The notes beneath the pieces were generated by a model. That model was not told where the DNA came from. It made no database searches and worked only from the letters and a program-made list of their open reading frames with translations. A stretch of DNA of 64,000 nucleotides from Hydrogenoanaerobacterium saccharovorans (GTDB taxonomy: Bacteria; Bacillota; Clostridia; Oscillospirales; Ruminococcaceae). Made by a program: the position numbers and the translations under genes. Positions 1 to 64,000 of this stretch are shown here, one piece after another (the first letter of the stretch is position 1; every line of letters begins with the position of its first letter). The stretch lies in NCBI RefSeq assembly GCF_016901815.1, contig NZ_JACSNR010000007.1, forward strand, positions 1-64,000, written 5' to 3'.

Positions 1-290
1 AATTTGACACGAAGTTAAGATTTTGTCCTGACACCCGGAAACTGACCCTCTGATTTGCTTTCCCCTGGTGGCGTCTCTGGCTGCCCTGGGGCGCCCTCGA
101 CTGCTGGGCCAACTTCGGGCCAATTTGGCCCGAAGTTAAGATTTTGTCCTGGCACCCAGGAGCTGACCCGGTGTTCTGCTTCCCCAGGGGCGTTGTTGCC
201 GGCTCCGAGGCGCTCTCGACTGCTGGGCCAACTTCGTGTCAAATTGACACGAAGTTAAGATTTTGTCCTGACACCCTGGAGTCGGCCCAT
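1..290. repeat. Tandem array of about 120-bp units, each with a perfect palindrome
   Basis: At least two and a half units are visible. The right arm of a palindrome (ending GAAGTT) recurs at 16, 137 and 256, a period of 121 then 119 bp. Complete palindromes lie at 111-137 and 230-256, each with 13-bp arms around one unpaired base. The arms read AACTTCGGGCCAA in one and AACTTCGTGTCAA in the other, so both arms changed together. Each copy is followed by AAGATTTTGTCCTG and a C-rich stretch, and the unit ends in CGACTGCTGGGCC; the middles are more diverged. The array continues beyond the left edge. No convincing gene lies here. The same palindrome and flank occur inside parB at 1734-1764. Confidence 0.85.
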
Positions 291-313
291 GATGCTGTGA
301 TAACTGTCATGGA

Positions 314-571
314 TCACCGGCTCCTTTCAATTTCATCAGCCAAGTCATCAGCAAAAACTCGGAAGGTAAAATTTGCCTGATTGCTTACAAAAGCGACCAA
401 TGTAAAGAATCTGAGAATAAAACCATTTGCTTGATCAAATGGGATATACCCTAATACTGTCATTCCCAATCGCACATGCACAACAATGAATGAAGCTATC
501 AAGAGTAGCAGAAATGCTTTTTCTATTGCCTTATATATCACCCATAAAACTATCTTGGCGATTCTTTTCAT
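314..571 (-). CDS. Small hypothetical membrane protein
   Basis: This 85-residue ORF is not a family I recognise. The N-terminus is basic and is followed by a long hydrophobic stretch at about residues 15-45, suggesting one or two membrane segments. The C-terminus is polar and acidic. AGGGAAAG sits about six bases before the ATG, which supports the start. It lies between the palindromic repeat array and the toxin-antitoxin pair, on the same strand. The gene may be real but could also be a remnant; nothing in it points to a function. Confidence 0.5.
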   Translation of the reverse strand: MKRIAKIVLWVIYKAIEKAFLLLLIASFIVVHVRLGMTVLGYIPFDQANGFILRFFTLVAFVSNQANFTFRVFADDLADEIERSR

Positions 572-600
572 TATGACTTTCCCTTCATATCTGATGATAA

Positions 601-630
601 TAAAAAAGCACTTCCGAAGAAGTGCTTTCT
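601..630 (-). terminator. Intrinsic terminator of the toxin-antitoxin operon
   Basis: Ten-base arms AAAGCACTTC (605-614) and GAAGTGCTTT (619-628) enclose a four-base loop. On the minus strand the hairpin is followed by a T-rich run. It lies just after the toxin stop at 638. Confidence 0.85.
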
Positions 631-637
631 GCCTTGC

Positions 638-928
638 TTATTTACCAAACAAATCGCTGTGCGTACCTGTGCGGGTCAGGGTCAGCACCAGAACATCGTT
701 TTCAATCCGGTAGATCAGCAGCCAATCCGGTTGAATGTGACATTCCCGGTGCCCTATCCAATTACCAGACAAATCATGGTCCTTTTGATTCTCGGCGAGA
801 GATTCTCCTGCCGCCAGCAACTCGATGGTGTTTTCCAACAGCTCAATTTTAAGGCCACGCTTTATTGCCCGCTTATAGTCCTTCTTGAACTGTGTGGTAA
901 ATTTCACAGTATATTTGAGTTCTTTCAT
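638..928 (-). CDS. YafQ-family toxin of type II toxin-antitoxin system
   Basis: A 96-residue RelE-superfamily protein, predicted to be a ribosome-dependent mRNA endonuclease. The C-terminal half carries the YafQ pattern: His51, His64, Asp68-Trp69, Arg86, His90 and Phe94, matching the catalytic His/Asp/His/Phe set known from the E. coli enzyme. The N-terminus (KFTTQFKKDYKRA) is typical of the family. The ATG overlaps the antitoxin stop by four bases, so the two are translationally coupled. Length is normal and all expected catalytic residues are visible, so it is likely active or recently active. It sits on accessory DNA next to partition genes and probably stabilises the element. Confidence 0.9.
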   Translation of the reverse strand: MKELKYTVKFTTQFKKDYKRAIKRGLKIELLENTIELLAAGESLAENQKDHDLSGNWIGHRECHIQPDWLLIYRIENDVLVLTLTRTGTHSDLFGK

Positions 929-1200
929 GCCTTCAAATCCTTAAACAATTCATCGAGATCGCTGTATCCCTTTACAGCAGGGTCTTTCGCAATTCTCTCT
1001 GCTTCAATCATGGCAGCAATCGTTTCCTTGTTCGGATTCTCCAACTTGATCTCGAAGGGAATCCCACCCTCCCGAAGCGACTGACGGACAAAAATATTGA
1101 ACGCAGTAGAGAGATTCATTCCCAAAGCGTTAAACAAGGCATCAGCCTGTTTTTTCAGCTCTGGATCCATGCGAATACTGATATTTGTAGTTTCTGCCAT
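925..1200 (-). CDS. RelB/DinJ-family antitoxin
   Basis: A 91-residue antitoxin. Residues 5-45 form the ribbon-helix-helix DNA-binding region (TNISIRMDPELKKQAD... followed by STAFNIFVRQ), and the acidic C-terminal tail would wrap the toxin. I chose the ATG at 1200 rather than the longer frame to 1254 because AGGAG precedes it at good spacing and the upstream residues are not family-like. The gene is the first of a two-gene operon with the YafQ-type toxin, with a four-base overlap. A sigma-A promoter lies directly upstream. Confidence 0.9.
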   Translation of the reverse strand: MAETTNISIRMDPELKKQADALFNALGMNLSTAFNIFVRQSLREGGIPFEIKLENPNKETIAAMIEAERIAKDPAVKGYSDLDELFKDLKA

Positions 1201-1225
1201 AGTATAACCACTCCTTTCGCCATAT

Positions 1226-1254
1226 ATTATACGCTGTTTGCACGGAAAATGCAA
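1226..1254 (-). promoter_or_regulatory. Sigma-A promoter of the toxin-antitoxin operon
   Basis: On the minus strand TTGCAT and TATAAT are separated by exactly 17 bases. A short dyad (ATACA-T-TGTAT, 1254-1264) abuts the -35 box and could be an operator for antitoxin autoregulation; that part is inference. Confidence 0.75.
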
Positions 1255-1290
1255 TACATTGTATGATATTATATCCCAAAAGAGAGGGTT

Positions 1291-2226
1291 TTACTCTTCC
1301 ACTCCGCTTTCGTCATTCTGTGCCTTCCACTTTTCCAGCAGCGAGAAGATCACTTCCTCCATCTGCTTCTGGGAATAGCTTTCCGGGAAGTACTGCCGGA
1401 TCTTCTTCTCCTTGATAGTGATTCGGACTGGCGGCGCCGGCTTACTGCAAAGGGCTGAGTAGGCAATATCAAAGCTGAAGGATCCATCTTGGCTGCTCCC
1501 TCTAAGCTGCACAGCCTGGGCCAGCGACACAGAAGAATCCGTGGTCTTGAGGATCTCTGCCACCATCTTCTGGTCCTCTGGCTTCATGAATGACAGGTTA
1601 TAGGCTGAGTTCAAGGGGATTTTCTTTTCGTCCACTCGATCAAGCAGCTCCGGGATCAGTTCTGTAAGACGGATAAAACGCTGGATGGTTCTCGCACTAT
1701 TGTCGGTTCCCTTGGCTACCTGTTCATCCGCTCTTAACTTCGTGTCAAACTGACACGAAGTTAAATCCGTCCTGACGCCCTGGTGTTTCATGGCTTCCAT
1801 CTTCATGCGATACGCCCACGCTTTTTCACTGGGCAGCAGCTCCTCTCGCTGGAGATTGCTGTCCACCATGACTATGGTGGCAGCGTCATCATCGAGATCC
1901 TGAACTATCGCCGGGATAGTTCCCAGGCCGAGCAGTTCACAAGCGTGTTTGCGGCGATGTCCGGCAATCAGCTCGTACCCCTCGCCCCGGTCCGCAGGCA
2001 TGGGTCGGACGATCACCGGGACCAGGACACCCTGCTCCCTGATGCTGTCCACCAGCTCCTGCATATCGACATCGTCCCGCACCTGGAACGGGTGATGAGC
2101 GAAGCTGTGAAGGCTGGACAAAGGGATCTCTCGGATCTTCTCCCTATTGGCGCCCTGATCGCTGTTGCTGACAGCGAACAGATCGTCAATCGTGTTCAGT
2201 TTCATTTTGCTTTTCATGCTGTTCAA
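1291..2226 (-). CDS. parB: ParB-family partition protein
   Basis: A 311-residue ParB/Spo0J-like DNA-binding protein for segregation or maintenance of the element, presumably binding a parS-like site and working with the ParA ATPase just upstream. The N-terminal ParB domain spans about residues 30-135, with the nucleotide-binding-type motif GHRRKHACELLG at 89-100. A helix-turn-helix follows at about 168-187. Residues 155-165 are encoded by a perfect 31-nt DNA palindrome directly before the helix-turn-helix. The start is a TTG at 2226, preceded by AGGAGG nine bases away; the next ATG (2217) is too far from that site. The gene lies 24 bases downstream of parA. Confidence 0.93.
   Translation of the reverse strand: MNSMKSKMKLNTIDDLFAVSNSDQGANREKIREIPLSSLHSFAHHPFQVRDDVDMQELVDSIREQGVLVPVIVRPMPADRGEGYELIAGHRRKHACELLGLGTIPAIVQDLDDDAATIVMVDSNLQREELLPSEKAWAYRMKMEAMKHQGVRTDLTSCQFDTKLRADEQVAKGTDNSARTIQRFIRLTELIPELLDRVDEKKIPLNSAYNLSFMKPEDQKMVAEILKTTDSSVSLAQAVQLRGSSQDGSFSFDIAYSALCSKPAPPVRITIKEKKIRQYFPESYSQKQMEEVIFSLLEKWKAQNDESGVEE
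1734..1764. repeat. Perfect 31-nt palindrome inside parB
   Basis: Arms TTAACTTCGTGTCA (1734-1747) and its exact complement (1751-1764) enclose a three-base loop. The palindrome and its flank toward GTCCTGACGCCC match the repeat units at 1-290. In parB it encodes residues 155-165 in frame. Confidence 0.95.
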
Positions 2227-2250
2227 TTTTGTTGACCTCCTATCACCGGG

Positions 2251-3042
2251 CTACTTCTCAAGTCTCAAAACCTCTCGTGTAAGATTGATATAACCTTCAG
2301 CCACCTTCCCGCCGGGATCATAAGCGAAAATGCTCTTACCCTCGACGCTGATTTCCTTGGCCCGGACGGAATGGGGGATCTCAGTGTCGAACACTCTGAT
2401 CTGGCTGCCATAAGTCTCTCGCAGCAGAGCTGAAGTCTCCTTGGCAAAATTGGTGCGATTGTCCACCATGGTAAGCAGGATTCCTTCGATCTGAAGGCCA
2501 GGATTGATCTGCCGTCTCACTCTTTTGACCGTCTGCAGAAGCTGTTCAAGCCCCTTGGCGGGGAGGTACTCAGCCTGGACCGGGATAATGATCGTGTCGG
2601 CGGCGGCCAGGGCATTGATAGTCAACATACCCAGGGAAGGCTGGCAGTCGATGAGGATATGGGTGTACTGTTCCTTGACGGTGTCCAGGTACTGTCTCAG
2701 GACCGTCTCACGGCTCATGGCGTTCACCAGGGAGACCTCCATACCGGACAGCTGGATGTTCGCCGGGAGCAGATCCACCCCTTCCGAATGATGCAGGATG
2801 CCTTCCCCAGGACGCAGCGGTTCGTCCATCATGATGCGGCCCATCGCATCGGACAGTGTAAAGGGCAGCTGGTCCGGCTGGGGATAGCCCAGGCTGATGG
2901 TGAGGCTTCCCTGCGGATCGGCGTCGATCAGCAGGACTTTCTTTCCCGCCCGTGCGAGGGCGATACCCAGGTTTGCGGTAGTCGTGGTCTTGCCCACGCC
3001 GCCCTTCTGGTTGACAATGGCAGTTATTTTACTGGTCTGCAT
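2251..3042 (-). CDS. parA: ParA-family partition ATPase
   Basis: A 263-residue ParA/Soj-type Walker ATPase that would bind nonspecific DNA and pull ParB complexes apart. The deviant Walker A motif KGGVGKTTT lies at about residues 13-21, Walker A' at VLLIDADPQGS and Walker B at HILIDCQPSLG. Length is typical for a soluble ParA without an N-terminal regulatory domain. AAGGAAGG precedes the ATG. It is co-oriented with and immediately upstream of parB, and follows the initiator-like gene across a terminator, a layout common on conjugative elements of Firmicutes. Confidence 0.95.
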   Translation of the reverse strand: MQTSKITAIVNQKGGVGKTTTTANLGIALARAGKKVLLIDADPQGSLTISLGYPQPDQLPFTLSDAMGRIMMDEPLRPGEGILHHSEGVDLLPANIQLSGMEVSLVNAMSRETVLRQYLDTVKEQYTHILIDCQPSLGMLTINALAAADTIIIPVQAEYLPAKGLEQLLQTVKRVRRQINPGLQIEGILLTMVDNRTNFAKETSALLRETYGSQIRVFDTEIPHSVRAKEISVEGKSIFAYDPGGKVAEGYINLTREVLRLEK

Positions 3043-3109
3043 AAATGTTCCTTCCTTCTGAGAAATTTATAAAACGCCTTTCGGCAATTTCATACTGATC
3101 GCATTGCAT

Positions 3110-3168
3110 AAAAAAGCACCGCCTAAAAATCAGGCGAAACCATGTCGTGGTTCACCTGAGAGGCGGTA
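3110..3168 (-). terminator. Long hairpin terminator overlapping the initiator 3' end
   Basis: Arms ACCGCCT (3118-3124) and AGGCGGT (3161-3167) enclose a second inner stem, and the minus strand then runs into TGCTTTTTTATG. The structure overlaps the last codons of the gene at 3123-4190. Confidence 0.75.
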
Positions 3169-4190
3169 TGGTTACTCATGGTGGTAACAGAGTTGAAAAG
3201 CACTGTCAACAGGTATTGCTTCATGTTCCGTATCTCTGTGGTATTATTCTTCAGGCATTGCATTACATAGCGAATATGATCGCTATTCAGATTCAGAAAA
3301 CGCTGACGCACAATCTCCGCATCGAAATCGCCGCTGGCTATCCGCATAACCTTGCGTTTGGCACATACAGTTTCGACTATCAGCTCAACTATTTCATCCA
3401 GCTCATCTTTGCGATCCAGAAATGCCTTACACAGATGCTCGTACTCGATATTCTCCAGCACCTGCTTCCGATAGCTTTCTGCTCTGGTGTACTTCACTGT
3501 TTCCCTTCCCTTCTCTTCCGGGTGAAAGGAAGGATAGGAAAGGAAAGGAATAGAATCAGTATTTGATCTATCAGTATTTGATCTATCAGTATTTGATCTA
3601 TTAGTATTTGATCTATTAGTATTTAATTGCGCGGTCATTTCCGTATATGGCTTAACCATATCCGGATTTTCCGTATATGGTGAAGTCGTATATGGAGAAG
3701 CCGTATTTGGAGATGCTTCAGAAGAATCACTCGCTTCCGGTTCAGTGCTCGGGCATTGGAGGCCTCCGATCGGCTCGGGCACTGCGGCGGCGGCGCTGGA
3801 GGTGGCCTTCCGCTTTCCAGCCTTTCCCTTCTTCGGTTCCGCTGCCCCTGACTTGGGCGGCTTGGAGGAGGGCGGACATGGATCACTCGGCTTGCTCTGT
3901 GGCTGCTCGTAGATTATGTACTCGGTATCTGTGATCTGCCCTTTCTCATTGCGCAGTTGGTTCCGGACGATGTAGCCGGCAGCTTCCAGCTCCCGCAGAG
4001 CGCTGCCAATGGCATCCACCCCTTCCTTGCACATCTTTGCGAGGCCTCGGTTTGTATAGTTCCATTCATCGGGCAGCGACAGCATCATCGATAGCAGTCC
4101 TTTGGATTTTAACGACAATGCTGGATTGCGCAAATGATGGTTAGACATGATCGTGTAATCCCGGGTTCGTTGAACTCTGAAAATTGACAT
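3123..4190 (-). CDS. Replication-initiator-like protein (winged-helix N-terminus, DUF6017-like C-terminus)
   Basis: A 355-residue protein. Residues 1-95 (SNHHLRNPALSLKSKG... then LPDEWNYTNRGLAKMCKEG) resemble the winged-helix region of plasmid/ICE replication initiators. Residues about 100-215 are low-complexity linker with Lys/Pro/Ser-rich and Asn-Thr-Asp-Arg-Ser repeats. Residues about 225-340 form a helical C-terminal domain like that seen in DUF6017 proteins on Tn916/Tn1549-type elements. The linker is encoded by 15-bp DNA iterons (3556-3629), as in initiator genes that contain their own origin. It starts one base before the end of the upstream small gene. The role in replication is inferred from architecture and the neighbouring parAB. 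Confidence 0.72.
   Translation of the reverse strand: MSIFRVQRTRDYTIMSNHHLRNPALSLKSKGLLSMMLSLPDEWNYTNRGLAKMCKEGVDAIGSALRELEAAGYIVRNQLRNEKGQITDTEYIIYEQPQSKPSDPCPPSSKPPKSGAAEPKKGKAGKRKATSSAAAAVPEPIGGLQCPSTEPEASDSSEASPNTASPYTTSPYTENPDMVKPYTEMTAQLNTNRSNTNRSNTDRSNTDRSNTDSIPFLSYPSFHPEEKGRETVKYTRAESYRKQVLENIEYEHLCKAFLDRKDELDEIVELIVETVCAKRKVMRIASGDFDAEIVRQRFLNLNSDHIRYVMQCLKNNTTEIRNMKQYLLTVLFNSVTTMSNHTASQVNHDMVSPDF
3556..3629. repeat. Five 15-bp iterons inside the initiator-like gene
   Basis: The unit TCAGTATTTGATCTA is perfect at 3556-3570, 3571-3585 and 3586-3600. TTAGTATTTGATCTA follows at 3601-3615 and a degenerate copy at 3616-3629. They encode the Asn-Thr-(Asn/Asp)-Arg-Ser repeats at about residues 188-212. 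A second set of looser CGTATATGG repeats follows at about 3650-3710. AT-rich direct repeats of this kind are what replication initiators bind. Confidence 0.9.
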
Positions 4191-4397
4191 TCACTTCTGC
4201 CCCCTTTTCAATCCGCACCAATCACCCGTGTACAGCGTGAGGCAACGGTTGTTATCTTTGAACTTGACGAAGTTCTCAGACTCGGCAAGCACGGGATATA
4301 TCAGCTGATTCGGATTGACCTGGGTAAGATCTCCATCCTCCCAAATTACCAGGGTCGGAATTTTGACGGTCCTTGGCCTTTTTGCATTCTGGTTCAT
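4191..4397 (-). CDS. Small hypothetical protein upstream of the initiator
   Basis: This 68-residue protein is not recognised. It is soluble, with a basic N-terminus (MNQNAKRPRTVKIP) and a predicted beta-rich core. I chose the ATG at 4397 because AAGGAGAACC precedes it; the frame extends to 4421 without a site. Its TGA directly abuts the ATG of the initiator-like gene, so the two are almost certainly co-translated. Context suggests a partner or regulator of replication or copy number, but this is inference. Confidence 0.65.
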   Translation of the reverse strand: MNQNAKRPRTVKIPTLVIWEDGDLTQVNPNQLIYPVLAESENFVKFKDNNRCLTLYTGDWCGLKRGQK

Positions 4398-4445
4398 AAA
4401 TGGTTCTCCTTTCCGCTTCATGCAAAATTCATGTCAGCATGACGG

Positions 4446-4471
4446 TGAGGGGTATGGGAATCGAACCCATA
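4446..4471 (-). other. tRNA 3'-end-like fragment (possible attachment-site remnant)
   Basis: On the minus strand there is a T-arm, ATGGG-TTCGATT-CCCAT, followed by an acceptor-like strand ACCCCTC and an A, exactly as at a tRNA 3' end, though CCA is not encoded. No D-arm or anticodon arm lies upstream; a terminator is there instead. Integrative elements often carry such 3' ends as attachment sites. It could be an old att site, a nested insertion scar, or a chance hairpin. Confidence 0.5.
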
Positions 4472-4489
4472 TACTCTTCCATTCTCCTC

Positions 4490-4519
4490 AAAAAAATAGC
4501 CGGGTGGTCGCCCGGCTAT
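4490..4519 (-). terminator. Intrinsic terminator after the sortase gene
   Basis: Nine-base arms ATAGCCGGG (4496-4504) and CCCGGCTAT (4511-4519), followed on the minus strand by seven T residues. Confidence 0.9.
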
Positions 4520-4551
4520 GTGCTGTGATTTTGCTGTGATCTGTTTCGTTT

Positions 4552-5013
4552 TTATTCCTGGACTTCTGTCCCTTGTACACAAAGGCGCTTCGTCAGGTCA
4601 TGATTGACACAGGTGATAAGGGTGATCCTGTTATCGTCAGTCCGCCCGAGGTAGCTCCAATCCGTTTCATCGATCTCCTTGCTCATACTCACTTCGTAGG
4701 TCCTGGTACCCAGAGCTGTTGTCAGGGTGATTGTGTCCCCGATCTCCAGCTTGTAGAGGTCCTGGAAGAAGGTGTTTACGCCCTGGTTGTGCCCTGCCAA
4801 TCCGACATTACCATCCCAGCAGCTTGTTTCTTTGAAGTGCGCCACCCCATGGACCATTGCTTCAAGTTCGTTGTCCTCAGTCTCATAGACAGGAACAGTC
4901 AGCCCGATCGACGGGATCTGAAGCGTGCCCAGACTCCCATCTTCCATCGCTACCGCCTCCGGCATCGTAAAACCGTCAGACCCAACCAAAGTGCCCTCTG
5001 TTTCGTTCCACAC
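4552..5013 (-). CDS. Sortase catalytic domain (probably the 3' part of a frameshifted gene)
   Basis: A 153-residue sortase-family transpeptidase domain, which would attach surface proteins to peptidoglycan or to each other. The catalytic triad is visible: His75 in GLAGHNQ, Cys135 in TLITCVN and Arg143 in KRLC. The ORF begins at a GTG and has no membrane anchor or signal of its own. The upstream ORF on the same strand supplies a lipoprotein-type signal and linker, and the coding continues in another frame across the junction, so the two are probably one gene interrupted at about 5020-5045. As it stands, the catalytic domain might still be made from the GTG (TGGGGA lies upstream). Confidence 0.8.
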   Translation of the reverse strand: MWNETEGTLVGSDGFTMPEAVAMEDGSLGTLQIPSIGLTVPVYETEDNELEAMVHGVAHFKETSCWDGNVGLAGHNQGVNTFFQDLYKLEIGDTITLTTALGTRTYEVSMSKEIDETDWSYLGRTDDNRITLITCVNHDLTKRLCVQGTEVQE

Positions 5014-5014
5014 T

Positions 5015-5308
5015 TCATCGGGTCCCCAGGTCGGACCTGTATGCTATACCGGCATTCTCGGGGCTTCCAGGCCCCTCTGGGGCGATTTGAATCAATACTT
5101 CTCCATCTTCAGATGTGGCATACTCCGCATTTTCAAAATTTACCTTGTCTTTGAGGTCATTCTGAGTTGCGCTGTCATCCAGGACTTCCAATGTATCCTG
5201 GTTCGAGGACAGGGTATCCTGTTCTTTGACCGGGCCGCATCCTGACAGCGAAATAATGAGAAGAAGGCCGCTCAAGATTGGCAAAAAAATTCTTTTGGCT
5301 CTGTTCAT
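5015..5308 (-). CDS. Lipoprotein-type N-terminal part of the frameshifted sortase gene
   Basis: 97 residues. An N-terminal signal with the lipobox LSGC at about residues 21-24 is followed by an acidic, disordered linker ending in a Gly/Pro-rich region. It has no catalytic domain. Its stop overlaps the region where the sortase ORF opens in a different frame. The downstream frame read back through the junction gives a Pro-Thr-Trp-Gly-Pro-Asp-Glu-Val stretch that continues naturally from here, pointing to a small indel. It may be a pseudogene fragment, a true short lipoprotein, or a sequencing error. Confidence 0.6.
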   Translation of the reverse strand: MNRAKRIFLPILSGLLLIISLSGCGPVKEQDTLSSNQDTLEVLDDSATQNDLKDKVNFENAEYATSEDGEVLIQIAPEGPGSPENAGIAYRSDLGTR

Positions 5309-5326
5309 TCTCGCCCGCCTCCTTTC

Positions 5327-6439
5327 TCATTCATAGGGGATCTCCACAGGGGGCTTATCATCGGTCTGACCTTTGGCCTTGGCCTTGCGCTTTGCAAGCC
5401 AGTTGCCCAGGGCGGGCACGATGATGATGCCCCGCAGGATCATCGCCACTACGGCGCCGGCGATTGCAAGCAGCGCCAGACCAGCAAAGAATCCGGTCCA
5501 CGGGAAGGTGCCCTCCCCACGGTACACGATGGAGCAAATAATATCACCATCCACCAGCCGCTTCACTGTTCCGGTATAGTAGACGGTGCTTGTGTAGCCG
5601 GTCGCCTTGGTGCCATATCCGGTTCCGATGTAAGTTGCGATCGCTGTATATGTCCCAGGGATTATGTCCTCCTCCCGCTGCACACCGGTTTCCAGCTTCC
5701 ACTCTGCGCTCTCCAGCTTCAGGCCGTCGAGGTCCTTGTCCAGGTAGGCATAGTCGTTGTTGGGAAGATTGTGGAACTCCATGGTCTTACGGATCGGGTA
5801 CGAGTAGCTTTCAGTGTCCGTCTCCTTGGTGATGATACTGTCATAATCCAGGGCAAGCTGACCGCTGAACCCTCCTTCGTTGTAGTCGAGGATTGGACTG
5901 ATGGCAGCCCGGATCGACTCCTCGTCATTTTTCTCCGTCTCAAAGGTGACCGGCTCTGCGACCATCTTCTCCTCAACGACCTGTTCCGGTTCATCAATCA
6001 GAATCTCTGACTGTGAATAGCGGTATCCATCCTGTTTCCAATCCGACTCGATCAAAACAGACGGATCTACATCCGCTGTGATTCTGAATGACTTGATGAT
6101 AATCGGAACGCCGTTCTGTTCCTCGTACTGGATCTGGAACGGATAGTACCCTGTCCGGCTTGCCGTGGTCTGGATAGTTTCCCTGGTGGCTTCCGCCTGG
6201 CTGCTCTCCTCTTCCTGGGCTTCGCCCGGGGACTCCCCTGCCTCATCGCTGGCGTCAGACTGGTAGCCCAGCACCCCGTCCGTAACCTCAACGGTCATTT
6301 CAGAGCTGCTGTCGAGCTGGTCCACTTCATAGGAAATGGGGGTATGTTGAGCCGGCAGCAGCGGCAATGCGCTTGCTGTTCCCACCGTTGTTGATACAAT
6401 AATGGCGGCGGTAATAGCTGCAATCTTTCGACTTTCCAT
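5327..6439 (-). CDS. Secreted, C-terminally membrane-anchored surface protein
   Basis: A 370-residue protein of unrecognised family. A signal peptide occupies about residues 1-25. It is followed by an acidic, low-complexity segment (about 40-90) rich in Glu/Ser/Ala and a large Tyr/Thr-rich extracellular region. A hydrophobic membrane helix lies near residues 315-340, then a Lys-rich cytoplasmic tail. It has no LPxTG-type signal, so it is not an obvious substrate of the adjacent sortase, although the two are 18 bases apart and likely co-transcribed. GGAGG precedes the ATG. A cell-surface role in element transfer or host contact is plausible but unproven. Confidence 0.7.
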   Translation of the reverse strand: MESRKIAAITAAIIVSTTVGTASALPLLPAQHTPISYEVDQLDSSSEMTVEVTDGVLGYQSDASDEAGESPGEAQEEESSQAEATRETIQTTASRTGYYPFQIQYEEQNGVPIIIKSFRITADVDPSVLIESDWKQDGYRYSQSEILIDEPEQVVEEKMVAEPVTFETEKNDEESIRAAISPILDYNEGGFSGQLALDYDSIITKETDTESYSYPIRKTMEFHNLPNNDYAYLDKDLDGLKLESAEWKLETGVQREEDIIPGTYTAIATYIGTGYGTKATGYTSTVYYTGTVKRLVDGDIICSIVYRGEGTFPWTGFFAGLALLAIAGAVVAMILRGIIIVPALGNWLAKRKAKAKGQTDDKPPVEIPYE

Positions 6440-6686
6440 TTTGTAAGCCTCCTTTTTTCAAAATCGCTGATTCTTCCTCTCGCCTTCAAGGACTTCGGTT
6501 TTTGGCTTTATGAGCTTTTCTCATCAAATCATTCCTTTCTCTGCGTCACAGTTGAAATATGCAAATTTTCAAGTAAAATTTGAAAAAAAGCGCTGATTTT
6601 CAAGCAAACAAACTATATTTTTCCTTTCTCTTTTACTGCAATTTTCCAATAATATTTATTTTTTTCCTTTTCTTCCGAAAAAAAGC

Positions 6687-6720
6687 GCAGCTGCAGCAAA
6701 TACATATTTGCTGTAACTGC
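6687..6720. repeat. 16-bp inverted repeat upstream of the element recombinase
   Basis: Arms GCAGCTGCAGCAAATA (6687-6702) and TATTTGCTGTAACTGC (6705-6720) match at 14 of 16 positions around a two-base centre. It sits about 80 bases before the recombinase start in an AT-rich gap (6440-6797) that holds no convincing gene. It may be an operator or a Xer-type binding site. Confidence 0.7.
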
Positions 6721-6797
6721 ATCGTGGATCATCTCAGAAACTGTGATCTTAGGTGCCATAGCTAAAACCATACAAGAATCAAGGGAGGTATTTTTTT

Positions 6798-7799
6798 ATG
6801 GAACCCAAAACAGCTCAAAAATGTCCTCAACTCCTGAGAGACTTTCTCTATTACATGGAGATAATCCGTGGCTGCTCACCAAAGACAGTGACAGGCTATT
6901 ATCTGGATCTCAGCCTGTTTCTCAGGTATATCAAGGCAACTAAGGTCGAAAATCTCCAGGAATTAGATCTCAAAAAAGTGTCCATTGAAAATCTGGACAA
7001 TGCCACAATCTGCAATGTATCGCTGTCTGACATTTATGCTTTTCTGAACTATGTCACATCTGTGAGAGGAAATTCTGCTGTTACCCGGGCCAGGAAGATC
7101 GGTAGCCTGAGATCCTTCTACAAATTCATCTGCACTAAGACAACTCTGCTGCAAAAGAACCCGACTTTGGATCTTGATGTTCCCATGCATCGGCGCAGCC
7201 TACCAATATACCTCAGTCTCGATGAATCCAAAGCATTCTTACAGGCCGTCAACGACGCTCAAGATTCCCGGGATTTCTGCATCTTTACCCTCTTGCTGAA
7301 CTGCGGCATGCGGCTTTCAGAGCTGATTGGTCTCAACATGTCAGACTTCAACATGAAAGAGCGAACCCTGCGCTTACTGGGCAAAGGCAACAAAGAGCGG
7401 ATCATTTATCTGAACCACGCCTGCATAAAAGCTATTCAGGACTATATTCCTATCCGCAATCAGTTACTGATAAATCACAACATTTCATCAGAGCCTGCAT
7501 TTCTCCTTTCTGAGCGCTGTACCAGACTTTCCGGGCGCCGGGTCGAACAAATTATGAAAAAGTATCTCTCGGTTGCCGGGCTGGACAATCATGGATACAC
7601 ACCCCATAAACTGCGCCATACGGCTGCCACACTGATGTACCAATACGGAGGGACCGATATTCTCATCCTCCAACGAATTTTGGGACACTCAAATCTGTCA
7701 ACAACTGAAATCTACACCCACGCTGCTGACGATCAAGTCAAGCATGCTGCAGACAGTTCTCCCTTGGCAGATTTTGTACTTAGTTCGGGAGCAGAGTAA
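6798..7799 (+). CDS. Xer-type tyrosine recombinase carried by the accessory region
   Basis: A 333-residue site-specific recombinase with an N-terminal SAM-like core-binding domain (about 10-115) and a C-terminal catalytic domain (about 135-320). All catalytic residues are visible: Arg172, Lys196, His270, Arg273, His297 and nucleophile Tyr306 (TTEIYTH). GGGAGG lies before the ATG. It has the same length and catalytic spacing as the second Xer gene at 8613-9626, with about 60% identity judged by eye, but its base composition is much poorer in GC. It is the only plus-strand gene of the accessory block. It probably catalyses integration, excision or dimer resolution of the element. Confidence 0.92.
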   Translation: MEPKTAQKCPQLLRDFLYYMEIIRGCSPKTVTGYYLDLSLFLRYIKATKVENLQELDLKKVSIENLDNATICNVSLSDIYAFLNYVTSVRGNSAVTRARKIGSLRSFYKFICTKTTLLQKNPTLDLDVPMHRRSLPIYLSLDESKAFLQAVNDAQDSRDFCIFTLLLNCGMRLSELIGLNMSDFNMKERTLRLLGKGNKERIIYLNHACIKAIQDYIPIRNQLLINHNISSEPAFLLSERCTRLSGRRVEQIMKKYLSVAGLDNHGYTPHKLRHTAATLMYQYGGTDILILQRILGHSNLSTTEIYTHAADDQVKHAADSSPLADFVLSSGAE

Positions 7800-7808
7800 A
7801 TATCCCAT

Positions 7809-7840
7809 AAAAAAAGCGGAGGTATAACCCCCGCTTTTTT
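7809..7840 (+). terminator. Intrinsic terminator after the element recombinase
   Basis: GCGGAGG and CCCCCGC arms with one mismatch, framed by A and T runs; it can act in both directions. Confidence 0.85.
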
Positions 7841-8473
7841 CATATCGCAGCTCTATTCATCTGACAAGCAGTTATCTTTACATTTTCTCTTCCCTGGTCC
7901 ATGGATAAGAAAAATCTCTCTTGCTTAACAGGGCCATAAGCATGGAATACCGTTTTGATACAAGCAAAAAGCCTGTAAAGGCAATTTGCTACACAGATGA
8001 TAGTTAGACTTCGTAAATTAAAATTTAGCGAAATCAAGGCGAGGAGAAAATGACCATACAAGCGTCTGAATCTGTACGGATCATATATTGAGTTTCAGTA
8101 TTCATGTTGCAGCATCTGATTGCCAGTCACACATATATTATAGAGATAATCTCTGTTAATATGTTGTGCGCTGTGATTGCTTGAGCGGTCTGGTTTCAGT
8201 TTCGCACTGGCTCAGGCTTTTATCAGCAGCAGACAACGACTCACGGATTGTTCGTCTGGATTGGCTAGGACTTAATATGCTGGTCTGTACACAGGAATCA
8301 GCTGCCAAGCAGTTTCTGAAGGGCTGCGTCGTAAACAAAGCGTCAGACAGGTTTCACAACAGATTATATCCAGCACCCAGGCATACAGGCTTAGGTTATA
8401 TGGATTAGAGGGATCTGATCTGTACAGCCACTGGCTCTGACGACAGCTTTACCTGACGCCAATGGTAATTTAC
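7841..8473. other. Gene-poor interval between the accessory region and the core chromosome
   Basis: About 630 bases with only short, unconvincing ORFs on both strands and no recognisable RNA. Base composition shifts from AT-rich to chromosome-like toward its right end. This is the likely place for the element boundary, but I could not find a repeated att core. Confidence 0.6.
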
Positions 8474-8514
8474 TCCCTATTTGTTAATTTTATAACAAAT
8501 AGGGAACTTTTTTG
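8474..8514. repeat. Perfect 13-bp inverted repeat with a 6-bp centre
   Basis: Arms TCCCTATTTGTTA (8474-8486) and TAACAAATAGGGA (8493-8505) flank ATTTTA, and a T run follows on the plus strand. It lies 26 bases before the xer promoter. It fits either an AT-rich terminator or a Xer-like site, where two half-sites flank a 6-bp crossover. Confidence 0.75.
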
Positions 8515-8530
8515 CTTGCTGACCGTTTTC

Positions 8531-8559
8531 TTGAATTCGATATGGCTTTATACTATAAT
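8531..8559 (+). promoter_or_regulatory. Sigma-A promoter of the chromosomal xer gene
   Basis: TTGAAT and TATAAT are separated by exactly 17 bases, about 50 bases before the GTG start. Confidence 0.85.
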
Positions 8560-8612
8560 AAGTACAGTAACTATCAGTCACCGGATTCCAAATGCAGTCA
8601 GGAGGTTTTGCA

Positions 8613-9626
8613 GTGAAACGGGAATATGCGGAGGCCTGCCCTCCCCTGCTGAAAGATTTTCTCTACTATATGGAAACCATCCGCGGGCGCTCTCCCCGGA
8701 CTGTGGACGGCTATTTTATCGACCTGCGCACCTTCCTGCGCTATATCAAGGCGGTCAAGGTGCTGGGACTGCGGGAATTTGATCTCTCGGAGATTACCAT
8801 TGATGACCTGGATTCCTCGGTGATCTGCGGTGTGACACTGTCGGACATCTATGGCTATCTGAACTTCACCCTGACAGAGCGGGATAACTCCGCTGTGACC
8901 CGGGCCAGGAAGGTTTCCAGCATCCGCTCCTTTTATAAGTATATCACCACCAAGACAGATCTGCTGGAAGTGAGCCCTGCCAAGGAGCTGGATCTCCCGG
9001 CTATCCGGAACAGCCTTCCCAAGTTTCTCAGCCTGGAAGAGTCGCTGGATCTGCTTCAGACCGTGGCTGCTGCCCAGAATCCCCGGGATTTCTGTATGAT
9101 CACCTTCCTCATCAACTGCGGAATGCGGGTTTCAGAGCTGGTGGGCCTCAATCTCTCTGATCTCCGGAAAAAAGAAAAAACGCTCCGGCTGCTGGGAAAA
9201 GGCAACAAGGAGCGCATAATCTATGTCAACGAAGCCTGTCTTCAGGCAATGGAAGCATATGAGCCCGTCCGGGCCAAGATTCTCTCGGACCGGCATCGCA
9301 CCAATGAACCGGCGCTGTTTCTCTCAGAACGGGGCAGCCGGATCTCTGCCCGCCGGGTGGAACAGATTCTCGAAAAATATCTGGCTGCTGCCGGTTTATC
9401 CGGGCGAGGCTACTCCCCTCACAAACTGCGCCATACAGCCGCAACACTGATGTATCAGTATGGCGGCGCTGATGTCCGGGTGCTCAAGGAGATCCTTGGA
9501 CACGAGAATCTCTCCACCACCGAGATCTATACCCATGTTTCCAGCCAGCAGATCGAACGGGCCATTGACAGCTCTCCGCTGGCAAAGGTAAAGGCGCCCA
9601 AGTCCCAGGAGGATTCCAAAGAATAG
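8613..9626 (+). CDS. Chromosomal XerC/XerD-type tyrosine recombinase
   Basis: A 337-residue recombinase expected to resolve chromosome dimers at a dif site. Domain layout is the same as in the neighbour at 6798. Catalytic residues fall at identical positions: Arg172, Lys196, His270, Arg273, His297 and Tyr306. I chose the GTG at 8613 because AGGAGG precedes it by seven bases; the ATG at 8592 would place that site inside the gene. Its composition matches the chromosome, and it converges on a SpoIIM-like gene, a neighbourhood typical for xer genes of clostridia, so this is taken as the host copy. XerC and XerD cannot be told apart here. Confidence 0.93.
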   Translation: MKREYAEACPPLLKDFLYYMETIRGRSPRTVDGYFIDLRTFLRYIKAVKVLGLREFDLSEITIDDLDSSVICGVTLSDIYGYLNFTLTERDNSAVTRARKVSSIRSFYKYITTKTDLLEVSPAKELDLPAIRNSLPKFLSLEESLDLLQTVAAAQNPRDFCMITFLINCGMRVSELVGLNLSDLRKKEKTLRLLGKGNKERIIYVNEACLQAMEAYEPVRAKILSDRHRTNEPALFLSERGSRISARRVEQILEKYLAAAGLSGRGYSPHKLRHTAATLMYQYGGADVRVLKEILGHENLSTTEIYTHVSSQQIERAIDSSPLAKVKAPKSQEDSKE

Positions 9627-9627
9627 C

Positions 9628-10284
9628 CTATCCCATTCTGGAGGCAAGAAGCTGCACCCAGACACCATTTGCTGCTGCCAAAAGAACAGCGGCGCCAAGG
9701 GAACAGAAGAATTTCCGACAGTACTGACTCAGGGCAAGCGGTTCTCCGGTATTTCCGGCACAGAGGATTTTCCAGCACTGGAGGCTCAGTTTCATGGCTT
9801 CGGCTCCGAAGCGGACCCAGATCAGAGCGCAGCACAGGATAAACGGCGCCAGGAACAGCATTCCCATGAAAACAGAAATGCCATTCTGTGTGGTATATTC
9901 CAGCATGGCAGATACCGAAACACCATATCCCATCCCCTCGAACAGCAGTACCGCCGGGAACAATGGCAGTGCCAGAGCGCAGAATCCCAGCAGAAACAGC
10001 AAGGTCAGCGGGACTGCCGCCTGCCAGAATGCTGAAAGGACAGCCTGCTGCAAGGTCTGGGAAGTCCGGGCAGCCAGATGTTCGGAAAAGATGGTCAGCA
10101 TTCCGCTCTGGAGATTTTCCGGGGCCAGTTCCATGGCCTTGGTGCCCAGGAGAATGCCGAGCAGATAGCTGATTCCCAGCAGTATTGTCCAGCGGTCCGG
10201 CAGATGGGCCTGACCTCCGGATCTTCCTGTAAAAGGCTTTTTCCCACGCAGAGCACTCAGGTCAACACTGGTATACATATTCAC
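9628..10284 (-). CDS. SpoIIM-like (DUF95) integral membrane protein
   Basis: 218 residues with four or five hydrophobic segments at about 30-50, 80-105, 108-130, 135-160 and 190-212. The pattern fits the stage II sporulation protein M/DUF95 family, which acts with SpoIID and SpoIIP in peptidoglycan remodelling during engulfment. The core LFLLGFCALALPLFPAVLLFEG is characteristic. The start is taken as a GTG at 10284, six bases from AAGGACGGG; an ATG at 10278 is the alternative. The stop lies one base from the convergent xer stop. Linkage to xer agrees with clostridial gene order. Confidence 0.75.
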   Translation of the reverse strand: MNMYTSVDLSALRGKKPFTGRSGGQAHLPDRWTILLGISYLLGILLGTKAMELAPENLQSGMLTIFSEHLAARTSQTLQQAVLSAFWQAAVPLTLLFLLGFCALALPLFPAVLLFEGMGYGVSVSAMLEYTTQNGISVFMGMLFLAPFILCCALIWVRFGAEAMKLSLQCWKILCAGNTGEPLALSQYCRKFFCSLGAAVLLAAANGVWVQLLASRMG

Positions 10285-10356
10285 AGCCCGTCCTTCTTTC
10301 AGATTCTGTCTGATATATATGTGGACGGGCGCTCATTTAGTACCCCGGCTATAAGC

Positions 10357-10390
10357 AAAAAAGACCTGCGATATAAATCGCAGGTCTTTT
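10357..10390 (-). terminator. Terminator after the SCIFF maturase gene
   Basis: A perfect stem GACCTGCGAT/ATCGCAGGTC with a four-base loop, flanked by A and T runs on both sides, so possibly bidirectional. Confidence 0.9.
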
Positions 10391-10408
10391 CGTTTGTATA
10401 GGGGGATT

Positions 10409-11785
10409 TTATTCTGCCAGTGCAGCCTGGATCATAATGGCGCATTCCAGACGCTTCTTCTCCATCTCGCAGGCGAGATCGAAGGAATCCAGCACATTGC
10501 CCATATACTGCCAGTTGTTGGCGTTGCAGCCGCCGCTGCAGTAGAACTTGGCCCAGCAGTCCTGGCACTTGGGCTTGTGATATACAGTGGCCCGGGCGAA
10601 GTTATCCTTCATCTCCTTGTTGATGGAGAGATCGAATACATTGCCCATCTTCCACTCCTCATGACCAACGAACTGATGGCAGGGATATACATCACCATCG
10701 GGAGTGATGGCGACATATTCATTGCCGCAGCCGCAGCCTCTCAGGCGCTTGATGGCGCAGGGACCCTGATCCAGATCGATCATGAAGTGATAGAAGTTAA
10801 AGCCCTTGCCGGACTTCTGCTTTTCGATCATGATCTTGGACAGGCGGTCATATTCCTCGAATACCTCAGGCAGATCCTCATAGGTCAGCGCATAGGGCTG
10901 CTTGGGATCAGCTACAACCGGCTCGATGGAAATCTGATCAAAGCCCAGGGAGTTCATGTGCAGGACATCTTCGCCGAAGTCCTTATTGTACTTGGTGAAG
11001 GTGCCGCGGACATAATACTGCCAGTTTTCGGGATATTCCGAATTCTCACGCTTCCGGACCAGCTCCTGGAAGTGCGGGATAATGGCATCATAGCAGCCGC
11101 TGCCGTCCACACGGGCGCGCACGCGGTCATTGACCTCCTTGCGTCCATCGGTGGAGCAGACTACATTGTACATCTCCTTGTTGATGAAATCGATCATATC
11201 ATCATTGAGGAGCAGGCCGTTGGTAGTGATGGTAAAGCGGAACTTCTTATCGTATTCCTTCTCCTTGGAGCGGGCATACTCTACCACCTTCTTGACTACG
11301 TCAAAGTTGATGGTCGGCTCACCGCCGAAGAAGTCCACTTCCAGGTTGTGACGGCCCTGGGAATAGTGCAGCAGGTAATCGATGGCTGCCTTGCCCACTT
11401 CCTCAGTCATGAGCATACGGCCCTGGCAGTAGTCACCCTTGCCGGCGAAGCAGTATTCGCAGCGCAGGTTGCAGTCATGGGCGATATTCAGGCAGAGTGC
11501 CTTGATGGGCGAAGAAACCATCATATCTGCGAACTGGGCATAATCATCCGCACTGAACAGCTGACCCTCCTTCTTGAGGGAAACCATCTCAGCATAGGTA
11601 GAACGGATCTCCTCTTCCGACCAGCGGTCCGAGAAGGCACGGACAATCTCTTCCGGGCACTCCTCAGCCAGATCTTCCGAAACATGGTCCAGCATATTAT
11701 AGAACAGTTCATCCACTACATGCACAGCACCGCTGTTTACATCCAGTACGATATAATAGCCGTTCTGAAAATACTTATGTATCAT
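10409..11785 (-). CDS. scfB: SCIFF peptide maturase, radical SAM/SPASM enzyme
   Basis: A 458-residue enzyme that installs thioether crosslinks in the six-Cys-in-forty-five peptide encoded just upstream. A precursor-recognition region of about 90 residues leads into the radical SAM motif CNLRCEYC (Cys105, Cys109, Cys112), which binds the SAM-cleaving 4Fe-4S cluster. FFGGEP follows. The C-terminal SPASM/Twitch region has the expected Cys-rich blocks: GPC, RGCGCGN, DVYPCHQF, CQDCWAKFYCSGGC and a final Cys near the end. AAGGAG lies six bases before the ATG at 11785; the frame runs on to 11815 without support. It sits downstream of the precursor gene across a partial terminator. Confidence 0.95.
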   Translation of the reverse strand: MIHKYFQNGYYIVLDVNSGAVHVVDELFYNMLDHVSEDLAEECPEEIVRAFSDRWSEEEIRSTYAEMVSLKKEGQLFSADDYAQFADMMVSSPIKALCLNIAHDCNLRCEYCFAGKGDYCQGRMLMTEEVGKAAIDYLLHYSQGRHNLEVDFFGGEPTINFDVVKKVVEYARSKEKEYDKKFRFTITTNGLLLNDDMIDFINKEMYNVVCSTDGRKEVNDRVRARVDGSGCYDAIIPHFQELVRKRENSEYPENWQYYVRGTFTKYNKDFGEDVLHMNSLGFDQISIEPVVADPKQPYALTYEDLPEVFEEYDRLSKIMIEKQKSGKGFNFYHFMIDLDQGPCAIKRLRGCGCGNEYVAITPDGDVYPCHQFVGHEEWKMGNVFDLSINKEMKDNFARATVYHKPKCQDCWAKFYCSGGCNANNWQYMGNVLDSFDLACEMEKKRLECAIMIQAALAE

Positions 11786-11810
11786 TTTGATCTCCTTATA
11801 TTTTTTCGGG

Positions 11811-11845
11811 GACAAAAGTTAAGGGACAGAAACTGTCCCTTAACT
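11811..11845 (-). terminator. Attenuator-like hairpin between scfA and scfB
   Basis: Perfect 13-base arms AGTTAAGGGACAG (11817-11829) and their complement (11833-11845) with a three-base loop. On the minus strand only four T residues follow before G. That fits partial termination, giving more precursor than enzyme transcript. Confidence 0.8.
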
Positions 11846-11873
11846 GTAACTGCGTTCAGTTTAGATCAACCGT

Positions 11874-12020
11874 TTAGCGGTTGGGGTTCTCGCACTTCTG
11901 GTTAGCAACGGTGCAGGAAGTCTTGCAAGCAGACTGGCAGGAAGCCTGGCACTCGCCGCAGCCGCCCTTGGCGCAGCTTTCCTTGAGATTAGCCTTGTTC
12001 AGAGTCTTAACATGTGTCAT
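11874..12020 (-). CDS. scfA: SCIFF ribosomal peptide precursor
   Basis: A 48-residue peptide of the SCIFF family, a ranthipeptide-type natural product precursor found almost universally in Clostridia. The N-terminal leader MTHVKTLNKANLK is followed by a core with the expected spacing GGCGECQ, SCQSAC, KTSCTVANQ. Seven cysteines are present (16, 21, 24, 28, 32, 36, 43) rather than the usual six; the extra one is Cys16, just before the Gly-Gly. AGAGGA precedes the ATG. It forms an operon with the maturase gene and is driven by the promoter at 12063-12092. The physiological role of SCIFF is not established. Confidence 0.95.
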   Translation of the reverse strand: MTHVKTLNKANLKESCAKGGCGECQASCQSACKTSCTVANQKCENPNR

Positions 12021-12062
12021 AGTTTATATCCTCTTTTCGTTCATAGGTTTCAGTGTAGCTAA

Positions 12063-12092
12063 ATTATACCACAAAACCCATTCCTGTGTAAA
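12063..12092 (-). promoter_or_regulatory. Sigma-A promoter of scfA-scfB
   Basis: TTTACA and TATAAT on the minus strand with an 18-base spacer, about 45 bases before the scfA start. Confidence 0.75.
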
Positions 12093-12095
12093 TAG

Positions 12096-12503
12096 CTATT
12101 TCACCGGAAGGGCTGTGTTCACCCCCAAAACACCGCCAATGGCGCCGCAGAACAGGAAAATCAATCCCTTCAGCCAGACTGAGGGTCCCAGTGCCCCGCC
12201 CATTGTCAAGCATCCGGTCAGGAAGATGATCCCGAATACCATCACTCCGCAGGCGGCGCCGGTGAGCAGACCGCTGCGTCCATGGAGCTTGGCACAGAGA
12301 AATCCAGCCAGCAGACAACCGGCACCACCAGCCAGCAAAGCCAGTGGTTCCACTGCGGAATGCGGAAGATCCTGCAGGGTCAGCAGGAAGGAAAATCCAG
12401 CCAGCAGAAGCGCTACGACCGCCGCGCCGATCAAAGAACAGAGCAGCACAGGCTTGACAGGATGAGGCAGATGTTTTCCGGTAGGGTGTTTTTCAGACAT
12501 CAT
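12096..12503 (-). CDS. TIGR04086-like four-helix membrane protein
   Basis: 135 residues with four predicted membrane helices at about 18-42, 52-72, 78-100 and 108-130, several rich in Gly and Ala. The size, topology and position between yajC and the SCIFF genes match a membrane protein family (TIGR04086) often seen next to SCIFF loci. Its function is unknown; a role in export or handling of the modified peptide is only a guess from context. AGGAGG lies ten bases before the first of two adjacent ATG codons. It is not obviously in the scf operon because the scfA promoter lies between them. Confidence 0.75.
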   Translation of the reverse strand: MMSEKHPTGKHLPHPVKPVLLCSLIGAAVVALLLAGFSFLLTLQDLPHSAVEPLALLAGGAGCLLAGFLCAKLHGRSGLLTGAACGVMVFGIIFLTGCLTMGGALGPSVWLKGLIFLFCGAIGGVLGVNTALPVK

Positions 12504-12591
12504 AAAGCGACGACCTCCTGATACGATATCGGTTTCCGCTATAAAGATATTACACCGAAATGCATATCAGTACACCTTTTGAGAAATTCTC

Positions 12592-12909
12592 TTACTTTTC
12601 CTTCTCAGCGGTGGTGTTGATGTCGATGGCCCAACGGGCGATCCGCATCTTGGTACGGTCGCTGCCGGTTTCGATCATTACATAGTCGTCCTTGAGGTTT
12701 ACAACACGGCCGATAATGCCGCCGCGGGTAATAACCTCATCGCCTACTTCCAGAGCCTCACGCATCTTGGAAACTTCCTTTTCCCGCTTGTTCTGGGGAC
12801 GGATCAGGAAGAACCAGAGTACAGCGATCATTACGATCATAACGCCGAGCTGACCGAACAGATAAGTATAGCTCGAGCTGTCAGCAGTGAGCATCAGATT
12901 GGAAAACAT
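12592..12909 (-). CDS. yajC: YajC, Sec translocon accessory subunit
   Basis: A 105-residue preprotein translocase subunit. A single membrane helix lies at about residues 12-34, followed by the family signature FFLIRPQNKREKE and a small beta-rich cytoplasmic domain (EVGDEVITRGGIIGRVVNLKD). The C-terminus has the usual charged tail. I chose the ATG at 12909 because GGAGG precedes it; the longer frame to 12936 lacks support. It follows queA and tgt, the standard order of this cluster, but has its own promoter. Confidence 0.95.
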   Translation of the reverse strand: MFSNLMLTADSSSYTYLFGQLGVMIVMIAVLWFFLIRPQNKREKEVSKMREALEVGDEVITRGGIIGRVVNLKDDYVMIETGSDRTKMRIARWAIDINTTAEKEK

Positions 12910-12941
12910 AGATTTGCACCTCCAAAAAATATACAAGAAAT

Positions 12942-12970
12942 ATTATACAGAAAAAAACGGCTGCTTGCAA
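12942..12970 (-). promoter_or_regulatory. Sigma-A promoter of yajC
   Basis: TTGCAA and TATAAT with a 17-base spacer on the minus strand, in the gap between tgt and yajC. Confidence 0.85.
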
Positions 12971-13016
12971 GGGAGAACTGAAAAAATCCCCGATTTTACG
13001 CCAATTCTCTGGGCTG

Positions 13017-14147
13017 TCAGATGCGGCGGCCCAGGATCGGGACATATTTCTGATAAAATTCATCAAAGGTATCGTTGTCCAGTGCCTCCCGGATGCGTTC
13101 CATCAGGGTATTGTAGAAGTAGAGGTTGTGCATGACAGCCAGACGCATGCCCAGCATCTCCCCTGCCTTGAGCAGATGACGGATATAGGCACGGGAATGC
13201 TGCCGGCAGACCGGACAGTCACAGTGCTCATCAATGGGACGGTCATCCCGCTGATACTTGGCATTGATCAGGTTGATGACGCCATCCCAGGTGAAGATAT
13301 GACCATGGCGGGCATTCCGGCTGGGCATAACACAGTCAAAGAGATCCACGCCTCTGGCGACTGCTTCCAGAATATTGACCGGAGTGCCTACGCCCATGAG
13401 ATAGCGGATCTTGTCCACAGGCATATAGGGCTCCACTGCTTCGATGATATGGTACATCTCCTCAGCGGTTTCACCTACCGCGAGACCGCCAATGGCATAG
13501 CCGTCCAGATCCAGGTCGGCAATCTGCTTCATGTGCTCGATGCGCAGATCCTCAAAGGTCGATCCCTGATTGATGCCGAACAGCAGCTGGTTCTTGTTGA
13601 TGGTCTCCGGCAGCGAATTCAGACGCTGCATCTCCTTCTTGCAGCGCTCCAGCCAGCGGACAGTCCGGGCAATGGAGCGGGCGGTGTATTCCCGGGTGGA
13701 GGGGTTCTCGATGCACTCATCAAAGGCCATGGCAATGGTGGAAGCCAGATTGGACTGGATGCGCATGCTCTCCTCCGGCCCCATGAAGATGCGCCGTCCA
13801 TCGATATGTGACTGGAAGTAGACACCTTCCTCCTCAATCTTGCGCAGCGAGGACAGGGAGAATACCTGGAATCCGCCGCTGTCGGTGAGGATGGGACGGT
13901 CCCAGCCCATGAACTTGTGCAGGCCGCCCAGGTCCCGGATCACATCATCGCCGGGACGCAGGTGCAGATGATAGGTGTTGCAGAGCTCCACCTGACATTT
14001 GAGATCTTTGAGGTCATAGGACGAGATGCCGCCCTTGATGGCTGCCGATGTGCCGACATTCATAAAGGCCGGGGTCTGGACGGTGCCGTGAACCGTCTGG
14101 AATTCGCCGCGCCGGGCATTTCCCTGTTTCTTGATCAGTTTATACAT
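13017..14147 (-). CDS. tgt: tRNA-guanine transglycosylase
   Basis: A 376-residue enzyme that exchanges the wobble guanine of GUN-anticodon tRNAs for the queuosine precursor preQ1. The active-site loop DSGGFQVFSL near residue 90, the nucleophilic Asp region DLFDCVMPSRNARHG, and the zinc site CDCPVCRQHSRAYIRHL near the C-terminus are all present. Length is normal. It begins two bases after the queA stop and follows it on the same strand, so the two enzymes of consecutive queuosine steps are co-expressed. Confidence 0.97.
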   Translation of the reverse strand: MYKLIKKQGNARRGEFQTVHGTVQTPAFMNVGTSAAIKGGISSYDLKDLKCQVELCNTYHLHLRPGDDVIRDLGGLHKFMGWDRPILTDSGGFQVFSLSSLRKIEEEGVYFQSHIDGRRIFMGPEESMRIQSNLASTIAMAFDECIENPSTREYTARSIARTVRWLERCKKEMQRLNSLPETINKNQLLFGINQGSTFEDLRIEHMKQIADLDLDGYAIGGLAVGETAEEMYHIIEAVEPYMPVDKIRYLMGVGTPVNILEAVARGVDLFDCVMPSRNARHGHIFTWDGVINLINAKYQRDDRPIDEHCDCPVCRQHSRAYIRHLLKAGEMLGMRLAVMHNLYFYNTLMERIREALDNDTFDEFYQKYVPILGRRI

Positions 14148-14149
14148 TC

Positions 14150-15196
14150 TTACCTCCTGAGATCCGGCTGATCTGCAATGAACATTGCATCGCCGAAGCT
14201 GTAAAAGCGGAATTTCTTCTCCACAGCCTCCTTGTAGGCTGCCATGGTATGCTCATAACCTGCCAGTGCGCTCACCAGCATGATCAGGGTGCTTTCGGGC
14301 AGATGGAAGTTGGTGATCAGGCCATCCAGCACCTTGAACTTGTATCCGGGATAGATGAAGATGCTGGTATCATTGCTGCACTCATGGATGCGTCCGTTCT
14401 CATCCGCAGCGGATTCCAGAGTCCGGCAGCTGGTGGTTCCCACCGCAATGACCCGTCCGCCCTGTTCCTTGGTGCGGTTGATCTTTTCAGCAGTTTCCGG
14501 GGTGATGTAGTAGTGCTCGGAATGCATCTGGTGGTCGGTGATCTCCTCCGTCTTGACCGGACGGAAGGTGCCGAGGCCCACATGCAAGGTCACATAGGCA
14601 ATGCCCACACCCTTCTGCTCAATGCGTTCCAGCAGCTCCTTGGTGAAGTGCAGACCCGCTGTGGGAGCCGCCGCAGAACCCAGATCCTTGGAATATACAG
14701 TCTGGTAACGCTCCTTGTCCTTGAGCTCCGCTGTGATGTAGTGCGGCAGCGGCATGTTGCCGATCTCCTCCAGCAGCGAATAGAACTCCCCATCGTAGTG
14801 GAACCGCACCAGACGGTTGCCGCCCTCGGTGGTGGAGAGCACCTCTGCCTTCAGGCGTCCATCGCCGAACTCAAAGACCAGGCCTTCCCGTGCCTTCTTG
14901 CCGGGACGGACCATGACTTCCCACACATCCTTCTGTACCTGCTTGAGCAGCAGGAATTCCATGTGACCGCCGGTTCCCTCCCGGTAGCCATACAGACGTG
15001 CCGGCAGAACACGGGAATTGTTGAGCACCAGCAGATCGCCGGGATTGAGCCGGTCGATGATGTCATGGAATATGCATTCACCAGTGGCGCCGGTCTCCTT
15101 ATCCAGAAGCATGACACGGGACGCATCCCGGGGCTCAATGGGGGTCTGGGCGATCAGTTCTTCCGGCAGATCGAACCAGAAATCAGATTTTTTCAT
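14150..15196 (-). CDS. queA: S-adenosylmethionine:tRNA ribosyltransferase-isomerase
   Basis: A 348-residue enzyme that transfers and isomerises the ribosyl group of SAM onto preQ1-tRNA to give epoxyqueuosine. Hallmarks are [12 protein letters not shown] at the N-terminus, [20 protein letters not shown] in the middle, [10 protein letters not shown] and [16 protein letters not shown]. Length is normal. It is the first gene of the queA-tgt pair. No preQ1 or queuosine synthesis genes (queCDEF) lie nearby, so the cell makes or salvages the precursor elsewhere. Confidence 0.97.
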
Positions 15197-15286
15197 GTTG
15201 CAGGACTCCTTAGAAAAAGTATGTATATCACACAGATACAGAATATAGTTTTTTGTTTGGCGAAATAAGAATGCTCCAAAAAAGCA

Positions 15287-15315
15287 TTGACTTTTCGGGA
15301 AACGGGTGATACTAT
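15287..15315 (+). promoter_or_regulatory. Sigma-A promoter of asd
   Basis: TTGACT and TACTAT with a 17-base spacer. The leader to the asd start is about 130 bases; I see no riboswitch fold in it. Confidence 0.7.
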
Positions 15316-15450
15316 ATCATTCAAATACAATTGTTTCCCATTCGAGGACACAATCTGGAAAAAGAATGAACCCAATCTATTTCATTATAGAACAACCGGG
15401 GCCTCTTTTCAATAAAATCTTGCCTGATTCGGCTGAAAGGACTGATTTCT

Positions 15451-16524
15451 ATGAAAAAATATAAGGTAGGCGTAGTAGGAGCAACTGGCATGGTCGGACA
15501 GCGGTTCGTTTCACTGCTGGAGCACCATCCGTGGTTTGAGGTTGTCAAGCTGGCAGCCTCTCCCCGCTCCGCCGGCAAAACCTACCGGGAGGCTCTGGGC
15601 AGCCGCTGGGCTATGCCCACTCCAGTTCCGGCTTCCATGGCAGATCTGGTGATGTATGACGCCTCCGATGTGGAGAAGATGGCAGACGGCCTGGACTTTG
15701 TGTTCTGTGCCGTGGATATGAAGAAGGACGAGATCCGTGCCCTGGAGGAACGCTATGCCAAGGCCGAATGCCCGGTGATCTCCAATAACTCTGCCCATCG
15801 CTTCACCCCCGATGTCCCCATGATTATCCCGGAGATCAACGCCGATCACATGAAGATTATTGATGCGCAGCGCCGCCGTCTGGGAACCAAGCGTGGCTTT
15901 ATCGCAGTCAAATCCAACTGCTCGCTTCAGAGCTATGTCCCCGCCCTGGAACCCCTGCGGGACTTCGGCGTCCGTGAAGTACTGGCCTGTACCTACCAGG
16001 CGATCTCCGGCGCCGGCAAGACCTTTGAAACCTGGCCCGAAATGGTGGACAATGTGATCCCCTTCATCAGCGGCGAGGAGGAGAAGAGCGAAAAGGAACC
16101 CATGAAGATCTGGGGTACTGTGGAGGGCGATGAGATCAAGCTGGCTTCTTCCCCGTCCATCACAACCCAGTGCATCCGTGTCCCGGTTACCGATGGACAT
16201 CTGGCAGCTGTCTTTGTACGCTTTGACCACAAGCCTTCCAAGGAGGAGATTCTCCGCCGCTGGAAGGAGTTTGCCGGAGAGCCCCAGCGTCTGAACCTGC
16301 CCTCTGCTCCCAAGCAGTTCCTGACCTACTTTGAGGAGGACAACATGCCCCAGACCCGGCTCAACCGGGATCAGGAACATGGCATGGGCGTATCCATCGG
16401 ACGCCTCCGGGAAGACAGCCAGTATGACTACAAGTTTGTCTGCCTGTCCCACAATACCATCCGCGGCGCTGCCGGCGGTGCGGTGCTGATGGCAGAGCTC
16501 CTGGCTGAAAACGGCTACCTGTAA
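15451..16524 (+). CDS. asd: Aspartate-semialdehyde dehydrogenase
   Basis: A 357-residue NADP-dependent enzyme that reduces aspartyl phosphate to the semialdehyde for lysine/diaminopimelate, threonine and methionine synthesis. The N-terminal Rossmann motif is GVVGATGMVGQRF (about residues 7-19). The catalytic Cys lies in KSNCSLQ at about residue 156. The sequence is of the longer archaeal/fungal-like type rather than the usual bacterial type, consistent with many clostridia. The gene stands alone with its own promoter and a strong terminator. Confidence 0.95.
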   Translation: MKKYKVGVVGATGMVGQRFVSLLEHHPWFEVVKLAASPRSAGKTYREALGSRWAMPTPVPASMADLVMYDASDVEKMADGLDFVFCAVDMKKDEIRALEERYAKAECPVISNNSAHRFTPDVPMIIPEINADHMKIIDAQRRRLGTKRGFIAVKSNCSLQSYVPALEPLRDFGVREVLACTYQAISGAGKTFETWPEMVDNVIPFISGEEEKSEKEPMKIWGTVEGDEIKLASSPSITTQCIRVPVTDGHLAAVFVRFDHKPSKEEILRRWKEFAGEPQRLNLPSAPKQFLTYFEEDNMPQTRLNRDQEHGMGVSIGRLREDSQYDYKFVCLSHNTIRGAAGGAVLMAELLAENGYL

Positions 16525-16555
16525 GAACGGTCCTTCCCTTTCTGATACAATAAAG

Positions 16556-16597
16556 AAACCCTCCTGCCCGAATCAAAATCGGACAGGAGGGTTTTTC
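16556..16597. terminator. Bidirectional terminator between asd and tyrS
   Basis: The stem of CCTCCTG/CAGGAGG flanked by GGG/CCC is extended by A and T runs on both sides, so it can end both convergent transcripts. Confidence 0.9.
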
Positions 16598-16609
16598 TGT
16601 GCGGAAATC

Positions 16610-16637
16610 GGAACAGACCATCCGGATGGTCTGTTCC
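16610..16637. repeat. Perfect 28-bp palindrome
   Basis: GGAACAGACCATCC and its exact complement meet without a spacer. It lies between the asd terminator and the tyrS stop. There is no T run beside it, so it is not a classic terminator. Confidence 0.9.
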
Positions 16638-16717
16638 CTGTCTGAGGAGCTTTCAGAAGCGCCGCCCGTTTTCTGGGCAGCCGGTATACGGCAGAGCTGT
16701 TCCCCTGGGATTTCTGG

Positions 16718-17944
16718 TTATGCCAGGGTGATCTTCTTGAAGGTCTTCTTACCGCGGCGGACCATCACGCCATTCTTGACCTCTTCCTGGGTCAGGACAG
16801 CAGCCAGGTCAGTCACCTTCTCCTCACCAACGGTCACGCCGCCCTGCTGGATTGCACGGCGGGCTTCCGACTTGGAGGGGCAGAGTCCTGCCAGAGTGAG
16901 GACATCGATCACCGGAATGGTACCCTCTGCACTGAACTGAGCAGCTTCCAGAGCAAAGGACGGTACATTGGTGCTGTCAGCACCGGGGGTAAAGAGAGCC
17001 TTGGCAGCTTCCAGAGCCTTGTCGGCCTCTTCCTTGCCGTGAACCATCTCAGTGAGTTCGTAGGCCAGCAGTTCCTTCTTTTCGTTGATGCGGCTGGGGT
17101 CCCAATGCTCGATCTCTTCGATTTCCTCCAGCGAACGGAAGGTGAGCAGCCGGATGCACTTCATGACATCCTGGTCGTCAATGTTGCGCCAGTACTGGAA
17201 GAACTCAAACGGAGTGGTCTTGTTGGGATCAAGCCACACTGCGCCGCTGGCAGTCTTGCCCATCTTCTTGCCCTCGCTGTTGAGCAGCAGAGTGATGGTC
17301 ATGGCGTAGGCGTCATCACCGGTCTTTTTGCGAATCAGCTCGGTACCTGCCAGCATGTTGCTCCACTGGTCGTTGCCGCCGAACTGCATATTGCAGCCCA
17401 GGGTGGTGTGCAGGTGCAGGAAGTCATAGGCCTGCATGATCATGTAGTTGAACTCCAGGAAGCTCAGGCCCTTTTCCATTCTCTGCTTGTAGCACTCGGC
17501 CCGGAGCATATTGTTTACCGAGAAGTGTACGCCTACTTCCCGGAGCAGCTGTACATAGTTGAGATCCATGAGCCAGTCGGCATTGTTGACCATAACAGCC
17601 TTGTCCTCGCCGAACTCAATGAACCGCTCCATCTGCTTCTTGAAGCAGTCGCAGTTGTGCTGGATGGTTTCGGGGGTCATCATGGTGCGCATATCGGTAC
17701 GGCCGGAGGGGTCACCTACCATGCCGGTACCACCGCCGATCAGCACGATGGGACGGTTGCCTGCCAGCTGCAGACGCTTCATCAGGCAGAGCGCCATGAA
17801 ATGTCCCACATGCAGCGAATCCGCTGTGGGGTCAAAGCCGATATAGAACCGGGCGCCGCCGTTGTTGATCAGTTCCCGGATTTCGGGCTCATCAGTCACC
17901 TGTGCGATCAGGCCGCGGGCCTGCAGTTCTTCATAAATTCCCAT
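16718..17944 (-). CDS. tyrS: Tyrosyl-tRNA synthetase
   Basis: A 408-residue class Ic synthetase that charges tRNA-Tyr. The HIGH-type motif is HVGHF at about residues 46-50, the KMSKS-type motif is KMGKT near 235, and a C-terminal S4 RNA-binding domain covers about 340-405. Length is normal. AAAGGAGG precedes the ATG. Expression is controlled by a T-box leader directly upstream with a Tyr specifier, so transcription is read through when uncharged tRNA-Tyr accumulates. Confidence 0.98.
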   Translation of the reverse strand: MGIYEELQARGLIAQVTDEPEIRELINNGGARFYIGFDPTADSLHVGHFMALCLMKRLQLAGNRPIVLIGGGTGMVGDPSGRTDMRTMMTPETIQHNCDCFKKQMERFIEFGEDKAVMVNNADWLMDLNYVQLLREVGVHFSVNNMLRAECYKQRMEKGLSFLEFNYMIMQAYDFLHLHTTLGCNMQFGGNDQWSNMLAGTELIRKKTGDDAYAMTITLLLNSEGKKMGKTASGAVWLDPNKTTPFEFFQYWRNIDDQDVMKCIRLLTFRSLEEIEEIEHWDPSRINEKKELLAYELTEMVHGKEEADKALEAAKALFTPGADSTNVPSFALEAAQFSAEGTIPVIDVLTLAGLCPSKSEARRAIQQGGVTVGEEKVTDLAAVLTQEEVKNGVMVRRGKKTFKKITLA

Positions 17945-17970
17945 TTGTTTATCCTCCTTTTTCCATACAA

Positions 17971-18230
17971 AAAGCGCCCTCTATCCGCATCATACGGATA
18001 GAGGGCGCATCAATAGCGCGGTACCACCTCTGTTCGCTGCATTATGCAGCCTCAGCGGACACAGTTTCTGTGTCCAGGGCTGTTAACGCAGCCAACGCGG
18101 CTCATCCTACTCTTGGTTCAGACTGCAGCTCAGGGATGTACTCGCCAGCCGACCTCCGCCTTTTTCCACCAACCAAAGGCTCTCTGCAGTCCAGTCCTGC
18201 CGGTTACCTGTTCCCGTCACAGCTATTAGT
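17971..18230 (-). promoter_or_regulatory. T-box leader of tyrS
   Basis: The conserved T-box sequence AGGTGGTACCGCG lies at 18016-18030, complementary to the tRNA acceptor end. It is followed by the terminator stem GCGCCCTCTATCCG (17974-17987 paired with 17995-18008) and a T run. Upstream, GAGTACATC provides a UAC specifier codon for tyrosine in the expected stem I position. Confidence 0.93.
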
Positions 18231-18233
18231 TGC

Positions 18234-18262
18234 ATTATAGTATATCCCATCGGGATTGTCAA
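18234..18262 (-). promoter_or_regulatory. Consensus promoter of the tyrS T-box transcript
   Basis: Perfect TTGACA and TATAAT with a 17-base spacer on the minus strand. The -35 box overlaps the last bases of recN (stop at 18259). Confidence 0.95.
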
Positions 18263-19932
18263 CGGGATTTTTCCAGCAGCTCCGCAGCGGCGCTGAGGGT
18301 TGCCGGTGTGATCACATCGCCGCCCATGATCCGGGCCAGCTCCTGGGTGCGCTCCTCCTCGCTCAGCGATTCCACACTGGTGAAGGTCTTGCCGTCCCGC
18401 ACCTTCTTGCTGATGAGCAGATGGTGGTCGGCATAGGCTGCCACCTGGGCCAGGTGGGTCACGCAGATCACCTGCCGTCCGGCGGATACCTCATGGAGCT
18501 TCCGTCCGATCTTCTGGGCAGCCCGTCCGCTGACACCGGTGTCGATCTCATCAAAAATCATGGTGTCCACATTGTCCCGGTCGGACAGCACATTCTTCAT
18601 CGCCAGCATGATCCGGGACAGCTCACCGCCGGAAGCGATCTTTGCCAGCGGCTTGGGCTCTTCGCCCACATTGGTGCTGACCTGCAGCTCAAAGTCGTCC
18701 ATTCCCAGGGAGGACAGCGCCTTTTCCCGGAACACCGGAAGGAACCGTACTGCCGACATATCCAGGAACTGCAGCTCCTCCTGAATCTTGGCTGTAAACT
18801 CCTCCGCGGCCTTTTTCCGGTCTGCGGAGAGCTGCCGTGCCAGGTCATAGCACCGGGCAAACTGCCGGCTGCGCTCCTGCTCCAGCTGGGCCAGCTTCTC
18901 CTCTGAGAAGGTGATGTCGTCCAGCTCGGCCTTGGCCTTTTCCAGGAAGGCCAGGATCGCAGGAATATCCGCACCATACTTGCGCTTGAGCATATTGATG
19001 GTATCCAGACGGTTTTCGATATACTCCGCCCGGGCAGGATCATAATCCATATTGTCCAGGGCGTCCTGTACGCTGGAAGCACAGTCCTCCAGCTCATATT
19101 TATAACCGCTCACCGCAGTAGCTGTGGGCGCAAAGTCCTCCATGTACCGTCCGGCTTCCTCCAGCTGGGCAGCCAGTTCTTCCATCTGCTCCACAATGCC
19201 GGGGATTTCGCCGTTTTCATCGCCGCTCAGCAGAGCCAGAGCCGCTGCCAGAGCCTGGGTGATCCGCTCGGAATTGCGCAGAATCCGGCGTTGGGACAGC
19301 AGCTCCTCCTCCTCCCCGGAGGTCAGGGCTGCTTCGGTGATCTCATTGATCTGATAGGTGAGCAGGTCGGTTTTGTGCGCCTTTTCCGCCTCATCGGCTG
19401 AGAGTGCCCCGATCCGGTCATTGATCTCCCGGAGCCGGGTAAACTCAGTCTGGTACTCGCTCAGAGCCTGTCCCAGACCGCCGTACAGATCAATGTAGCC
19501 CAGATGCTTTTCTGCCGAAAGCAGCTGCTGGCTGTCGTGCTGTCCATGGACATTGATGAGCATGCCGGAGATGTTTTTGAGCATGGATACCGTAGCAGGC
19601 TGTCCGTTGATCTTGCACTGGGTCTTGCCGTCCTGGTGGAGGGTGCGCATGATGAGCAGACTGTCGCCCGATTCGATCTCATATCCCAGATCTGCCAGTG
19701 TACTCAGAACCCTGGGCGGGACATCGTCAAAGACAGCTGTGATCGAAGCCGAATTTTCCCCGGTCCGGATAATATCCCGGGAGGTACGCTCTCCCAGCAC
19801 CGCGTTGATGGCATTGATCAGAATGGTTTTGCCTGCGCCGGTCTCGCCGGTAAAGACATTGAACCCCTGGGCAAAGTTGATATCCGCTTCCTTGATAACT
19901 GCAATATTCTTGATGTAAAGCTGGGAAAGCAT
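18259..19932 (-). CDS. recN: DNA repair protein RecN
   Basis: A 557-residue SMC-like ATPase for double-strand break repair. Walker A GETGAGKT lies at residues 29-36, a long coiled coil fills the centre (about 160-380), and the C-terminal half holds the signature LASGGELSR and Walker B with the DTGVSG switch. I chose the ATG at 19932 because AAAGGGGC precedes it and MLSQLYIKN is the family start; the frame to 20001 lies over argR sequence. It follows argR closely, the order argR-recN being standard in Firmicutes. Confidence 0.97.
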   Translation of the reverse strand: MLSQLYIKNIAVIKEADINFAQGFNVFTGETGAGKTILINAINAVLGERTSRDIIRTGENSASITAVFDDVPPRVLSTLADLGYEIESGDSLLIMRTLHQDGKTQCKINGQPATVSMLKNISGMLINVHGQHDSQQLLSAEKHLGYIDLYGGLGQALSEYQTEFTRLREINDRIGALSADEAEKAHKTDLLTYQINEITEAALTSGEEEELLSQRRILRNSERITQALAAALALLSGDENGEIPGIVEQMEELAAQLEEAGRYMEDFAPTATAVSGYKYELEDCASSVQDALDNMDYDPARAEYIENRLDTINMLKRKYGADIPAILAFLEKAKAELDDITFSEEKLAQLEQERSRQFARCYDLARQLSADRKKAAEEFTAKIQEELQFLDMSAVRFLPVFREKALSSLGMDDFELQVSTNVGEEPKPLAKIASGGELSRIMLAMKNVLSDRDNVDTMIFDEIDTGVSGRAAQKIGRKLHEVSAGRQVICVTHLAQVAAYADHHLLISKKVRDGKTFTSVESLSEEERTQELARIMGGDVITPATLSAAAELLEKSR

Positions 19933-19945
19933 TCGGATCGCCCCT

Positions 19946-20401
19946 TTACTTCCGGCTGATTTTGTGAAGCTGATCCACAAACTCTGCCGCCTGTTCTTCA
20001 TTGCGCATCAGTACAAAGATGGTGTCATCACCGGAGAGGGTGCCAACAACCCCTTTCCAGTGCAGCTGATCCATGGATACACATACGGCATTTGCCATAC
20101 CAGTCCTGCATTTGATTACCACGATATTGTTGGCATAGTCGATGTGCAGCAGCGACTGGGTAAAAATACTGCGGAACCCTTCCATATCGCCGGTCTGACG
20201 ATCCTGGGTGGGTTTGGCATATATGTAGCGTCCGTCTGAGCTCTGTACCTTCACCAGACGCAGTTCCTTGATGTCCCGGGATACAGTGGCCTGGGTTACA
20301 CGGAACCCTGCATCGGACAGCATTGCCATCAGTTCCTCTTGAGTGGTCACAGCATTATCCGAGATCAGTTCCAGGATTTTTCGATGTCGTTCGGTCTTCA
20401 T
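19946..20401 (-). CDS. argR: Arginine repressor
   Basis: A 151-residue hexameric regulator of arginine metabolism. The N-terminal winged helix has the signature TQEELMAML and TQATVSRDIKELRLVKV. The C-terminal domain that binds L-arginine and trimerises contains GTLSGDDTIFVLMR. Length is typical. It lies four bases after nadK and 13 before recN, in the dxs-tlyA-nadK-argR-recN run. No arginine biosynthesis genes are in the window. Confidence 0.96.
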   Translation of the reverse strand: MKTERHRKILELISDNAVTTQEELMAMLSDAGFRVTQATVSRDIKELRLVKVQSSDGRYIYAKPTQDRQTGDMEGFRSIFTQSLLHIDYANNIVVIKCRTGMANAVCVSMDQLHWKGVVGTLSGDDTIFVLMRNEEQAAEFVDQLHKISRK

Positions 20402-20405
20402 GCGA

Positions 20406-21287
20406 TCACGCCTTTCTCTCTATTTCAGCGGGTTCAGTTCCCGTGAGTTTCTTTCCAAGAGTCTGATAAAAACTGCTCGCGCTGAGCTGGATAAAACGGG
20501 ATTTCCGGGCGGCAGCGGAAATTTCAAGCCGGGTACCATCCACCATGGGACAGATGGTTGTGCCATCCACTGCAACACCGGCATCCGGAGGTGTGTTCCG
20601 GGTGACCAGCCGCACTTCCAATGGGGCATCCGGCCCCAGCACCACACTGCGGTCCGCCAGCGAATGGGGACAGATGGGTGTGACGATCAGGCAGTCCATA
20701 CCCGGATCGACGATAGCTCCGCCAGCTGACATGGAATAGGCGGTGGAACCGGTGGGTGTGGCAAAAATCAGGCCATCAGCCCGGTAGGAAGCAAATGCGG
20801 CTCCGCCCCGGAACACCTCGATGTCGATCATACTGGCGACCATCTGCCGGGCAATAACCACATCATTGAGCGCATAGCTCTGACAGGTGCTGCCATCCGG
20901 CTGACGGACTGTGACGGAAAGCACGGTCCGGGGCTGTATGCCGAACTGTCCGGCAGCCAGCTTCTGCAGGCTGTCCCCGAACGGTGGCTCAATCTGGGTG
21001 AGATACCCCAGCCGTCCTGAGTTGATGCCGATCACCGGGCGGTCAAATTCCAGTGCGTCCAGTGCGGTGTGGATCATGGTGCCGTCGCCGCCGATGCTGA
21101 TGGCGGCATCACAGCTTTGCATGGCTTCCCGATCGTCCAGAACCTGACAGCCGGAACAGTTCAGCACCGCATTCAGCTCAGGTGTGAGCAGCACTTCCGC
21201 GCCGCAGCGCAGCAGCTCTGCGGCTGCCTCAGCCGCACAGTCTGCCGCATTGGCCTTATCCAGATTCACAACCAGATAAAAGCGCAT
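20406..21287 (-). CDS. nadK: NAD kinase
   Basis: A 293-residue ATP-NAD kinase that makes NADP. The GGDGT motif lies at residues 66-70, with NDVVI in the middle and GSTAYSMSAGG after it. I chose the ATG at 21287 because GGAGGG precedes it by six bases; the frame to 21302 would begin within that site. It is tightly packed between tlyA and argR, as in other Firmicutes. Confidence 0.95.
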   Translation of the reverse strand: MRFYLVVNLDKANAADCAAEAAAELLRCGAEVLLTPELNAVLNCSGCQVLDDREAMQSCDAAISIGGDGTMIHTALDALEFDRPVIGINSGRLGYLTQIEPPFGDSLQKLAAGQFGIQPRTVLSVTVRQPDGSTCQSYALNDVVIARQMVASMIDIEVFRGGAAFASYRADGLIFATPTGSTAYSMSAGGAIVDPGMDCLIVTPICPHSLADRSVVLGPDAPLEVRLVTRNTPPDAGVAVDGTTICPMVDGTRLEISAAARKSRFIQLSASSFYQTLGKKLTGTEPAEIERKA

Positions 21288-21306
21288 GGCTGTCCCTCCC
21301 AATCAA

Positions 21307-22110
21307 TCAGTCATCCAGATCCTCGTGCGAGGAGCCTACAATGGCGGAGAGATCCTCCTCAGACACGGTGGACGGTTCGCTGTCCTTGCACAGATACATC
21401 AGGTATTCGATGTTTCCCTTGGCGCCCTTGATGGGGGAAAAATCCAGTCCCCGCACCGAGAAGCCCAGTTCCAGGGCGAACCGGTAGATCTTCTGCAGCA
21501 CTTCCAGATGCACAGCCGGGTCCTTGATGATGCCGTTTTTCCCGACCTTTTCCCGTCCGGCTTCAAACTGCGGCTTGACCAGGCAGGCACAGCTGCCGCC
21601 CTCCCGCAGGAAACGGTACACCACCGGCAGGATCAGGGTCAGCGAGATAAAGGACACATCCACCGAGATGAAGTCAATGGGCTCAGGGATCTGTTCATCG
21701 GTGAGGTACCGGATATTGGTGCGCTCCATATTGATGACCCGGGGGTCATTGCGCAGGGACCAGGCCAGTTCGCCATAGCCCACATCCACCGCATATACCT
21801 TGACTGCGCCGTTCTGGAGCATACAGTCGGTAAAGCCGCCGGTGGAAGCGCCGAAGTCACAGCAGGTCTTGCCCTTCAGTTCCAGACCGAAGGAGGCCAT
21901 TGCCTTTTCCAGCTTGAGCCCTCCCCGGCTGACATACCGCAGGGTATTGCCCCTAACCTCAATCCGGTCGTCCTCCTTGACCGTGATTCCGGCTTTATCC
22001 GCCTTCTGGTCGTTGACATAGACGATGCCTGCCATAATCATGGCCTTGGCCCGTTCACGGCTCTGTGCCTGCCCTTGTTCCACAAGCACTACATCCAGTC
22101 TTTTTTTCAA
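21307..22110 (-). CDS. tlyA: TlyA-family rRNA methyltransferase
   Basis: A 267-residue protein with an N-terminal S4 RNA-binding domain (about residues 1-60, KKRLDVVLVEQGQAQSRERAKA) and a FtsJ-like SAM-dependent methyltransferase domain with CCDFGASTGGFTD at about 83-95. TlyA proteins 2'-O-methylate cytidines in ribosomal RNA, and some were first described as hemolysins. The start overlaps the dxs stop by four bases, indicating coupling in the same operon. Confidence 0.93.
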   Translation of the reverse strand: MKKRLDVVLVEQGQAQSRERAKAMIMAGIVYVNDQKADKAGITVKEDDRIEVRGNTLRYVSRGGLKLEKAMASFGLELKGKTCCDFGASTGGFTDCMLQNGAVKVYAVDVGYGELAWSLRNDPRVINMERTNIRYLTDEQIPEPIDFISVDVSFISLTLILPVVYRFLREGGSCACLVKPQFEAGREKVGKNGIIKDPAVHLEVLQKIYRFALELGFSVRGLDFSPIKGAKGNIEYLMYLCKDSEPSTVSEEDLSAIVGSSHEDLDD

Positions 22111-23969
22111 TGCAAACTCTCTCCCAATACAGTCTTGATGATCGAATCATGGTCGGCATGGAACAGCTGATAGCCATGCTCCACGCCGCACTGCGGAATA
22201 AAACAGTTTTCTACGGCAAACAGCCGGAACTGTCCCTGGTATCCCTGCTCCATCAGATGTAGGGCACAGAGCTCCCCGATGGACCCGCTGCGGATTCCCT
22301 CCTCATAGAAGAAGATCCGCTGGTAGCGCTCCGTCTGTTCCAGTGCTGCTTCCGGAATAGGATAGATGCGGTTGAGCACCAGGACATCCACCGCTCTTCC
22401 CTGTTCCTCCAGCGATTTCCGGGCCAGGAACAGCTCCTCCGCAAGCCGTCCATAGGTCACCAGCAGGGTATCGCCTCCCCGGTTCTCCAGGAACCAGCTG
22501 TCGGTGTTCTCTCCAAGGACAGACGCCGTCAGTGCCGGCTGGGCACCCTTGGGATAGCGCACCGCACAGATGCCGGTGCCATTGTCCACCGCTTCAGCCA
22601 GGTCGGCTTCCAGCTGCCGGTAGGTCACCGGGGAATAGATCACTGTCCCGGGCACCATCCGCAGCATGGACACATCAAAAAGCCCCTGATGGGTCTCGCC
22701 ATCGGCGCCTACGATTCCCGCCCGGTCGATTGCCAGGACGATATGCTTCGGTTCGATGGCGGCGTCATGGATCAGCTGGTCACAGGTGCGCTGCAGGAAG
22801 GTGGAATAGACCGCGAACACCGGGACGGTTCCCTGGGTGCTCATGCCGCAGGCAAAGCTCACAGCGTGTTCCTCGGCGATTCCCACATCGTAGAACCGTC
22901 CGGCAGCCGCATACCGGCGCTCAAATTCCTCCAGGCCGGTGCCATCGGTCATGGCGGCAGTAATCACGGCGATCTGCGGGCGGGTCTGGGCCAGCTCACA
23001 GATGCTCCTGCCGAAGGCCCCGGAAAATCCAGGATCAGAGGGCTTGAGCGGCAGCCCGCTTTTCAGGTCAAAGGGGCTGACTCCATGGTATTTGCTGGGG
23101 TTTTCCATAGCGGGACGGTAGCCCATTCCCTTGGTGGTGTGCACATGGACCACACAGGGGCGGGCATATTCCCGGGCCCGCTCAAACACATCCCGGAGGC
23201 TTTCCAGGTCATGCCCGTCCACCGGACCGAAGTAACGCAGTCCGAAGTCCTCAAACAGATTGGAGTGGTACATCATCTGCCGGAGGGTCTTTTTGGAATT
23301 TGCCAGGGCATTCCGGATGGGTTTTCCCACTACCGGCACACCGCCCAGAAAACTCTTGGCGTTGTCCTTGAAGCGGAAATACTGCCGGGACGAACGCATT
23401 TTCGCCAGATAATTGGCAACATTCCCCACATTCCGGGAAATGGACATGTCATTGTCATTGAGGACAATGATGATTTTTTCTCCGCTGCGTCCGGCGTTGT
23501 TCATGCCCTCATAGGCAACACCGCTGCCAAAGGAGCCATCACCGATCACAGCGATGGCAAAGCCCTCTTCTCCATGCAGGCGCATGGCCTCTGCCATACC
23601 CAGTGCCGCCGAAATGGACACACCGGAATGACCGCCCAGATAGGCATCATACAGGCTTTCCTTCTGCTTGGGGAATCCGGACAGGCCGTTTTCCTGACGC
23701 AGGGTATCAAACCGGGCATTGCGCCCGGTGATGATCTTATGTGTATAGGCCTGATGGCCCACATCCCAGACAATCTTATCCTGGGGACAGTCAAATACAC
23801 TGTGCAGTGCCAGGGTCAGTTCCACAGTGCCCAGGCTGGAAGCCAGATGACCGCCAGTCCGGGATACGGTGGACAGAATCCTCTGACGGATCTCTCCAGC
23901 CAGGTATTGCTGTTCTGCCAGGCTGAGTTTTTTCAGATCTGCCGGAGATTTTATCGATTCAAGATACAT
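22107..23969 (-). CDS. dxs: 1-deoxy-D-xylulose-5-phosphate synthase
   Basis: A 620-residue thiamine-diphosphate enzyme that condenses pyruvate and glyceraldehyde-3-phosphate, the first step of the MEP isoprenoid pathway. The cofactor motif GDGS at 143-146 is followed by NDND at 171-174. The transketolase-like pyrimidine domain contains DRAGIVGADG, and a C-terminal transketolase domain completes the fold. Length is normal. It sits with ispA in one operon, linking precursor supply with prenyl chain synthesis. Confidence 0.97.
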   Translation of the reverse strand: MYLESIKSPADLKKLSLAEQQYLAGEIRQRILSTVSRTGGHLASSLGTVELTLALHSVFDCPQDKIVWDVGHQAYTHKIITGRNARFDTLRQENGLSGFPKQKESLYDAYLGGHSGVSISAALGMAEAMRLHGEEGFAIAVIGDGSFGSGVAYEGMNNAGRSGEKIIIVLNDNDMSISRNVGNVANYLAKMRSSRQYFRFKDNAKSFLGGVPVVGKPIRNALANSKKTLRQMMYHSNLFEDFGLRYFGPVDGHDLESLRDVFERAREYARPCVVHVHTTKGMGYRPAMENPSKYHGVSPFDLKSGLPLKPSDPGFSGAFGRSICELAQTRPQIAVITAAMTDGTGLEEFERRYAAAGRFYDVGIAEEHAVSFACGMSTQGTVPVFAVYSTFLQRTCDQLIHDAAIEPKHIVLAIDRAGIVGADGETHQGLFDVSMLRMVPGTVIYSPVTYRQLEADLAEAVDNGTGICAVRYPKGAQPALTASVLGENTDSWFLENRGGDTLLVTYGRLAEELFLARKSLEEQGRAVDVLVLNRIYPIPEAALEQTERYQRIFFYEEGIRSGSIGELCALHLMEQGYQGQFRLFAVENCFIPQCGVEHGYQLFHADHDSIIKTVLGESLH

Positions 23970-23993
23970 GGATCTCCTCCATTCCCATACGGA

Positions 23994-24497
23994 TCAGAAT
24001 ACCGGCACTATCATTGCAATCAGAATGCCAAGCAAAGCTCCGCCCAGAACCTCCAGCGGAGTATGGCCCAGAAATTCATTGAGTTCCTTCTGTTCCCGGT
24101 CCTCGTCCTCATCCAGTTCCTTTTCCGGATGACTGCCCAGCAGCGCAAAAAGGCTGTTGGGATTGCTCAGATCCAGCACCATGCGGTTGAGCACCTTGGC
24201 CTGTTCACCGGCTGCCCTGCGGACACCCATGGCGTCATACATCACCACGCAGGCAAATGCCAGCGCAAGGGCGAATTCCGGCGAGGAATAGCCCACCTTC
24301 TTGGCAATGGCAATGGTGATGGAGCAGACAAAAGCCGAATGCGCACTGGGCATACCGCCGGCGCCGACCATCCGCTCTGCCTGCAGAATTCCGTTCTGCA
24401 GATAGAACAGCAGGGTTTTGATAAGCTGAGCGGAAAACCATGAAATCACCGCAACATCTATAAAGTAATTGCTCACAAGCAATTTGAGAAGTTCCAT
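23994..24497 (-). CDS. Divergent PAP2-family (DUF212) membrane protein
   Basis: A 167-residue protein of the divergent PAP2/YuiD type. Conserved features are FSAQLIKT near the N-terminus, GAGGMPSAHSAFV at about 45-57 and VVMYDAMGVRRAAGEQA at about 85-101. Several hydrophobic segments suggest a membrane protein. PAP2-like folds hydrolyse lipid phosphates, and its location between ispA and dxs suggests a polyprenyl-phosphate substrate, but the enzymatic role of this subfamily is not established. Confidence 0.88.
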   Translation of the reverse strand: MELLKLLVSNYFIDVAVISWFSAQLIKTLLFYLQNGILQAERMVGAGGMPSAHSAFVCSITIAIAKKVGYSSPEFALALAFACVVMYDAMGVRRAAGEQAKVLNRMVLDLSNPNSLFALLGSHPEKELDEDEDREQKELNEFLGHTPLEVLGGALLGILIAMIVPVF

Positions 24498-24513
24498 ACG
24501 ATCAGATCCAATC

Positions 24514-25389
24514 CTATTTTTTACGGCTGCAGAGCTCCACGGTCATCTCATAGAGCGGGTCGTCTTCCGCTACATTCAGCTGTTTCAGGGCATCCAGAGC
24601 GGTACGGGTGAGTTTTTCCGCCAGACTCTGTGCCCGCTCTGTACCCAGAACTGTGGCAAAGGTTGCCTTCTGCTGCTCAGCGTCACTGCCTACCGGCTTG
24701 CCCAGTTCCTCGGTGCTGCCGATGACATCCAGAATATCGTCCCGGATCTGGAAAGCCAGACCGATGGCATCAGCGTAAATATCCGCCTGAGCCATAGAGG
24801 CCTCATCCGCCCCTACCGACAGACATCCCAGGCGTACGGCGCATTTGATCAGGGCGCCGGTTTTCATCATGCACATGCCGGTGAGCTGTTCCACTGTCTG
24901 GGCAGTGCCCTCGATGTCCACCGTCTGACCGCCGACCATCCCTCTCGAGCCCGCCGCGGCTGCCAGTTCCCGGACTGCCTGCAGAACCTGAGCCGGTTCC
25001 AGTGAAGTGTTCCGGGCAAGGGTCTCAAAAGCCAGGGTCTGGAGCGCATCACCTGCCAGCAGGGCAACGGCCTCGCCGAATGCCACATGACAGGAGGGCT
25101 TTCCCCGGCGGAGGTCATCGTCGTCCATGCAGGGCAGGTCATCATGGATCAGCGAATAGGCGTGCATCATTTCAATGGCTGCGGCAAATTCCATGGCATC
25201 GTTGGCTGCTCCACCCAGAATGCGGTTGAAGTTGAGCACCAGCAGTGCCCGGATGCGCTTGCCGCCGCCCAGGACAGAATAGCGCATGGCTTCCAGCACA
25301 TGGTCGTTATTGCAGCGCTGTGTGCTGACATACCGGTCCAGTGCCTTCTCCACCATTTCAATATACATCGTCTGAAGTGAATTATTCAT
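24514..25389 (-). CDS. ispA: Polyprenyl (farnesyl/geranyl) diphosphate synthase
   Basis: A 291-residue trans-prenyltransferase making short-chain prenyl diphosphates. The first Asp-rich motif HDDLPCMDDDDLRRGKP lies at about residues 82-98, the second in FQIRDDILD in the C-terminal half, with GGKRIRA near the N-terminus. Two ATGs are possible: 25389 has GGGGGAAG at good spacing, while 25395 is too close to it. The gene overlaps the xseB end. It belongs to the nusB-recN run. Confidence 0.93.
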   Translation of the reverse strand: MNNSLQTMYIEMVEKALDRYVSTQRCNNDHVLEAMRYSVLGGGKRIRALLVLNFNRILGGAANDAMEFAAAIEMMHAYSLIHDDLPCMDDDDLRRGKPSCHVAFGEAVALLAGDALQTLAFETLARNTSLEPAQVLQAVRELAAAAGSRGMVGGQTVDIEGTAQTVEQLTGMCMMKTGALIKCAVRLGCLSVGADEASMAQADIYADAIGLAFQIRDDILDVIGSTEELGKPVGSDAEQQKATFATVLGTERAQSLAEKLTRTALDALKQLNVAEDDPLYEMTVELCSRKK

Positions 25390-25594
25390 CGTCATCTTCC
25401 CCCAGTACTTCCTGCGGGAACAGGGTTTCGATCTTGAGCTTGGCCTCGTCCAGCTGCTGACTGCTGGTGCGGATCAGTTCCGCCCCTTCCGCATAGAGTT
25501 TCAGCGCTTCATCCAGGCTGCATCCGGCTGAGAGCTGGTCGGTGATCTCCTCCAGCCGCCGGATTGCCTCCTCAAATTTCAGTTTCTTTTTCAT
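25382..25594 (-). CDS. xseB: Exodeoxyribonuclease VII small subunit
   Basis: A 70-residue helical subunit of the single-strand exonuclease VII. It shows the family pattern FEEAIRRLEEITDQLSAG followed by LDEALKLYAEGAELIR. The C-terminus is acidic. It overlaps both xseA upstream and ispA downstream, implying translational coupling. Confidence 0.95.
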   Translation of the reverse strand: MKKKLKFEEAIRRLEEITDQLSAGCSLDEALKLYAEGAELIRTSSQQLDEAKLKIETLFPQEVLGEDDDE

Positions 25595-26801
25595 TGACTG
25601 CTACCACCTTGGAAATGACCGTGCCGTCCGGCAGAACTGTTTTCAGTTCCATGCCGGGTGCTGCCTCCTTGACCGAGCGCAGCAGCTGACGGTCTGTATA
25701 TGTGATGCTGTACCCGCGGCCCAGTGTTTTTAGTGGGCTGAGTTCCTCCATCAGAACGGATAAATATGCAAGCTGACGGCGGCGGGGTTCCAGTTCATCT
25801 TCCGAGAGCTTTTGTAATAAGTGTATCAAATCTTCCAGCCGCTGTCTATTCATATCCCAGAATTTTAACGGAGATTTTATGACTTCCCGGCTTTTTGCCC
25901 GCTCAAGCTGTCCGACACAGCTGTCCAGCATTCTGTATGCATGATCTCTCAGCCAGGCAGAATACTGTTCCAGCTGCCGCCGCAGCTGCATGGTGTCCGG
26001 GACAGCCAGTTCCGCTGCCGCGGATGGTGTGGGAGCCCGGAGATCCGCCGCAAAATCGCAGAGGGTGAAATCCACCTCATGCCCCACCGCGGAGATGACC
26101 GGAATGGGACAGGCAAACACAGCCCGGACCACCCGTTCATCGTTGAAGGACATCAGGTCCTCCATCGAGCCGCCGCCCCGGCAGAGGATCACCGTATCGA
26201 ACCGGTCTGCCAGTTTGCGTACAGCCGCAAAGGCAGCGAGCAGTTCGGGCACCGAATCCTTGCCCTGGACTGCCGCCGGGAACACAGTCAGCTCCACCGA
26301 TGGACAGCGCCGGGTAATGACATGGATCACATCCTGGAGCGCCGCTCCCCCTGCCGAAGTGATGACAGCGATCCGCTCCGGATTGGACGGGATCGGCTGC
26401 TTGTACTGGCTGTCGAACAGGCCCTCGGCCTCCAGACGGCGCTTGAGCTGTTCATAGGCCACCTGCAGCGCGCCGATGCCCGAGGGCTGGATATCGGTGG
26501 CGTTGATCTGGTAGGTGCCGTCCCGCTCATAGAGGGTCACAAAGCCCCGCACCAGAACCATCATGCCATTTTCCGGCTCAAACTGAAGCCGCATGGCATT
26601 GCTCCGGAACATGACGCCCCGTACAGCGGCGGCATCGTCCTTCAGCGCGAAGTAGATATGACCGGAGCTGTAATGCCGCACCACATTGGAGAGTTCCCCC
26701 TGCACATACACTTCCCGCAGCCGGGGATTCTCCTCCAGGGTGGAGCGGACAAACCGGTTGAGCTGCGATACAGTGAGCACCGCAGCCCGGCCCCGGATCA
26801 C
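25572..26801 (-). CDS. xseA: Exodeoxyribonuclease VII large subunit
   Basis: A 409-residue catalytic subunit that degrades single-stranded DNA. An N-terminal OB fold (about 1-100, with VYVQGELSNVVRHYSSGHIYFALKD) is followed by the nuclease core with VITSAGGAALQD, CRGGGSMEDL and GHEVDFTLCDFAADLRAPTPSAAAE, then a coiled-coil region. The start is a GTG at 26801 overlapping the upstream stop (GTGA), preceded by GGCGG. Confidence 0.96.
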   Translation of the reverse strand: MIRGRAAVLTVSQLNRFVRSTLEENPRLREVYVQGELSNVVRHYSSGHIYFALKDDAAAVRGVMFRSNAMRLQFEPENGMMVLVRGFVTLYERDGTYQINATDIQPSGIGALQVAYEQLKRRLEAEGLFDSQYKQPIPSNPERIAVITSAGGAALQDVIHVITRRCPSVELTVFPAAVQGKDSVPELLAAFAAVRKLADRFDTVILCRGGGSMEDLMSFNDERVVRAVFACPIPVISAVGHEVDFTLCDFAADLRAPTPSAAAELAVPDTMQLRRQLEQYSAWLRDHAYRMLDSCVGQLERAKSREVIKSPLKFWDMNRQRLEDLIHLLQKLSEDELEPRRRQLAYLSVLMEELSPLKTLGRGYSITYTDRQLLRSVKEAAPGMELKTVLPDGTVISKVVAVNEKETEI

Positions 26802-27736
26802 AGGGCACCGCCTTTCAGAGCGGTGAGCACGGCGATTCCGGCTGCATTGTCCGAGGAAAACGCCGGCTCCGCAAAGAACCCGCCGTACCGCCGCTGGATC
26901 TCCCCGGCAATATAGCGGTTGGACATGACGCCGCCGGCGTAGATCAGCGGCAGATCGCCGAATTTCTCCCGGGCGTTCCGGGTGATCTGATCCACCACAG
27001 CGAGGATATAGTCCAGTGTATAGTGTGCCACATCTGCAGGCGTTTCACCCGCCCGGAGCATCTGAGCGGCCTTATTTTCCAGACCGGAAATCGAGGGATT
27101 CCCGTCCTTGAAGCTGGGACGCACCCGGAAAGTGCGGCTGCTCTGGGCAGCCAGGCGCTCCAGTTCCGGCCCGCAGGGGAACTGCATGCCCATCATCACA
27201 CCAATGCGGTCGATGGCCTGTCCGGTGTTGAGATCATCGGTATGGGCGAACAGCTGCACCCGGATCTCACCGTTTTCCGCCAGGCAGTGCACGCATTCAG
27301 TGGTGCCGCCGGAGAAGTGGAAGGCGATGAATTCGCCCTTTTTCAGCAGATCCAGCCGTCCGCAGGAATAGAGTGCCGCTGCGATGTGTCCCTCCTGATG
27401 GGAGAACCGGTAAAGCGGCAGTCCGCTGGCAGCCGCCAGGGTCCGGGCCGTGCCTTCCCCTACCAGGAAACAGGGCATGTAGGAACCCTCCTGACGCCGG
27501 GGAAACGCAGAAACACCTACTGCCGAAAGGTGGTAGGTGTTCTGGGAAAACAGTTGTTCAGTTAATTCGGGAAGCTGACGGGTATGCTGAAAAACCGCGT
27601 CACTCTGGCGCAGGCCACGCTCTCCCGGCCGTACAGTCAGGAGTTTCTTCACCTGGGTTACCGCACGGGTATCCATGTCATAGATGGCAGCCGAGGTGGT
27701 ATAGTTGCTGGTATCAATCCCAAAGTAGTATGCCAT
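26798..27736 (-). CDS. TsaD/Kae1-family paralog of unknown function
   Basis: A 312-residue ASKHA-fold protein related to TsaD (Gcp/Kae1), the tRNA threonylcarbamoyladenosine enzyme. It keeps the start GIDTSNYTTS, the metal-binding HQEGHIAAA at about 113-121, an Asn/Gly phosphate loop AGGVMSNRY, and the C-terminal FSSDNAAGIA. It is shorter and more diverged than true TsaD, and Clostridia commonly carry such a second copy in this operon position. Whether it modifies tRNA is unknown. It lies between nusB and xseA. Confidence 0.82.
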   Translation of the reverse strand: MAYYFGIDTSNYTTSAAIYDMDTRAVTQVKKLLTVRPGERGLRQSDAVFQHTRQLPELTEQLFSQNTYHLSAVGVSAFPRRQEGSYMPCFLVGEGTARTLAAASGLPLYRFSHQEGHIAAALYSCGRLDLLKKGEFIAFHFSGGTTECVHCLAENGEIRVQLFAHTDDLNTGQAIDRIGVMMGMQFPCGPELERLAAQSSRTFRVRPSFKDGNPSISGLENKAAQMLRAGETPADVAHYTLDYILAVVDQITRNAREKFGDLPLIYAGGVMSNRYIAGEIQRRYGGFFAEPAFSSDNAAGIAVLTALKGGAL

Positions 27737-27739
27737 GCG

Positions 27740-28150
27740 TTACTGTTCATCTCCGGTTCTGTTGGCCTTGGCAAATGCACCGAGCACACCGTTGATATAG
27801 GCGGCATCCTCCTGCATGGAGTATTTCTTCGCCAGTTCCACTGCTTCATTGATGGTAGCAGCCACCGGAATATCCCGGAAGTAGAGCATTTCTCCGATTG
27901 CCAGCCGCAGTACGGTCAGCGAAACCTTGGGCAGGCGGTTTACCTTCCATTTCTCCGAATAGCGGTCGATCTCCGCATCGATCTCCGCCAGATGGTCATT
28001 GACGCAGTTGGTAAGAGCCATGGCAAATTCATCCTCTTCAATAGCCCGGGCCTCTTCCGCGTCTGCGATGATCTCCTCCATGCTCTCATCCCGGAATGCC
28101 CGTTCAAAAATCAGGTGGAAAGCCAAATCTCTTGCCGCACTTCTTGTCAT
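27740..28150 (-). CDS. nusB: Transcription antitermination factor NusB
   Basis: A 136-residue all-helical protein that joins the rRNA antitermination complex by binding boxA RNA with NusE. Family features are RDLAFHLIFE at the N-terminus, LPKVSLTVLRLAIGEMLY and the closing INEAVELAKKYS plus YINGVLGA. GGAGG precedes the ATG. It is the first gene of a long operon running through xseAB, ispA, dxs, tlyA, nadK, argR and recN. Confidence 0.96.
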   Translation of the reverse strand: MTRSAARDLAFHLIFERAFRDESMEEIIADAEEARAIEEDEFAMALTNCVNDHLAEIDAEIDRYSEKWKVNRLPKVSLTVLRLAIGEMLYFRDIPVAATINEAVELAKKYSMQEDAAYINGVLGAFAKANRTGDEQ

Positions 28151-28204
28151 CTTTCAAAGTCCTCCGTCAAACTGTAATGATCCTCAGGGTGTTTTCGCAT
28201 AAAA

Positions 28205-28236
28205 GATGCCCTCCTATCAAAAATGACCGGAGGGCA
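28205..28236 (-). terminator. Terminator after the Asp23 gene
   Basis: GCCCTCC (28208-28214) pairs with GGAGGGC (28229-28235). The minus strand continues ATCTTTTATG. Confidence 0.75.
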
Positions 28237-28248
28237 GGAATTAGTTGG

Positions 28249-28629
28249 TCAATCAGCGGTATTCGCACCCTTTTCCCCATGAAACCGGATATCTGCCACT
28301 GTAACATTCACCTTGGAAACATTGATCGAGGTCATGCTCTGCACTGCTTCCTTGACTGCCACCTGGATATTGCGGCATACAGCGGGAATATTGGCACCTT
28401 CCAGCAGGACAACATTGATGTCGATCACAGCGATGTCATCATGCAGCGAGATGAATACTGGTACCGGCACAGCCGACTGCTTCTTGGTGATCCAGTTCTT
28501 GATATTGGTAGTAAACGGCGCAATACCAGCTACGCCTTCAATTTCCTTGGTTGCATTTGCGGCGATCGTAGCCAGGACATCTTTGGAAATTCGCAGACTG
28601 CCGATCGGCTCCTTGATCTCATGGTTCAT
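28249..28629 (-). CDS. Asp23/Gls24 family envelope-stress-type protein
   Basis: A 126-residue member of the Asp23/Gls24 (DUF322) family, found near the membrane in many Firmicutes and linked to alkaline or envelope stress. Typical stretches are GSLRISKDVLATIA, EIEGVAGI and a beta-rich core with IDINVVLLEGANIPAV, ending in VSKVNVTVADIRF. I chose the ATG at 28629 for its GGAGGG site; the frame to 28671 has none. The upstream gap carries two identical-type 12-bp palindromes that may be operators. It precedes nusB, as often seen in clostridia. Confidence 0.9.
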   Translation of the reverse strand: MNHEIKEPIGSLRISKDVLATIAANATKEIEGVAGIAPFTTNIKNWITKKQSAVPVPVFISLHDDIAVIDINVVLLEGANIPAVCRNIQVAVKEAVQSMTSINVSKVNVTVADIRFHGEKGANTAD

Positions 28630-28704
28630 ATAATTCGCCCTCCTGTATCTCAGTTCTGTGGGAATCCCCACAGAACGGTCTTGTGGATAGATTCTATATC
28701 ACAT

Positions 28705-28745
28705 TTGTGCGTACAAGTTCCGAATTTACCATTTTGTGCGCACAA
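28705..28745. promoter_or_regulatory. Twin 12-bp palindromes upstream of the Asp23 gene
   Basis: TTGTGCGTACAA (28705-28716) and TTGTGCGCACAA (28734-28745) are both dyads, 29 bp apart start to start, close to three helical turns. They lie about 75-115 bases before the Asp23 start. An operator for an unknown dimeric repressor is the simplest reading. Confidence 0.7.
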
Positions 28746-28837
28746 CTTCTGAAGTTATTATACCATATTTTTCGTGTTTCTCAACCTATAATACAAAAAT
28801 AAATGGGTCAGACTTGTTGCCGGAACATGAATTTTTA

Positions 28838-28873
28838 TAAAAAAACAGACGGAAAATGCCCTTCTCCGTCTGT
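28838..28873 (-). terminator. Terminator of the spoIIIA operon
   Basis: ACAGACGGA (28845-28853) pairs with TCCGTCTGT (28865-28873), followed on the minus strand by a run of T. It lies directly after spoIIIAH. Confidence 0.9.
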
Positions 28874-28882
28874 ATCCTGGAT

Positions 28883-29443
28883 TCAGTTGTTGATCTCCAC
28901 AATGGAGATGTTCTCCACCGGTACCGAAGTTTCCCGGATGGCAATATCCCGCATCTGCATCACTTCATCATCGGTGAGGCCGTCCGTCTTGACTACGATG
29001 TCCACCCGGTCGGTATCATAGTAGACCATGCATTCATCAAAGCCCTTGGCCTGGATCAGGTTTTCCATCTTGCCCTCGATCTCAATGGACTGGGCCAGCT
29101 CCGCTGCCTTCATCGCCAGTTCCGCTTTCTGATCGGCTTCCAGCTCGGCATCTGCCAGCATCTCACTGAGTGCTTCCGCTGCCTCGTCCCGGGACTTGGT
29201 GCGGGAGAGCTTTGCCTCGGCAAAATAGGCGTCCTCTTCCTCACTGCTGACAAACTGCGCGTCCCCGTAGTTCTTTCCGGTTTCCGCCACGGCAGTATCG
29301 ATATTGGTGTCCATCTTGGTGTATTCCCAGTTCAGATACACAGCACAGCCCAGACCCATGACCAGAGCTGCCAGAACGATCTGCCGCTTACCAACCACCA
29401 TATTCATCTTTACCTTGGGCAGTGTGGGCTTTTTGATTTTCAT
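28883..29443 (-). CDS. spoIIIAH: Stage III sporulation protein AH
   Basis: A 186-residue mother-cell protein that spans the intermembrane space and pairs with forespore SpoIIQ, forming the feeding-tube channel. A single membrane helix lies at about residues 18-40, after a Lys-rich N-terminus. The extracellular part is helical and acidic, ending in the ring-building (YscJ/FliF-like) domain with MENLIQAKGFDECMVYY and VEISIVEINN-type end. It is the last gene of the spoIIIA operon, 14 bases after spoIIIAG, and is followed by a terminator. Confidence 0.95.
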   Translation of the reverse strand: MKIKKPTLPKVKMNMVVGKRQIVLAALVMGLGCAVYLNWEYTKMDTNIDTAVAETGKNYGDAQFVSSEEEDAYFAEAKLSRTKSRDEAAEALSEMLADAELEADQKAELAMKAAELAQSIEIEGKMENLIQAKGFDECMVYYDTDRVDIVVKTDGLTDDEVMQMRDIAIRETSVPVENISIVEINN

Positions 29444-29457
29444 ACGAGTATTCCTCC

Positions 29458-30039
29458 TCAGTTTGAAATTTTCTCAACGCAGATTCGTGATGCCGGAATG
29501 CCAAGCACAGTTTTGACAGCCTCGGTCACCCGCTGTTCTACAACCGGGTTTTCCGCGCCTTCACACAGGATCATGACGCCGCGCACCTGCGGCTCGATCT
29601 GTTTTTCCACCAGTGGTTCCTCGCCGGAGCCTCTGTCCATCAGGATATGCGTCTGTTCCCGGCTGATATTCCCGCTTTCGGTGGTCCGTCCGGACTCGCT
29701 GGAACTGCTGGTGTCCTCCGTTTCCCGGAGATCCTGGGCGTAGACCGCTTCCCGTGTGCTGTCCATGGTGACCATCACACAGCTGCGTCCTGCCCCATCG
29801 ATCCGGGAGACCATTTCACTCAGCCGCTGTTCCAGGGTCCGGGTATCGGCAGACAGCAGCGTGCCGGCATCGCTCACCGATTCCGCTGGTTCTGCCTGTT
29901 CGTCCCATATATATGACGCCGCAATGAGAATTATCCCTGTGACTGCACAAATCAGAATCAGGTTCATGCGGTTTTCGGTCAGGCGCCGGAAGCCGTCCCG
30001 CAGGCGCTCCATCAGGGTGCCCGGATCTGTTTGACTCAT
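29458..30039 (-). CDS. spoIIIAG: Stage III sporulation protein AG
   Basis: A 193-residue ring-forming component of the SpoIIIA-SpoIIQ channel. One membrane helix at about 28-48 is followed by an intermembrane domain whose C-terminal half carries RGVMILCEGAENPVVEQRVTEAVKTVLGIPASRICV, the family signature. A Ser/Thr-rich, low-complexity insert sits at about 110-130. AAAGGAGG precedes the ATG at 30039. It overlaps the spoIIIAF stop by four bases. Confidence 0.94.
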   Translation of the reverse strand: MSQTDPGTLMERLRDGFRRLTENRMNLILICAVTGIILIAASYIWDEQAEPAESVSDAGTLLSADTRTLEQRLSEMVSRIDGAGRSCVMVTMDSTREAVYAQDLRETEDTSSSSESGRTTESGNISREQTHILMDRGSGEEPLVEKQIEPQVRGVMILCEGAENPVVEQRVTEAVKTVLGIPASRICVEKISN

Positions 30040-30506
30040 TCTGCTTCCTCCTTTATCACATTGGTTTGGATCATGGGGTCCTGTTCCAGACAATCCGAGA
30101 TTTCTGCCGGGTCCGCGGTGCTGTCCTTTGGGAGCAGGACGGTCACAAGGATCTGTTCCGATCCCAGTCCGATCTCGAGCTCATATTCCGCCGGGGACAG
30201 CCCGATCAAAGCCAGTTCCTCCTCCACCGCACTGCGTACCGAACCGGACAGGTCCTCCCCGATCCGCCCGGAAATTTCAGCGGCGTATTCCTCCGCCTGC
30301 TCCATTCCCTGCCCGGTTTTCAGAGAGATTTCGCTCCGGTGCGCCTCCAGACCAAGGGGCTGGATCAGGACACAGAGGAAGAATACCGACAGGACCAGGC
30401 GGGTCATCTTTGCAAGGGAGATGCTGGGCAGCAGCAGTTCGATCACAGCACAGGCCATGGCGGCAGCGCAGAGTGAAAATGCCCATTGGCGGACTGCGTC
30501 CATCAT
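30036..30506 (-). CDS. spoIIIAF: Stage III sporulation protein AF
   Basis: A 156-residue membrane protein with two N-terminal helices (about 8-30 and 34-54) and a soluble C-terminal ring-building-like domain. The start is the ATG at 30506, preceded by GGGAGG; a longer open frame to 30773 runs over spoIIIAE and is not coding. The start overlaps the spoIIIAE stop by four bases and the end overlaps spoIIIAG by four bases. Confidence 0.9.
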   Translation of the reverse strand: MMDAVRQWAFSLCAAAMACAVIELLLPSISLAKMTRLVLSVFFLCVLIQPLGLEAHRSEISLKTGQGMEQAEEYAAEISGRIGEDLSGSVRSAVEEELALIGLSPAEYELEIGLGSEQILVTVLLPKDSTADPAEISDCLEQDPMIQTNVIKEEAE

Positions 30507-31636
30507 GCTGCACCTCCCATCGAGAGCAGCAGGCCGGTACAGGCGGCAGAAACAGCTGCAAAGGCAGTCAGAGCGGAGAGCAGCAGGCCAAACCCCGATG
30601 CAAAGCTGTCCATCAGGCTGCGCAGCGCCTTGGCGCCCAGCAGCTCCCCCAGAAAGGAACCGATGCTGAAAGCACAGTACCAGGCCAGTACCCGGACCAT
30701 CGGCAGCAGGAAGATGGCTGCGATCACCAGAATCCCAAAGCCGCCCACACTGGTGCGGATCAGATCGATGCACCCCCGGGCCGCCATGACCGCATCGGAA
30801 ACCGAAGATCCCACCACCGGAATCAGGCTGCCCAGCAGATATTTGGCGGACTTGGCGGTCACGGTATCCGCTGCCGCTGATACAGAGGTCTGCAGGGTCA
30901 TCAGCCCGATGAACAGGATCAGCACCAGGCCGAGCGCCCAGCCGGCAGCACGGCGGATCATCTTTCCGACGCCCTGCAGCCGGGGATCCCCTGTGACAGA
31001 CCCTGTGACCCCCAGGGCAAGCAGGATGCCTGCCACCGGCAGAAAAACACTGCGGATCAGCAGCGCCGCACCCTCACACCCCAGGAACATCAGGGTATTG
31101 TAGGAGGCGGCGGAGGCAGTGCGTCCGGCTGTGAGCAGAATCCCGGTCATCACCGGGATATAGGCGGTGAGGAAAGCCACGGCGCCATCGGTTACCTCGG
31201 TGATGGAGCGCAGGCAGTCCAGCACCGGAACGGACAATACCGCCGCCAGGCAGAGGACAGTCACAGCCCCGAATACCGGCTGAATGGATTTGGCCGTGTG
31301 CAGATCCTGGGTGCCCTCCAACAGCATGGTCAGCAGGGCGGCGCCCACCAGCACCGCAAGCATCCGGGCCGGCTGCCGGAACGCCTGCGCAAAGGCCTCC
31401 CAGGTGGTATGCAGGAACTGCTCCGGCGTCAGCGAGAGAAGACTCTCCTCCGACCAACCAGAGATCCCCAGATCGTCCAGCACTTCCTGCCCCTCCTGTG
31501 GGATCGCATCGGCGACCTCATCGGTATCGAAATAGTCTGCCGCCGACATGGGAAAGCTGTCGTCTGCCAGGGCGACCCGGCAGGACAGGAGCAGCGCCAG
31601 CACCCAGGGCAGGATCAGAAGGAATCGCAGTTTCAT
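30503..31636 (-). CDS. spoIIIAE: Stage III sporulation protein AE
   Basis: A 377-residue polytopic membrane protein, probably the permease-like core of the SpoIIIA secretion complex between mother cell and forespore. A cleavable signal (about residues 1-24) is followed by a short polar region and seven to eight hydrophobic helices rich in Gly, Ala and Thr. The motifs VAFLTAYIPVMTGIL and GSLIPVVGSSVSD are typical. Length is normal. Confidence 0.95.
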   Translation of the reverse strand: MKLRFLLILPWVLALLLSCRVALADDSFPMSAADYFDTDEVADAIPQEGQEVLDDLGISGWSEESLLSLTPEQFLHTTWEAFAQAFRQPARMLAVLVGAALLTMLLEGTQDLHTAKSIQPVFGAVTVLCLAAVLSVPVLDCLRSITEVTDGAVAFLTAYIPVMTGILLTAGRTASAASYNTLMFLGCEGAALLIRSVFLPVAGILLALGVTGSVTGDPRLQGVGKMIRRAAGWALGLVLILFIGLMTLQTSVSAAADTVTAKSAKYLLGSLIPVVGSSVSDAVMAARGCIDLIRTSVGGFGILVIAAIFLLPMVRVLAWYCAFSIGSFLGELLGAKALRSLMDSFASGFGLLLSALTAFAAVSAACTGLLLSMGGAA

Positions 31637-31648
31637 GGTTTTGATCTC

Positions 31649-32038
31649 CTATAAATTCATCAGTTCCCAGGCCCAGGCCAGCACTTCCTGAATCAGCGGC
31701 ATTGCAGTCAGTAGGATGGCGGCACGGCCTGCCAGCTCAATTTTGGAGGCGATGGAACTCTCCCCGGAGTCCCGGCAGACATCTCCTGCCAGCTGGGTCA
31801 GCAGACAGATGCCCACCGCTTTGAAAAGGACAGCGGCATAGTCCCCGGTCAGCCCGGTGAGCTCCATAGTACTGCGGAGCTGTTCCAGCACCGGCGAAAG
31901 CTGTTCCAGTACCATCGCCATCAGCAGCAGGGTGACGGCAGCGGTGACCAGCATACGGAATTCCGGGCGATACTGCCCGAGGATCAGAGCCAGAACAGTG
32001 CCGACCAGTCCCGCGGCGGCAGCGGCTATGATCCACAT
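31649..32038 (-). CDS. spoIIIAD: Stage III sporulation protein AD
   Basis: A 129-residue membrane protein with three to four hydrophobic helices, including AAAAAGLVGTVLALIL at the start and a conserved AVLFKAVGICLLTQLAGDVCRDSGESSIASKIE segment in the middle. It lies four bases after spoIIIAC. Part of the SpoIIIA complex in the mother-cell membrane. Confidence 0.95.
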   Translation of the reverse strand: MWIIAAAAAGLVGTVLALILGQYRPEFRMLVTAAVTLLLMAMVLEQLSPVLEQLRSTMELTGLTGDYAAVLFKAVGICLLTQLAGDVCRDSGESSIASKIELAGRAAILLTAMPLIQEVLAWAWELMNL

Positions 32039-32042
32039 GGCC

Positions 32043-32237
32043 TCAGAGCCCGAACACGGTTTTCACCGTGGTGAACAGGGTATTGATCTCATAGACCATC
32101 ATGAGCAGGACGGTGATCAGGCCGGCAAGGGTCACCATCATGGCCTGTTCTTCCCGACCCGACCGCACCAGAAGCTGGTTGAGCACCGCAACAATGATGC
32201 CAATGGCAGCAATACGGAAAATCAGATCGACATTCAT
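32043..32237 (-). CDS. spoIIIAC: Stage III sporulation protein AC
   Basis: A 64-residue protein with two membrane helices (about 4-22 and 30-52) and the conserved IFRIAAIGIIVAVLNQLL start. Size and place between AB and AD are as in other spore formers. Confidence 0.95.
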   Translation of the reverse strand: MNVDLIFRIAAIGIIVAVLNQLLVRSGREEQAMMVTLAGLITVLLMMVYEINTLFTTVKTVFGL

Positions 32238-32252
32238 AGTTCGGAATCCTCC

Positions 32253-32750
32253 CTAAATGAGAAAAATAAAGACAAACAGTGCCCCAAAGACACTGAGACT
32301 GTGCCAGAGCCGGAGGGACGAATCGATGCGCTGCTGGTGAGCAGCGGTGATCTCCCGCATCCGGGCGAGAAGGGCATCCAGCTGTTCCAGCTGATGCTCC
32401 AGGCTCACTGTCCCCGGAATCTCCCCGGCCTGGCAAAGCAGCGGATAGAGTTCCAGCGAACGCACCTGACTCTGTTCCAGTGCCAGACGGTAGGCCTCCT
32501 GGAACCGGTGCTCCGGAAGGAGCTGGAGCGTTCCCGACACAAAGTCCAGTTCCCGGTACCTTGCAAACCCGGACAGCCGCCGGAGAATCTCTCCCGGAGG
32601 AGCGTGGGTATCGGCAAGAAGACGCCGGAATTCGCTCCAGAATGCCGCGGAAAGGCTGTAAAGGGATTGCCTTGACAGCTCTGTCTGTATGGACGAAAGC
32701 CCGATCATCAGCACAGCCAGCGCAAGGTTTGCAGCTCCCAGAAAGCGCAT
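32253..32750 (-). CDS. spoIIIAB: Stage III sporulation protein AB
   Basis: A 165-residue protein with an N-terminal hydrophobic helix, a helical soluble middle domain with conserved LERFREAY-like elements (HRFQEAYRLALEQS), and a C-terminal membrane helix near 150-165. Structural work in Bacillus relates it to type II secretion component GspF. It starts one base into the spoIIIAA stop region, so the two are coupled. Confidence 0.92.
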   Translation of the reverse strand: MRFLGAANLALAVLMIGLSSIQTELSRQSLYSLSAAFWSEFRRLLADTHAPPGEILRRLSGFARYRELDFVSGTLQLLPEHRFQEAYRLALEQSQVRSLELYPLLCQAGEIPGTVSLEHQLEQLDALLARMREITAAHQQRIDSSLRLWHSLSVFGALFVFIFLI

Positions 32751-33679
32751 CAGCAGGCCTCCTTTTTACTGTAAAGCTGAAGTACATTACAGGGATTTCT
32801 GCCCGAATCCAGCTGCGCGACCCAGTCGAATAATCCCGCCTTGGTCAGCTCCCGGGTGATCCTTCTCTCCCGGAACTCCTCCGGGGAGCCAGCATGGACA
32901 GTGGCGATCAGTTTGACGCCGGTGCCCAGCGCATAGCTCATGGCACGGACTTCCTCCTCGGTGCTGATCTCATCACAGATGATATACTCCGGCGCCAGGG
33001 TGCGGGCAGCGTGGGTCACAGCCAGATGCTTGGGGTACCCGAGCAGGCGGTCCAGAGTCACCAGCCCGGTCTGCTCCAGGTGCAGCTCTCCCCTCTCGTC
33101 CGCCGCAGCCACGGTATGGTACCCATGTGCCCCGCCTGTCAGCTGACGGATCAGATCCTTGAGCAGGGTGGTTTTACCCGATCCCGGCGGGCCATAGATC
33201 AGCATTCCATAGCGCATGGTGAGCACAGCTTCCATCAGTGGGGCTGCCACGCCGGGAATTTCCCGGGCAATACGGACATTCAGCGAGGTGACCTGCTCGA
33301 TGCCTTTGATCTCCCCGCCGCTTAGAACAGCCTGTCCGCAAAGTCCTGCCCGGCTCCCACCCGGCAGGCTGATATAGCCCTCCCGGATCTCCTGGGCATG
33401 GGTATGGACCGAATAGTCGCAGAGGGCGGCAACCAGTTCATCCATTTCGGGCTGGGTAGGCCTGCGGGCAGTCCTGACCGGAGCTTTCTGCAGAAGCCCC
33501 TGCTGATCCATGAACCAGGGCTCTCCCCGGATGGTCAGGCTCACCGGGCATCCGGTCCGGAAGCGCAGCTCACTGACCATCGCCTTCTTCCCCGGCTCCA
33601 GGCGGTCAAGTTCTTCCCGCCAGGGACTGCACAGACTGCGCAGCACCTCATCAAATTCTCTGGTATTTGGTGTTCCCAT
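32750..33679 (-). CDS. spoIIIAA: Stage III sporulation protein AA (ATPase)
   Basis: A 309-residue cytosolic ATPase that powers the SpoIIIA channel in the engulfing mother cell. Walker A GPPGSGKTTLL sits near residue 155 and the Walker B-type region EYIICDEISTEEE follows. I chose the ATG at 33679 because AAGGAG precedes it by nine bases; the frame to 33757 has no such site. First gene of the complete AA-AB-AC-AD-AE-AF-AG-AH operon, normally driven by sigma-E; I could not identify a convincing sigma-E promoter here. Confidence 0.95.
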   Translation of the reverse strand: MGTPNTREFDEVLRSLCSPWREELDRLEPGKKAMVSELRFRTGCPVSLTIRGEPWFMDQQGLLQKAPVRTARRPTQPEMDELVAALCDYSVHTHAQEIREGYISLPGGSRAGLCGQAVLSGGEIKGIEQVTSLNVRIAREIPGVAAPLMEAVLTMRYGMLIYGPPGSGKTTLLKDLIRQLTGGAHGYHTVAAADERGELHLEQTGLVTLDRLLGYPKHLAVTHAARTLAPEYIICDEISTEEEVRAMSYALGTGVKLIATVHAGSPEEFRERRITRELTKAGLFDWVAQLDSGRNPCNVLQLYSKKEAC

Positions 33680-33758
33680 GATTTTCAGCTCCTTTACACT
33701 CCACTTATATGCCTGTCCCCGCCAGGTTAGAACCGGACAGGCCATGCTTTCGGGCAAA

Positions 33759-33787
33759 ATAAAAAAGCCCTGGAAATCCAGGGCTTT
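33759..33787 (-). terminator. Terminator after the flavodoxin/ferredoxin gene
   Basis: AAAGCCCTGG (33764-33773) and CCAGGGCTTT (33778-33787) with a four-base loop. The minus strand ends in a long T run. Confidence 0.92.
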
Positions 33788-33811
33788 GATGGGCTATAAG
33801 GGATTTGCGGA

Positions 33812-34600
33812 TTACAGGAAGAACTCCGGCTCACGGCGGGCAGCGCAGTTGGCCTTGAGCATTGCCATACCCTTGAGGATACCCTCAGCGTCAAAGTACT
33901 TGGCCTGCTTCGGGCACTTCTTTACGCAGCTGAAGCAGCGCTGGCACTTGGATACATCGGTGATGTGGCTGGGATCTGCCGGATCGATGATGCCAACAGG
34001 GCAGTTCTTGACGCAGATGCCGCACTTGATGCAGGCGTCAGTGGTCTTGGGAGCTGCGGTGTTGGGAGCAGTACCTCTGGCCTTGTAAGGACGGTTGCCC
34101 GGGATCTCCGGAGCAGTGAGCTTACCGGCATCTTCAGCAGCTTCCAGCTTCTTGCGCAGAGCCTCGCCGAACTCCTTGGCCTTAGCCAGATCCTCTGCAT
34201 CGGGACGACCAGTGGCGATTTCATGCCCGAAGGAATGCTCTGCCAGGCAGGCAGCGCCAGCGCAGACAACAAAACCATCTTCCCGGAGATAGTCAGCCAG
34301 CTCCAGAACAGCATCGTCATAGTGACGGTTGCCGTATACACCTACCACAGCGGCAGGAGTGCCATTAGCCTTCAGACCCTGGAAGAAAGGCTCTACCAGC
34401 AGCGGGATGCGTCCGCCATAGACCGGCACACCGGCAATGACCAGTTCATCGGCACCGAATACGGGGATTTCGATCTCCCGGTTGGTGGTGACATCATACT
34501 CCTTGACCTCCACAGAGAAAGCAGAAGCCATTGCTCTCAGAGTCTTGCGGGTGGTCTGAGTGGGGCTGAAATAGACGAGGTTGACACGAGTGATTTCCAT
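33812..34600 (-). CDS. EFR1-type flavodoxin-ferredoxin fusion protein
   Basis: A 262-residue redox protein. The N-terminal half is flavodoxin-like (VYFSPTQTTRKTL at about 9-21 binds FMN phosphate; GVPVYGGRIP and GVYGNRHYDDA follow). The C-terminal half has two 4Fe-4S ferredoxin motifs, CIKCGICVKNCPVG and CQRCFSCVKKCP. Such EFR1-family proteins shuttle low-potential electrons in anaerobes, but partners here are unknown. It stands alone with its own terminator between spoIIIA and gatB. Confidence 0.93.
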   Translation of the reverse strand: MEITRVNLVYFSPTQTTRKTLRAMASAFSVEVKEYDVTTNREIEIPVFGADELVIAGVPVYGGRIPLLVEPFFQGLKANGTPAAVVGVYGNRHYDDAVLELADYLREDGFVVCAGAACLAEHSFGHEIATGRPDAEDLAKAKEFGEALRKKLEAAEDAGKLTAPEIPGNRPYKARGTAPNTAAPKTTDACIKCGICVKNCPVGIIDPADPSHITDVSKCQRCFSCVKKCPKQAKYFDAEGILKGMAMLKANCAARREPEFFL

Positions 34601-34723
34601 AATTCAAACTCCTTCCGGTCTGACCAAACTGCATCCGTTTACCCACCGGATACTGGTACAGAACTTCCCTTATATTTTACAATGGATCGATATAAGAATC
34701 AAGCCTCGGGGCTTCCAGCAACG

Positions 34724-34762
34724 AAAAAACCGGACAAAAGCAGTGGCTTTTTGTCCGGTTTT
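34724..34762 (-). terminator. Terminator of the ligA-gatCAB operon
   Basis: AAAACCGGACAAAAG (34726-34740) pairs with CTTTTTGTCCGGTTTT (34747-34762), with A and T runs outside. Confidence 0.92.
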
Positions 34763-34788
34763 GTATATAATATGCCGATTGTGCCGAA

Positions 34789-36228
34789 TTACAGGGCTGC
34801 CAGCTTCTTCTCCATGATCTCACGGAGTGTAGTGGGATTGCCCTGGCCCTTGGAAGCGCGCATGCACTGTCCTACCAGGAAGCCGACTACATTGGTCTTG
34901 CCCTTCTTGTAGTCCTCTACGGCCTTGGGATTGGCAGCCAGAACCTCATCAGCTACCTTCTCCAGGAAGGAACTGTCGCTGATCTGACGGAGACCCTTCT
35001 CCTCTACAACCTGAGCCGGGGTCTTGTCCGAGAAGATGATCTCATCCAGAACGGTCTTACCGGCGTTGTTGGAGATCTCCTTCTTGTCGATCAGAGCAAT
35101 CATCTCAGCCAGCTTTTCAGGGGTCAGCTTGGTATCCGAGAGCAGGCAGTTCTTCTCGTTGAGCACCTTGGTAACATCACCCAGCAGCCAGTTGGTTACA
35201 CTCTTGGGAGCAGCACCCAGGGCAGCAGTCTTTTCAAAGAACTCAGCCTTGTCCACGTTCTCCACCAGCAGGTTGGAATCGAAGTACGGCAGGCCGTAGT
35301 CCTTCAGATACCGCTGCAGACGGTGAACCGGCAGCTCCGGAATGGAACGGCGCAGTTCTTCCACATGCTCCTCATCCACAACGATGGTCAGCAGGTCCGG
35401 GTCCGGGAAGTACCGGTAGTCCTGAGCGTCCTCCTTGGAACGGAGTACTTCGTTGACGCCGTGTACATCGTCCCAACGGCGGGTCTCCTGCAGAACAACG
35501 CCGCCCTTTTCCAGAACAGCGATCTGACGGGCTGCCTCATAGTCGATGGCACGCTCGGCAGCGCTGAAGGAGTTGACGTTCTTCATCTCTACACGGGTAC
35601 CGAAGGTATCGCTGCCCTTGGGACGAACCGATACATTGACATCACAGCGGATGGAGCCTTCCTGCATCTTACAGTCGGAGATGTCCAGGTAGCCCAGAAT
35701 GGCACGGATGCCGTCCAGATAGCTCTTGGCTTCCTTGGAGGAACGGATGTCCGGCTCAGAAACGATCTCGATCAGCGGAACGCCGCAGCGGTTGAGGTCT
35801 ACCAGCGAGCCGGCGAAACGGTCGGAATGGAGCAGCTTACCGGCGTCTTCCTCGATGTGGATACGGGTTACGCCGATGCTCTTGGTATTGCCTTCCTCGT
35901 CCATGATGATGTCCAGATGACCATGCTCGCACAGCGGAACATCATACTGGGAAATCTGATAGGCCTTGGGCAGGTCAGGATAGAAGTAGTTCTTACGGTC
36001 CTGCTTGCAGACATTGTTGATCTTGCAGCCCAGGGCATGACCCATGCGGATGGCATAGTCAACAACCTTCTCATTCAGTACCGGCAGCGAACCGGGCATA
36101 CCGGTGCAGACCGGGCAGCAGTTGGAGTTTACTTCCGAGCCGAAGGAGTTCTTGCAGCTGCAGTAAATCTTGGTTTGTGTATTCAGTTCGGCATGGACTT
36201 CCAGGCCAACGACGATCTCATAATCCAT
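34789..36228 (-). CDS. gatB: Aspartyl/glutamyl-tRNA amidotransferase subunit B
   Basis: A 479-residue subunit of GatCAB that phosphorylates and amidates Glu- or Asp-tRNA to give Gln- or Asn-tRNA. Conserved elements are EIVVGLEVHAELNT at the start, GMPGSLPVLN and RIHIEEDAGKL, with a C-terminal YqeY-like tRNA-binding tail. Length is normal. Third and last Gat gene, 18 bases after gatA. Confidence 0.98.
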   Translation of the reverse strand: MDYEIVVGLEVHAELNTQTKIYCSCKNSFGSEVNSNCCPVCTGMPGSLPVLNEKVVDYAIRMGHALGCKINNVCKQDRKNYFYPDLPKAYQISQYDVPLCEHGHLDIIMDEEGNTKSIGVTRIHIEEDAGKLLHSDRFAGSLVDLNRCGVPLIEIVSEPDIRSSKEAKSYLDGIRAILGYLDISDCKMQEGSIRCDVNVSVRPKGSDTFGTRVEMKNVNSFSAAERAIDYEAARQIAVLEKGGVVLQETRRWDDVHGVNEVLRSKEDAQDYRYFPDPDLLTIVVDEEHVEELRRSIPELPVHRLQRYLKDYGLPYFDSNLLVENVDKAEFFEKTAALGAAPKSVTNWLLGDVTKVLNEKNCLLSDTKLTPEKLAEMIALIDKKEISNNAGKTVLDEIIFSDKTPAQVVEEKGLRQISDSSFLEKVADEVLAANPKAVEDYKKGKTNVVGFLVGQCMRASKGQGNPTTLREIMEKKLAAL

Positions 36229-36246
36229 TGTGTTGTCCTCCTTTAG

Positions 36247-37710
36247 TTAGTCCAGATCTGCCACGGAGCCGAAGCCGCCGCAGATCTTCTCATAATTGGC
36301 CGCAGTACGCAGCAGAGTAGCTTCCGAGAACTTGGGGCCGATCATCTGCATGCCGATGGGCATACCGTCAGCGCCGACGCCGCAGGGAACCGAAATACCC
36401 GGCAGACCGGCAATGTTGACATTGATGGTGCAGATATCCGCAGCATACATCTTGACCGGATCGCTGGAGTTGGCGCCGAACTTGAATGCGGTGCTGGGCG
36501 ATGTGGGAGTGATCATGATGTCGCACTCCTCGAAGCCCTTGGCAAACTCATCCGCGATCTGACGCTGCAGCAGCTTGGCACGGTTGTAGTAAGCATCGTA
36601 GTAGCCGGAGCTCAGTACGAAGGTGCCGAGCATGATTCTTCTCTTTACCTCTTCGCCGAAGCCCTCGCTGCGGGTGCGCTCATACATATCGGTGAGGTCG
36701 GTGAACTCCTTGGCACGGTAGCCGTACTTGACGCCGTCGAACCGGGCCAGGTTGGAGGAAGCCTCTGCCGAAGCGATGATGTAGTAAGCCGGCAGAGCAT
36801 ACTTGGTGCTGGGCAGGCTGATCTCCTTGACAATGGCGCCCTGCTCCTCGAGCTTCTTGACAGCAGCCATTACGCTCTCCTTGACCTCAGCGTCAATACC
36901 GTCGCCGAAGTACTCAGCGGGGATACCGATGCGCAGGCCCTTGACATCGCCGTTCAGGGCAGCCATTACATCCTCATGCTCATGCTTGGAAGAGGTGGCG
37001 TCCATGGGGTCACGGCCGCAGATGGCGCTGAACAGCATGGCAACATCTTCCACAGTGCGGCCGAAGGGACCGATCTGGTCCAGCGAGGAGGCAAATGCCA
37101 CCAGGCCGTACCGGGATACAGCACCGTAGGTGGGCTTGAGGCCGACTACGCCGCAGAAGCTGGCAGGCTGACGGATGGAACCGCCGGTATCCGAACCCAG
37201 GGAAATGGGAGCCTCACCGGCAGCAACAGCAGCAGCCGAACCGCCCGAAGAACCGCCGGGTACACGGTCAAGGCCACGGGGGTTCTTGGTCTTCTTGAAG
37301 TAGGAGGTTTCAGTGGAAGAACCCATGGCAAATTCGTCCATGTTGGTCTTGCCCACCAGAATGGCACCGCAATCATTCAGCTTCTGCATAACAGTTGCGT
37401 CATAGGGCGGTACAAAGTTATAGAGCATCTTGGACGAGCAGGTGGTCAGCACGTCCTTGGTGCAGATATTATCCTTGATGGCGATGGGAATACCAGCCAG
37501 CGGATGGAGCTTCTCCCCTCTGGCGAACTTCTCATCGATTTCCTTGGCCTTGGCATAGGCCTGTTCCTTGGTAATGGTGACAAAAGCCTCTACCTTATCT
37601 TCCACAGCGTCGATCCGCTCATAGATCGAATCCAGAATCTGGGTGGAAGTGCATTTGCCCTCCCGAAGCATTTTTGCAAGCTCGGCGGCACTGAGTTTAT
37701 ACAGTTCCAT
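36247..37710 (-). CDS. gatA: Aspartyl/glutamyl-tRNA amidotransferase subunit A
   Basis: A 487-residue amidase-signature subunit that hydrolyses glutamine to supply ammonia. The catalytic Ser-cisSer-Lys set is visible: Lys in GIPIAIKDNI near residue 78 and Ser in VPGGSSGGSAAAV near 155 and GSDTGGSIRQPA near 178. Start, length and place between gatC and gatB are as expected. Confidence 0.98.
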   Translation of the reverse strand: MELYKLSAAELAKMLREGKCTSTQILDSIYERIDAVEDKVEAFVTITKEQAYAKAKEIDEKFARGEKLHPLAGIPIAIKDNICTKDVLTTCSSKMLYNFVPPYDATVMQKLNDCGAILVGKTNMDEFAMGSSTETSYFKKTKNPRGLDRVPGGSSGGSAAAVAAGEAPISLGSDTGGSIRQPASFCGVVGLKPTYGAVSRYGLVAFASSLDQIGPFGRTVEDVAMLFSAICGRDPMDATSSKHEHEDVMAALNGDVKGLRIGIPAEYFGDGIDAEVKESVMAAVKKLEEQGAIVKEISLPSTKYALPAYYIIASAEASSNLARFDGVKYGYRAKEFTDLTDMYERTRSEGFGEEVKRRIMLGTFVLSSGYYDAYYNRAKLLQRQIADEFAKGFEECDIMITPTSPSTAFKFGANSSDPVKMYAADICTINVNIAGLPGISVPCGVGADGMPIGMQMIGPKFSEATLLRTAANYEKICGGFGSVADLD

Positions 37711-37725
37711 TGATACGCTTCCTCC

Positions 37726-38001
37726 TTATTCCACTTCTACAGTCTTGGGCACCAGCAGACAGCCCGAACGGGTCTCGGGTGCATTGGCGAGGATCAGGTC
37801 ACGCCTCATCGAAGGCTTTACCTCGTCCTTGCGCAGTTCCATGGGATTCTCCCGGTCAAGACCGCTGCTCTTGCCGGTGATCTCAGGCAGATTTTCTACC
37901 ATTTCCAGTACCGAGAGCATCTTCTTCTGCACTTCTTCCATCTCGTCATCTTCGATGCGGAGCCGTGCCAGTTTCGCAATGTGCTTGATGTCGATTTCCA
38001 T
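37726..38001 (-). CDS. gatC: Aspartyl/glutamyl-tRNA amidotransferase subunit C
   Basis: A 91-residue subunit that stabilises GatA and GatB. It shows the family start IKHIAKLARLRIEDDE and the central VENLPEI, with a C-terminal RDLILANAPE stretch. It is 16 bases after ligA and 15 before gatA, so one operon with them. Confidence 0.96.
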   Translation of the reverse strand: MEIDIKHIAKLARLRIEDDEMEEVQKKMLSVLEMVENLPEITGKSSGLDRENPMELRKDEVKPSMRRDLILANAPETRSGCLLVPKTVEVE

Positions 38002-38017
38002 ACTGTTACCTCCAAAT

Positions 38018-40081
<2,064 letters not shown>

Positions 40082-40147
40082 TCAGAGGTTATTATACCAC
40101 ACCGCATGCAAAATTTCCATGAGTTCCCGCCGCATTCTTCGGCAGCT

Positions 40148-40849
40148 TTACTCCTCATTCCCCAGGTTCTGCAGAGCGGTGAGGTCGTAGATCTGCCGGG
40201 TATCGCTGCTGTCCGCCAGCTCCAGGAAGGTATCCGGCACAGTGCCCACAATCACCGTTTCCGCCAGACAGTATTCAGTATGAATATCCGTAGCCACCGT
40301 ATAGCCCGGAATAATCGCCAGCACCCGCATATCCATCTTCAGCATGATCTGATGCCGGGTCTGGTTGATGCCGGCGGAATCAAAACGGTTTTCGATCTCG
40401 CTGGTCATGTATCCGGACGGCACCACCTTGAGGTTGAGATCCGGCCCCCGTCCGGACAGCAGCTGTACCCCGGACAGTGTACCCATCGAAAGATAGATGT
40501 CCTGCTTGCCCATCTCATCGATCTCCTGCAGCACCGCATCGGTCACCCGGCTCCGGAGCCGCCCCAGTGCCACCATATCGGTCTGCAGGGAGGTGATCTC
40601 CCCCTGGGCATTCTGGGTCAGGGTGACCAGGTTGTCATAGCGGACATTGTCCTTGGCAAGTTCCTCATAGATGGCGTCATTGATGACCCGGGTGCCATAG
40701 ATCTGGGCCTGATAGGAGGAGATGCTCTGGATATACGGGCGCACCCGCAGATCCAGCAGAAAGATGGAAACGATCAGCCCGGTGAGGAACAGGATCACCC
40801 GGCTGCCGGGTGAAAGCGGTTTCCGGCTGTGAAAGAATCGGCGACGCAT
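40148..40849 (-). CDS. yunB: Sporulation protein YunB
   Basis: A 233-residue protein matching YunB, a sigma-E-controlled mother-cell sporulation protein of Bacillus. An N-terminal membrane helix at about 18-38 follows a basic stretch. The extracytoplasmic part shows YDNLVTLTQNAQGEITSLQTDMVALGRL and the later MDMRVLAIIPGYTVATD region. It is transcribed away from glpK and lies upstream of ligA. Its exact role is not known; mutants in Bacillus form defective spores. Confidence 0.9.
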   Translation of the reverse strand: MRRRFFHSRKPLSPGSRVILFLTGLIVSIFLLDLRVRPYIQSISSYQAQIYGTRVINDAIYEELAKDNVRYDNLVTLTQNAQGEITSLQTDMVALGRLRSRVTDAVLQEIDEMGKQDIYLSMGTLSGVQLLSGRGPDLNLKVVPSGYMTSEIENRFDSAGINQTRHQIMLKMDMRVLAIIPGYTVATDIHTEYCLAETVIVGTVPDTFLELADSSDTRQIYDLTALQNLGNEE

Positions 40850-40877
40850 GGATCATTCAGCCCCTTTTGCGCAATAC

Positions 40878-40906
40878 TTGGCATTTCTCTGCGGGTGGAG
40901 TATAAT
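40878..40906 (+). promoter_or_regulatory. Sigma-A promoter of glpK
   Basis: TTGGCA and TATAAT with a 17-base spacer. The 5' leader to glpK would be about 170 bases and holds no recognisable riboswitch. Confidence 0.75.
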
Positions 40907-41086
40907 AGCTGGTAAAGACGGCTATTGTGCCATATTATGGCTCTTTTCCCCGCCGCTGGCGCTCTGTGGTACAATACGCCAAAATTCCTGCCGGTCCGTC
41001 TGCGGCTCTGACCGGACAGAAACAGCTGTGCTATTATATAGCATTCAGAGAAAAAATATCCAAATCCATCAGCAAGGAGCAAGAAC

Positions 41087-42571
41087 ATGAAGAAGTATAT
41101 TATCGCTCTGGATCAGGGCACAACCAGTTCCCGGGCCATGGTATTCGATCACGAGGGAAACATCATTGCCTCTGCTCAGAAGGAACTGACCCAGATCTAT
41201 CCCCGTCCCGGCTATGTGGAACAGGACCCGCTGGAGATCTATGCTTCCCAGTCCGGGGTACTGGCGGAAGTGATGGCCAAGGGCGACCTCTCCCCGGATG
41301 AGATCGCCGGCATCGGCATCTCCAACCAGCGGGAGACCACCATCCTTTGGGAAAAGGACACCGGACGCCCGGTTTACAACGCCATTGTCTGGCAGTGCCG
41401 CCGTACCGCGGAGATCTGTGAGGAACTCAAGGCGGCGGGCCATGAGGACTACATCCGGGAAAACACCGGTCTGCTGATCGACGCCTACTTCTCCGGCACC
41501 AAGATCAAATGGATTCTCGATCATGTTCCCGGCCTGCGGGAACGGGCGGAAAAAGGTGAAATTCTGTTCGGCACCGTGGACAGCTGGCTGATCTGGAAGA
41601 TGACCGGCGGCGCTGTGCACATCACCGACTATACCAATGCTTCCCGTACCATGCTCTACAACATCCGCACCCTCTGCTGGGATCAGCATATCCTGGATAT
41701 TCTGGACATTCCCGCCTGTATGCTCCCGGAAGTGCGCAATTCCAGCGAGATCTACGGGACTGTCAACCTCAGCGGCGTACCGGTGCCCATCGCCGGTGTA
41801 GCGGGCGACCAGCAGGCAGCCCTGTTCGGACAGACCTGTTTTGACAAGGGAGACGCCAAGAACACCTACGGCACCGGCTGTTTCCTGCTGATGAACACCG
41901 GATCGGAGCTCTGCATCTCCAGGAACGGTCTGGTTTCCACTATCGCCATCGGACTGAACGGCACAGTCAGCTATGCGCTGGAGGGCAGCGTTTTTGTGGG
42001 CGGCGCAGTGGTGCAGTGGCTCCGGGACGAGATGCGCTTCATCATCTCTGCCAAGGATTCGGAATACTTTGCCACCTCGGTGGAGGATAACGGCGGAGTC
42101 TATGTGGTTCCGGCCTTTACCGGGTTCGGCGCGCCCCACTGGGATATGTATGCCCGGGGTGCCATCTTCGGCCTGACCCGCGGCAGCAACCGCAGCCATA
42201 TCATCCGGGCTTCGCTGGAGTCCATCGCCTACCAGACCAAGGATGTGCTGGACGCCATGATCCAGGATACCGGCGCAGCCATCACTTCCCTGCGGGCAGA
42301 CGGCGGTGCCAGCGCCAACAACTTCCTGATGCAGTTCCAGTCAGATATTATCGGCTGCTCGGTTACCCGGCCCCGCAGTGCCGAATCCACCGCCCTGGGC
42401 GCCGCCTATCTGGCAGGCCTGGCTGTGGGATTCTGGAGCGGACTGGATGAGCTGCGGCAGAATGTCCAGATCGACCGCACCTTTGAGCCCGCTATGGACG
42501 ATGAAACCCGCAGCAGGCTGCTGCATGGCTGGGAAAAGGCAGTTTCCCGCACCCTCGCCTGGGAGGACTGA
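41087..42571 (+). CDS. glpK: Glycerol kinase
   Basis: A 494-residue FGGY-family kinase that phosphorylates glycerol to glycerol-3-phosphate. The N-terminal phosphate loop [15 protein letters not shown] lies at residues 7-21 and [10 protein letters not shown] at about 243-252, with the FGGY signature region [18 protein letters not shown] near 405-420. AAGGAG precedes the ATG. It stands alone, without glpF or glpD beside it, so glycerol uptake and oxidation genes are elsewhere. Confidence 0.97.
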
Positions 42572-42586
42572 TCCCCGGTATACCGG

Positions 42587-42621
42587 CAGACGGCGGATTT
42601 GGTTCGCCGTCTGTTTTATTT
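42587..42621 (+). terminator. Terminator of glpK
   Basis: CAGACGGCG (42587-42595) pairs with CGCCGTCTG (42605-42613), followed by TTTTATTT. Confidence 0.92.
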
Positions 42622-42797
42622 CCAAACGGGCAGGATTCTGCCCGGGATCTGGAAAAGGAACCATTTTTTCGGATCTGGAATAAGATGTTAGAAAGAGCGG
42701 ATCGCCAGAAACCTGACAAAATCGGGCCAAATCCGACACTCTGACGGGATTTTGACAAAATCAGGGCGATTCTTCCCTGGTTTTGGCGATTATTCAT

Positions 42798-42826
42798 TTG
42801 GAATTTGCGCCATAATAGGGTATAAT
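42798..42826 (+). promoter_or_regulatory. Sigma-A promoter of murC
   Basis: TTGGAA and TATAAT with a 17-base spacer, 65 bases before the murC start. The rest of the 42,622-42,890 gap shows nothing else. Confidence 0.85.
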
Positions 42827-42890
42827 TAGTCAAAGAATCATAATCATACCAAACCGGAGTCAGTTCCGGGACGCGGAGGTCTTGTTTGCG

Positions 42891-44264
42891 ATGAACACAG
42901 TTTCTGATACCAATATCCTCAAGGGGAAGCAGCATATTCATTTTATTGGCATCGGCGGCAGCGGTATGTATCCGCTGGTGCAGATCCTGGCCGCAGCCGG
43001 CTATCACATCACCGGCTCGGACAACAACCCCACCGATACCGTCGACGCGGAGCGGAAGCTGGGGATCTCCGTCACCATCGGACAGAAGCCGGAGAACATT
43101 GAAGGCGCCGATCTCATCGTCTACACTGCCGCGATCCTGCCGGACAATCCTGAGCTGGTAGCAGCCAAGGCCAGCGGTGTCCCCATGCTGGAGCGGGCGG
43201 AACTGCTGGGTCTGCTGTCCGAAAACTATGCGGACTGCATTGCGGTCAGCGGCACCCATGGCAAGACCACAACCACCTCGATGATCACCCAGGTACTGAT
43301 GGGCGCCGGCAAGGACCCCACAGCGGTGATCGGCGGCAAGCTGCCCATTATCGGCGGCAGCGGACGGGCCGGTCAGAGTGAGATCATGGTCTGCGAAGCC
43401 TGCGAGTTCAGCGACCACTATCAGCACATTGCGCCGGGCTATGCCGTGATCCTCAATGTGGATGCCGACCATCTGGACTACTTCGGTACCCTGGAGAATA
43501 TCATCGCCTCCTTCCGGCGGTTTGCTTCCAAGGCTTCCAAGGCGATCATCGCCAACCTGGACGATGCCAACACCATGAAGGCTGTAGAAGGCCTGCCGGT
43601 GCGGATCATCACCTTCGGGCACACCTCTGAGGCTGATTACTACCCCGAGAATATTCGGGTATCCGAGAGCCGCACTGTCTATGATCTGATGAGCGGCGGC
43701 AGGAAGCTCACCGAGGTAGTGCTCAATATCCCCGGTGTACACAATGTTTCCAATTCGCTGGCGGCTGCGGCAGCCTGCTTCGAGCAGGGTGTGACTCCGG
43801 AGGAGTTTGCCCGGGAGCTGGAGGGCTTCCACGGAGCCAAGCGCCGCTTTGAAATCCACGGCGAGAATATGGGCATCACCATTGCCGATGACTATGCCCA
43901 CCATCCCAGGGAGCTGGAAGTGACCCTCCAGGCTGCCAAGACCATGCACTACAACGAGGTCTGGGCGGTATTCCAGCCTTTCACCTACTCCCGCACCAAG
44001 ATGCTCATGGACGATTTCGCACGGGTGCTCCCCATTGCCGACCATGTGGTGATGTCCGAGATCATGGGCAGCCGCGAGGTCAATACCTACGGCGTCTACA
44101 CCAAGGACCTGGCAGACAAGATCCCCGGCAGTGTGTGGTTTAATACTTTCGAGGAGATCACAGAATATGTGATGAACCACGCAAAGCCCGGCGACCTGGT
44201 AATCACTCTCGGCTGCGGCGATGTAAACAAGTGCGCCAAGATGATGATGGAATACCATCGCTGA
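42891..44264 (+). CDS. murC: UDP-N-acetylmuramate-L-alanine ligase
   Basis: A 457-residue Mur ligase that adds L-alanine to UDP-MurNAc in peptidoglycan synthesis. The N-terminal Rossmann motif HFIGIGGSGMYPL lies near residues 16-28, the ATP-binding loop GTHGKTTT near 121-128, and the C-terminal domain has TIADDYAHHP. I chose the ATG at 42891, 11 bases after GGAGGT; the TTG at 42882 is too close to that site. It is monocistronic with its own promoter and terminator. Confidence 0.97.
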   Translation: MNTVSDTNILKGKQHIHFIGIGGSGMYPLVQILAAAGYHITGSDNNPTDTVDAERKLGISVTIGQKPENIEGADLIVYTAAILPDNPELVAAKASGVPMLERAELLGLLSENYADCIAVSGTHGKTTTTSMITQVLMGAGKDPTAVIGGKLPIIGGSGRAGQSEIMVCEACEFSDHYQHIAPGYAVILNVDADHLDYFGTLENIIASFRRFASKASKAIIANLDDANTMKAVEGLPVRIITFGHTSEADYYPENIRVSESRTVYDLMSGGRKLTEVVLNIPGVHNVSNSLAAAAACFEQGVTPEEFARELEGFHGAKRRFEIHGENMGITIADDYAHHPRELEVTLQAAKTMHYNEVWAVFQPFTYSRTKMLMDDFARVLPIADHVVMSEIMGSREVNTYGVYTKDLADKIPGSVWFNTFEEITEYVMNHAKPGDLVITLGCGDVNKCAKMMMEYHR

Positions 44265-44283
44265 TCCGTTTCCGATCGAACAC

Positions 44284-44317
44284 AAAGAGGTCTGTTCCCC
44301 TGAACGGGGCAGGCCTC
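44284..44317 (+). terminator. Terminator of murC
   Basis: AAAGAGG and CCTCTTT form the outer stem around CCCC/GGGG inner pairs, followed by TTTT. Confidence 0.85.
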
Positions 44318-44327
44318 TTTTCCATGC

Positions 44328-44359
44328 AAAAAAGCCGCCGGGAATCCCCGGACGGCTTC
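44328..44359 (-). terminator. Terminator of the lipoprotein-nnrDE-acpS transcript
   Basis: AAGCCG-C-CGGG pairs with CCCG-G-ACGGCTT, and the minus strand ends in six T residues. Confidence 0.85.
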
Positions 44360-44386
44360 TGTTCTGCTATATGGTTCTCCCCTGGC

Positions 44387-44920
44387 TCAGCGGTAGAACT
44401 CAAACCCCGAGAACTCCATATAGAAGTCACTCTCGGGCATGGCGAGGGAGAGAAAATTCCCGGTCTGGCTGTCCAGCCGCAGCTCAAAATTGCCGCCGTT
44501 GTCCAGCCTGCCCTTGACGGTCAATACCCCGTCCTGCCGGGACAGCTCCACATTCTCGCTTCCCAGTGCTGTCTGGAGCGTATCCATCAGAATATCCCCA
44601 GCCATTCCATCTGTCAAGGTTTCTGGCTTTACAGATACCGACAGATCCTGGTACTGCACGGTGACCTTGTCCTCGGTGAATACCATCGCCACATCTGCCA
44701 GCGAAGCCGGTTCGGTAAAACTGAGGGTATAGCTCCGGGCTGCCCCATCCCCCTGGATGGTCATCCGGGCATCCACCCCCTGATACTGCAGATGCGCCGT
44801 GGTTTCAAACGGCGTATTCAGGCTCTGTTCCAGCAGCTCCTGATCCTGCTCCCGTGCGGTACAGCCGCTGAGCAGACAGACCGCCAGCACTCCGGCAAAT
44901 ATTCGTTTCAAATCCAACAC
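44387..44920 (-). CDS. Hypothetical lipoprotein
   Basis: 177 residues with a lipoprotein signal peptide and lipobox LLSGC at about residues 16-20. The mature part is predicted beta-rich and looks like a lipid- or peptide-binding outer-surface domain, with alternating hydrophobic residues (MVFTEDKVTVQYQDLSVSVK, LTVKGRLDNGGNFELRL). I do not recognise the family. It is the last gene of the acpS-nnrDE transcript, 11 bases after the preceding stop, and may be linked to envelope functions. Confidence 0.75.
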   Translation of the reverse strand: MLDLKRIFAGVLAVCLLSGCTAREQDQELLEQSLNTPFETTAHLQYQGVDARMTIQGDGAARSYTLSFTEPASLADVAMVFTEDKVTVQYQDLSVSVKPETLTDGMAGDILMDTLQTALGSENVELSRQDGVLTVKGRLDNGGNFELRLDSQTGNFLSLAMPESDFYMEFSGFEFYR

Positions 44921-44931
44921 CCTGTTCTCTC

Positions 44932-46461
44932 TTATAGTTTGGGATAAGCCTTCGAGAGATAGTGTGCCACATCCATGGGCTGCATATACATCTGCCCCAG
45001 CTCTGCCTGGCAGAGATCCGCTGCCTTGCCATGGTAATATACCCCGGCAGAGGCTGCCTTTTCCGGCGCAAGGCCCTGTGCCAGCAATGCGCCGATGATG
45101 CCGCTGAGCAGATCACCGCTGCCCGCTTTGGCAAGGCCGGCGTTGCCGGTGGTGTTCATATAGGCGCCCATGGCAGCGGGTGCCGTAAAGGTACGGTAGC
45201 CCTTGCAGACCACTGTGACACCATAGCGCTTGGCAAAGTTGCCCACCAGCTCATAGCGGTCATTCAGAATGCTCTGGCTGTCCACTGCCAGCAGGCGGGC
45301 CATCTCCCCGATGTGCGGAGTCAGAACCACCGGCACAGTCACACTATCCAGAACATTTATATTCTCGGACAGAATATTTATGCCGTCGGCGTCGATGATC
45401 ACCGGGCATTTGGCGTTTTCCAGCACTGAGGCAAACAGCGCCCGGGTATCGTCATCAATGCCCAGACCCGGCCCGATGCAGATGGCGGTGGCCCGTTCCA
45501 TGGCCTTCTGGAGCCGCCCAAAGGAGAGCAGATCCATGCGTCCGTTTTCATTCTCGTCCAGGCGCAGAAAGACACATTCCGGGCTCTTGGAGGCCACCAT
45601 GCGGCAGACCTCGTCCACCGAAGCCACGCATACATAGCCCACGCCGCTGCGCTTGGCACCCTCGGACGCCATCACTGCCGCTCCGATATAGTCCCGGCTG
45701 CCCGCTATGAGCAGCAGATAGCCATGGTCATGCTTATTGCTGTCCAGCGCCCGCACCGGCAGGAAGGAGGACGCCAGTGCCTCATTGACCAGCGCATAGC
45801 GATAGGTCAGGTTCTCCTTGAACTCGGACGGAATGCCAATGTCCACAATGCAGATGTTGCCGCAGAGCTTGGCGGTCAGCGGCATGATATGCGATGGCTT
45901 CAGGCTGTCAAACACCACGGTAAAATCCGCCCGGACGCAGTCCGCATCCGACCGGAAGCTGTCTGTTTCCACGCCGCTGGGCAGATCCAGCGCAAATACC
46001 GCGGCGATGGCGGAATTGATCATCTTGCAGGCAGCCTTTGCCCGGGCAGGCAGCTCTCCATGGAAGCCGGTGCCGAAGATGGCATCCACCACAATATCCA
46101 CGCCGCTCATCGCCAGCTCACAGCCGTAGGGACTGATCGCCAGATCCACCATGGGGACTTCTGCCGCATAGGCCTTTTCATAGGCTTCCCGGGCAGTGCG
46201 TCCCTTGGGCAGGTCAAAGCAGAGGATCACCTGCACCTCCGCCCCGAGCTTCTTGAGCTCCGCTGCCACGATGAAGCCATCACCGCCGTTGTTTCCGCTT
46301 CCGCAGAACACCACGCACTTCTTGCCCTTCACCGGAATGGTACCGTTGATGGCAAGGGCTGCCGCCCGTCCGGCATTTTCCATCAGGGTGAATCCCCGGA
46401 TTCCCGCTTCAGCACAGCGGTCCTCCAAAGCCCGCATCTGTGCGGAACTGAGTGCATACAT
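44932..46461 (-). CDS. nnr: Bifunctional NAD(P)HX epimerase/dehydratase
   Basis: A 509-residue fusion that repairs damaged hydrated NAD(P)H. The N-terminal YjeF epimerase domain (about 1-210) has VVFCGSGNNGGDGFIVA and DAIFGTGF; the C-terminal ADP-dependent dehydratase domain (about 225-500) has TPHIGEMARL, NTTGNAGLAKAGSGDLLSGIIGA. It ends 11 bases before the lipoprotein gene and starts four bases after acpS, the common pairing acpS-nnr. Confidence 0.96.
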   Translation of the reverse strand: MYALSSAQMRALEDRCAEAGIRGFTLMENAGRAAALAINGTIPVKGKKCVVFCGSGNNGGDGFIVAAELKKLGAEVQVILCFDLPKGRTAREAYEKAYAAEVPMVDLAISPYGCELAMSGVDIVVDAIFGTGFHGELPARAKAACKMINSAIAAVFALDLPSGVETDSFRSDADCVRADFTVVFDSLKPSHIMPLTAKLCGNICIVDIGIPSEFKENLTYRYALVNEALASSFLPVRALDSNKHDHGYLLLIAGSRDYIGAAVMASEGAKRSGVGYVCVASVDEVCRMVASKSPECVFLRLDENENGRMDLLSFGRLQKAMERATAICIGPGLGIDDDTRALFASVLENAKCPVIIDADGINILSENINVLDSVTVPVVLTPHIGEMARLLAVDSQSILNDRYELVGNFAKRYGVTVVCKGYRTFTAPAAMGAYMNTTGNAGLAKAGSGDLLSGIIGALLAQGLAPEKAASAGVYYHGKAADLCQAELGQMYMQPMDVAHYLSKAYPKL

Positions 46462-46464
46462 CGG

Positions 46465-46836
46465 TCATTTCCCTCCCTGTTTTTCTGCCAGTACAACTGC
46501 CGCTGCCATGGTATCCGTATGGCTGATGCTCAGTGAAAACGCATAGTCTGAAAACTGCTGTGCTGCCCGTCCATGCAGCCGTAGAACCGGCTGCCCCAAT
46601 GGATCGTGAAGCACTTCCACCTCCCGGAGCGACCAGCCCCGCACACCGGTGCCCACCGCCTTGGAAAAGGCTTCCTTGGCGGCCCAGGCTCCGGCTGCGG
46701 ACTGCTCCGGTGTATGGCGGGCGGTAATATAAGCCCGTTCGTTCTCGGTGAAAAATTCCAGCAGGAACCGGGGATTTTCCATGGCTTTCCGAATCCGGGA
46801 AATCTCCGCAAGATCCATTCCCACACTGCCGTTCAT
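46465..46836 (-). CDS. acpS: Holo-[acyl-carrier-protein] synthase
   Basis: A 123-residue phosphopantetheinyl transferase that activates acyl carrier protein for fatty acid synthesis. Motifs are VGMDLAEISRI at residues 5-15 (Asp8 binds magnesium) and WAAKEAFSKAVGTGV at about 54-68 (Glu58), with SISHTDTMAAAVVL near the end. GGAGG precedes the ATG by seven bases. Confidence 0.96.
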   Translation of the reverse strand: MNGSVGMDLAEISRIRKAMENPRFLLEFFTENERAYITARHTPEQSAAGAWAAKEAFSKAVGTGVRGWSLREVEVLHDPLGQPVLRLHGRAAQQFSDYAFSLSISHTDTMAAAVVLAEKQGGK

Positions 46837-46971
46837 GCCATATCCTCCCCTTTCCCTGAAAATCTCTTTTTATACTACCATAGCAGCGGGATTTTTTCAA
46901 ATGGATGCCGCCGGAAATTTTGGGCCCTCCTTTGCTGAACAGCCTGTTTTTGTCAAAATCCGGGAAACACC

Positions 46972-47000
46972 TTGCAATTTCAAATGGGCTGTGCTATCAT
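46972..47000 (+). promoter_or_regulatory. Promoter of the pheST T-box transcript
   Basis: TTGCAA and TATCAT with a 17-base spacer, directly before the leader. Confidence 0.85.
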
Positions 47001-47006
47001 AGTAGC

Positions 47007-47303
47007 TAAAGTTTCATACTTTCCAAACGCGATGACTGAGAGAGTAGACAGATTCCCCTCCGGTACCAGAGAGCATCGTCACCGGCTGAAAGCGATGCCC
47101 GAAGGCTCTGCCGAAGTTCACTCACGAGCGCACTGCTGAACCAGAAGTAGGCAGCTGCGGCAGGCCCCGTTACAGGCCGGGAGGGATATTCTGTCCCTCT
47201 GTGAGTGCCTGTGCCGTTTCTGGCGCAGGAAGCTGGGTGGTACCACGGAGTTTGCGGTGTAGCGATCCTTCGTCCCTGTTCGGGGCGGAGGATCTTTTCT
47301 TTT
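47007..47303 (+). promoter_or_regulatory. T-box leader of pheST
   Basis: The conserved GGTGGTACCACGG T-box motif lies at 47236-47248. The terminator arms GATCCTTCGTCCC (47264-47276) and GGGGCGGAGGATC (47282-47294) are followed by TTTTCTTTT. A TTC triplet (phenylalanine) in GAAGTTCACTC lies in the position of the specifier. Function is inferred from the motif and the downstream pheS. Confidence 0.93.
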
Positions 47304-47365
47304 GTCCCGGCGGATCAGCCAAAACCGCGTTCCCTTTTTTCGAAAACTATGAAGAGGTGAATATT

Positions 47366-48385
47366 GTGAAAGAAGCACTCAACAACATTCTGGCGGCTGC
47401 CAAGGCAGAGCTGGAACAGGCTCAGGATGCCAAGGCACTGGAAGATGTCCGGGTCCGCTATCTGGGCAAAAAGGGCGAACTGACTGCCATTCTCAAGCAG
47501 ATGGGCTCCCTCTCCGCAGAGGAGCGTCCGGTAATCGGTCAGCTGGCAAACCAGGTCCGGGCTGAAATCGAAACCCTGCTGGCTGAAACCGGTGCCGAAC
47601 TCAAGGAAAAGGCTCTGGAGAAGCGTCTGATGGAGGAGCGTCTGGATGTGACCCTGCCCGGCAAGAAGCAGGTAATCGGTCATCAGCACCCCCTCAACCT
47701 GGTTCTGGATGAGCTCAAGGAAATCTTCCTGGGCATGGGCTTTGATGTGGTGACCGGTCCGGAAGTGGAGCTGGATTACTACAACTTCGAAGCACTCAAT
47801 ATCCCCAAGAACCATCCGGCCCGGGATACCCAGGACACCTTCTATATTGATGACAATGTGGTCCTGCGTTCCCAGACCTCGCCCATGCAGGTTCGTACCA
47901 TGGAAAAGCAGAAGCCTCCGATCCGTGTGATCGTACCCGGCCGTGTATACCGGTCGGATGAGGTGGATGCCACCCACTCCCCCATGTTCCATCAGATCGA
48001 AGGCCTCGTAGTGGACAAGGGCGTTACCATGGCAGACCTCAAGGGCACTCTGGAAGTATTCGTGAAGCGTCTGTACGGCGAGGATACCAAGGTGCGGTTC
48101 CGTCCCCATCACTTCCCCTTCACCGAACCCAGTGCGGAAATGGACATCATGTGCTTCCACTGCCATGGCGAAGGCTGCCGTCTGTGCAAGGGCGAAGGCT
48201 GGATCGAGATCCTGGGCTGCGGCATGGTACACCCCCGTGTTCTGGAGCGCTGCGGCATCGATCCGGAAGTATACAGCGGTTTTGCCTTTGGTATTGGTCT
48301 GGAGCGAATTGTTATGCGCCGGTACAACATCGATGACCTGCGTCTGCTGTATGAAAACGATGTGAGATTCCTCAAGCAGTTTTAG
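47366..48385 (+). CDS. pheS: Phenylalanyl-tRNA synthetase alpha subunit
   Basis: A 339-residue catalytic subunit of the class II heterotetrameric enzyme. The N-terminal coiled coil (about 1-95) is followed by the catalytic core with motif 2 [21 protein letters not shown] and motif 3 [13 protein letters not shown]. The start is a GTG at 47366, six bases after AAGAGGTG; an in-frame open stretch runs back over the leader to 47201 and is not coding. It is 13 bases upstream of pheT. Confidence 0.97.
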
Positions 48386-48398
48386 GAGTGTGTGAAGA

Positions 48399-50783
48399 AT
48401 GAACCTTTCAATGAAATGGCTGTCCGATTATGTGGACATTGATGTAACTCCCAAGCAGTTCTCTGACGACATGACCATGAGTGGTTCCAAGGTGGAAGGC
48501 TATGCCGATGAAACTGCTGAAATCAAGAATGTAGTAGTGGGCAAGCTGCTCTCGGTAGAACCCCATCCCAATGCCGACCATCTGGTGGTATGCAAGGTGG
48601 ATGTGGGCGAAGGCGCACCCATTCAGATCTGCACCGGCGCCAAGAATGTCAAGGCCGGTGATATTGTACCCGTTGCCAAGGACGGCTCTACCCTGCCCGG
48701 CGGCGTATCCATCCACAAGGGTGAGCTGCGCGGTCAGGAGAGCAACGGTATGCTCTGCTCCCTGGGTGAACTGGGCCTGACAACCCATGACTTCCCCTAC
48801 GCAGATGAAAACGGCATCTTTATCCTGCAGGGCGAGGAAGCTGCTGCTCCCCTGGGCACCGACATCTGCAAGGCCATCGGTCTGGACGATGTATCGGTGG
48901 AGTTTGAGATCACCCCCAACCGTCCCGACTGCCTGTCGGTGACCGGTCTGGCCCGGGAAGCCGCTGTAACCTACAATGTACCGCTGAAGCTGCATCAGCC
49001 GGAAGTAAAGGGCTGCGGCGAAGACATCCATAACTATCTCAGCGTCCGGGTGGAAAATCCTGAGCTCTGCCCCCGTTATATGGCAAGAGTTGTGAAGAAT
49101 GTCCGCATCGGGCCGTCTCCCCGTTGGCTGCGGGAGCGTCTGCGTGCCAGCGGCATGCGTGCCATCAACAACATCGTCGACATCACCAACTATGTCATGC
49201 TGGAATATGGTCAGCCCCTCCATGCCTTCGACCTCAAGCACATGAAGGACGGTCAGATTGTAGTCCGCAACGCCCGGGAAGGCGAAACCATCCTCACCCT
49301 GGAAGGCGTGGACCGTGTGCTCTCTCCTGAGATGCTGGTGATCTGCGACAGCGAAAAGCCGTCGGCAGTAGCGGGCGTCAAGGGCGGCAAGTACAGCGGT
49401 ATCTATGACGATACCACTACCATTGTTTTCGAGTCTGCCAACTTCTTCGGCCCGTCGGTCCGTGTCACTGCCCGTGATCTGGGCATGCGCACCGAGAGCT
49501 CCGGTCGTTATGAAAAGGGCCTCGATCCTGCCACCTGCCTGCCCGCAGTCATGCGTGCCTGTGAGCTGGTGGAACTGCTGGATGCCGGTGATGTAGTGGA
49601 CGGCATCATTGATATTGACAATTCCAACCATACTCCCCGTCAGATCCGTCTGGAGCCCGAGTGGATCAACCGCTTCCTGGGCACCGATGACATCTCGGAG
49701 GAGTTCATGCGGGAAAAGCTGACCCAGCTCGGCTTCCAGCTGGACGGCGACATGATCACCGTTCCCTCCTACCGTGCCGATGTGGAAGGCAAGGCTGATG
49801 TTGCGGAGGAGATCGCCCGGTTCTACGGCTACAACAAGATCCCCACCACCATTATCCGTGGTGAGGCCGCTGCCCAGCTCACTCCCCGTCAGAAGTTCGA
49901 GCGCAAGCTCAACGAACTGCTCCTGGCTCAGGGCATGAACGAAATTGCCACCTTCTCCTTCATCAGCCCCAAGTACTATGACAAGATCGGTCTGCCGGCG
50001 GATGCTCCGGAGCGTCATTCGGTGGAGATCCTCAACCCCCTGGGCGAGGATACCAGTGTAATGCGTACCACCGCACTGCCCTCGATGCTGGAAGTGCTGG
50101 CAAGCAACTACAGCCACCGCACCCTGGATGTCCGTCTGTATGAGATGGCAACCGAGTATATTCCCGTGGAGGGTCAGCAGCTCCCCTATGAGCCGGTGCG
50201 CCTGACCATGGGTATGTATGGCGACTGTGATTTCTTCACCATCAAGGGTGCCATCGAAACCATCCTGGAAAACCTGGGTATTGAAGAGTATGACATCGTT
50301 CCGGTCAAGGACGATCCCACCTACCATCCGGGTCGCTGCGCCGAGCTGGTGATCGATGGTGATCCCATCGGACGCTTCGGCGAGATCCATCCCATCGTAG
50401 CCGAGCGCTATGAGCTGGATGCCCGCAGCTATGCTGCCCGTCTGGATGTGGAGAAGCTCTTCGCTCACTACAACCCCAACCGGGAGTACACTCCCCTGCC
50501 CAAGTTCCCCGCTGCTCAGCGTGACATCGCTGTGGTCTGTGATGATGATCTGCCGGTGCTGACCATGGAGCGTGCAGTCCGTGCCGCTGTTGGTCCGATG
50601 CTGGAAAAGATCGTGCTGTTCGATGTGTACAAGGGCAGCCATATCCCTGCCGGCAAGAAGAGTGTGGCGTTCAACCTGGTACTGCGCCGTGCCGACCGCA
50701 CCATCACCGATGAGGAAAGCGAATCGGCAGTACAGAAGGCAGTGGCAGCTCTGGCTGAACTGGGCGCCGAACTGAGAAGCTGA
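48399..50783 (+). CDS. pheT: Phenylalanyl-tRNA synthetase beta subunit
   Basis: A 794-residue subunit with an N-terminal EMAP/OB tRNA-binding domain (about 40-150), the B3/B4 editing region (about 210-390), a B5 domain (about 405-475), the catalytic-like core and a C-terminal ferredoxin-fold anticodon-binding domain (about 700-794, PLPKFPAAQRDIAVV). Editing removes Tyr-tRNA-Phe. Length is normal. Confidence 0.98.
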   Translation: MNLSMKWLSDYVDIDVTPKQFSDDMTMSGSKVEGYADETAEIKNVVVGKLLSVEPHPNADHLVVCKVDVGEGAPIQICTGAKNVKAGDIVPVAKDGSTLPGGVSIHKGELRGQESNGMLCSLGELGLTTHDFPYADENGIFILQGEEAAAPLGTDICKAIGLDDVSVEFEITPNRPDCLSVTGLAREAAVTYNVPLKLHQPEVKGCGEDIHNYLSVRVENPELCPRYMARVVKNVRIGPSPRWLRERLRASGMRAINNIVDITNYVMLEYGQPLHAFDLKHMKDGQIVVRNAREGETILTLEGVDRVLSPEMLVICDSEKPSAVAGVKGGKYSGIYDDTTTIVFESANFFGPSVRVTARDLGMRTESSGRYEKGLDPATCLPAVMRACELVELLDAGDVVDGIIDIDNSNHTPRQIRLEPEWINRFLGTDDISEEFMREKLTQLGFQLDGDMITVPSYRADVEGKADVAEEIARFYGYNKIPTTIIRGEAAAQLTPRQKFERKLNELLLAQGMNEIATFSFISPKYYDKIGLPADAPERHSVEILNPLGEDTSVMRTTALPSMLEVLASNYSHRTLDVRLYEMATEYIPVEGQQLPYEPVRLTMGMYGDCDFFTIKGAIETILENLGIEEYDIVPVKDDPTYHPGRCAELVIDGDPIGRFGEIHPIVAERYELDARSYAARLDVEKLFAHYNPNREYTPLPKFPAAQRDIAVVCDDDLPVLTMERAVRAAVGPMLEKIVLFDVYKGSHIPAGKKSVAFNLVLRRADRTITDEESESAVQKAVAALAELGAELRS

Positions 50784-50864
50784 AGAAGTTTCGTGTAAAA
50801 AATTACAAATGCGGTTGCTATTTTGACCGGATTCGTGTATGCTTATTGGTAAGAGGTGATTTTG

Positions 50865-51116
50865 ATGAGACAGGAGCCGACAAGAGCGTTCTCCATTCGG
50901 GACGAAAAAGAATACCAGATCCGTCAGGTACTGACTGAAGTCTATGAGGCACTGAACGAAAAGGGATATAATCCGGTCAATCAGATCGTGGGATATATCC
51001 TCTCGGAGGACCCCACCTACATCACCACCTACAACAATGCCAGAAGCCTGATCCGGAAAATCGACCGGGACGAACTGCTCCAGACTCTGGTGCGTTCCTA
51101 CCTGAACGCCAAGTAA
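50865..51116 (+). CDS. ireB: IreB-family regulatory phosphoprotein
   Basis: An 83-residue protein of the IreB (UPF0297) family, a target of the IreK/PrkC Ser/Thr kinase in Enterococcus that affects cephalosporin resistance and envelope stress. It has the conserved [44 protein letters not shown] core. Thr6 is a candidate phosphorylation site. I chose the ATG at 50865 on the AAGAGGTG site; upstream in-frame GTG/TTG codons are less likely. It is alone, without the usual ruvX partner, and may be expressed from a promoter in the gap after pheT. Confidence 0.93.
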
Positions 51117-51132
51117 TTTTCCCATAACACCA

Positions 51133-51164
51133 AAACAGCTCCCCATTCCGGGGAGCTGCTTTTC
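51133..51164 (+). terminator. Terminator of ireB
   Basis: CAGCTCCCC (51136-51144) pairs with GGGGAGCTG (51150-51158), followed by CTTTTCG. Confidence 0.88.
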
Positions 51165-51179
51165 GTTTACAGGGCAATT

Positions 51180-51563
51180 TTACGCATCTGCGGAACCGGA
51201 AGCGTTCTCTTCCCGTCCCCGGCATTTCCAGCAGTGGCTGCACACCGGCTCATGTACCGGGTCACATTCCAGACCCCAGCGGCGCATTTCCCGGAACACC
51301 ACAAAGATGCTCTCCCCCATTTCGGTGAGAGCATATTCCACCCGGGGCGGCACTTCGGGATAGACCTTCCGGCAGACCAGGCCGTCTTCCTCCAGTTCCC
51401 GGAGCTGCTGGGTCAGTACCTTATAGCTGATCGTCCCGATGCTGGCTGCCAGCTGATTATAGCGCATCGGGCCCGGATGCAGTTCCAGCAGGATGCGATG
51501 CTTCCACTTACCGCCCAGAATCCCAAATACCGTCTGGATCGGACAAATTCCCTTCTCTGTCAT
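51180..51563 (-). CDS. HxlR-family transcriptional regulator with a Cys-rich tail
   Basis: A 127-residue winged-helix MarR/DUF24-type regulator. The family start CPIQTVFGILGGKWK with Cys7, then YNQLAASIGTISYKVLTQQLRELEEDGL (recognition helix) are clear. After the domain, residues 102-119 carry four cysteines in CDPVHEPVCSHCWKC, which is unusual for the family and suggests metal or thiol sensing. It is divergent from a flavin-type gene; the shared gap has a strong inverted repeat, so it probably represses that gene and itself. Confidence 0.92.
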   Translation of the reverse strand: MTEKGICPIQTVFGILGGKWKHRILLELHPGPMRYNQLAASIGTISYKVLTQQLRELEEDGLVCRKVYPEVPPRVEYALTEMGESIFVVFREMRRWGLECDPVHEPVCSHCWKCRGREENASGSADA

Positions 51564-51584
51564 AATTCCCTCCGCATTTGCGTG

Positions 51585-51606
51585 TTACTTACTATTTGGT
51601 AAGTTA
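51585..51606. promoter_or_regulatory. Likely HxlR operator between the two divergent genes
   Basis: ACTTAC (51587-51592) and GTAAGT (51599-51604) form a dyad of the ACTTAC-n6-GTAAGT type, similar to known HxlR-family sites. Confidence 0.75.
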
Positions 51607-51705
51607 TATTACAAAAAAGTACATACTTGTAAAATCCATGTATTGGGATTATTATAACATCAGCAGCTGCAAAATACAAGCAATCCCAGACAGGAGGAAA
51701 CAACG

Positions 51706-52089
51706 ATGTATCAGCTCAACGAGCGTGTCAGCGCACTGTTCAATAAAACCAAAAACTGCACCCTCTCCACCAACGGAGAGTACCCCAACACCATTGTGAT
51801 CATGTTCAAGGAGATCAACGCCCAGGGCGAGATCCTGCTCTGCGATGTGTTCATGAACAAGACCCTTGCCAACCTGGAAAAGGACGCCCATGTTTCGGTG
51901 GTTGTCTATGAGGGCCTGGAGGGCTATCAGATCAAGGGTACTGCCCGCTGGACCGACGACGCCGATCTGGTGGCAGCCGGCAACGCCAAGACTTCCCAGT
52001 TCGGCCTCAAGACCAAGGGTGTTGTGATCGTCACCCCCGAATCCGCTGAGGTGCTGACCCCTGGCCCCGAAGTCGGAAAGTCCCTGTAA
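51706..52089 (+). CDS. Pyridoxamine 5'-phosphate oxidase-family protein
   Basis: A 127-residue split-barrel flavin-binding protein of the PNPOx-like superfamily. It has the typical small size, a strand-rich body with NGEYPNTIVIMFKEI and VVVYEGLEGYQIKGTARW. True pyridoxamine oxidase is longer, so the substrate is unknown; such proteins often reduce quinones or flavins. AGGAGG precedes the ATG. It is likely repressed by the divergent HxlR regulator, which links it to electrophile or redox stress. Confidence 0.88.
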   Translation: MYQLNERVSALFNKTKNCTLSTNGEYPNTIVIMFKEINAQGEILLCDVFMNKTLANLEKDAHVSVVVYEGLEGYQIKGTARWTDDADLVAAGNAKTSQFGLKTKGVVIVTPESAEVLTPGPEVGKSL

Positions 52090-52106
52090 TCTTCCATAAA
52101 AGCAAA

Positions 52107-52149
52107 ACACAGCCTGTACCCGGTCAGTTGGATACAGGCTGTGTTTTTT
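52107..52149 (+). terminator. Terminator after the PNPOx-like gene
   Basis: ACACAGCCTGTA (52107-52118) pairs with TACAGGCTGTGT (52133-52144), followed by TTTTT. Confidence 0.92.
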
Positions 52150-52151
52150 AC

Positions 52152-52739
52152 CTATTCGGCTGTTTCTGCCAGCTCTGCGGACTTGATATTGTAATCCTCC
52201 GCCACAGAGTCGGAGAAAACGCCCTCCTTCATATTCCCCACGAACCAGAGTGTTCCGCCCTGGGGATTGGAGATCCGGACCGGCCCGGTATACATGCAGG
52301 ATGGCACTGCAAAAATGCAGTTGACCGGCTCCCGGAAATTCTGCTCCTGGACCAGCTTGCGGACCGGCTCAAGCAGCTCGGGCCACTCCTCCAGCAGCAG
52401 GGAGAGATCCTCAGTAGGCTCCATGCAGTAATCGCACACTGCAAAGTCCTCATCGAACAGCAGACCGAAGTCATACTCAAACGCATTGTACTGGGTTCGG
52501 AAAGCCCGGCGCAGAGTAGCTTCCTCGGGGCGTTCCCCATTCTCCGGACGGAACAGCTTGTGAAGCCGCTCTTCAAACTCCGCCGGGGAGAAAATATACT
52601 CCGGGTCCAGTTCAGCCTCATCCAGTGTGCAGTAACAGGTCTGTACATACCGGTAAAATTCTTCCGGGTCCGCAAAAGTGCCCAGCCAGACTGCCATGGT
52701 CCCCACCTGATAAGAGGCGTTCATCATTGTATTGCCCAT
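52152..52739 (-). CDS. Imm22-like (orphan immunity) protein
   Basis: A 195-residue acidic, soluble protein. The region near residues 15-30 (MAVWLGTFADPEEFYRYV) and the later NAFEYDFGLLFDEDFAV fit the Imm22-like pattern of immunity proteins that protect against polymorphic toxins. No toxin gene lies beside it. I chose the ATG at 52739, six bases after AAGGAAG. It lies between the tRNA operon and the terminator of the flavin-type gene. The family assignment is moderate. Confidence 0.6.
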   Translation of the reverse strand: MGNTMMNASYQVGTMAVWLGTFADPEEFYRYVQTCYCTLDEAELDPEYIFSPAEFEERLHKLFRPENGERPEEATLRRAFRTQYNAFEYDFGLLFDEDFAVCDYCMEPTEDLSLLLEEWPELLEPVRKLVQEQNFREPVNCIFAVPSCMYTGPVRISNPQGGTLWFVGNMKEGVFSDSVAEDYNIKSAELAETAE

Positions 52740-52759
52740 CACAAACTTCCTTTCCGCAT

Positions 52760-52794
52760 AAAAATACCGCCCTCAGCAGAACGCTGAGAGCGGT
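52760..52794 (-). terminator. Terminator of the tRNA operon
   Basis: ACCGCCCTCAGC (52766-52777) pairs with GCTGAGAGCGGT (52783-52794) with one mismatch. The minus strand continues with a run of T. Confidence 0.88.
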
Positions 52795-52803
52795 ACTCTG
52801 TTT

Positions 52804-52877
<74 letters not shown>

Positions 52878-52881
52878 ATAC

Positions 52882-52957
52882 TGGAGCGGGTTACGAGGCT
52901 CGAACTCGCTACCTCCACCTTGGCAAGGTGGCGCTCTACCAGATGAGCTAAACCCGC
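52882..52957 (-). tRNA. tRNA-Gly(GCC)
   Basis: A 76-nt cloverleaf with acceptor GCGGGTT/AACCCGC, anticodon GCC in CTTGCCAAG, T-loop TTCGAGC and encoded CCA. Second gene of the tRNA operon, four bases from tRNA-Cys. Confidence 0.97.
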
Positions 52958-52960
52958 ATG

Positions 52961-53036
52961 TGGTGGGGGCATCAGGGATCGAACCCGAGACCCTCTGCTT
53001 GTAAGGCAGATGCTCTCCCAGCTGAGCTATACCCCC
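52961..53036 (-). tRNA. tRNA-Val(TAC)
   Basis: A 76-nt cloverleaf with acceptor GGGGGTA/TGCCCCC, anticodon TAC in CTTACAAG, T-loop TTCGATC and encoded CCA. First gene of the tRNA operon. Confidence 0.97.
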
Positions 53037-53073
53037 ACATCGGCTGAATCACTTGTCGTGACTCAGCTTATTT

Positions 53074-53102
53074 ATAATATCATATTCCGGATTCTTTGTC
53101 AA
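53074..53102 (-). promoter_or_regulatory. Promoter of the tRNA operon
   Basis: TTGACA and TATTAT with a 17-base spacer, 38 bases before tRNA-Val. Confidence 0.9.
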
Positions 53103-53149
53103 CCCGTTTATCCGATTTTATGCAGGAAATCTTCCAGATATTCCGGATT

Positions 53150-54022
53150 TTATTTCTGCATGAACGAACGGATCTCATCCGGGGTGAATACATGGGTTGT
53201 GCCGCAGAAGTGACAGTTTACCTCAATGTTCTCCCCTTCTTCTACCATCCGGGCCAGCTCCTCCTGTCCCAGGCTGACCAGTGCTCTGCGCATCCGGTCA
53301 CGGGAACAGTCGCAGCGATACTCTGCCGCGCGGTTGTCCAGGATCTCCGGCTCAAAGCCCTCCAGAGCGGCAAAAGCGATCTGCTCCGGAGTCATGCCGT
53401 CGGCGATCATCTGCGAAACAGCCGGCAGCTTGTTGATGTTGGCTTCCAAGCGGTCGATGACCGAATCGTCGGCACCGGGCAGCAGCTGCACCAGGAATCC
53501 ACCGGCGCTGGCGACAGTCAGATCGGGATTGACCAGCACGCCCAGGCTGCACACAGTGGGAACCTGCTCGCTGACCGCATAGTAGTAGGTGACATCCTCC
53601 GCAATTTCGCCAGAAACGATGGGAACACTGCCGATGGTCGGCTGTGCGAAGCCCAGGTCCCGGATCACAGTCAGGGAACCGTCCTTGCCCACCGCACCGG
53701 CTACATCCAGCTTGCCGTAGCTATTGAGCGGGATCTCCACAATGGGATTCTCCACATCGCCCTTGACCATACCGGCACCGTCCGCCACAACGGTGAACTT
53801 GCCGGCAGGACCGCCGCCGCTCAGGCGCAGGGTCACAGAATCTTCAGAGTTCTTGAGCATACTGCCCATCATGGCGCCGGCAGTGAGCAGACGGCCCAGA
53901 GCCGCAGTAACTGTGGCAGAAGTCTTGTGAATCCGCTCTGCCTCTCCGGCGATCTTAGTGGAATCCACTGCGCAGCACATCACAGAGCCGTCCCGCGCAA
54001 TGACACGAATCAGGTTATCCAT
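53150..54022 (-). CDS. hslO: Redox-regulated chaperone Hsp33
   Basis: A 290-residue holdase that is switched on when its zinc-bound cysteines are oxidised. The four zinc Cys are visible near the C-terminus as CDC (about 233-235) and CHFC (about 266-269). The N-terminal domain is canonical (VRVIARDGSVMCCAVDSTKI). It begins directly after the methyltransferase start strand order and lies in the same direction, upstream of the tRNA operon promoter. Confidence 0.96.
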   Translation of the reverse strand: MDNLIRVIARDGSVMCCAVDSTKIAGEAERIHKTSATVTAALGRLLTAGAMMGSMLKNSEDSVTLRLSGGGPAGKFTVVADGAGMVKGDVENPIVEIPLNSYGKLDVAGAVGKDGSLTVIRDLGFAQPTIGSVPIVSGEIAEDVTYYYAVSEQVPTVCSLGVLVNPDLTVASAGGFLVQLLPGADDSVIDRLEANINKLPAVSQMIADGMTPEQIAFAALEGFEPEILDNRAAEYRCDCSRDRMRRALVSLGQEELARMVEEGENIEVNCHFCGTTHVFTPDEIRSFMQK

Positions 54023-54799
54023 TTAATTTTCCTTTCCGGTTTTCTTTGCAACATAAATGGCCCGCTGGGTGGTTTCCCCAGCCGGGTCAAAGCTGTCATC
54101 CCCATAGACAGTCACCAGCTCAAAGCCGTTTTCCGCCAGCAGGGTACACAAAAAATCATGGCTGTATGCCCGTTCCGCGAAACTATCGCTCTCCCGGTAA
54201 TAACAGTCATTCTCCTCATCATAGACAAAAAAGTCCAGATCGATTGTCACCAGCAGACCATCTTCCAGGGTATTCTGCCAGACACAGTAGACCTCGTCGG
54301 TATCATAGACGAAGGTTTCATTCCCCAGAACCTGCCGGTGTTTGTATTCGGTATTCACATCAAACACGAACAGTCCGCCCGGGCGTACATACTCCCCGAC
54401 CTTCCGGAACATCTTCCGGACACTTTCCGGTTCTGTGATGTGATTGATGCTGTCCAGTGCGCAGACTGCCGCATCCACCGGGCTGTACAATTCCAGCTCA
54501 CAGAGATCCTGGCAGACAAACAGCGGATTGGTAAACGGCAGATCCGGGCGTTCCATCTTTTTCTGCATGGCAACAGACAGCATATCCTCCGAAAGCTCCA
54601 CGCCGACCACATCATATCCCAGGTCGGCCAGTTCAAAGGATAAACTGCCTGTCCCGCAGGCCAGATCCGCAACCACGCTGGCACTGTCCATATTCTGTTT
54701 GATTATCGCATCAAAATACGCCGCCCGCTCCCCATAGGAAATATTCTGGGTAAGCTGATCGTAGTATTTCGCGAACGAGCCATATCCGTGCATCGTCAC
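54023..54799 (-). CDS. Class I SAM-dependent methyltransferase
   Basis: A 258-residue Rossmann-fold methyltransferase. Motif I is VVADLACGTGSLSFELADLGYDVVGVE at about residues 42-68, and the motif IV-type region is AVCALDSINHI. The substrate is unknown; the family (YodH/UbiE-like) includes small-molecule and tRNA methylases. The start is a GTG at 54799 overlapping the upstream TGA; an ATG six bases further is the alternative. It is coupled to the YerC-type regulator and ends one base before hslO. Confidence 0.9.
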   Translation of the reverse strand: MTMHGYGSFAKYYDQLTQNISYGERAAYFDAIIKQNMDSASVVADLACGTGSLSFELADLGYDVVGVELSEDMLSVAMQKKMERPDLPFTNPLFVCQDLCELELYSPVDAAVCALDSINHITEPESVRKMFRKVGEYVRPGGLFVFDVNTEYKHRQVLGNETFVYDTDEVYCVWQNTLEDGLLVTIDLDFFVYDEENDCYYRESDSFAERAYSHDFLCTLLAENGFELVTVYGDDSFDPAGETTQRAIYVAKKTGKEN

Positions 54800-55083
54800 T
54801 TCTTGATCCGGGAGAAAACAATGGTATATCCATCCGCTCCATAATTGAGCGAGCGGTTCACACGGCTGATGGTCGCTGTGCTGGCTCCGGTCTGAGCCAC
54901 GATCTCACTGTATACCTTGCCTTCCCGCAGCATTCCTGCTACCTGGAACCGCTGGGACAATGCCTTGAGTTCCGGAACTGTGCAGAGATCATCGAAGAAG
55001 CGGCGGCATTCCTCCACATTCTCCAAAGTCAGGATCGCTTTATATAGTTCTTCCAGGGTTGAAGTTTGTAGTTTCGGCTCCAA
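54796..55083 (-). CDS. YerC/TrpR-like regulator
   Basis: A 95-residue TrpR-superfamily protein of the YerC type. It has the conserved ECRRFFDDLCTVPELKALSQRFQVAGMLREG and GASTATISRVNRSLNYG helix-turn-helix. The start is a TTG at 55083, eight bases after GGAGG; the longer frame to 55113 begins at a GTG without a site. It is translationally coupled to the methyltransferase gene. Its target genes are unknown. Confidence 0.93.
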   Translation of the reverse strand: MEPKLQTSTLEELYKAILTLENVEECRRFFDDLCTVPELKALSQRFQVAGMLREGKVYSEIVAQTGASTATISRVNRSLNYGADGYTIVFSRIKK

Positions 55084-55241
55084 TGTTATAACCTCCAGTG
55101 CAGTTTTGTTCACAAGTCATAGTTTATCATTTTAGTGTGCAAAAGTAAATAGGGAAACAACCAAAAATTCAAGAAATATTTGTTTACACAAAAAATTCAA
55201 GGGAACTGTGCAGTCTATATTGCATAATTCCCTTGAAGTTG

Positions 55242-55850
55242 TTATTCTTCCGTCAAATCCTCGGCATATTCCGCAGCAATTTCCTCAATGATTGCCTTGA
55301 CTTCCTCTACCCCATCTCCCTTTTCGGACGAGAACGGGATCATGGTAATCTGATCCGCACAGGGAATCTCGGTCTGGAGTGCTTCCAGACGCTCTGCCAG
55401 CTGTGTCTTGGTCAGCTTGTCCTTCTTGGTCAGGATCAGCACAAACGGGAACTCGTTTTCAATGAGAAAATCGATCATCTGCAGGTCATCCTGGGAAGGC
55501 TTATGCCGGACGTCCACCAGCTGGAACACCAGACCGATGTTCCGTCCGCTGCGGAAGTACCCGTCAATGAGCTTGGCCCAGCGCTCCTTCTCCCCCTTGG
55601 CTACCTTGGCATAGCCATAGCCGGGCAGATCCGCAAAGCGCACACTTTCCAGCCGGAAGAAATTGATGGTGGCAGTCTTTCCCGGCACAGCGCTGACTCT
55701 CGCCAGCTGCTTGCGGTTGAAGACCTTGTTGATCATCGAGGACTTGCCCACATTGGAGCGCCCCGCAAAGGCGATCTCCACCAGATCCGATTTGGGAAGC
55801 TGGTCGAACCGACCAAAGGAAGTTTCAAAGACTACATTGTGAAAATTCAT
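55242..55850 (-). CDS. engB: Ribosome biogenesis GTPase EngB
   Basis: A 202-residue small GTPase needed for 50S assembly. The G1 loop FAGRSNVGKSS lies near residues 29-39, G3 DLPGYG near 76-81, and G4 TKKDKLTK near 140-147. Length is normal. It follows lon by nine bases on the same strand, the standard lon-engB pair of Firmicutes. Confidence 0.97.
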   Translation of the reverse strand: MNFHNVVFETSFGRFDQLPKSDLVEIAFAGRSNVGKSSMINKVFNRKQLARVSAVPGKTATINFFRLESVRFADLPGYGYAKVAKGEKERWAKLIDGYFRSGRNIGLVFQLVDVRHKPSQDDLQMIDFLIENEFPFVLILTKKDKLTKTQLAERLEALQTEIPCADQITMIPFSSEKGDGVEEVKAIIEEIAAEYAEDLTEE

Positions 55851-55859
55851 GCCAATCTC

Positions 55860-58319
55860 CTATCTGCTCGCCTGAGGCCGATCGGTCGTTTCTGCTTTCG
55901 GAACGGTGATCTCAAAGGATTTGGATTCCGCTTTCTGGCCCAGATGGTTCTCCTCATGCCGCTTTCCGGTGGGATGCGGCATGGAGCACAGAGCTGTTTC
56001 CAGTACATCTGCCACCGTATCTGCCGGAACGAAGCGGATCGCCTTCTTCACTGCTTCATCCACCTCATGCAGATCGGATACATTCTGCCGGGGGATTACC
56101 ACGGTGTTGATCCGGTTGCGGTATGCAGCCATGGTCTTTTCCCGCAGGCCGCCGATGGGCAGTACCCGGCCCCGGAGAGTCACTTCGCCGGTCATGGCGA
56201 CCTTGCCCCGCACCGGAATACCGGTGAGCGCCGATACCAGCGCTGTGGTGATGGTCACGCCAGCCGACGGGCCATCCTTGGGAACAGCACCTTCCGGCAC
56301 ATGGATGTGGATGTCCTTGTTCTTATAGAACTCATGGTCGATGCCGAAGCGATCCGCCATACTGCGCACATAGCTGATGGCAGCCTGTGCCGACTCCTTC
56401 ATCACATCGCCCAGGCTTCCGGTGAGCTGCAGCTTGCCGCTGCCGTCCATCACCGCTACTTCCACCTGAAGCATCTCGCCGCCCACAGCAGTCCAGGCCA
56501 GGCCGTTGACTACGCCGACCTCATCCTTACCGGAGATGTCATCCGGCTTGAAGCGCTTGGGCCCGAGATAGGTTTCGATATTCTTTTCGGTCACGCTCAC
56601 CTTCTCCACATCACCGGCTACCAGCTCCCGGGCGCTCTTGCGGCAGATCTCGCCGATCTTCCGCTCCAGGTTCCGGACACCAGCCTCCCGGGTGTAGCTG
56701 TCGATGATGGCATACAGCGCACCATCGGTGATATGCAGCCGCTTGGAATCCAGTCCATGCCGGCTGAGCTGCTTCTTGACCAGGTGCCGCTTGGCAATCT
56801 GGAACTTCTCCTCCCGGGTGTAGCTCGAGAGCTCAATCACTTCCATACGGTCCAGCAGCGGGCCGGGAATGGTTTCGGTGGTGTTGGCAGTCGCCACAAA
56901 CAGCACCTTGGAGAGGTCATAGGGCACCTCGATGTAGTGGTCACGGAATGCGGAATTCTGTTCTCCATCCAGCACTTCCAGCAGGGCTGCCGAGGGATCA
57001 CCCCGGTAGTCACTGCCCAGCTTGTCCACCTCATCCAGCAGCATCAGCGGGTTGCTGCTGCCGGCCTGCTTGATGGCAGCCATGATCCGACCGGGCATCG
57101 AGCCGATGTAGGTCTTGCGGTGACCCCGGATGTCCGACTCGTCCCGGACGCCGCCCAGGGACATGCGCACATACTTGCGTCCCATGGCTTCGGCAATGGA
57201 CCGGGCAATGGAAGTCTTGCCTACACCGGGCGGGCCCACCAGACAGATGATCTGTCCGCTGATGTCCGGCGCCAGCTGACGCACTGCCAGCAGTTCCAGA
57301 ATCCGCTCCTTGACCTTCTGCAGACCATAGTGCTCCCGGTCGAGCAGTCGGGCCGCCGCCTTGATGTCGATCTTGTCCTTGGTGTAGACATTCCAGGGCA
57401 GTTCCAGACAGGTATCCAGATAGCCCCGCACCACACCGGCCTCCTGAGAGCTGGGATGGAGTTTGCGCAGCTTGCGCACCTCCGCAGTCAGCTTTTCCTT
57501 GGCCTCATCATTGAGCGAGAGCGCCTCGATCTTCTTGAGGTACTCATCCGCCTCATTGTCGATGTTGTCCCCTTCGCCCAGCTCTTCGGCAATGGCACGC
57601 TGCTGCTCCCGGAGATAGTACTCCCGCTGGTTCTGGTCGATCTGCTCCTTGACCTTGGCGTAGAGTTCCCGCTCCAGAGTGAGGATATTGATCTCCCCTT
57701 CCAGCAGCGAAGCCAGCAGCTGCAGACGCTTGGCAATGCTGTTTTCATTGAGCAGTGTCTGCTTCTTATCAGGGGCGAGGATCATATTTCCGCCGATATA
57801 ATCCACCAGGTACACCGCGTCATCGGTGAGCATGGCATTGGGGATCAGATCCTTGGACATCTTGGGCGACAGTTCACAGTATCTCTCATACAGATCCTTG
57901 ACGGTACGCATCAGAGCGTTCATCTTATCAGTGGAGCCGGTGCGCAGTCCGCGATAGGGCAGTTCTGTGACTTCCGCCAGGAAAAAGGGCTCAAAATCGG
58001 TGACCTCATCCGAAATGGCAGCACGATACAGTCCTTCGACCATAATGCGCAGCTTTTCGTTGCGGGCACGCACGACCTGCTGGATCTCCGCTACAACACC
58101 CACCCGATACAGATCGGAAAAAGACGGGTCCTCCTGCTGGACATCCTTCTGAGCCACAATAAAAATCTTTCTGTTGTGTTTCATAGCATGCTCGATGGCA
58201 CGGGCCGATTTTTCCCGGGCAACATCCAGATTGAGGATCGTCTGCGGGAACATCACCACTCCACGGAGCGGCAGAACCGGCAGGCAAATCGGCAGCATAT
58301 CAGTTTTGGTATCCGCCAT
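55860..58319 (-). CDS. lon: ATP-dependent protease Lon
   Basis: An 819-residue AAA+ protease. The N-terminal Lon domain (about 1-210) is followed by the AAA+ module with Walker A GPPGVGKTS at about 363-371 and Walker B, and the C-terminal protease domain with the catalytic Ser in KDGPSAGVT (about 685) and its partner Lys. I chose the ATG at 58319, with GGAGG eight bases away; the open frame to 58469 is not supported. Confidence 0.97.
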   Translation of the reverse strand: MADTKTDMLPICLPVLPLRGVVMFPQTILNLDVAREKSARAIEHAMKHNRKIFIVAQKDVQQEDPSFSDLYRVGVVAEIQQVVRARNEKLRIMVEGLYRAAISDEVTDFEPFFLAEVTELPYRGLRTGSTDKMNALMRTVKDLYERYCELSPKMSKDLIPNAMLTDDAVYLVDYIGGNMILAPDKKQTLLNENSIAKRLQLLASLLEGEINILTLERELYAKVKEQIDQNQREYYLREQQRAIAEELGEGDNIDNEADEYLKKIEALSLNDEAKEKLTAEVRKLRKLHPSSQEAGVVRGYLDTCLELPWNVYTKDKIDIKAAARLLDREHYGLQKVKERILELLAVRQLAPDISGQIICLVGPPGVGKTSIARSIAEAMGRKYVRMSLGGVRDESDIRGHRKTYIGSMPGRIMAAIKQAGSSNPLMLLDEVDKLGSDYRGDPSAALLEVLDGEQNSAFRDHYIEVPYDLSKVLFVATANTTETIPGPLLDRMEVIELSSYTREEKFQIAKRHLVKKQLSRHGLDSKRLHITDGALYAIIDSYTREAGVRNLERKIGEICRKSARELVAGDVEKVSVTEKNIETYLGPKRFKPDDISGKDEVGVVNGLAWTAVGGEMLQVEVAVMDGSGKLQLTGSLGDVMKESAQAAISYVRSMADRFGIDHEFYKNKDIHIHVPEGAVPKDGPSAGVTITTALVSALTGIPVRGKVAMTGEVTLRGRVLPIGGLREKTMAAYRNRINTVVIPRQNVSDLHEVDEAVKKAIRFVPADTVADVLETALCSMPHPTGKRHEENHLGQKAESKSFEITVPKAETTDRPQASR

Positions 58320-58383
58320 AAAACACACCTCCATATATTCGTAGAATCCCATGCGAAAGCACATTCTTCCGCATGATTGTTTT

Positions 58384-58412
58384 ATTATACACGAAAACAG
58401 TCCGCTTTTCAA
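58384..58412 (-). promoter_or_regulatory. Sigma-A promoter of lon
   Basis: TTGAAA and TATAAT with a 17-base spacer on the minus strand. Confidence 0.85.
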
Positions 58413-58426
58413 GAGCAAGACCAGGG

Positions 58427-58464
58427 TAAAACAAGACCTCTGCAGGCGTACAGCAGAGGTCTTG
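58427..58464 (-). terminator. Terminator of the peroxiredoxin-like gene
   Basis: CAAGACCTCTGC (58432-58443) pairs with GCAGAGGTCTTG (58453-58464), and the minus strand continues with TTTTA. Confidence 0.92.
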
Positions 58465-58483
58465 GGCATCCGTATGCAGCTCG

Positions 58484-59029
58484 TTACAGCTTGGCAAGCA
58501 AATCGGCGATTTCCGGCATATCTCCGGCATTTTTGGCACGATGCGCATATACCACATTCATACCGCGGTCCAGCAGGAACACTGCCGGCAGCTGGAGCTC
58601 ATTGCCTTCATAGGCACCGTGCTCCAGACCCAGCTTCTTGGCTGCCTGGATCTTGCGGATGGTCTTGATGGAAGCCAGCCCCAGCTTGCTCCGGGCTGCC
58701 CCCACCTGATAGAGGTCATAGAGCTTGCCCTCGGGATCGCAGGCTACCTCGAACCGCAGCTCCTCCTCGGTAATGCTCTCGGCAATGGTAGCCGGAGCGC
58801 TCTGCAGTACCAGAAGAATCTGGGCATCCTTGTCCAGGAACTTCTGATAGTTCTCCCGATAGGCCCGGATATCCAGCTGACAGATGGTACAACCGTAATA
58901 CCGCAGGAAGATCAGGAAGGTTTTATCTGCCTTCTGGACCTTTTCCTCCAGAGTGGATGTCTTTCCATAAGGGGTCTGATATGTAAAGTCTATGGCCTTG
59001 TCACCGAAAGAAATCAGCTTATTCTCCAT
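58484..59029 (-). CDS. Peroxiredoxin-like/AhpC-TSA family protein
   Basis: A 181-residue thioredoxin-fold protein. The motif YYGCTICQLD at about residues 44-53 gives a CxxC pair in the place of the usual peroxidatic motif, so it may be a peroxidase or a thiol-disulfide reductase. The conserved VACDPEGKLYDLYQVGAARSKLG and LPAVFLLDRGMNVVYAH blocks match redoxins. It stands alone with its own terminator between clpX and lon. Confidence 0.85.
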   Translation of the reverse strand: MENKLISFGDKAIDFTYQTPYGKTSTLEEKVQKADKTFLIFLRYYGCTICQLDIRAYRENYQKFLDKDAQILLVLQSAPATIAESITEEELRFEVACDPEGKLYDLYQVGAARSKLGLASIKTIRKIQAAKKLGLEHGAYEGNELQLPAVFLLDRGMNVVYAHRAKNAGDMPEIADLLAKL

Positions 59030-59130
59030 AAAACCACGCCTTTCCGCCTAAACAGGCGCATTCTTACAAATATCATAGTATATTCGGCTGAAACTGTCAA
59101 GTATTGCCGAAATTTGCCTGGATTCCCCAT

Positions 59131-59175
59131 AAAACAGCCAGCCGACAGGCAGTAAAGAAACCCGACGGCTGGCTG
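59131..59175 (-). terminator. Terminator of clpX
   Basis: CAGCCAGCCG (59135-59144) pairs with CGGCTGGCTG (59166-59175), followed on the minus strand by TTTTATGG. Confidence 0.85.
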
Positions 59176-59208
59176 TGTGAAAAATCATGGATGGAATCTG
59201 CCAGGGGA

Positions 59209-60528
59209 TCAGCCCGCAGTGCCGCTCCGGTGTGAGGAGGGCTTTTCGGGATTCAGCCGCAGCTTATGGGGCTGCCGCAGCTGATCGTAGGTGATCATCG
59301 GACTGCCCTTCCCATTCACAAAGTCCGCTGTGATGGTAATGGACTCGATGGTGGGATCAGAGGGCGCTGTGTACATCAGGTCGCCGAGGATCTCCTCCAT
59401 CACCGACCGCAGGCCACGGGCACCGGTCTTGCGCTCGATTACCTTATGGGCGATTGCCGACAGGGCTTCGTCCTCAAACTCCAGCTCCACATCGTCCAGC
59501 TTGAACAGGGTCTTGTACTGCTGCACAATGGAATTCTTCGGCTCAACCAGAATCCGCTTGAGGGCTTCCTCATCCAGCGAATCCAGGGTGGCATGGATAG
59601 GCAGACGGCCGATCAGCTCGGGGATCAGGCCGAACTTGACCAGATCCTGGGGAATGAGCTGCTTGAGGTATTCATCCCGGGCCTTATCCTTGTTGGACTT
59701 GAGCTGTGCGCCAAAGCCCATGGACGAGGTCGCTACCCGGCTTTCGATGATCTTTTCGATTCCCTCGAATGCACCGCCGCAGATGAACAGGATATTCTTG
59801 GTGTCGATCTGGATGAATTCCTGCTGGGGGTGCTTGCGTCCGCCCTGGGGCGGTACATTGGCAACGGTGCCTTCCAGGATCTTCAGCAGAGCCTGCTGTA
59901 CACCTTCACCGCTGACATCCCGGGTGATGGACGGGTTCTCGCTCTTGCGGGAGATCTTGTCGATCTCATCAATATAGATGATGCCGCGCTCTGCCCGCTC
60001 GATGTCAAAGTCAGCAGCCTGGATCAGACGGAGCAGAATATTCTCCACATCCTCACCCACATAACCGGCTTCGGTCAGGGTGGTGGCATCCGCAATGGCA
60101 AAGGGTACATTCAGCACCCGGGCCAGGGTCTGAGCCAACAGGGTCTTACCCACACCGGTGGGTCCCAGCAGCAGGATATTGCTCTTGGCAAGTTCTGCGT
60201 CATCGCTGCCGAAATAGATGCGCTTATAGTGGTTGTAAACCGCAATGGACAGCGCCTTCTTGGCATTGTCCTGACCAATGACATAGTCGTCCAGGATCTT
60301 CTTGATCTCCATCGGCTTGGGGATGTCGATGGATACCTCTTCCCGGATGGTCCGGTGCGAATGCTTCTGCTCAAGCTCTTCCCCTTCGTGTACAACATTG
60401 TAGCAGAGATCCACACAGTAATTGCAGATATACACGCCATTCGGTCCGGCGATCATCCGCTCCACCTTATCCTGGGTCTTGCCGCAGAAGGAACAGCGGA
60501 TCGGGCGTGTATCGTCATACTTGGGCAT
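59209..60528 (-). CDS. clpX: ATP-dependent Clp protease ATP-binding subunit ClpX
   Basis: A 439-residue AAA+ unfoldase that feeds substrates into ClpP. The N-terminal zinc-binding domain has [15 protein letters not shown] and CNYCVDLC (four Cys). Walker A is GPTGVGKT near residues 120-127 and Walker B DEIDKI. I chose the ATG at 60528 because GGAGG precedes it; the ATG at 60540 has no site upstream. It follows clpP, with a hairpin between them. Confidence 0.97.
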
Positions 60529-60566
60529 AGGGTCCTCCATTCTGGATACTGTTCACAATCAGCAAA

Positions 60567-60592
60567 CAGGCGCCTGCCGGAGCAGACACCTG
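60567..60592 (-). terminator. Hairpin between clpP and clpX
   Basis: CAGGCGCCTGC (60567-60577) and GCAGACACCTG (60582-60592) pair with two G-T wobbles. It may partially end clpP transcripts; T-run support is weak. Confidence 0.55.
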
Positions 60593-60603
60593 CGTGCGCT
60601 TTT

Positions 60604-61185
60604 TTATCGGTGTTCGATTACCTTATCGATCAGGCCGTACTCTGCCGCTTCCTCGGCGGACATGAAGTTATCCCGTTCACAGTCGGCGGTGACAACTTCC
60701 ACCGGATTGCCGGTATTGTCTGCCAGGATGCGGTTCATCCGCTTCTTGATTACTTCCAGACGCTTGAGATGGATCGCCATATCAGTGATCTGTCCCTGAG
60801 TACCGGCAGAGGGCTGGTGGATCATGATCTCCGCGTTGGGCAGTGCGAACCGCTTGCCCTTGGCACCCGACGAGAGCAGGAATGCACCCATCGAAGCTGC
60901 CATACCGATACAGATGGTGGAAACATCACATTTGATGTACTGCATGGTATCATAGATTGCCATACCAGCGGTTACCGAACCGCCGGGGCTGTTGATATAC
61001 AGCTGGATATCCTTATCAGGGTCCTGGCCTTCCAGATAGAGCAGCTGAGCCACTACCAGACTGGCACTGGCATCGGTTACTTCCTCGCACAGCATAACGA
61101 TTCGGTCATTGAGCAGTCGGGAGAAAATATCATAGGAACGCTCTCCACGGTTGGTCTGCTCTACGACCATCGGAACTAAACTCAT
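60604..61185 (-). CDS. clpP: ATP-dependent Clp protease proteolytic subunit ClpP
   Basis: A 193-residue serine protease barrel. Catalytic Ser in [11 protein letters not shown] near residue 97 and His in [10 protein letters not shown] near 122 are visible. Typical start [19 protein letters not shown] and length. It lies 50 bases after tig, the standard tig-clpP-clpX order. Confidence 0.98.
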
Positions 61186-61236
61186 ACTTTTGACACCTCC
61201 GGATCATCTTATGGCAGAGCGAGCGTCAAAATGCGC

Positions 61237-62667
61237 TTATTCAGCGTCAGCGGTTTCCTCTGCCTTCTTCTTTCTTGTGGTCTTCTTCTTGGGAGCTTCT
61301 TCTGCACCCTCAGCCGGAGCCTCTTCTGCCTTCTTGGCAGTCTTCTTGGCAGCGGTCTTCTTGGCAGGCTTCTTCTCTTTCTCAGCCCCAACCGGCTCAG
61401 CAACAGCATTGGCCTTGATCAGCTCGATTGCCTTGTTGACTACGATATCCTGGCTCAGAGCGTTGAGAGGCATGTTCTCACGAACTTCCTTCTCATCCAT
61501 GTGGTACATCTCGGCGATCTTGGCGATCTCCTTGTCCACATCCTCATGAGTAGCGGTCAGGCCTTCCAGCTCAGCGATCTTCTCCAGAGCCAGACGGATG
61601 CGTACATGACGCTCAGCCTGCTCAGCGAAGGTCTTTCTCATAGCGGGCAGGGTCTCGCCAGTGTACTGGAAGTAGGTGTTCAGATCCAGGCCCTGGGATC
61701 TCAGACGGTAGTCGAAGTCCTGAACCATCTCATCGATGCGGGTATCGATCATGCACTGGGGCAGATCGATCACAGTGTTCTCCAGCACAGCGGATACCAG
61801 ACCGTTCTCATAGTCCTCTTCGCACTTGGCTTCAGCTCTCTCCATGAGTCTTGCCCGGATATCGGCCTTCAATTCATCCAGAGTGTCAAACTCGCTGACA
61901 TCCTTTACAAAGTCGTCATCCAGCTCAGGCAGCTGCTTCTCCTTGATGGAGTTGATGCTGGTCTTGAATACAGCCGGCTTGCCAGCCAGGTCAGTAGCAT
62001 GATACTCCTCGGGGAAGGTAACAGTTACATCGAAGCTGTCGCCGGTGCTGTGACCAACGATCTGCTCCTCAAAGCCGGGAATGAAGTGACCGGAACCCAG
62101 TACCAGATCCACACCTTCACCCTTGCCGCCTTCAAAAGCAACGCCGTCAGCAAAGCCCTCGAAGTTGATGTTTACGGTATCGTTCATCTGAGCGGGACGA
62201 TCCTCAATGGTTACCAGACGGGCAGCACGATCGCGCAGCTGAGCCAGAGTGGTCTCCACATCAGCCTCGTTGATCTTGGCTTCAGCCTTGGGAGCCTTCA
62301 GGCCCTTGTAGTTCTTGACCTCAACCTCAGGCTTTACAGTAACAGTAGCCACGAAGGTGAAGCCGTCCTTGGAAGCTTCCTTGACCTCAACCTGAGCAGC
62401 CTCAACGGGAGTTACATTGGCCTCACCGCAGGCTTCCTCATAAGCCTGGGGATACATGTCGTTGACAGCTTCCTCGATGAAGTAGTCGCCATACTGCTTT
62501 TCCACATAAGCTCTGGGAGCCTTGCCCTTACGGAAACCAGGAATGGTGATCTCCTTGGCATGCTTGCGGTAAACCACATCCAGAACGGGCTGGAATTCCT
62601 CAGCAGTGACGGTAACTTCCAGAGCTACCTTGTTATTCTCAAGCTTGTTGCACGAAACGAGTTTCAT
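61237..62667 (-). CDS. tig: Trigger factor
   Basis: A 476-residue ribosome-associated chaperone. The N-terminal ribosome-binding domain has the signature GFRKGKAPRAYVEKQYG, followed by an FKBP-like prolyl isomerase domain (about 155-245) and the helical C-terminal domain. After the family end (about 430) a tail of about 45 residues rich in Lys, Ala and Glu (KKTAAKKTAKKAEE) is added. I chose the ATG at 62667 because AGGAGG lies upstream. First gene of the tig-clpP-clpX block. Confidence 0.97.
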   Translation of the reverse strand: MKLVSCNKLENNKVALEVTVTAEEFQPVLDVVYRKHAKEITIPGFRKGKAPRAYVEKQYGDYFIEEAVNDMYPQAYEEACGEANVTPVEAAQVEVKEASKDGFTFVATVTVKPEVEVKNYKGLKAPKAEAKINEADVETTLAQLRDRAARLVTIEDRPAQMNDTVNINFEGFADGVAFEGGKGEGVDLVLGSGHFIPGFEEQIVGHSTGDSFDVTVTFPEEYHATDLAGKPAVFKTSINSIKEKQLPELDDDFVKDVSEFDTLDELKADIRARLMERAEAKCEEDYENGLVSAVLENTVIDLPQCMIDTRIDEMVQDFDYRLRSQGLDLNTYFQYTGETLPAMRKTFAEQAERHVRIRLALEKIAELEGLTATHEDVDKEIAKIAEMYHMDEKEVRENMPLNALSQDIVVNKAIELIKANAVAEPVGAEKEKKPAKKTAAKKTAKKAEEAPAEGAEEAPKKKTTRKKKAEETADAE

Positions 62668-62805
62668 TGATCTTCGTCCTCCTGTAATTACAACGATATA
62701 CTTTTGCAAGTATACCATAGATTTAATAAGAAATCCATACGATTTTATGAAAAAAACAGCACCAGAGGCGATGTTTTGTTCACGAAACGATAAAAAATGC
62801 CGGTT

Positions 62806-63513
62806 TTATGGCAGAATTACGCCCGGTGTTTCGATCCGGACCGGGTCAAAGCCCAGATGATCCGCCGAGATCAGCCGGAACTCGATCCCCATATAATTGC
62901 CGTTGAAGGCATAACTGCACCCGGTTCCATGGATATGTCCGTAATAGCAGCGGCGGATCTTGTGCCGGAGCAGCACTTCGATGATCTCCGGAGAGAGCTG
63001 CTCGCCATACACCGGCGGATAGTGCAGGAACACCACCTTCTCCTCCGGGATGTCCCCGGCGGACTGAATGGAAGCCTCCAGCCGTCCCGCCTCCCGGGCA
63101 ATGACCTTCTGATCAGCGGGTTCCCCCTGATCGAAGAGCCAGCCCCGGCTGCCGCAGACGCAGACCCCCTCCACCAGATAGTGGTTGTTGTGCAGGATAT
63201 GCAGGGTGTCAAAGCCGTTTTCCGCGAAAAAGGCGTTCATTTTATTCATGGTCGCCCACCAGTAATCATGGTTGCCCTTGAGAATGATCTTCTGTCCGGG
63301 CAGGGCATTCACAAATTCAAAATCAGCCTTGGCCTCCGCGAAACTCATGCCCCAGGAGGTATCTCCGGCGAGCACGACTGTATCTTCCGGCTGGATCTTT
63401 GCCAGCCAGTTCTGCCGGGTCCGGTCAACATAGTTATGCCAGCCGGGGAATATATCCATCGACTTGTTGCCCGACAGCGAAAGATGCAGATCGCCAATTA
63501 CATAAAGTGCCAT
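62806..63513 (-). CDS. Metallophosphoesterase
   Basis: A 235-residue calcineurin-like phosphoesterase. Metal-binding motifs are IGDLHLS at residues 5-11, AGDTSWGM, KGNHDYWW and, near the end, YYGHIHG. AGGAGG lies five bases before the ATG at 63513; the open frame to 63594 is not used. Substrate unknown. It is divergent from the small DUF1540 gene. Confidence 0.93.
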   Translation of the reverse strand: MALYVIGDLHLSLSGNKSMDIFPGWHNYVDRTRQNWLAKIQPEDTVVLAGDTSWGMSFAEAKADFEFVNALPGQKIILKGNHDYWWATMNKMNAFFAENGFDTLHILHNNHYLVEGVCVCGSRGWLFDQGEPADQKVIAREAGRLEASIQSAGDIPEEKVVFLHYPPVYGEQLSPEIIEVLLRHKIRRCYYGHIHGTGCSYAFNGNYMGIEFRLISADHLGFDPVRIETPGVILP

Positions 63514-63596
63514 AAACGCCTCCTGTGAAGTAAATTTTTCTTGGTATGCCGAACCGGTGTCCGGGTAAGATAAAGGCGAAAGGAGATGATTCACCC

Positions 63597-63761
63597 ATGG
63601 AAAAGCAGAATTGTACCTGTCAGACCGCGGTGTCCTGTGAAGTGGGAAGCTGCGTCTACAACCGTGACAAGAAGACCTGCACTGCGCCCTCCATCAAGGT
63701 AGGCCCGCAGTTTGCAAGCAGCACCGCTGAGACCAACTGTTCCACCTTCAAGGCCCGCTGA
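63597..63761 (+). CDS. Small DUF1540 Cys-rich protein
   Basis: A 54-residue peptide with six cysteines (6, 8, 14, 19, 28 and 48) arranged as CTCQTAVSC, GSCVYN and TCTAP, typical of DUF1540. The function is unknown; a metal-binding role is likely from the Cys pattern. AAGGAG precedes the ATG. It is short and alone. Confidence 0.85.
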   Translation: MEKQNCTCQTAVSCEVGSCVYNRDKKTCTAPSIKVGPQFASSTAETNCSTFKAR

Positions 63762-63815
63762 CCATCGCCTGAGAACCGGCAGCTTCCTGTTTCCCATCCG
63801 GGCAGCAGAAAGCTG

Positions 63816-64000
63816 CTACATAGATTCATCCATCTTCCGCAGAGCATGCAGCAGGGCATGCTCCATCTCCTGGGGACGCACAGCCCCCTCGAACCGCACC
63901 GGAAGCTCCTCCAGCTGAGCCAGGCTTGCCGGAACCGCCAGACCGCTCACCTCGGAAAGCGCCCGCAGGCAGTCAAACTCCCCTGCCGGTACCTCACGGC
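63816..64000 (-). CDS. C-terminal part of an unidentified protein
   Basis: An open frame of about 61 codons runs off the right edge and stops at 63816. It is Leu/Glu/Arg-rich and helical (AQLEELPVRFEG and MEHALLHALRKM). I do not recognise the family; the rest lies outside the window. Confidence 0.5.
   Translation of the reverse strand, partial: REVPAGEFDCLRALSEVSGLAVPASLAQLEELPVRFEGAVRPQEMEHALLHALRKMDESM

Follow-up and report, generated by a model that had tools for sequence, protein, structure and literature searches.

At the left edge of the 64,000-nucleotide stretch analysed here (the window), which begins at the start of a contig of Hydrogenoanaerobacterium saccharovorans (NZ_JACSNR010000007.1, here C56), lies the right end of a tandem array in which every unit carries one palindrome and the two arms of the palindrome change together between copies. 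What are these palindromes, and what keeps their arms matched while the sequence changes? The original prediction described three copies of 27–31 nt at a period of 119–121 bp. The period is borne out, with spacings of 121 and 119 bp, and three palindrome matches were found where none were expected from dinucleotide shuffles. Two of the copies are full 27-bp palindromes, and the first is cut down to its right half by the contig edge, where the window begins. The exchange of GTGTC/GACAC for GGGCC/GGCCC is a genuine change on both arms. When the sequence is extended leftward, as had been proposed, the array goes on at the end of contig C65, which adds two further full copies and one half, all with the GTGTC core. 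The claim that a base in the flank tracks the stem in every copy fails there, as the first C65 unit has GTGTC/GACAC arms followed by CCTGGCACCC, the flank that had been assigned to GGGCC. The assembly breaks inside the array, between C65 and C56, and the copies counted therefore give no total array length. A protein repeat was ruled out as the basis of the array, since neither 119 nor 121 is a multiple of three, and a comparison of the array DNA with plasmid and phage collections gave no match.

The first reading of the palindrome copies was also incomplete. A palindrome with the GTGTC core of the array lies 1.5 kb away from it, within a parB gene (Table 1). The DNA that follows the array palindrome (GTCCTGACACCCTGGAGT) agrees with the parB DNA beside the in-gene palindrome at 16 of 18 bases, a score reached by 0 of 5000 shuffles, so the array unit appears to include a fragment of parB. 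The GTGT core of parB is found in all countable array copies except one, which carries a foreign GGGC core. From the shared core and the parB fragment in the units, the window array is probably a tandem array seeded by copying of the in-gene site.

Table 1. Positions of the array, the parB gene with its site, and neighbouring features in the window.
Feature	Position	Strand	Remarks
Tandem array, right end	1–282		Units of ~120 bp, one palindrome per unit; continues on contig C65 (L020:4577-4826)
Half palindrome (right half), GTGTC core	1–16		Cut by the contig edge
27-bp palindrome AACTTCGGGCCAATTTGGCCCGAAGTT	111–137		Core GGGCC/GGCCC, unlike that of the parB on this element; the one copy with the foreign core
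27-bp palindrome AACTTCGTGTCAAATTGACACGAAGTT	230–256		Core GTGTC/GACAC, the same as in the site within parB
Array flank, homologous to parB coding DNA	265–282		16 of 18 bases identical to window 1769–1786
parB, 311 aa, ParB_N domain	1291–2226	-	Loop inserted between the ParB core and the helix-turn-helix
Specificity cassette (palindrome and helix-turn-helix codons)	1659–1779	-	Limits estimated from the drop in DNA identity in 13 pairs of relatives with swapped cassettes
Predicted recognition helix codons	1660–1695	-	Residues 178–189; specificity residues 178, 179 and 182
Codons of residues 165–167 (R, A, D)	1726–1734	-	Site base -7 varies with R165 and D167 (Caulobacter 160 and 162)
Palindrome within parB	1736–1762		In frame, about residues 155–164, LTSCQFDTKL; probable ParB-binding (parS-like) site
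parA (AAA_31/ParA ATPase)	2251–3042	-	Directly upstream of parB
DUF6017/HTH_36 protein	3123–4190	-	Replication-initiator-like (inferred); contains 15-bp tandem repeats

The gene product matches the ParB_N domain (PF02195) with 71 bits against a cutoff of 26.3, and scores 20.8 bits for HTH_ParB, just under the Pfam cutoff of 22.6, which a relative (L067) passes with 23.9 bits. Its nucleotide-binding motifs (GxRR and N-x-x-R-x..PxE) read GHRR and NLQREELLPSE and are nearly invariant in alignments, and the product of the adjacent gene matches AAA_31 with 188.7 bits. AlphaFold2 predicts a confident ParB fold (mean pLDDT 81) that superposes on Noc, ParB and KorB structures, with fold matches to 7nfu (Z 16.3), 6t1f (Z 16.0) and 4umk (Z 9.9) on the side of chromosomal ParB and Noc, and to 8qa9 (Z 14.8) and 1r71 (Z 7.4) for KorB. 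The loop encoded by the palindrome (residues 152–163) has a pLDDT below 50 and directly precedes a confident helix-turn-helix (helices 166–172 and 178–189); ParB structures that do not have the loop show a gap across it in the alignment. Genes for a YafQ-type toxin and a RelB-type antitoxin lie between the array and parB, at window 638–1200. The 15-bp tandem repeats of the DUF6017 gene, at window 3555–3624 and 3671–3713, code for NTDRS-like and PYTxS-like repeats.

The site is common among relatives of this gene. A search across the order with the pattern ACTTC-NNNN-CAA-N-TTG-NNNN-GAAGT, with the core left free, gave matches with almost perfectly complementary cores in 51 of 394 genomes. Most of these matches are in parB at the same codons, and with a covariance model, sites of this kind were detected in 76 of 245 genomes from the order. 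With loci added from genome and viral collections, 129 non-identical ParBs were assembled, and an in-gene palindrome lies at the same codons in 125 of them (about 97%). The ParBs without it are those of L041 and L233 (the same protein), L166 and L196, and the palindrome of L184 is weak. ParBs with the in-gene site come from gut Clostridia and other Firmicutes, and the hosts in the records include Faecalibacterium, Gemmiger, Flavonifractor, many Lachnospiraceae, Desulfotruncus and Paenibacillus. Among these relatives the four core bases are highly variable yet symmetric, and the outer arms vary symmetrically as well (ACTTC, ACTTG, AATTA, AAATT); symmetric arm changes are not peculiar to the window array. 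For most elements, the retrieved flanks contain no copy besides the in-gene one. No account of variable in-gene parS sites or of site-helix cassettes was found in the open-access papers on parS and ParB that were searched.

Variation in the core is matched by variation in the protein. The core bases were compared by mutual information, in an unsupervised way, with every ParB column that lies outside the palindrome, and the highest-ranking columns were those of window-ORF residues 187, 175, 190, 173 and 186 (stop-to-stop frame numbering), which are equivalent to Caulobacter residues 174, 162, 177, 160 and 173. These five columns lie in and just before the helix-turn-helix, with a summed mutual information of 1.6–2.5 against a 95th percentile of 0.21. 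The equivalence is based on alignment at the conserved Ser172 and Arg/Asn178 together with a ParB structure alignment; in a Caulobacter co-crystal, Q162 and R173 contact parS (PMC7383237). Counted over 89 non-redundant cassettes, Arg160 occurs with G(-7) in 24 of 24, Arg162 with G(-6) in 16 of 16, Arg or Lys174 with G(-5) in 29 of 29, Asp174 with G(-4) in 11 of 11, and Lys177 with G(-6) in 13 of 13. Taken from a neighbour with less than 70% backbone identity, six residues predict 3.42 of the 4 core bases, compared to 1.89 for the nearest backbone and 1.68 at random.

The same code also holds for most ParBs that have their sites outside the gene. The protein shared by L041 and L233 (genome G417) has lost its in-gene palindrome and is accompanied by many sites with GGGC, the core expected for its IKQ helix (relatives with GGGC have VKQ). 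The outside sites of L166 (CCGA, helix GRT) and L196 (GTGC, helix ARQ) also carry the expected core. The more distant ParBs of L188, L189, L192 and L198, with the helix YKK, have GGGA or TGGA sites, which in L189 flank parB. Left unexplained by the code are nearby palindromes in L173/L026 (helix VAR, GGGC site) and L174. For the ParBs of L191 and L175, which have no in-gene site, no site was found nearby either.

Close relatives often differ in exactly this region, as do the ~90% identical proteins of L067, L056 and L043, whose cassettes are unlike. A backbone identity of 90% or more is shared by 228 ParB pairs, and 149 of these differ in core and helix. In 13 such pairs the DNA identity is ~90% outside, falls to 60% just before the palindrome and to 36–48% over the helix-turn-helix codons, and is back to 89% at 90 bp past the centre. 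As the dip is limited to the cassette, the site and its reader change together within ~120 bp. One element carries two parB genes ~2 kb apart (L272 and L273) with unlike cassettes, ACTTGTGCCC with RNQIQ and ACTTCCGCCC with RNQIS.

From sequence comparison, that is, from the site and its symmetry, the residue-base covariation, the cassette swaps and the homology between array and parB, it is highly probable that the palindromes are ParB-binding, parS-like sites embedded in parB and that the window array was seeded from the in-gene site. We infer that ParB binds them, that they function in partition and that exchange of the cassette allows escape from incompatibility. Most likely the palindromes would serve a mobile element, which codes for both ParA and ParB, as the parS-type centromeres of its parABS system. 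ParB dimers would nucleate on the palindrome, which sits within parB in DNA coding for a floppy loop just ahead of the helix-turn-helix. A dimer that reads both half-sites symmetrically would require any change in recognition to show in both arms, which is the compensatory change seen here. With the site and the reading residues within ~120 bp, a single recombination event could replace both and give a new matched specificity, and the in-gene location would link the two so that recombination seldom parts them. A new matched specificity could plausibly provide the escape from elements using the same site, and selection for such escape may plausibly account for the diversity. Most relatives would rely on the single site in parB, and in the window amplification would have turned it into an array next to parAB, comparable to the multi-site centromere sopC.

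Among the closest known systems are chromosomal ParB/Spo0J-parS and Noc-NBS, which share the ParB_N and helix-turn-helix fold with the window ParB and set specificity at the same residue positions (PMC7383237). Chromosomal parS is nearly invariant and 16 bp long, whereas the parB-family site described here is ~25 bp with a hypervariable core; also unlike chromosomal parS, it lies in an inserted loop beside the helix-turn-helix codons and is exchanged with them. One B. subtilis parS is located inside spo0J.

It is possible, though we think it doubtful, that the palindromes are instead operators, and that the main role of ParB, like that of KorB, is to regulate transcription of its own and adjacent genes, with partition secondary or absent. 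KorB of the RK2/IncP plasmids is also a ParB-family protein and a structural match to the window ParB (8qa9), and its operator O_B is likewise a palindrome with an odd centre. O_B differs in being 13 bp long and fixed, and it is not known to have an in-gene site coupled to its reader. Conjugative elements in genomes G044 (L021 and L022) and G417 (L233) carry 11–16 GGGC-core sites dispersed through the transfer region, several of them 20–90 bp upstream of genes, a layout that resembles the KorB operator network. An in-gene site could furthermore serve as a roadblock, and its being the only copy in the fetched flanks of most elements would suit autoregulation. On the other hand, that single site lies within parB rather than at a promoter, parA is adjacent, and a tandem array adjoins parAB in the window. 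The two roles could occur together, and KorB-like regulation is an alternative or added role mainly for elements of the G044 and G417 type, with their many dispersed sites.

The residue-base correlation itself might be read as hitch-hiking of clonal cassette blocks, with the palindrome serving some other purpose, for example as a target of the recombination by which the cassette moves. Exchange does involve the cassette as a whole, and the association could in part reflect shared ancestry within a cassette inherited as a block. As a full explanation we regard this as unlikely, for the associations are position specific and chemically sensible (Arg and Lys with G, Asp with G/C), the core is far less associated with the remaining variable residues of the cassette than with the code residues, and the code also applies to sites located outside parB.

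Still less probable is a mobile hairpin, similar to the Rickettsia palindromic element, that inserts in frame in protein genes and of which one copy landed in parB. The idea came from copies in G044 that lie in and between genes, including in frame in proteins other than ParB such as a CHAP peptidase, and it was dropped as nearly all ParBs carry the site at exactly one codon position. Dispersed copies occur in just a few elements rather than at many unrelated positions in unrelated genes, and a mobile repeat has no reason to track DNA-reading residues with its core.

The symmetry of the arms is a separate question, as the palindrome also codes for protein. When the protein was held fixed and synonymous codons were redrawn (an earlier version of this control used a fixed centre), the observed 11.5 matched positions of 12 compared to 7.7 at best after the redraw, and 0.2% of draws reached the observed value. 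The best palindrome elsewhere in the same parB genes averages 8.4 of 12 positions, and at the Ser codon the third position, which is silent, matches its counterpart in the other arm in 76 of 78 cases. Over 53 distinct sites from many genomes, the arms pair in 96.6% of cells against 72.3% in shuffles, and covariation, which the original prediction had asked to be tested, scores 0.531, compared to 0.093 in shuffles and no more than 0.113 with the arms slid. Judged by these controls, symmetry is maintained at the DNA level, beyond the needs of the protein. The earlier suggestion of selection on structure is strongly supported as regards the matching of the arms, but the constraint looks like the dyad symmetry of a double-stranded protein-binding site and not that of a folded strand, because the arm mismatches (9 G-U and 19 A-C) have no G-U bias and the core covaries with DNA-reading ParB residues. 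Arm-to-arm gene conversion, which had been offered as another explanation, is unnecessary to account for the pattern. A hairpin conserved as RNA or single-strand DNA, such as a regulatory structure in the parB mRNA, would agree with the strong covariation of the arms, but we consider it very improbable and dropped it on the mismatch types and the residue-base code; in addition, the outer arm positions keep their sequence and sites also occur out of the gene and in arrays.

With the palindromes taken as ParB sites, the array of the window can be set beside sopC. The sopC centromere of the F plasmid consists of tandem repeats with one palindrome each, beside a parAB-type operon. Its unit is 43 bp, compared to ~120 bp in the window, and the window array differs further in carrying a parB fragment and in sharing its core with the site inside parB.

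The swapping of the in-gene site and its reader as one small cassette is a natural experiment in protein-DNA recognition. Each parB of the family records its own target beside the residues that read it, so a further matched pair of protein and site comes with every new genome; about 89 distinct ones have been recovered. This makes a helix-turn-helix recognition code directly readable and testable, and offers imaging and plasmid engineering a large set of candidate orthogonal ParB-parS pairs. Mobile elements may also have here a simple route, of one recombination step, to a changed segregation specificity. The variable loop of these proteins (LTSxQxxxKL, RPSKENxSQVGTN) would be explained by a function in the DNA and not in the protein.

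ParB-type palindromes also occur in elements of another kind. Intergenic arrays of 3–6 such palindromes with unlike cores, ~33–38 bp apart, were seen at L227:7960-8152, L228:8200-8394, L229:6408-6507 and L304:9896-9989, with six sites each in L227 and L228, and some sites in these arrays join two different half-sites. The elements are mobilisable: they have a relaxase, in most of them a serine recombinase or tyrosine integrase is visible, and no parB was seen nearby. A DNA search for further copies of the six-site array gave one clear array-like region (that of L304) and otherwise single palindromes. SGI1 hijacks the IncC parABS system through parS-like sites (PMC10954446), and is likewise a mobilisable element bearing ParB sites without its own parB; the arrays seen here differ from it in mixing several cores in one intergenic region. 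Known ParB cores account for 10 of 16 half-site cores in these arrays against 9.5 among composition-matched random cores (P = 0.51), and this lack of enrichment leaves poly-specific hijacking a conjecture. Tentatively, the cassette may set the incompatibility group of conjugative elements, with rare types selected, and mobilisable elements that have no parB may carry many-core arrays in response, to be segregated by any resident ParB. Single palindromes with GACA-like cores at L304:5536, L311:6199, L312:1425 and L231:7436 adjoin small genes that, judged by eye, resemble TnpV of mobilisable transposons. In viral contigs, a different palindrome, TTTGTGCTCATTATGAGCACAAA, lies ~100–130 bp upstream of distantly related ParB-like genes (L219:687 and 2340, L222:6424, L225:9872).

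Follow-up and report, generated by a model that had tools for sequence, protein, structure and literature searches.

Partition genes of a large family on mobile elements of gut bacteria contain the site that the encoded protein appears to read

A parS site inside parB is already known from Bacillus subtilis and from SCP1. In B. subtilis, parS-359 is located inside the coding sequence of its own spo0J/parB gene (PMC4442127). The report on SCP1 describes ParABS1 and ParABS2 of Streptomyces as plasmid systems with HTH-type ParBs, whose genes contain an internal parS, with three identical sites around each operon, strict cognate specificity and a 15-bp core in the site of ParB2 (PMC13245405). In the specificity switch between ParB/parS and Noc/NBS, the choice of A or C as the second base from the centre depends on residue 201 (Caulobacter ParB numbering), and an arginine at this residue was shown to read that base, cytosine 6 (PMC7383237).

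Here, we describe a large family of DNA-partition genes from mobile elements of gut bacteria that, judging from sequence comparison, carry the site which their own protein appears to read. Like parS-359, the sites of this family are located in their own parB, whereas parS-359 belongs to a chromosomal gene and has a single fixed sequence of 16 bp, without known covarying specificities or cassette exchange. The SCP1 systems also have HTH-ParB genes with an internal parS, but they are two individual systems from another phylum, and no family-wide link between site and helix, and no swapping, is reported in the accessible part of their description. The switch between ParB and Noc resembles the family in that the equivalent residue, 206, decides the same position, in nature. 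However, ParB and Noc have two sites of 16 bp, which are even and not located in the gene, while the family has an odd, longer palindrome with 56 cores in our sample and varies mostly at residue 179, the position after the 173-equivalent of ParB/Noc. The family sites, odd palindromes of 15-31 nt, also differ in their letters from the canonical 16-bp chromosomal parS (TGTTTCACGTGAAACA). No description of a swappable cassette with a readable code, or of a ParB family with a co-encoded code and lock-and-key exchange, was found in the searchable literature, which covers few subscription journals and preprints.

The window, a stretch of 64,000 nucleotides from Hydrogenoanaerobacterium saccharovorans, contains the par genes listed in Table 1. 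The window ParB matches Spo0J/Noc/ParB structures in profile comparison (best E 3e-31), with a match extending through the HTH of Noc, and Foldseek matched its fold to ParB/Noc bound to nucleotide. The HTH_ParB profile scored 20.8 bits, just under the 22.6-bit cut-off, and G89, H90, R91 and R92 are invariant among 58 ParB homologs. An adjacent ParA ATPase, a ParB N domain and an HTH are all present, as in ParABS systems with an HTH-type ParB, and covariation and prediction point to a cognate palindromic parS near or in the operon. In the structure model, the HTH helices span residues 166-172 and 178-189, and the peptide encoded by the palindrome (residues 153-163) forms a low-confidence linker from the N domain to the HTH, where many different sequences can be tolerated.

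Table 1. Features of the par region in the window. Half-site positions are numbered outward from the centre base.
Feature	Coordinates	Strand	Basis
parB, ParB_N (CTPase-fold) domain and HTH, 311 aa	1291..2226	-	ParB_N E=8.6e-20
Putative parS-like palindromic site in parB, codons 155-165	1734..1764	-	letters and homolog comparison
Half-site of the parB palindrome, from centre outward: pos2 A, pos3 C, pos4 T, pos5 G, pos6 T, pos7 G			
Specificity cassette (site and HTH recognition helix)	1666..1785	-	block apparently exchanged between near-identical relatives
Recognition helix S177-L187 (SARTIQRFIRL)	1666..1698	-	model helix 178-189; covariation of residue 179 with half-site
R179 codon	1690-1692	-	in recognition helix
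N206 codon, column of ParB/Noc 201	1609..1611	-	tracks half-site position 2; alignment; PMC7383237
parA (Walker ATPase, AAA_31), adjoins parB	2251..3042	-	AAA_31 E=1.2e-55
Replication-initiator-like gene (HTH_36 and DUF6017), adjacent	3123..4190	-	domain matches
Array of sites, units about 119-121 bp	1..304	.	continues on contig C65, 112576-112825
Half array site, cut by contig start	1..16	.	
Array site, core variant CGGGCC	111..139	.	
Array site, core same as parB site	230..260	.	

The palindrome inside the window parB, TTAACTTCGTGTCAAACTGACACGAAGTTAA, consists of 14-bp arms and a 3-nt centre, and on the coding strand it encodes LTSCQFDTKL and the first base of R165. The original prediction had described a perfect palindrome at residues 155-165; a 31-nt inverted repeat is indeed located there, but its innermost pair is mismatched. 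A pattern search of the window gave three matches against 0.02 expected. When the 2.35-Mb genome was searched, the core was found elsewhere at 111-137 and 230-256, and contig C65 carries two copies at its end; no further copies were found, and the reversed-control pattern gave none. The claim that parB and the array share a flank held as well, with 85% identity over about 51 nt (parB 1736-1786, E=1.5e-9). The two flanks differ by 2 nt in length, and the reading frame is broken in the array.

Genomes belonging to the order and the class of H. saccharovorans yielded 144 parB homologs. An in-frame odd palindrome occupies the same codons in 134 of them, always centred on codon position 1, and its letters vary widely, with 56 cores among the homologs (for example TTAACTTCGTCCCAATTTGGGACGAAGTTAA, AAAATTCGGGCCAAGTTGGCCCGAATTTT and AACTTTGTCTCTTGAAGAGACAAAGTT). 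Over all 144 homologs the mean palindrome score was 10.0, compared with 4.0 for synonymous-codon shuffles; 118 scored above all 40 of their own shuffles, and a palindrome scoring at least 9 elsewhere in parB was found in only 4 of the 144 genes. The two arms vary in concert, and the encoded residues vary with them (TS...K versus EN...NF), which indicates that selection acts on the DNA. Homologs that keep the peptide in codons forming no palindrome had been named as the finding that would speak against a site, and the opposite was found. A clear internal palindrome is missing in about ten of the 144 homologs. The segment is absent from L036, L067 and L132, so the region varies in length. The scan of viral contigs revealed no relatives.

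The absence of the segment from these three homologs could also be expected if a mobile palindromic coding element had inserted in frame into parB, as Rickettsia palindromic elements do. This earlier suggestion did not survive the comparison and is exceedingly improbable: the great majority of this deep family has the palindrome at one common position, with different letters and many unrelated cores, and copies in the genome itself are confined to parB and the array, with none in other genes.

Two observations concern single homologs. In L176 (1-260), the parB reading frame diverges from that of the family exactly where the cassette begins, as though through an insertion or recombination. In L031 (1936-1960), the edge of the site holds a stop codon (AAGTAA); this parB is probably decaying, with the palindrome still recognisable.

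To relate the protein to its site, we compiled code tables from 105 dereplicated proteins. With the residues encoded by the palindrome excluded, the most informative column for positions 4 and 5 was residue 179 of the recognition helix (z about 9), followed by residue 178, and position 2 was tracked by residue 206. Arginine or lysine at residue 179 goes with G at position 5 (35/35), asparagine with CC at positions 4-5 (20/21), aspartate with G at position 4 (18/18), glutamate with CA (7/8) and alanine with T at position 4 (6/6). Arginine at residue 206 goes with C at position 2 in all 26 cases, and any other residue with A in 77 of 79. Among 61 disjoint sister pairs, the association was significant for residue 179 with positions 4-5 (p=2e-11) and for residue 206 with position 2 (p=4e-4), while the crossed controls in the same pairs gave p=0.68 and 1. 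Residue 206 aligns with Arg201 of Noc (TERHAR) and Gly201 of Spo0J/ParB (AGHAR), the column with the known cytosine contact, and covariation has thus recovered a contact seen in crystal structures. The outer arms (positions 8-13) stay palindromic, with zero mismatches at position 11 in the 105 sequences, and no HTH residue was found to track them. Through this protein-DNA covariation, the proposal that ParB binds the motif and that its own gene carries a site gains strong support.

Long arms, a very short loop and strong covariation in the stem would also suit a hairpin of mRNA or single-strand DNA, acting in translation control or in priming after conjugation. We consider this very unlikely. 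An mRNA hairpin should favour G.U, and the stem mismatches show no G.T excess (18 G.T versus 33 A.C), so that a double-stranded protein site fits better. Moreover, the letters track the encoded HTH, which a hairpin does not need, and copies occur in intergenic DNA. A recombinase target was considered too, in view of the resemblance of the arm to loxP/rox arms (TAACTTCG); as the core varies in step with the helix of ParB, the likeness was treated as coincidence.

The code was then applied to held-out genes. A two-base rule was correct for 14 of 23 plasmid and phage genes, because R/K fixes position 5 and not 4, whereas other residues fix mainly position 4. A rule resting mainly on one base, which the training tables supplied, was adopted after this first look at the held-out genes and then fixed for the phylum-level set. 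On the plasmid and phage genes it was correct in 21/21 cases (6.0 with shuffled helices), where 2 of the 21 proteins match training proteins at every aligned position and some others resemble them. In the subset with less than 70% identity to any training protein, all 11 predictions were correct (shuffled 3.9). The residue-206 rule was correct for 22 of the 23 genes. Without further change, the rule was scored on additional genomes from the whole phylum and gave 14/15 correct predictions (shuffled 4.4), and 16/16 for residue 206. This set includes members at 35-40% identity, in which a given residue is again paired with its usual bases.

We compared 56 protein pairs with flanks at least 88% identical. 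Residue 179 differs in all 24 pairs with a changed core and in none of the 32 pairs with the same core. In the 24 changed-core pairs, identity is 0.76-0.99 per bin, but only 0.25-0.42 at about residues 153-182. Specifically, L072 and L109, which occur in one genome, have a protein backbone that is 99-100% identical and a cassette that is 37% identical; at the DNA level the changed block covers roughly 130 nt, with mismatches far denser than in the surroundings. The apparently exchanged block comprises about 35 codons holding the site and the helix. Cassette similarity follows backbone similarity weakly (0.28, versus 0.44-0.61 for other protein windows). This pattern is most simply explained by recombination that replaced the block, and rapid divergence in place keeps some residual plausibility.

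Since the site and the helix lie about 60 nt apart and are apparently exchanged as a block, their association might reflect linkage alone, without binding. This is highly improbable, as residues closer to the site follow positions 4-5 less well than residue 179 does, and residue 206, which lies outside the cassette, is associated with position 2 alone, the contact established for Noc-NBS. Linkage also has to face the recurrence of the same residue with the same bases at 35-40% identity, and by itself it leaves the persistence of the palindromes unexplained.

Taken together, the comparisons suggest that the palindrome is very probably the cognate DNA-binding site, a parS-like centromere site, of the ParB that encodes it. 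ParB dimers would bind the palindrome, then clamp and spread like other ParB CTPases, and ParA would partition the element, a putative integrative conjugative element. The site is located about 20 codons (about 60 nt) from the reading helix, so recombination in the conserved flanks of parB would replace both, and a new matched pair could arise in one step. We favour, as the likely account of the family, a mobile-element ParB with a modular cassette of site and reading helix that natural recombination swaps as a unit, giving many orthogonal ParB-parS pairs with a simple residue-to-base code and no mismatched intermediate.

The centromere array sopC of F consists of tandem 43-bp units with an inverted repeat in each, near the par genes. 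The window array likewise has tandem units with an inverted repeat near par genes, but its units are about 120 bp long and seem to be copied from the site inside parB. It includes at least four sites about 120 bp apart. One array unit has a different core (CGGGCC). An array of this type was found only in the H. saccharovorans genome among the genomes searched. Its flank is homologous to codons of the family motif HQGxRTDLTS, encoding part of it, and carries a 2-nt change that breaks the frame. The original prediction had offered derivation of the array from parB as one option, and these features make it likely; the array would then be a multi-copy centromere descended from the site inside parB.

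Both contigs end within the same palindrome array, indicating that the assembly was broken there. Contig C65 encodes PrgI/TraG-like, TrbL-like and M23 proteins of type IV secretion. These genes place the array probably between the conjugation module and the par/rep module of one integrative conjugative element, with the join of C65 to C56 inferred. Several other features were observed in this region. Genes for a RelB/DinJ antitoxin and a YafQ-type toxin are located at 638-1254, between parB and the array, and two tandem XerC-like tyrosine recombinases (6798-9626) are encoded where the element borders on housekeeping genes of the chromosome. The replication-initiator-like gene contains tandem 15-nt direct repeats at 3555-3629 (ATCAGTATTTGATCT and variants), encoding (NTDRS)n, which look like iterons in a rep gene. 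If they are iterons, they would be a second case of a site within the gene of its own binding protein.

In the DNA around 134 genes, we listed 15 extra sites with the gene's own core (about 13 distinct), compared with 0.20 for foreign cores. These copies outside parB match the specificity of their own ParB. They occur in 4 of the 134 loci, namely the window array, L126 (two), L090 (two) and L086 (eight); no second site was found in the surrounding DNA of the other 130, and we rejected second sites as a general rule. Of the ParBs without an internal site, L150 was the only one for which a site elsewhere agreed with the code: CTTTGGACAAGTTGTCCAAAG lies 1.6 kb downstream and fits its own residue 179 (K). 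A role in incompatibility was unsupported, since co-resident ParBs do not avoid the same core: in co-resident elements, 4 of 56 pairs have identical cores, versus 2.1% between genomes. In L210 (7563-19817), the transfer region of a conjugative element has nine sites of nearly one core within 12 kb, and a large NlpC/P60 gene contains one of these.

As with KorB on RK2, the ParB-bound site might be mainly an operator, through which ParB represses its own operon and, in loci with extra copies, other genes of the element, with partition secondary. L086 has about ten sites over some 12 kb, mostly intergenic, and in L086/G098 most of these lie between conjugation-region genes, as expected of operators; ParB bound inside parB could also block its own transcription. 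We nevertheless regard a mainly operator function as rather unlikely, because the conserved copy is located mid-gene rather than at a promoter, because parA and a replication-initiator-like gene are adjacent, and because the spacing of about 120 bp resembles that of centromere arrays. As a binding site of ParB, the palindrome could possibly serve partition, autoregulation or both.

A DNA-binding protein and its site must somehow change jointly while staying functional, and the laboratory change of ParB/Noc specificity required ordered permissive mutations. Holding the lock and the key in one exchangeable block appears to avoid the mismatch problem. The literature we found contains no mapped partition sites for gut Bacillota conjugative elements of this kind, and for many of these elements the parB sequence alone predicts the centromere site. 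The family provides natural matched pairs by the dozen, along with a directly testable residue-to-base code, and it could supply orthogonal ParB-parS pairs for DNA imaging.
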